The notes beneath the pieces were generated by a model, which searched no databases, had not been told where the DNA came from, and was given only the letters and a program-made list of their open reading frames with translations. Positions 1-9,738 of a stretch of DNA of 9,738 nucleotides are shown piece by piece (positions within the stretch are counted from its first letter, which is position 1; each line of letters starts with the position of its first letter). This DNA is from Gemmatimonadota bacterium (lineage in GTDB: Bacteria > 4572-55 > J002): the NCBI GenBank assembly GCA_003697105.1, contig RFFQ01000041.1:1-9738 (forward strand), written 5' to 3'. The position numbers and the translations under genes are program-made.

Positions 1-24
1 CACGCGGTATTTCGCAATGTTTCA

Positions 25-58
25 GGGTGATTGCCATACGGCAGTCACCCTTTTTTTT
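25..58 (+). terminator. Intrinsic terminator of an upstream gene
   Basis: An 11 bp stem (25-35 pairing with 40-50, one G-T wobble) closes a four-base ATAC loop and is followed directly by eight T residues (51-58). This is a textbook rho-independent terminator. It ends a gene left of the window and isolates the nos promoter from read-through. Confidence 0.9.
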
Positions 59-61
59 CTG

Positions 62-90
62 TTGACAAACTCGGGTTAAATTGATATATC
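62..90 (+). promoter_or_regulatory. Sigma-70-type promoter of the nos operon
   Basis: A perfect -35 box TTGACA (62-67) is followed by a 17 bp spacer and a -10-like TATATC (85-90). It lies just after the upstream terminator and about 100 bp before the first start codon. The same TTGACA/17 bp geometry occurs before the rrf2 gene at 9072-9100, which supports both. Transcription would begin near 97, inside the first operator copy. Confidence 0.7.
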
Positions 91-96
91 CCATAT

Positions 97-116
97 ATAA
101 GATATAAGACTCTTAA
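97..116 (+). promoter_or_regulatory. Operator copy 1 of the nos leader (putative Rrf2 site)
   Basis: The dyad reads ATAAGA-8 bp-TCTTAA. It begins six bases after the -10 box, so it covers the expected transcription start. It aligns base for base with the copy at 153-172 and with the rrf2 operator at 9105-9124, with few mismatches. It also contains a smaller perfect palindrome TAAGA-C-TCTTA (105-115). Binding by the Rrf2 regulator encoded at 9142 is inferred from the shared sequence. Confidence 0.6.
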
Positions 117-152
117 AACTTAATAATCTGTCTAAAATTTTTTAATTCTTAA

Positions 153-172
153 TTAAGATAAAATACTCTTAA
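153..172 (+). promoter_or_regulatory. Operator copy 2 of the nos leader (putative Rrf2 site)
   Basis: The sequence TTAAGA-TAAAATAC-TCTTAA is identical over all 20 bases to the site at 9105-9124 in front of the rrf2 gene. It lies 56 bp downstream of copy 1 and shortly before the ribosome binding site of the cytochrome gene. An extra TCTTAA abuts it on the left, making a perfect 12 bp palindrome at 147-158. Its place well downstream of the start suggests cooperative repression or a transcription roadblock. Confidence 0.7.
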
Positions 173-192
173 AACTTATAATGGAGTCCACC

Positions 193-720
193 ATGTCGAA
201 AAAAAGCACCCTTTTCATTGCCATTTTCGTTCTCTTTATTTACCCGATAGCAGGTATTACTGTTGCGGCTATCGTGATCTATCAAAATCCCGATTTTGAG
301 CCGGTCAAGATGTGGCAATTTGTAACCCGCGAAGACCCCGTAAACGAGTATGGGCTAACCGAATTCCAAATGAAGCACGGGGTTGGTCCCTTTACAAGCG
401 AAGTAAAGATTCCAACTCAGATTGATGAAAATCTTGCTAAAACAGGGGAAGCGGTTTTTCAAGTCAAATGTTCCGGCTGCCATAAATTGGACAAAAAATA
501 TGTGGGTCCGCCCCTGCGGGGAGTAACCATGTATCGCAGCCCGACGTATATCCTGAATATGATTCTTAATCCCGGTGAAATGGTCAAAAGACATCCCATT
601 GCCAAAGGGTTGCTTGCCCAACACTATACCGTGATGAGTCCCCAAAATGTCACTGAGGACGATGCCCGGGCAGTATTGGAATTTTTACGATACGATTTTG
701 AAGTACAATCCGCTAATTAA
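193..720 (+). CDS. Membrane-anchored monohaem cytochrome c of the nos operon
   Basis: A probable electron carrier that feeds N2O reductase. The 175-residue protein has one N-terminal hydrophobic helix (residues ~6-29), probably an uncleaved anchor, and a periplasmic class I cytochrome c domain with a single haem motif CSGCH (residues 93-97). A likely distal methionine ligand lies in the TVMSPQN segment near residue 148. The GPPLRG motif after the haem site is typical of the fold. I chose the ATG at 193 because GGAG (183-186) sits six bases before it. The in-frame ATG at 181 has no ribosome binding site. It is the first gene of the operon, 50 bp before nosZ, a position known from Bacteroidetes-type nos clusters. 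NosR and NosGH are absent from the window, so this cytochrome may link a bc or alternative complex III to NosZ; that role is inferred. Confidence 0.9.
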   Translation: MSKKSTLFIAIFVLFIYPIAGITVAAIVIYQNPDFEPVKMWQFVTREDPVNEYGLTEFQMKHGVGPFTSEVKIPTQIDENLAKTGEAVFQVKCSGCHKLDKKYVGPPLRGVTMYRSPTYILNMILNPGEMVKRHPIAKGLLAQHYTVMSPQNVTEDDARAVLEFLRYDFEVQSAN

Positions 721-770
721 AAGCGGACATTTTTATCATTCCTTCACCTTTTAGCAAGGAGGCATTATCA

Positions 771-2750
771 ATGCTTTTCTCACGTTCAACACGTTGGAGT
801 GCACTCAGCACTATTCTGATTCTCGGTCTTGCCGGTTTATTTTTATGGGGTTGTCCCGCAAAAAAGCCCCAGCAGAACCAATCTCTGATGAGTTCCGGCG
901 ATGCCGCGAGCCAAGTTTATGTGGCGCCGGGTCAATATGATGAGTTTTATGGCTTTTTCTCCGGCGGATTTAGCGGGCAGGTAACCGTTTATGGGTTACC
1001 GTCAGGCAGATTATTCAAGATCATTCCGGTTTTTTCGCAATTTCCCGAAAATAGCTACGGCTATTCAGAGGAAACAAAAGCGATGCTCATGACCTCCTAC
1101 GGGTTTGTTCCGTGGGATGATTCGCACCATCCGGAACTGTCCCAAACTAATGGTGTTCCGGATGGGCGCTGGCTCTTCATTAATGCCAATAATACCCCGC
1201 GGATTGCTCGAATTGATCTAAAAACATTTGAAACCGATGAAATTATTGAAATTCCAAATTCCGGTGGGAATCACGCCTCGCCGTTTTGCACGATGAACAC
1301 GGAATATGTCGTGGCATCCACCCGGTTTAGTGTGCCGATTCCCAATGAAGATGTTTCCATTGAAACCTACAAAGAGAATTTCAAAGGGACGATCACCTTT
1401 ATTAAAGTGGCTGAAGATGGTGATATGGAAATTGCCTTCCAGATTTTGGTCCCGGGGTTTAATTATGACCTCTCCCATTCCGGTAAAGGTGCATCGCATG
1501 GCTGGTCATTCTTTACCTGCTATAATACGGAGCAAGCCAATACGTTGCTCGAAGTGAATGCTTCCCAAAATGATAAAGATTTTATTGCCGCGGTGAATTG
1601 GAAAAAAGCGGAAGAATATGTCGCCCAGGGTAAGGCGAAAGAAATGCCTGCAACCTATTTCAATAACAAAATGAATCATAAGACGCATATCGCCGAATCC
1701 AAAGTGGGGAAGACGGTCAAGGTATTGACCCCCGCCGAATGCCCCGGCTTGATCTACTATCTGCCAACACCGAAGTCCCCCCACGGGGTTGATGTGGACC
1801 CAACCGGAGAATACATCGCCGCTGGCGGGAAATTGGCAACGGTGATTCCGGTACACTCCTTCTCTAAAATGTTAAAAGCGATTGAAGATAAAGCCTTTGA
1901 AACTGAAATTGATGGTATTCCCGTATTAAAATACGAAGCGGTCATGGCGGGTGAAGTGGAAAACTGCGGTTTAGGACCCTTGCACACGGAATTTGACGGG
2001 AACGGATATGCTTATACCTCTGCATTTATCTCCTCAGAAGTCGTCAAGTGGAAAATTGGAACGTGGGAAGTGGTTGACCGCATCCCGACCTATTATTCCA
2101 TTGGTCACTTGATGATCCCCGGTGGTGATAGTCAAAAGCCGTGGGGTAAATATCTGGTCGCCTTAAATAAGATCACAAAAGACCGCTACCTACCCACCGG
2201 ACCCGAACTGTGCCAATCCGCACAATTAATCGATATTTCCGGCGATAAAATGAAATTATTACTCGACTTCCCCACGATGGGTGAACCCCACTATGCTCAA
2301 GCCATTCCAGCGGATATTTTGATGCCCAACGTGACCAAAATATACCCACTGGAAGAAAATCAGCACCCTTATGCCGCCAAAAGCGAAGCCGAAACCGGCA
2401 TGACCCGTGATGGAAACACGGTGCACATCAAAATGACAACCATTCGGACACACTTCGCCCCGGATAATCTGGAAGGGGTGAAAGTAGGGGATAAAGTGTA
2501 TTTTCATGTGACAAATCTGGAACAAGATTGGGATATTCCGCATGGCTTTGCCATGAAAGGTGCCAATACTGCTGAATTGCTAATTATGCCGGGTCAAACC
2601 CGTACCTACGTTTGGGAACCCCAAGAACCCGGGGTGTATCCCTTCTATTGCACTGACTTTTGTTCCGCGTTGCATCAGGAGATGTCGGGTTATGTCCGGG
2701 TCTCTCCTAAAAATGCCAACGTGTCATTTAAGTATCACGTGGGTGAATAA
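771..2750 (+). CDS. nosZ: Nitrous oxide reductase, clade II, Sec/lipoprotein-type signal
   Basis: Reduces N2O to N2 in the periplasm. The 659-residue protein begins with a hydrophobic Sec signal ending in LFLWGC (Cys28), with no twin-arginine motif, as expected for clade II. The N-terminal seven-bladed propeller supplies seven CuZ histidines: H119 and H120 in DDSHHPE, H168, H338 (SPHG), H406 (LHTEF), H446 (GHL) and H507 (EPHY). The C-terminal cupredoxin domain holds CuA: H591, then CTDFCSALHQEM with C627, C631, H635 and M638. The Trp that gives the CuA backbone ligand in Pseudomonas NosZ is Asp629 here. AAGGAGG (756-762) lies eight bases before the start. All copper ligands are present, so the enzyme should be active. 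If Cys28 is lipidated, NosZ is tethered to a membrane. Confidence 0.98.
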   Translation: MLFSRSTRWSALSTILILGLAGLFLWGCPAKKPQQNQSLMSSGDAASQVYVAPGQYDEFYGFFSGGFSGQVTVYGLPSGRLFKIIPVFSQFPENSYGYSEETKAMLMTSYGFVPWDDSHHPELSQTNGVPDGRWLFINANNTPRIARIDLKTFETDEIIEIPNSGGNHASPFCTMNTEYVVASTRFSVPIPNEDVSIETYKENFKGTITFIKVAEDGDMEIAFQILVPGFNYDLSHSGKGASHGWSFFTCYNTEQANTLLEVNASQNDKDFIAAVNWKKAEEYVAQGKAKEMPATYFNNKMNHKTHIAESKVGKTVKVLTPAECPGLIYYLPTPKSPHGVDVDPTGEYIAAGGKLATVIPVHSFSKMLKAIEDKAFETEIDGIPVLKYEAVMAGEVENCGLGPLHTEFDGNGYAYTSAFISSEVVKWKIGTWEVVDRIPTYYSIGHLMIPGGDSQKPWGKYLVALNKITKDRYLPTGPELCQSAQLIDISGDKMKLLLDFPTMGEPHYAQAIPADILMPNVTKIYPLEENQHPYAAKSEAETGMTRDGNTVHIKMTTIRTHFAPDNLEGVKVGDKVYFHVTNLEQDWDIPHGFAMKGANTAELLIMPGQTRTYVWEPQEPGVYPFYCTDFCSALHQEMSGYVRVSPKNANVSFKYHVGE

Positions 2751-2761
2751 TCCGTAAATAG

Positions 2762-2792
2762 GGCTTGCCATGTTCCAAAAGCATGGCAAGCC
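2762..2792 (+). other. Intercistronic RNA hairpin between nosZ and nosB
   Basis: A perfect 11 bp inverted repeat, GGCTTGCCATG (2762-2772) and its complement (2782-2792), encloses a nine-base loop. No T-run follows, and the next ribosome binding site starts six bases later. It is therefore not a standard intrinsic terminator. It more likely stabilises the 3' end of a processed cytochrome-nosZ mRNA or attenuates transcription, so that NosZ exceeds the maturation proteins. Confidence 0.7.
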
Positions 2793-2807
2793 TGCTCAGG
2801 AGACGTT

Positions 2808-3413
2808 ATGAAAATGACATCACGAATCTTATTTGCAGTCGCCGTATTGATGCTCATCGGGGCTTATTTTTTACCGCTGTGGCAAATTATGCTGGAAGCC
2901 CCCCAATACCCAGAGGGGATCGGGTTGATTATTTGGTATAATGACATTGTGGGCTATAAGCCAAATGATCTAAATAATGTAAATGGATTAAACCATTATA
3001 TTGGCATGAGACCCATTGAACCTGAAAACATTCTGGAACTCAAAATTATTCCTTACATTATTGGTTTTATGATTCTCTTTGGGCTGTTGGGGGTCATCCT
3101 CGGTCGTAAAAAATGGCTATATGCGTGGGTCATCACATTAATGATTCTTGGAATCGTGGGATTAGCAGACTATTACCGGTGGGGATATGACTACGGACAT
3201 AATTTGGACCCAACCGCGGCAATTAAAGTCCCGGGGCAATCCTACCAGCCACCGCTGATCGGCTCTAAGAAAATATTGAATTTCACGTCCTATTCGTATC
3301 CGGCAACGGGGGGCTGGATGATTGCAATTTCATTTGTGATTGCAGTACTTGCCGCGATCCACACCTCTAAGTTGTGCCCGCTAGACCGGTTACGGCGGAG
3401 GTTACACCCATGA
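2808..3413 (+). CDS. nosB: NosB-like four-helix membrane protein of clade II nos clusters
   Basis: A 201-residue integral membrane protein with predicted helices at about 7-26, 80-99, 104-122 and 169-186. Two extracytoplasmic loops lie between helices 1-2 and 3-4. The first carries GLNHYIGM (60-67) and the second an aromatic DYYRWGYDYGHNLDP stretch (121-135). A membrane protein of this kind directly after nosZ is a hallmark of clade II clusters; in Wolinella succinogenes NosB is needed for N2O respiration, but its mechanism is unknown. The start is supported by AGGAG (2798-2802). The stop overlaps the nosL start as ATGA, so the two are probably translationally coupled. The assignment rests on position, topology and recognised motifs; the biochemical role is not visible. 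The C-terminal tail is arginine-rich and probably cytoplasmic. Confidence 0.8.
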   Translation: MKMTSRILFAVAVLMLIGAYFLPLWQIMLEAPQYPEGIGLIIWYNDIVGYKPNDLNNVNGLNHYIGMRPIEPENILELKIIPYIIGFMILFGLLGVILGRKKWLYAWVITLMILGIVGLADYYRWGYDYGHNLDPTAAIKVPGQSYQPPLIGSKKILNFTSYSYPATGGWMIAISFVIAVLAAIHTSKLCPLDRLRRRLHP

Positions 3414-3862
3414 AGCGACTCATTGGACTTTTAATTCTTTTGATGGTGGTCACCGGCTGTTCCCCGTCACCGGTACCCATTAATTACGGGGAAGAGAGTT
3501 GCGATTATTGTAAAATGATCATCATGCAACCCAAATATGGCACTGAATTGTTGACCCGAAAAGGAAAGATATATACCTTTGATTCCGTAGAGTGTCTGGT
3601 TGCGTTTTATCTCAAGGAAGAAGTGCCCCACGCCGAAATTCACTCCCTCTGGGTACCGGATTTTGATTCACCGGCGGTCGAATTTCTCGATGCCACCACT
3701 GCGGTTTACCTCCGTAGTGAAAACCTACGAAGCCCCATGGGACTCCATTTAACGGCGTTTCGGGATGTCCCTCAGGTCAAAGCGGCACAGCAGCAATATG
3801 GCGGGGGCATGTTTGCGTGGAACGAAGTTGTAGAACTGGTTAAAAAGGAATGGCAACCGTGA
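3410..3862 (+). CDS. nosL: NosL, copper-binding lipoprotein (CuZ assembly chaperone)
   Basis: NosL delivers Cu(I) to apo-NosZ during assembly of the CuZ site. The 150-residue product has a lipoprotein signal ending in VVTGC (Cys17), so it is probably membrane-anchored in the periplasm. The family's metal-binding segment is visible as SCDYCKMIIM (C31, C34, M36, M39). The conserved FDSVECL motif follows (D58, C62). The chosen start is the ATG at 3410, overlapping the nosB stop by four bases, with GGAGG at 3397-3401. A longer in-frame ORF from 3374 lacks this ribosome binding site and would bury the signal peptide. The gene lies directly before nosD, as in most nos clusters. It overlaps nosD by four bases if nosD starts at GTG 3859. 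Confidence 0.93.
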   Translation: MKRLIGLLILLMVVTGCSPSPVPINYGEESCDYCKMIIMQPKYGTELLTRKGKIYTFDSVECLVAFYLKEEVPHAEIHSLWVPDFDSPAVEFLDATTAVYLRSENLRSPMGLHLTAFRDVPQVKAAQQQYGGGMFAWNEVVELVKKEWQP

Positions 3863-5112
3863 GCCAATGGCGACAGACCATTTTGACGGTACTGATGCTC
3901 CTGAGCAGTCTGGCCCCGTCACTTTCGGCAAAAACATACTGGGTTGATCCCTCCGGGGCATTTTCCTCCATCCGTGCGGCGCTGGCACACGCGACGGATG
4001 GCGATACCCTTCACGTAGCCCCGGGTATTTACCGGGAAGGTGCAATCACCATCGATAAATCAATCCACGTGATCGGACACAACCTGCCTCAAATCGACGG
4101 TGAAGGAACGTACCAGATTATCACCGTGGTAGCCGATAGTGTCCATATTGAAGGTCTTCATTTGATGAACGTGGGTGTCAGTTTTACCCAAGATAATGCC
4201 GCGATTAAATGTGACGCCGTAGAAGGATGTGTCATTGAGAATAACACCATCAGCAACGGCTTTTTTGGGATATACCTCGCAAAATCAGCGAATTGTGTGG
4301 TGAAAAACAACCAAATTAAGGGGGAAGCGGTTCGTGAAGTCAACTCCGGCAACGGTATTCATCTGTGGTATTGCAAGAACATTCTTATCGAGGGTAATAC
4401 CGTGCGCCAACACCGCGACGGTATCTATTTTGAATTTGTGGAACACGGCACCGTACGAAACAACCTGAGTGAGAAAAATCTGCGCTATGGCTTGCACTTT
4501 ATGTTTTCCCATCATTGCCGCTATGAACAGAATCAATTTCAGCAAAACGGCGCAGGCGTAGCAGTTATGTACACGCAGGATGTCCACATGGTCAATAATC
4601 GCTTCCAAAAAAATTGGGGAGCCGCTTCATTTGGATTGTTATTAAAAGATATTCGTGACAGTGAAATTACCCAAAACCATTTCGTCGAAAATACGGTCGG
4701 TATCTATGCCGAAGCATGTGATCGGGTGGTTGTCAGCGAAAACCGGTTTGAACAGAACGGCTGGGCAATTAAACTGATGGCAAATTCAATGGATAACACC
4801 TTCCGGCGCAATAATTTCTTGGTAAATACCTTTGATGTGGCAACAAATAGCCGTCAAAACTTCAATACCTTTGAAGGCAACTATTGGAGCACCTACCGGG
4901 GTTACGACCTAGACCAGGACGATGTCGGTGATGTTCCCTTTCGCCCGGTACGGTTGTTTTCCCTAATTGTTGAAAAACAACCCCCGGCACTCATTCTGCT
5001 GCGGAGTTCGTTCATTGGTCTCCTCGATATTGCAGAACGGGTTTTTCCGGTATTAACTCCAGAAACCCTGATCGACCCCTCTCCGGCAATGATGCCAGTT
5101 ACGGTGGAATAA
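3859..5112 (+). CDS. nosD: NosD, periplasmic beta-helix protein for NosZ maturation
   Basis: NosD works with the NosFY ABC transporter to mature the copper centres of NosZ. The protein (417 residues) has a Sec signal peptide with likely cleavage at SLSA/KT (after residue 24). Next come many right-handed parallel beta-helix turns with repeated N-N-x-I/F-x-x-N-motifs (the carbohydrate-binding/CASH fold), spanning about residues 40-350. The C-terminal segment with PPALILLRSSF and LTPETLIDPSP is typical of NosD and separates it from generic beta-helix proteins. I prefer the GTG start at 3859: AAGGA (3845-3849) is nine bases before it but touches the ATG at 3850, leaving no spacer. The GTGA overlap with the nosL stop implies coupling. 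The alternative start at 3850 adds only three residues. Confidence 0.95.
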   Translation: MSQWRQTILTVLMLLSSLAPSLSAKTYWVDPSGAFSSIRAALAHATDGDTLHVAPGIYREGAITIDKSIHVIGHNLPQIDGEGTYQIITVVADSVHIEGLHLMNVGVSFTQDNAAIKCDAVEGCVIENNTISNGFFGIYLAKSANCVVKNNQIKGEAVREVNSGNGIHLWYCKNILIEGNTVRQHRDGIYFEFVEHGTVRNNLSEKNLRYGLHFMFSHHCRYEQNQFQQNGAGVAVMYTQDVHMVNNRFQKNWGAASFGLLLKDIRDSEITQNHFVENTVGIYAEACDRVVVSENRFEQNGWAIKLMANSMDNTFRRNNFLVNTFDVATNSRQNFNTFEGNYWSTYRGYDLDQDDVGDVPFRPVRLFSLIVEKQPPALILLRSSFIGLLDIAERVFPVLTPETLIDPSPAMMPVTVE

Positions 5113-5137
5113 GACACTCATGGCAAAGGAATTCCCG

Positions 5138-5848
5138 ATGATTGGAATCGTGAATTTGAATAAAAAATTTGGTAAACTGCATGTGTTGAAAGATGTCAGT
5201 GTCCAAATTGAACGCGGATGCGTCAGCGCAATTGTGGGCCCCAACGGTTCTGGAAAAACAACGTTGATAAAGTCCATTTTAGGCTTGGTGAAGCCCAGTT
5301 CAGGACAAATATTTGTCAATGGTATTCAAATCAATGGGGATTGTGCCTATCGCCAGCAAATTGGTTATATGCCCCAAGTTGCCCAATTTCCAGAAAACTT
5401 GACCGTCCGCGAGATTTTACACCTTGTAAAAGATTTGCGGGGAAATCCCACCGATCTTAATGAAACGCTATTTGACCAGTTAGGGCTGGAAAAAGAGCTT
5501 GATAAACGAATGCGTACCCTCTCAGGAGGTACGCGGCAAAAAGTCAGCGCCACCCTCGCCTTCCTGTTTAACCCGAAAATCCTAATTCTGGATGAACCCA
5601 CTGCCGGTCTAGACCCCGTTTCCAGCAGTATCCTCAAAGATCAGATTCAACAGGAGAAAGCTAAAGGTAAAACGGTCATTTTGACGTCACATATTATGAG
5701 CGAGATCGAGGAACTCTCCGATAATATTATCTTTCTGTTGGAAGGCACTGTCCGCTTTGAAGGTGCCATCAAAACGCTAATTGCCGGAACAAATCAACAA
5801 AACTTAGAGCGAACCATTGCTCACATTATGATGCAAGGTGTTGCATGA
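5138..5848 (+). CDS. nosF: NosF, ATP-binding subunit of the NosFY ABC transporter
   Basis: Cytoplasmic ATPase that drives the NosFY complex, which acts with NosD in CuZ assembly (a sulfur species has been proposed as the cargo). The 236-residue protein shows the Walker A GPNGSGKTT (residues 34-42), ABC signature LSGGTRQK (128-135), Walker B ILILDEP (148-154) followed by the D-loop AGLD, and switch histidine H185 in LTSHIMSE. All catalytic motifs are intact. The start at 5138 is preferred because AAAGGA (5125-5130) lies seven bases before it and the product then begins MIGIVNLNKKFG, as expected for NosF. The ATG at 5120 has no convincing ribosome binding site. The stop overlaps the nosY start (ATGA), the usual arrangement for an ATPase-permease pair. 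Confidence 0.96.
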   Translation: MIGIVNLNKKFGKLHVLKDVSVQIERGCVSAIVGPNGSGKTTLIKSILGLVKPSSGQIFVNGIQINGDCAYRQQIGYMPQVAQFPENLTVREILHLVKDLRGNPTDLNETLFDQLGLEKELDKRMRTLSGGTRQKVSATLAFLFNPKILILDEPTAGLDPVSSSILKDQIQQEKAKGKTVILTSHIMSEIEELSDNIIFLLEGTVRFEGAIKTLIAGTNQQNLERTIAHIMMQGVA

Positions 5849-6630
5849 AGACCATTATCAAAGTCATTAAATATGAATTTCATGATATTTTCCGTAGCAA
5901 GTGGCTCATCGCCTATCTCCTGTTTTTCCTGATGGTTACCGATACATTGTTCCGGTTTGGGGGGGGCGGCAACCGTGTCATTTTAAGTTTGATGAATCTT
6001 GTCATTTTTGTTATCCCCCTGATTAGCATCCTATTTGGCACCATGTATCTGTATCATTCGCAGGAATTTATCAAATTGTTGCTTTCGCACCCCATTCACC
6101 GGCGTTCCTTGTTTGCAGGAATGTACTTAGGGTTGGCAATTCCCCTTTCGCTTAGTTTTTGGTTGGGTGTTAGTATCCCTTTTGCCTACCATGATGATGG
6201 CTCCAACCTGATGGCGTTGGGCATGCTTCTAATGTCGGGTGTATTCCTGACACTGATTTTCACGGCGCTGGCATTTCTAACCGCGGCTATTTTATCCGAT
6301 AAAACGAAAGGGTTTGGCGTGGCGATCTTGGTTTGGTTGTTCTTTGTTGTCATTTATGATGGCTTAATCTTGTTGACGGTCTTTATCTTTGCCGACTATC
6401 CCCTTGAACAACCGCTGATCATTCTCAGTTTATTCAATCCGATTGATCTTGCCCGAATTTTGATGTTATTAAGTCTTGATATTTCCGCATTAATGGGTTA
6501 CACGGGTGCTGTATTTAATAAATTTTTGGGGAGTACGTGGGGCATGGCGCTCTCGATCTTCTGTTTAGCACTGTGGAGCATCTTACCTTACATCGCGGCA
6601 AGCCGGCAGTTCCAAGATGAAGACTTTTAA
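5845..6630 (+). CDS. nosY: NosY, membrane permease of the NosFY ABC transporter
   Basis: The 261-residue integral membrane protein has about six hydrophobic helices, starting with the WLIAYLLFFLMV segment near residues 19-30. It is the ABC-2-type transmembrane partner of NosF. The segment SLFNPIDLARIL (about residues 196-207) is a conserved NosY mark. The start overlaps the nosF stop by four bases. A run of eight G residues (5959-5966), coding for a glycine stretch near residues 39-41, is a potential slippage site: one added or lost base would truncate the protein early. The 3' end overlaps the start of the next gene by 14 bases. The C-terminal RQFQDEDF tail is probably cytoplasmic. Confidence 0.95.
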   Translation: MKTIIKVIKYEFHDIFRSKWLIAYLLFFLMVTDTLFRFGGGGNRVILSLMNLVIFVIPLISILFGTMYLYHSQEFIKLLLSHPIHRRSLFAGMYLGLAIPLSLSFWLGVSIPFAYHDDGSNLMALGMLLMSGVFLTLIFTALAFLTAAILSDKTKGFGVAILVWLFFVVIYDGLILLTVFIFADYPLEQPLIILSLFNPIDLARILMLLSLDISALMGYTGAVFNKFLGSTWGMALSIFCLALWSILPYIAASRQFQDEDF

Positions 6631-7075
6631 GAACATCAGCCCAGCCATCAGCTTCATGCTGATGATGGCGTTTTGCTGGGAAGGCGCATTCATTGTGTTA
6701 CAAACTCCCCTAACCTCGGGCACGCGCGCGCCACAATCATGTTGCCAAGAGGGTCATTGTTGTTGCCCACCTTCCACCTGCCAGTGCAACCACCCCCATA
6801 ATAACTATAATACCCCCACAACAACGGGTGAAATTTTAGTTTTGCGCGGTTGTACCCCCTCCTCCGAACAACTTCAACCTCAGGCAACAATTCAACTGGC
6901 CATACTTCGCCGGGTTTGGTTTCCAATGTTCTTGTGCAATACTCGCTACCGGTGGCAAGATACCCCCCAATGGTTCTCCCAACTTTGGATTCATGATATT
7001 TTTCGCCCCCCTCGACGGCACACCCCCATCCTGTATCATTATATCACTCGATCTGCAAGACGACACATGTGTTGA
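6617..7075 (+). CDS. Unrecognised cysteine-rich small protein of the nos operon
   Basis: I do not recognise this 152-residue protein. It starts within nosY (14 bp overlap, different frame) without a strong ribosome binding site, so translation is probably coupled to nosY. Residues ~11-29 form one hydrophobic segment, either a signal peptide or an anchor. A metal-ligand-rich patch follows, SCCQEGHCCCPPSTCQCNHP (residues 41-60), with seven Cys (42, 43, 48-50, 55, 57) and His47, 59 and 61. Further Cys lie at 20, 79, 107 and 152. The C-terminal half is rich in Arg, Trp and Gln. Its place between the copper-maturation genes and a copper receptor suggests a periplasmic copper-binding role, which is inference only. 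Six runs of five or six C after 6781 set the base composition apart and could mean a frameshift in the 3' half. The ORF could be spurious, but the motif argues against that. Confidence 0.65.
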   Translation: MKTFKNISPAISFMLMMAFCWEGAFIVLQTPLTSGTRAPQSCCQEGHCCCPPSTCQCNHPHNNYNTPTTTGEILVLRGCTPSSEQLQPQATIQLAILRRVWFPMFLCNTRYRWQDTPQWFSQLWIHDIFRPPRRHTPILYHYITRSARRHMC

Positions 7076-7120
7076 TTCATAAATACATATCTACGTTTAT
7101 ATAGAACTAGGAGATCATCG

Positions 7121-8983
7121 ATGAAATACGTTTGGATATTTTGCAGCATGGTGGTGCTGTGCGGTTTCGGGTATAACCCAGAGCTGTTTGCAGCGCCCGA
7201 CACACTGAAAGTGTATGATTTAGACCCGGTGAGTGTCATGGCGACTCGAATTCATGTGGGCGAAGAGGAATCCCCGATAACAAAAGATTATGCAAGCCAG
7301 ATACTTACCCAAAATGGATTCTCCGTGATTCGGAAGGGGATCGGGCTTGCCAACGACCTATATACCGATGGGTTTAAGCGCGGCGATATTACGGTAGTGA
7401 TCGATGGGGAACACTACCCCAATAGTTGCCCGAACCGGATGGACTCACCAATTACCCGCATCAACCCCTTGGAAATGGAGTCCATTCTACTGTCCAAGAC
7501 CAATACGTCCGCCGCTTGTGGCTTGTCCGGTCTAGTCACATTTAAACGGGCACTTCCCCGCGAGGACTTGCGGATCAAAGCTGGGTTTACTGCAGACCTC
7601 GGTCATCAAGAAAATATGGATGGCACAATCTTGCTGGAAAGTCACCAACATCAGGTCACCGGGCGCTATGTGTATGGTCGCGGTTACAAAACCGCTCACG
7701 GCAAGGATTTCACCGCCCTATACGGCTATACCGGTGAACCAACCTACCAATTGCGTGAAATCACTTGGCAAGGGCGCCCCGGTGAGTGGCAATACGGTGG
7801 GATGATCGCCGTGACCACAGATGTTATGTTTCCATATTTGCGTATGGATGAGCGCGAAAATGTCCTCTGGAACACCTTTTTAGCCTATAAAGGACACAAA
7901 ATTTATGTGAATCGCACCTACCATCTTATGAATAGCGCGTTGCGGGCTGAAGCCATGCCGATGGAAACGAAAGCCACAAATCTGACAATTGGATTGACCG
8001 GAGCACATTATGACCTGTACTACCGCCGGTGGGATGCCGATAATACCATCAGCGGTATGATGATGAACCAGCCGGTACAAATCAACAACGACCTAATACC
8101 AAACTTGGGACGCTTTTCGGCAAATCTGCACCATACGTTTGATCTTCAACCAGTGCAAATCTCGCTTAAATTGGGGGTAACTCACGATCAGATTGATGAA
8201 AACCGGTTGCCCTTTTACAAATCCTTATACCCTGAAGCGAGCGATCACCGGTGGTTTATACCGTTTGCGGTAGGACTCAGCTATACAAAGGCAGTATCAT
8301 CCCGGCTCGCCGGAGGAATATCCGCCGAAGTTGCCTCCGAACCCCCACAACCGGAATACCTGTACATTGCCGTCCAACGTCCAATGGGCAAACCCACGTG
8401 GATGGGACGTCCCGACCTGAAGGCACCCCTCCGGGCAACACTCCGCCTCCAATGGACTCATCCCCATCTGCGATTCACTATTTTTGGCACGCATGTTTGG
8501 GATTATGTGAATCTGACATCCGTTGAGCACGACCAACAACCGTACATGACGTATCGCAATATTGACGGGCTAATGGCTGGTTTCAATCTGCAAGTAGATT
8601 GGCCGTACTTGAGTGCTAATGCTAGTTACATCTGGGCAGAGAATCTAACACAAAATACACCCTTGGCAGAGATACCGCCGTTTCAGGTGCAAACCACGCT
8701 CAAATCACCCCACTACAATGGCATGTCCGGTTTCCTGCGTCATACTTACGCGGATGCCCAAACTCGGGTCGATGATTCTTTAAATGAGCGTGTCACACCC
8801 CACTGGAATCGTGTGGATGCTGGAATGGCTTACCAAACCGGTATGGTTAAATGGAGCCTTGAGGTGGTAAATCTAACCAATGCGGTCTATTACCAGCACT
8901 TGTCCTACTTGCGCGACCCGTTTGCGGCAGGCAATATCGTCTATGAACCGGGGCGTTATGTCCGGTTTTCCATTGCCTATTAA
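7121..8983 (+). CDS. NosA/OprC-like TonB-dependent copper receptor
   Basis: An outer-membrane transporter, probably for copper needed by NosZ. The 620-residue protein has a signal peptide (cleavage near residue 25), a TonB-box-like region around VYDLDPVSVMATR (31-43), a plug domain to about residue 145, and a beta-barrel ending in the aromatic VRFSIAY. The plug holds CPNRM (C103, M107), matching the CxxxM copper site of Pseudomonas OprC and the CPNRMD signature of NosA/OprC receptors. The barrel holds HLM (H268, M270) in a stretch with more Met (279, 281), matching the second half of the OprC site (HxM). It is shorter than OprC (about 720), so extracellular loops are probably reduced. AGGAGA (7109-7114) precedes the start. 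The 45 bp gap after the cysteine-rich gene shows no promoter, so it probably belongs to the nos operon. Confidence 0.88.
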   Translation: MKYVWIFCSMVVLCGFGYNPELFAAPDTLKVYDLDPVSVMATRIHVGEEESPITKDYASQILTQNGFSVIRKGIGLANDLYTDGFKRGDITVVIDGEHYPNSCPNRMDSPITRINPLEMESILLSKTNTSAACGLSGLVTFKRALPREDLRIKAGFTADLGHQENMDGTILLESHQHQVTGRYVYGRGYKTAHGKDFTALYGYTGEPTYQLREITWQGRPGEWQYGGMIAVTTDVMFPYLRMDERENVLWNTFLAYKGHKIYVNRTYHLMNSALRAEAMPMETKATNLTIGLTGAHYDLYYRRWDADNTISGMMMNQPVQINNDLIPNLGRFSANLHHTFDLQPVQISLKLGVTHDQIDENRLPFYKSLYPEASDHRWFIPFAVGLSYTKAVSSRLAGGISAEVASEPPQPEYLYIAVQRPMGKPTWMGRPDLKAPLRATLRLQWTHPHLRFTIFGTHVWDYVNLTSVEHDQQPYMTYRNIDGLMAGFNLQVDWPYLSANASYIWAENLTQNTPLAEIPPFQVQTTLKSPHYNGMSGFLRHTYADAQTRVDDSLNERVTPHWNRVDAGMAYQTGMVKWSLEVVNLTNAVYYQHLSYLRDPFAAGNIVYEPGRYVRFSIAY

Positions 8984-8999
8984 AATTCGCGGATGAAAA

Positions 9000-9036
9000 G
9001 CGGCTGCCGGCTCTCAAACAAAGGGCTGGCAGTCGC
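9000..9036 (+). terminator. Strong hairpin after the TonB receptor, probable operon end
   Basis: A 15 bp stem with three G-T wobbles (9000-9014 with 9022-9036) and a seven-base loop (CAAACAA) lies 16 bases after the receptor stop codon. No T-run follows directly. It may be a U-tract-poor terminator or an mRNA-stabilising end. It separates the nos operon from the rrf2 promoter at 9072. Confidence 0.55.
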
Positions 9037-9071
9037 GTAACCATGGCTAAGAATGCCTTTCATTTTGGGGG

Positions 9072-9100
9072 TTGACAATTTGCAAAAAAAGATGTATCTT
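9072..9100 (+). promoter_or_regulatory. Sigma-70-type promoter of the rrf2 regulator gene
   Basis: TTGACA (9072-9077), a 17 bp spacer and TATCTT (9095-9100) form a good promoter 42 bp before the start codon at 9142. The -10 box is the left arm of a perfect palindrome (9095-9112) that runs into the operator at 9105, which points to autoregulation. Confidence 0.75.
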
Positions 9101-9104
9101 AATT

Positions 9105-9124
9105 TTAAGATAAAATACTCTTAA
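9105..9124 (+). promoter_or_regulatory. Operator at the rrf2 promoter (putative autoregulatory site)
   Basis: The 20-base dyad TTAAGA-TAAAATAC-TCTTAA is identical to positions 153-172 in the nos leader. It begins four bases after the -10 box, covering the expected start of transcription. A further TCTTAA half-site (9097-9102) lies just upstream, forming TATCTTAA-TT-TTAAGATA (9095-9112). Recognition by the adjacent Rrf2 protein is inferred from position and repetition. Confidence 0.75.
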
Positions 9125-9141
9125 ATCTAGGATGGTGGATC

Positions 9142-9597
9142 ATGATGCTTTCCAAAAGTTGTATTTATGGGATTCGCGCGGTGCTCTATCTCGCGTTACA
9201 AGAGGAAGAGGGCTATGTCTCTATTCGAAAAATATCGAAGGATTTAGATATTTCATTTCATTTTTTGACCAAAATTTTGCAACAACTCACCCAAAACGAA
9301 ATTTTGACGTCTTTCCGAGGACCCAACGGCGGCGTTGCGCTGGCGAAACCGGCAGACCAACTTGACCTGGTACAGATTATTGAAGCGATTGACGGTTTAG
9401 GCATCTTCCAAGAATGTATTTTAGGGTTACCGGGCTGTGGATCATTGGAACCCTGCCCCCTCCACGACCAGTGGGGAAAAGCCCGGGAGGAATTATACTC
9501 CGCTTTTAAAACATTAACGATTGCCCAGTTGGCAACCAAAACCAAAAATCTAAACTTACGGCTTGTTGACCAGCAGGTGATTCAAGCCAACCTTTAA
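9142..9597 (+). CDS. Rrf2-family Fe-S cluster transcriptional regulator (IscR/NsrR type)
   Basis: A 151-residue DNA-binding protein. The N-terminal winged helix-turn-helix spans roughly residues 1-75, with the family mark RGPNGGVALAKP at 59-70 (wing). Three cysteines, C92, C99 and C105, follow with spacing C-x6-C-x5-C. CPLH then places a histidine (H108) where E. coli IscR has its fourth cluster ligand (H107 in CLTH). A [2Fe-2S] or [4Fe-4S] cluster is therefore likely, sensing NO, O2 or iron-sulfur status. AGGATGG upstream (from 9129) acts as the ribosome binding site; a second ATG at 9145 is possible. The promoter overlaps a dyad identical to one in the nos leader, so the protein probably represses itself and nos. 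Whether it is closer to NsrR or IscR cannot be decided here. Confidence 0.92.
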   Translation: MMLSKSCIYGIRAVLYLALQEEEGYVSIRKISKDLDISFHFLTKILQQLTQNEILTSFRGPNGGVALAKPADQLDLVQIIEAIDGLGIFQECILGLPGCGSLEPCPLHDQWGKAREELYSAFKTLTIAQLATKTKNLNLRLVDQQVIQANL

Positions 9598-9604
9598 TTT
9601 TTTT
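9560..9604 (+). terminator. Possible weak terminator at the 3' end of rrf2
   Basis: GGCTTG (9560-9565) and CAAGCC (9583-9588) can pair, with a short inner ACC/GGT stem, and a run of seven T follows (9598-9604). The stem overlaps the last codons of the regulator and is interrupted, so termination would be partial at best. Confidence 0.3.
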
Positions 9605-9612
9605 GGTACATT

Positions 9613-9632
9613 TTCAGATAAAAGAGGCTTAA
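9613..9632 (+). promoter_or_regulatory. Degenerate operator copy before the last gene
   Basis: TTCAGATAAAAGAGGCTTAA matches the 20-base nos/rrf2 dyad at 16 positions and keeps most of both arms (TTcAGA and gCTTAA). It lies 26 bases before the start codon at 9659. No clear -35/-10 pair is visible, so the gene may also be read from the rrf2 promoter. Confidence 0.45.
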
Positions 9633-9658
9633 ATAAACTATTATAGAAAGGACGCGTA

Positions 9659-9738
9659 ATGAACTACACCTATCTCGCAAATTTAGCGCAAGATGTTCGC
9701 ATTCCAGAAAAAGGAATTCACAGCCAGACCCTCTATAC
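9659..9738 (+). CDS. Start of a probable cupin-domain protein (cut by the window end)
   Basis: Only the first 26 codons are present. The product begins MNYTYLANLAQDVRIPEKGI and continues HSQTLY, with no signal peptide, so it is probably cytoplasmic. AAAGGA (9647-9652) lies six bases before the ATG. The pattern (LA-x-x-V-x-I-P-x-x-G-I-x-S-x-T-L) resembles the N-terminus of small cupin proteins often found next to Rrf2 regulators, but this is recognition from a short stretch. The operator-like sequence at 9613-9632 suggests shared control with nos and rrf2. Confidence 0.6.
   Translation, partial: MNYTYLANLAQDVRIPEKGIHSQTLY

Follow-up and report, generated by a model that had tools for sequence, protein, structure and literature searches.

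The locus raises the question of how a clade II nos operon, which encodes a reductase for the greenhouse gas N2O, is controlled, and whether the Rrf2-family regulator encoded a few genes further on is the one that controls it. The window, i.e., the whole stretch of DNA that was analysed (9,738 nucleotides), carries in this order genes for a c-type cytochrome, NosZ, a membrane protein, NosL, NosD, NosF and NosY, a small open reading frame, a TonB-dependent receptor gene and rrf2 (Table 1). The answer considered likely here is that the Rrf2 protein is a dedicated, autoregulated repressor of nos, which would bind a dyad found at four places in the window and would most likely respond to NO. If this circuit is real, its operator would make it possible to predict from sequence when the enzyme is produced in many uncultured N2O reducers, and culturable relatives offer a way to test it; the predicted pairing of an Rrf2 operator with nos appears to recur in many bacterial phyla.

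Two of the gene products in the window matched no Pfam or NCBIfam model: the membrane protein encoded after nosZ, a homolog of which follows nosZ in nearly all of the 80 loci described below, and a 152-residue open reading frame with a cysteine-rich stretch, CCQEGHCCCPPSTCQC, located between nosY and the TonB gene (6617–7075). The gene after rrf2 is probably that of a small cupin resembling the one at L027:8644–8991 (PF07883), a weak assignment made from 26 residues. Just upstream of the nos promoter, at 25–58, lies a hairpin with a T run behind it, which probably terminates transcription of the gene ahead of the operon.

Table 1. Genes, promoters and predicted operators of the window
Feature	Position	Strand	Basis or remark
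nos promoter	62..90	+	TTGACA 62–67, spacer 17 bp, TATATC 85–90
Operator O1 (predicted) ATAAGATATAAGACTCTTAA	97..116	+	starts 6 bp after the nos -10 box
Operator O2 (predicted) TTAAGATAAAATACTCTTAA	153..172	+	20 bp before the cytochrome c ATG at 193
c-type cytochrome, first nos operon gene	193..720	+	PF00034
nosZ, clade II (Sec-type) N2O reductase	771..2750	+	TIGR04246, 960.8 bits (above cutoff of 625)
Conserved membrane protein	2808..3413	+	adjoins nosZ in nearly all relatives
nosL	3410..3862	+	PF05573
nosD	3850..5112	+	TIGR04247
nosF, ABC ATPase	5120..5848	+	PF00005
nosY, ABC permease	5845..6630	+	PF12679
TonB-dependent receptor, copper-receptor-like	7121..8983	+	TIGR01778, 55 bits (below cutoff of 472)
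rrf2 promoter	9072..9100	+	TTGACA 9072–9077, spacer 17 bp, TATCTT 9095–9100
Operator O3 (predicted), identical to O2	9105..9124	+	4 bp after the rrf2 -10 box, before rrf2
Rrf2-family regulator, 151 aa	9142..9597	+	PF02082
Operator O4 (predicted) TTCAGATAAAAGAGGCTTAA	9613..9632	+	between rrf2 and the next gene
Gene start, cut by the contig end	9660..9738	+	weak basis: 26 residues only

Dyads and promoters in the window

A sequence-only reading of this DNA had claimed that one 20-mer is present exactly at two places, with a near copy at 97 and a 16/20 copy at 9613, and that its dyad is symmetric at seven of ten base pairs; every one of these sites was found, and the symmetry is as described. The exact copies lie in the nos leader (O2) and in the rrf2 promoter (O3), the near copy (O1) differs from them by 3 mismatches, and O4 agrees with them at 16 of 20 positions. 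Since the leaders are AT-rich, the repeats could conceivably be chance AT-rich sequence or transcript structures, but this is vanishingly improbable: 200 shuffles of the sequence yielded 0 copies of the 20-mer, and both the uniqueness of the sites in the genome and their conservation across phyla (see below) contradict chance. The genome (4.18 Mb) was covered by pattern searches with the reversed pattern as a control: apart from the four window copies it has no site within one mismatch of the relaxed pattern WTMAGAYAAAADASTCTTAA, whereas at 3 mismatches the genome-wide count equals that of the control. The rest of the genome encodes four weaker Rrf2 paralogs, and the stretches that carry them contain no further pattern match.

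The same reading had placed a copy four to six bases after the -10 box of both promoters, and this distance holds (6 for the copy at 97 and 4 for that at 9105), but the copy at the nos promoter is the near copy and not the exact one at 153. The latter lies 56 bp downstream of O1 and adjoins the ribosome-binding site; pairs of dyads spaced by 58, 58 and 59 bp precede the cytochrome c gene in three relatives (L047, L068 and L030, respectively). Among the relatives, many dyads are located just downstream of TTGACA-N17-TATNTT promoters: with kinship ignored, promoters matching at 10/12 positions or better and ending between -2 and +6 from the dyad accompany 28% of the dyad sites vs 0.5% of the control positions. 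The location of dyads directly after promoters fits repression. It is improbable that the Rrf2 protein instead activates nos, or acts both ways like the NsrR of Magnetospirillum; an Rrf2 protein has been reported to act on nitrogen genes in both ways (PMC11014258), and some dyads have no recognisable promoter ahead of them, but wherever the promoter is clear, the dyad is found at the -10 box or downstream of it and not upstream of the -35 box.

Conservation of the dyad and its pairing with rrf2

The dyad was scanned for in front of nosZ and rrf2 genes of relatives, the check proposed along with the sequence-only reading, and was found to be conserved in the closest nosZ relatives. One NosZ scan had collected 80 clade II nosZ loci, with record titles naming Ignavibacteria, Kapabacteria, Calditrichota, KSB1, Rhodothermales, Saprospiraceae, Neomarinimicrobiota and others, and 41 of the 80 have an rrf2 homolog within the fetched stretch. 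De novo discovery of palindromic motifs in the leaders of these 41 rrf2-bearing loci, with the window excluded and kinship ignored, gave a log-likelihood of 237 vs 63–84 in shuffles, and the same procedure applied to the loci without a nearby rrf2 scored 65. The motif obtained is the window's dyad, with AGA-N8-TCT as its best conserved part, and it stands before rrf2 and before the cytochrome c–nosZ genes; in the window and its relatives it takes the form TTMAGAY-N6-RTCTKAA, with the core GAY-N6-RTC. The identical 20-mer precedes rrf2 in CP070707.1, where TAAAGATAAAAGAGTCTTAA precedes the cytochrome c gene, and close forms are present in L035 and L099 (two each) as well as in L027, L054 and L059. 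Dyads in both the rrf2 and the nos leaders occur in several phyla, with the form ATCAGAY-N6-RTCTGAT in Ignavibacteria and AAAAGAC-N6-GTCTTTT-like forms in some Bacteroidota.

Counts that ignore kinship among the loci place 73 sites above 15 bits in intergenic DNA (~162 kb) vs 17 in coding DNA (~1.21 Mb), and dyad-passing leaders at 53/112 for rrf2 and cytochrome c genes vs 29/456 for other genes. A matrix trained on Ignavibacteria only, when applied to the other loci, parts their targets from the controls (p 4e-8, again with kinship ignored), with only 6 of these targets above the 99% control level. When the training was confined to the non-Ignavibacteria loci, it missed the dyad and converged on an unrelated repeat, this training set being diluted because it contains loci without rrf2. 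A strict core test, which demands 6/7 symmetric pairs and is far less sensitive than the matrix, was passed by 22/86 targets vs 16/460 controls (p 5e-10, kinship ignored). The dyad was not detected in about half of the 80 loci, and it is absent from several Neomarinimicrobiota (Fidelibacterota) in which rrf2 follows nos. The one genome of the same phylum that was compared has no dyad at its nos cluster nor at its best Rrf2 gene; taxonomically this genome is the nearest one, but it is uninformative here, since its nos cluster differs in type from the window's. That cluster (L158:6267–10903, G001:C81) holds two adjacent nosZ-like genes, one of which also matches the cytochrome c query.

The recognition helix of the Rrf2 proteins (at about residues 38–41, in loci L023–L099) reads SFHF, PKEF or P(R/M)HF, alongside dyad arms of the types TTAAGA, ATCAGA and AAAAGA. 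A one-to-one code between helix type and dyad arm looks likely, with exceptions in L048 and L055, and is hence just a lead.

Pairing of the dyad with rrf2 was also followed where the two genes are apart, in 13 genomes whose nos locus carries a dyad and lacks rrf2, with 8 dyad-negative genomes with any homolog as controls. All 13 encode a strong Rrf2 homolog elsewhere (E ~6e-50 or better), and this distant best rrf2 is preceded by the dyad in 10 of them vs 0/8 controls, always within 75 bp of the rrf2 start and mostly at 0–7 bp. Two genomes have an rrf2 apart from nos and, behind it, a membrane Fe-S gene under the dyad (Fer4_5 in L142, a similar protein in L144). The dyads, their conservation, their position at promoters and their pairing with rrf2 are thus supported, and a shared operator, autoregulation and a repressor position, as predicted from sequence, are strongly supported because of the conservation across phyla, the architecture of the promoters and the presence of the same dyad before rrf2 genes far from nos. 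That the dyad belongs to another regulator, such as one of the Crp/Fnr family, which would govern both nos and rrf2, is highly improbable. Binding of the dyad by Rrf2 is a prediction, and Crp/Fnr proteins have been implicated in the control of nosZ in other clade II bacteria (PMC11539149), but the dyad tracks rrf2 genes even at a distance from nos, Crp/Fnr sites such as TTGAC-N4-GTCAA or TGTGA-N6-TCACA differ from it (PMC1274295), and its core GAY-N6-RTC resembles the GAC-N7-GTC of the Rrf2 protein RisR (PMC9973013).

The Rrf2 protein and its candidate signal

The rrf2 product belongs to the Rrf2 superfamily by both general models (PF02082, 107 bits, cutoff 30; TIGR00738, 105.2 bits, cutoff 73.3), and its predicted structure is the Rrf2 winged-helix fold (AlphaFold pLDDT 90.5), with CymR, IscR and RsrR as the top structural matches (Z 15–17). 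Its scores are below the cutoffs of the models for NsrR (NF008240, 57 of 182 bits), IscR (TIGR02010, 77.5 of 207.55 bits) and RirA (NF008886, 65.6 of 193 bits). The candidate cluster ligands are C92, C99, C105 and H108, of which the three cysteines are invariant among 18 aligned homologs and the histidine is nearly so. Their pattern, C92-X6-C99-X5-C105-X2-H108, keeps the order of IscR and is one residue longer than its Cys-X5-Cys-X5-Cys-X2-His. Streptomyces NsrR holds its cluster through Cys93, Cys99 and Cys105 together with Asp8 of the other subunit, which is tied to Arg12 (PMC5411485); the window's protein keeps Arg12, has Ile at position 8 and a Cys7 near the Asp8 position. An Fe-S cluster is thus probable. 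Cys7 was considered as a universal mark of these proteins and rejected, as it needs about 6 changes on the tree and is absent from some rrf2 genes preceded by the dyad.

The following scheme may be proposed, in which binding to DNA, repression, the cluster and the role of NO are inferred. The dimeric winged-helix protein, probably with its Fe-S cluster, would bind the 20-bp dyad at the four places and repress its own promoter as well as the clade II nos operon. Sitting just after the -10 box it would block RNA polymerase, and the second nos site 56 bp downstream could add a roadblock or a cooperative contact. The protein would let go once the cluster is altered, the most likely agent being NO, a companion of N2O where denitrification takes place; this would allow expression of nos, of rrf2 and of the gene that follows rrf2.

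NO is favoured as the probable signal because relatives share the dyad in front of RIC genes (ScdA_N plus hemerythrin, in L099 and L046), of genes with a hemerythrin domain (L045, L060) and of a multihaem cytochrome gene (L128), and by analogy with NsrR, of which the RIC genes (dnrN/ytfE) are classical targets (PMC1274295; PMC11526790). At L128:1501–3019 (CP070707.1) the dyad is followed by a degenerate rrf2 frame without cysteines and then by a multihaem cytochrome (PF13447), which looks like a relative of hydroxylamine oxidoreductase. In Roseithermus a dyad (L059:6419–6438) lies in front of the homolog of the TonB-dependent, copper-receptor-like gene, so that copper supply may be co-regulated with nos.

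The same regulator and operators could instead respond to O2, redox state or Fe-S supply, in the manner of IscR or RirA, which is possible but rather unlikely. The closest solved sequences to the protein are those of IscR (E 9e-11), the IscR-type H108 is kept, and NosZ is oxygen-sensitive. NO-related genes were not found in the window's genome among the families tested: ScdA_N/RIC, Hcp and NrfA (cytochrome c552 nitrite reductase) gave no match, and the haem-copper oxidase family is represented by a single gene, so that any NO would have to be supplied from outside, by neighbours. Against such a signal, the genes behind the additional dyads of relatives are those for RIC, hemerythrin and haem cytochromes, and no isc or suf gene was seen behind a dyad; moreover, repression by the intact cluster would switch nos off in anoxia, unless it is the apo form that represses. 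A further proposal, which is quite unlikely, is that these proteins form a separate Rrf2 subfamily, spread across several FCB-group phyla, that serves N2O respiration specifically and not NO stress in general; where an N2O reducer has none of the tested NO-related genes, as is the case for this genome, the signal might then be N2O itself, copper or O2, perhaps via a cluster with a fourth cysteine (Cys7).

Relation to known regulators

The sequence-only reading had presented the circuit as new or little described, and this has to be divided, as control of nos by Rrf2 proteins has precedents. Mros1101, an Rrf2 protein encoded next to the nos cluster of Melioribacter roseus, is proposed from gene order as the regulator of that clade II nos operon, in a passage that describes no operator (PMC3534657); in a genome labelled M. 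roseus (L070), dyads precede the nos-linked rrf2, which has a different cysteine pattern. In sediments of Ushuaia Bay, rrf2 genes are enriched on clade II scaffolds (PMC6264515), a prediction for Neisseria places denitrification, N2O reductase included, under NsrR (PMC1274295), and in Magnetospirillum NsrR binds the nosZ promoter (PMC11014258). The operator and its breadth across phyla do appear new: no description of either was found in open-licence papers, although the subscription literature could hold one.

NnrR, DNR, FNR and Nss also control N2O reductase genes, but they belong to the Crp/Fnr family and use other sites, and no gene of these types is present in the window. IscR is the best match among the solved sequences and shares the Cys-Cys-Cys-His pattern, but with CX5CX5C rather than CX6CX5C, and the targets predicted here are nos and not Fe-S assembly genes. 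NsrR is alike in its Rrf2 fold, in the near coincidence of three cysteine positions (93, 99 and 105 in Streptomyces), in Arg12, in autoregulation, which is predicted here, and in the RIC genes that are predicted dyad targets in the window's relatives; it differs in its operator (gATGyAT-N5-ATrCATc vs TTMAGAY-N6-RTCTKAA), and the window's protein has a Cys at position 7, lacks Asp8 and has a predicted local regulon of four sites. RisR, an Rrf2 protein of Myxococcus xanthus, recognizes a dyad with GAC half-sites and AT-rich flanks in promoters that it represses, as would be the case here, but its spacer is one base longer and it controls isc and suf (PMC9973013).
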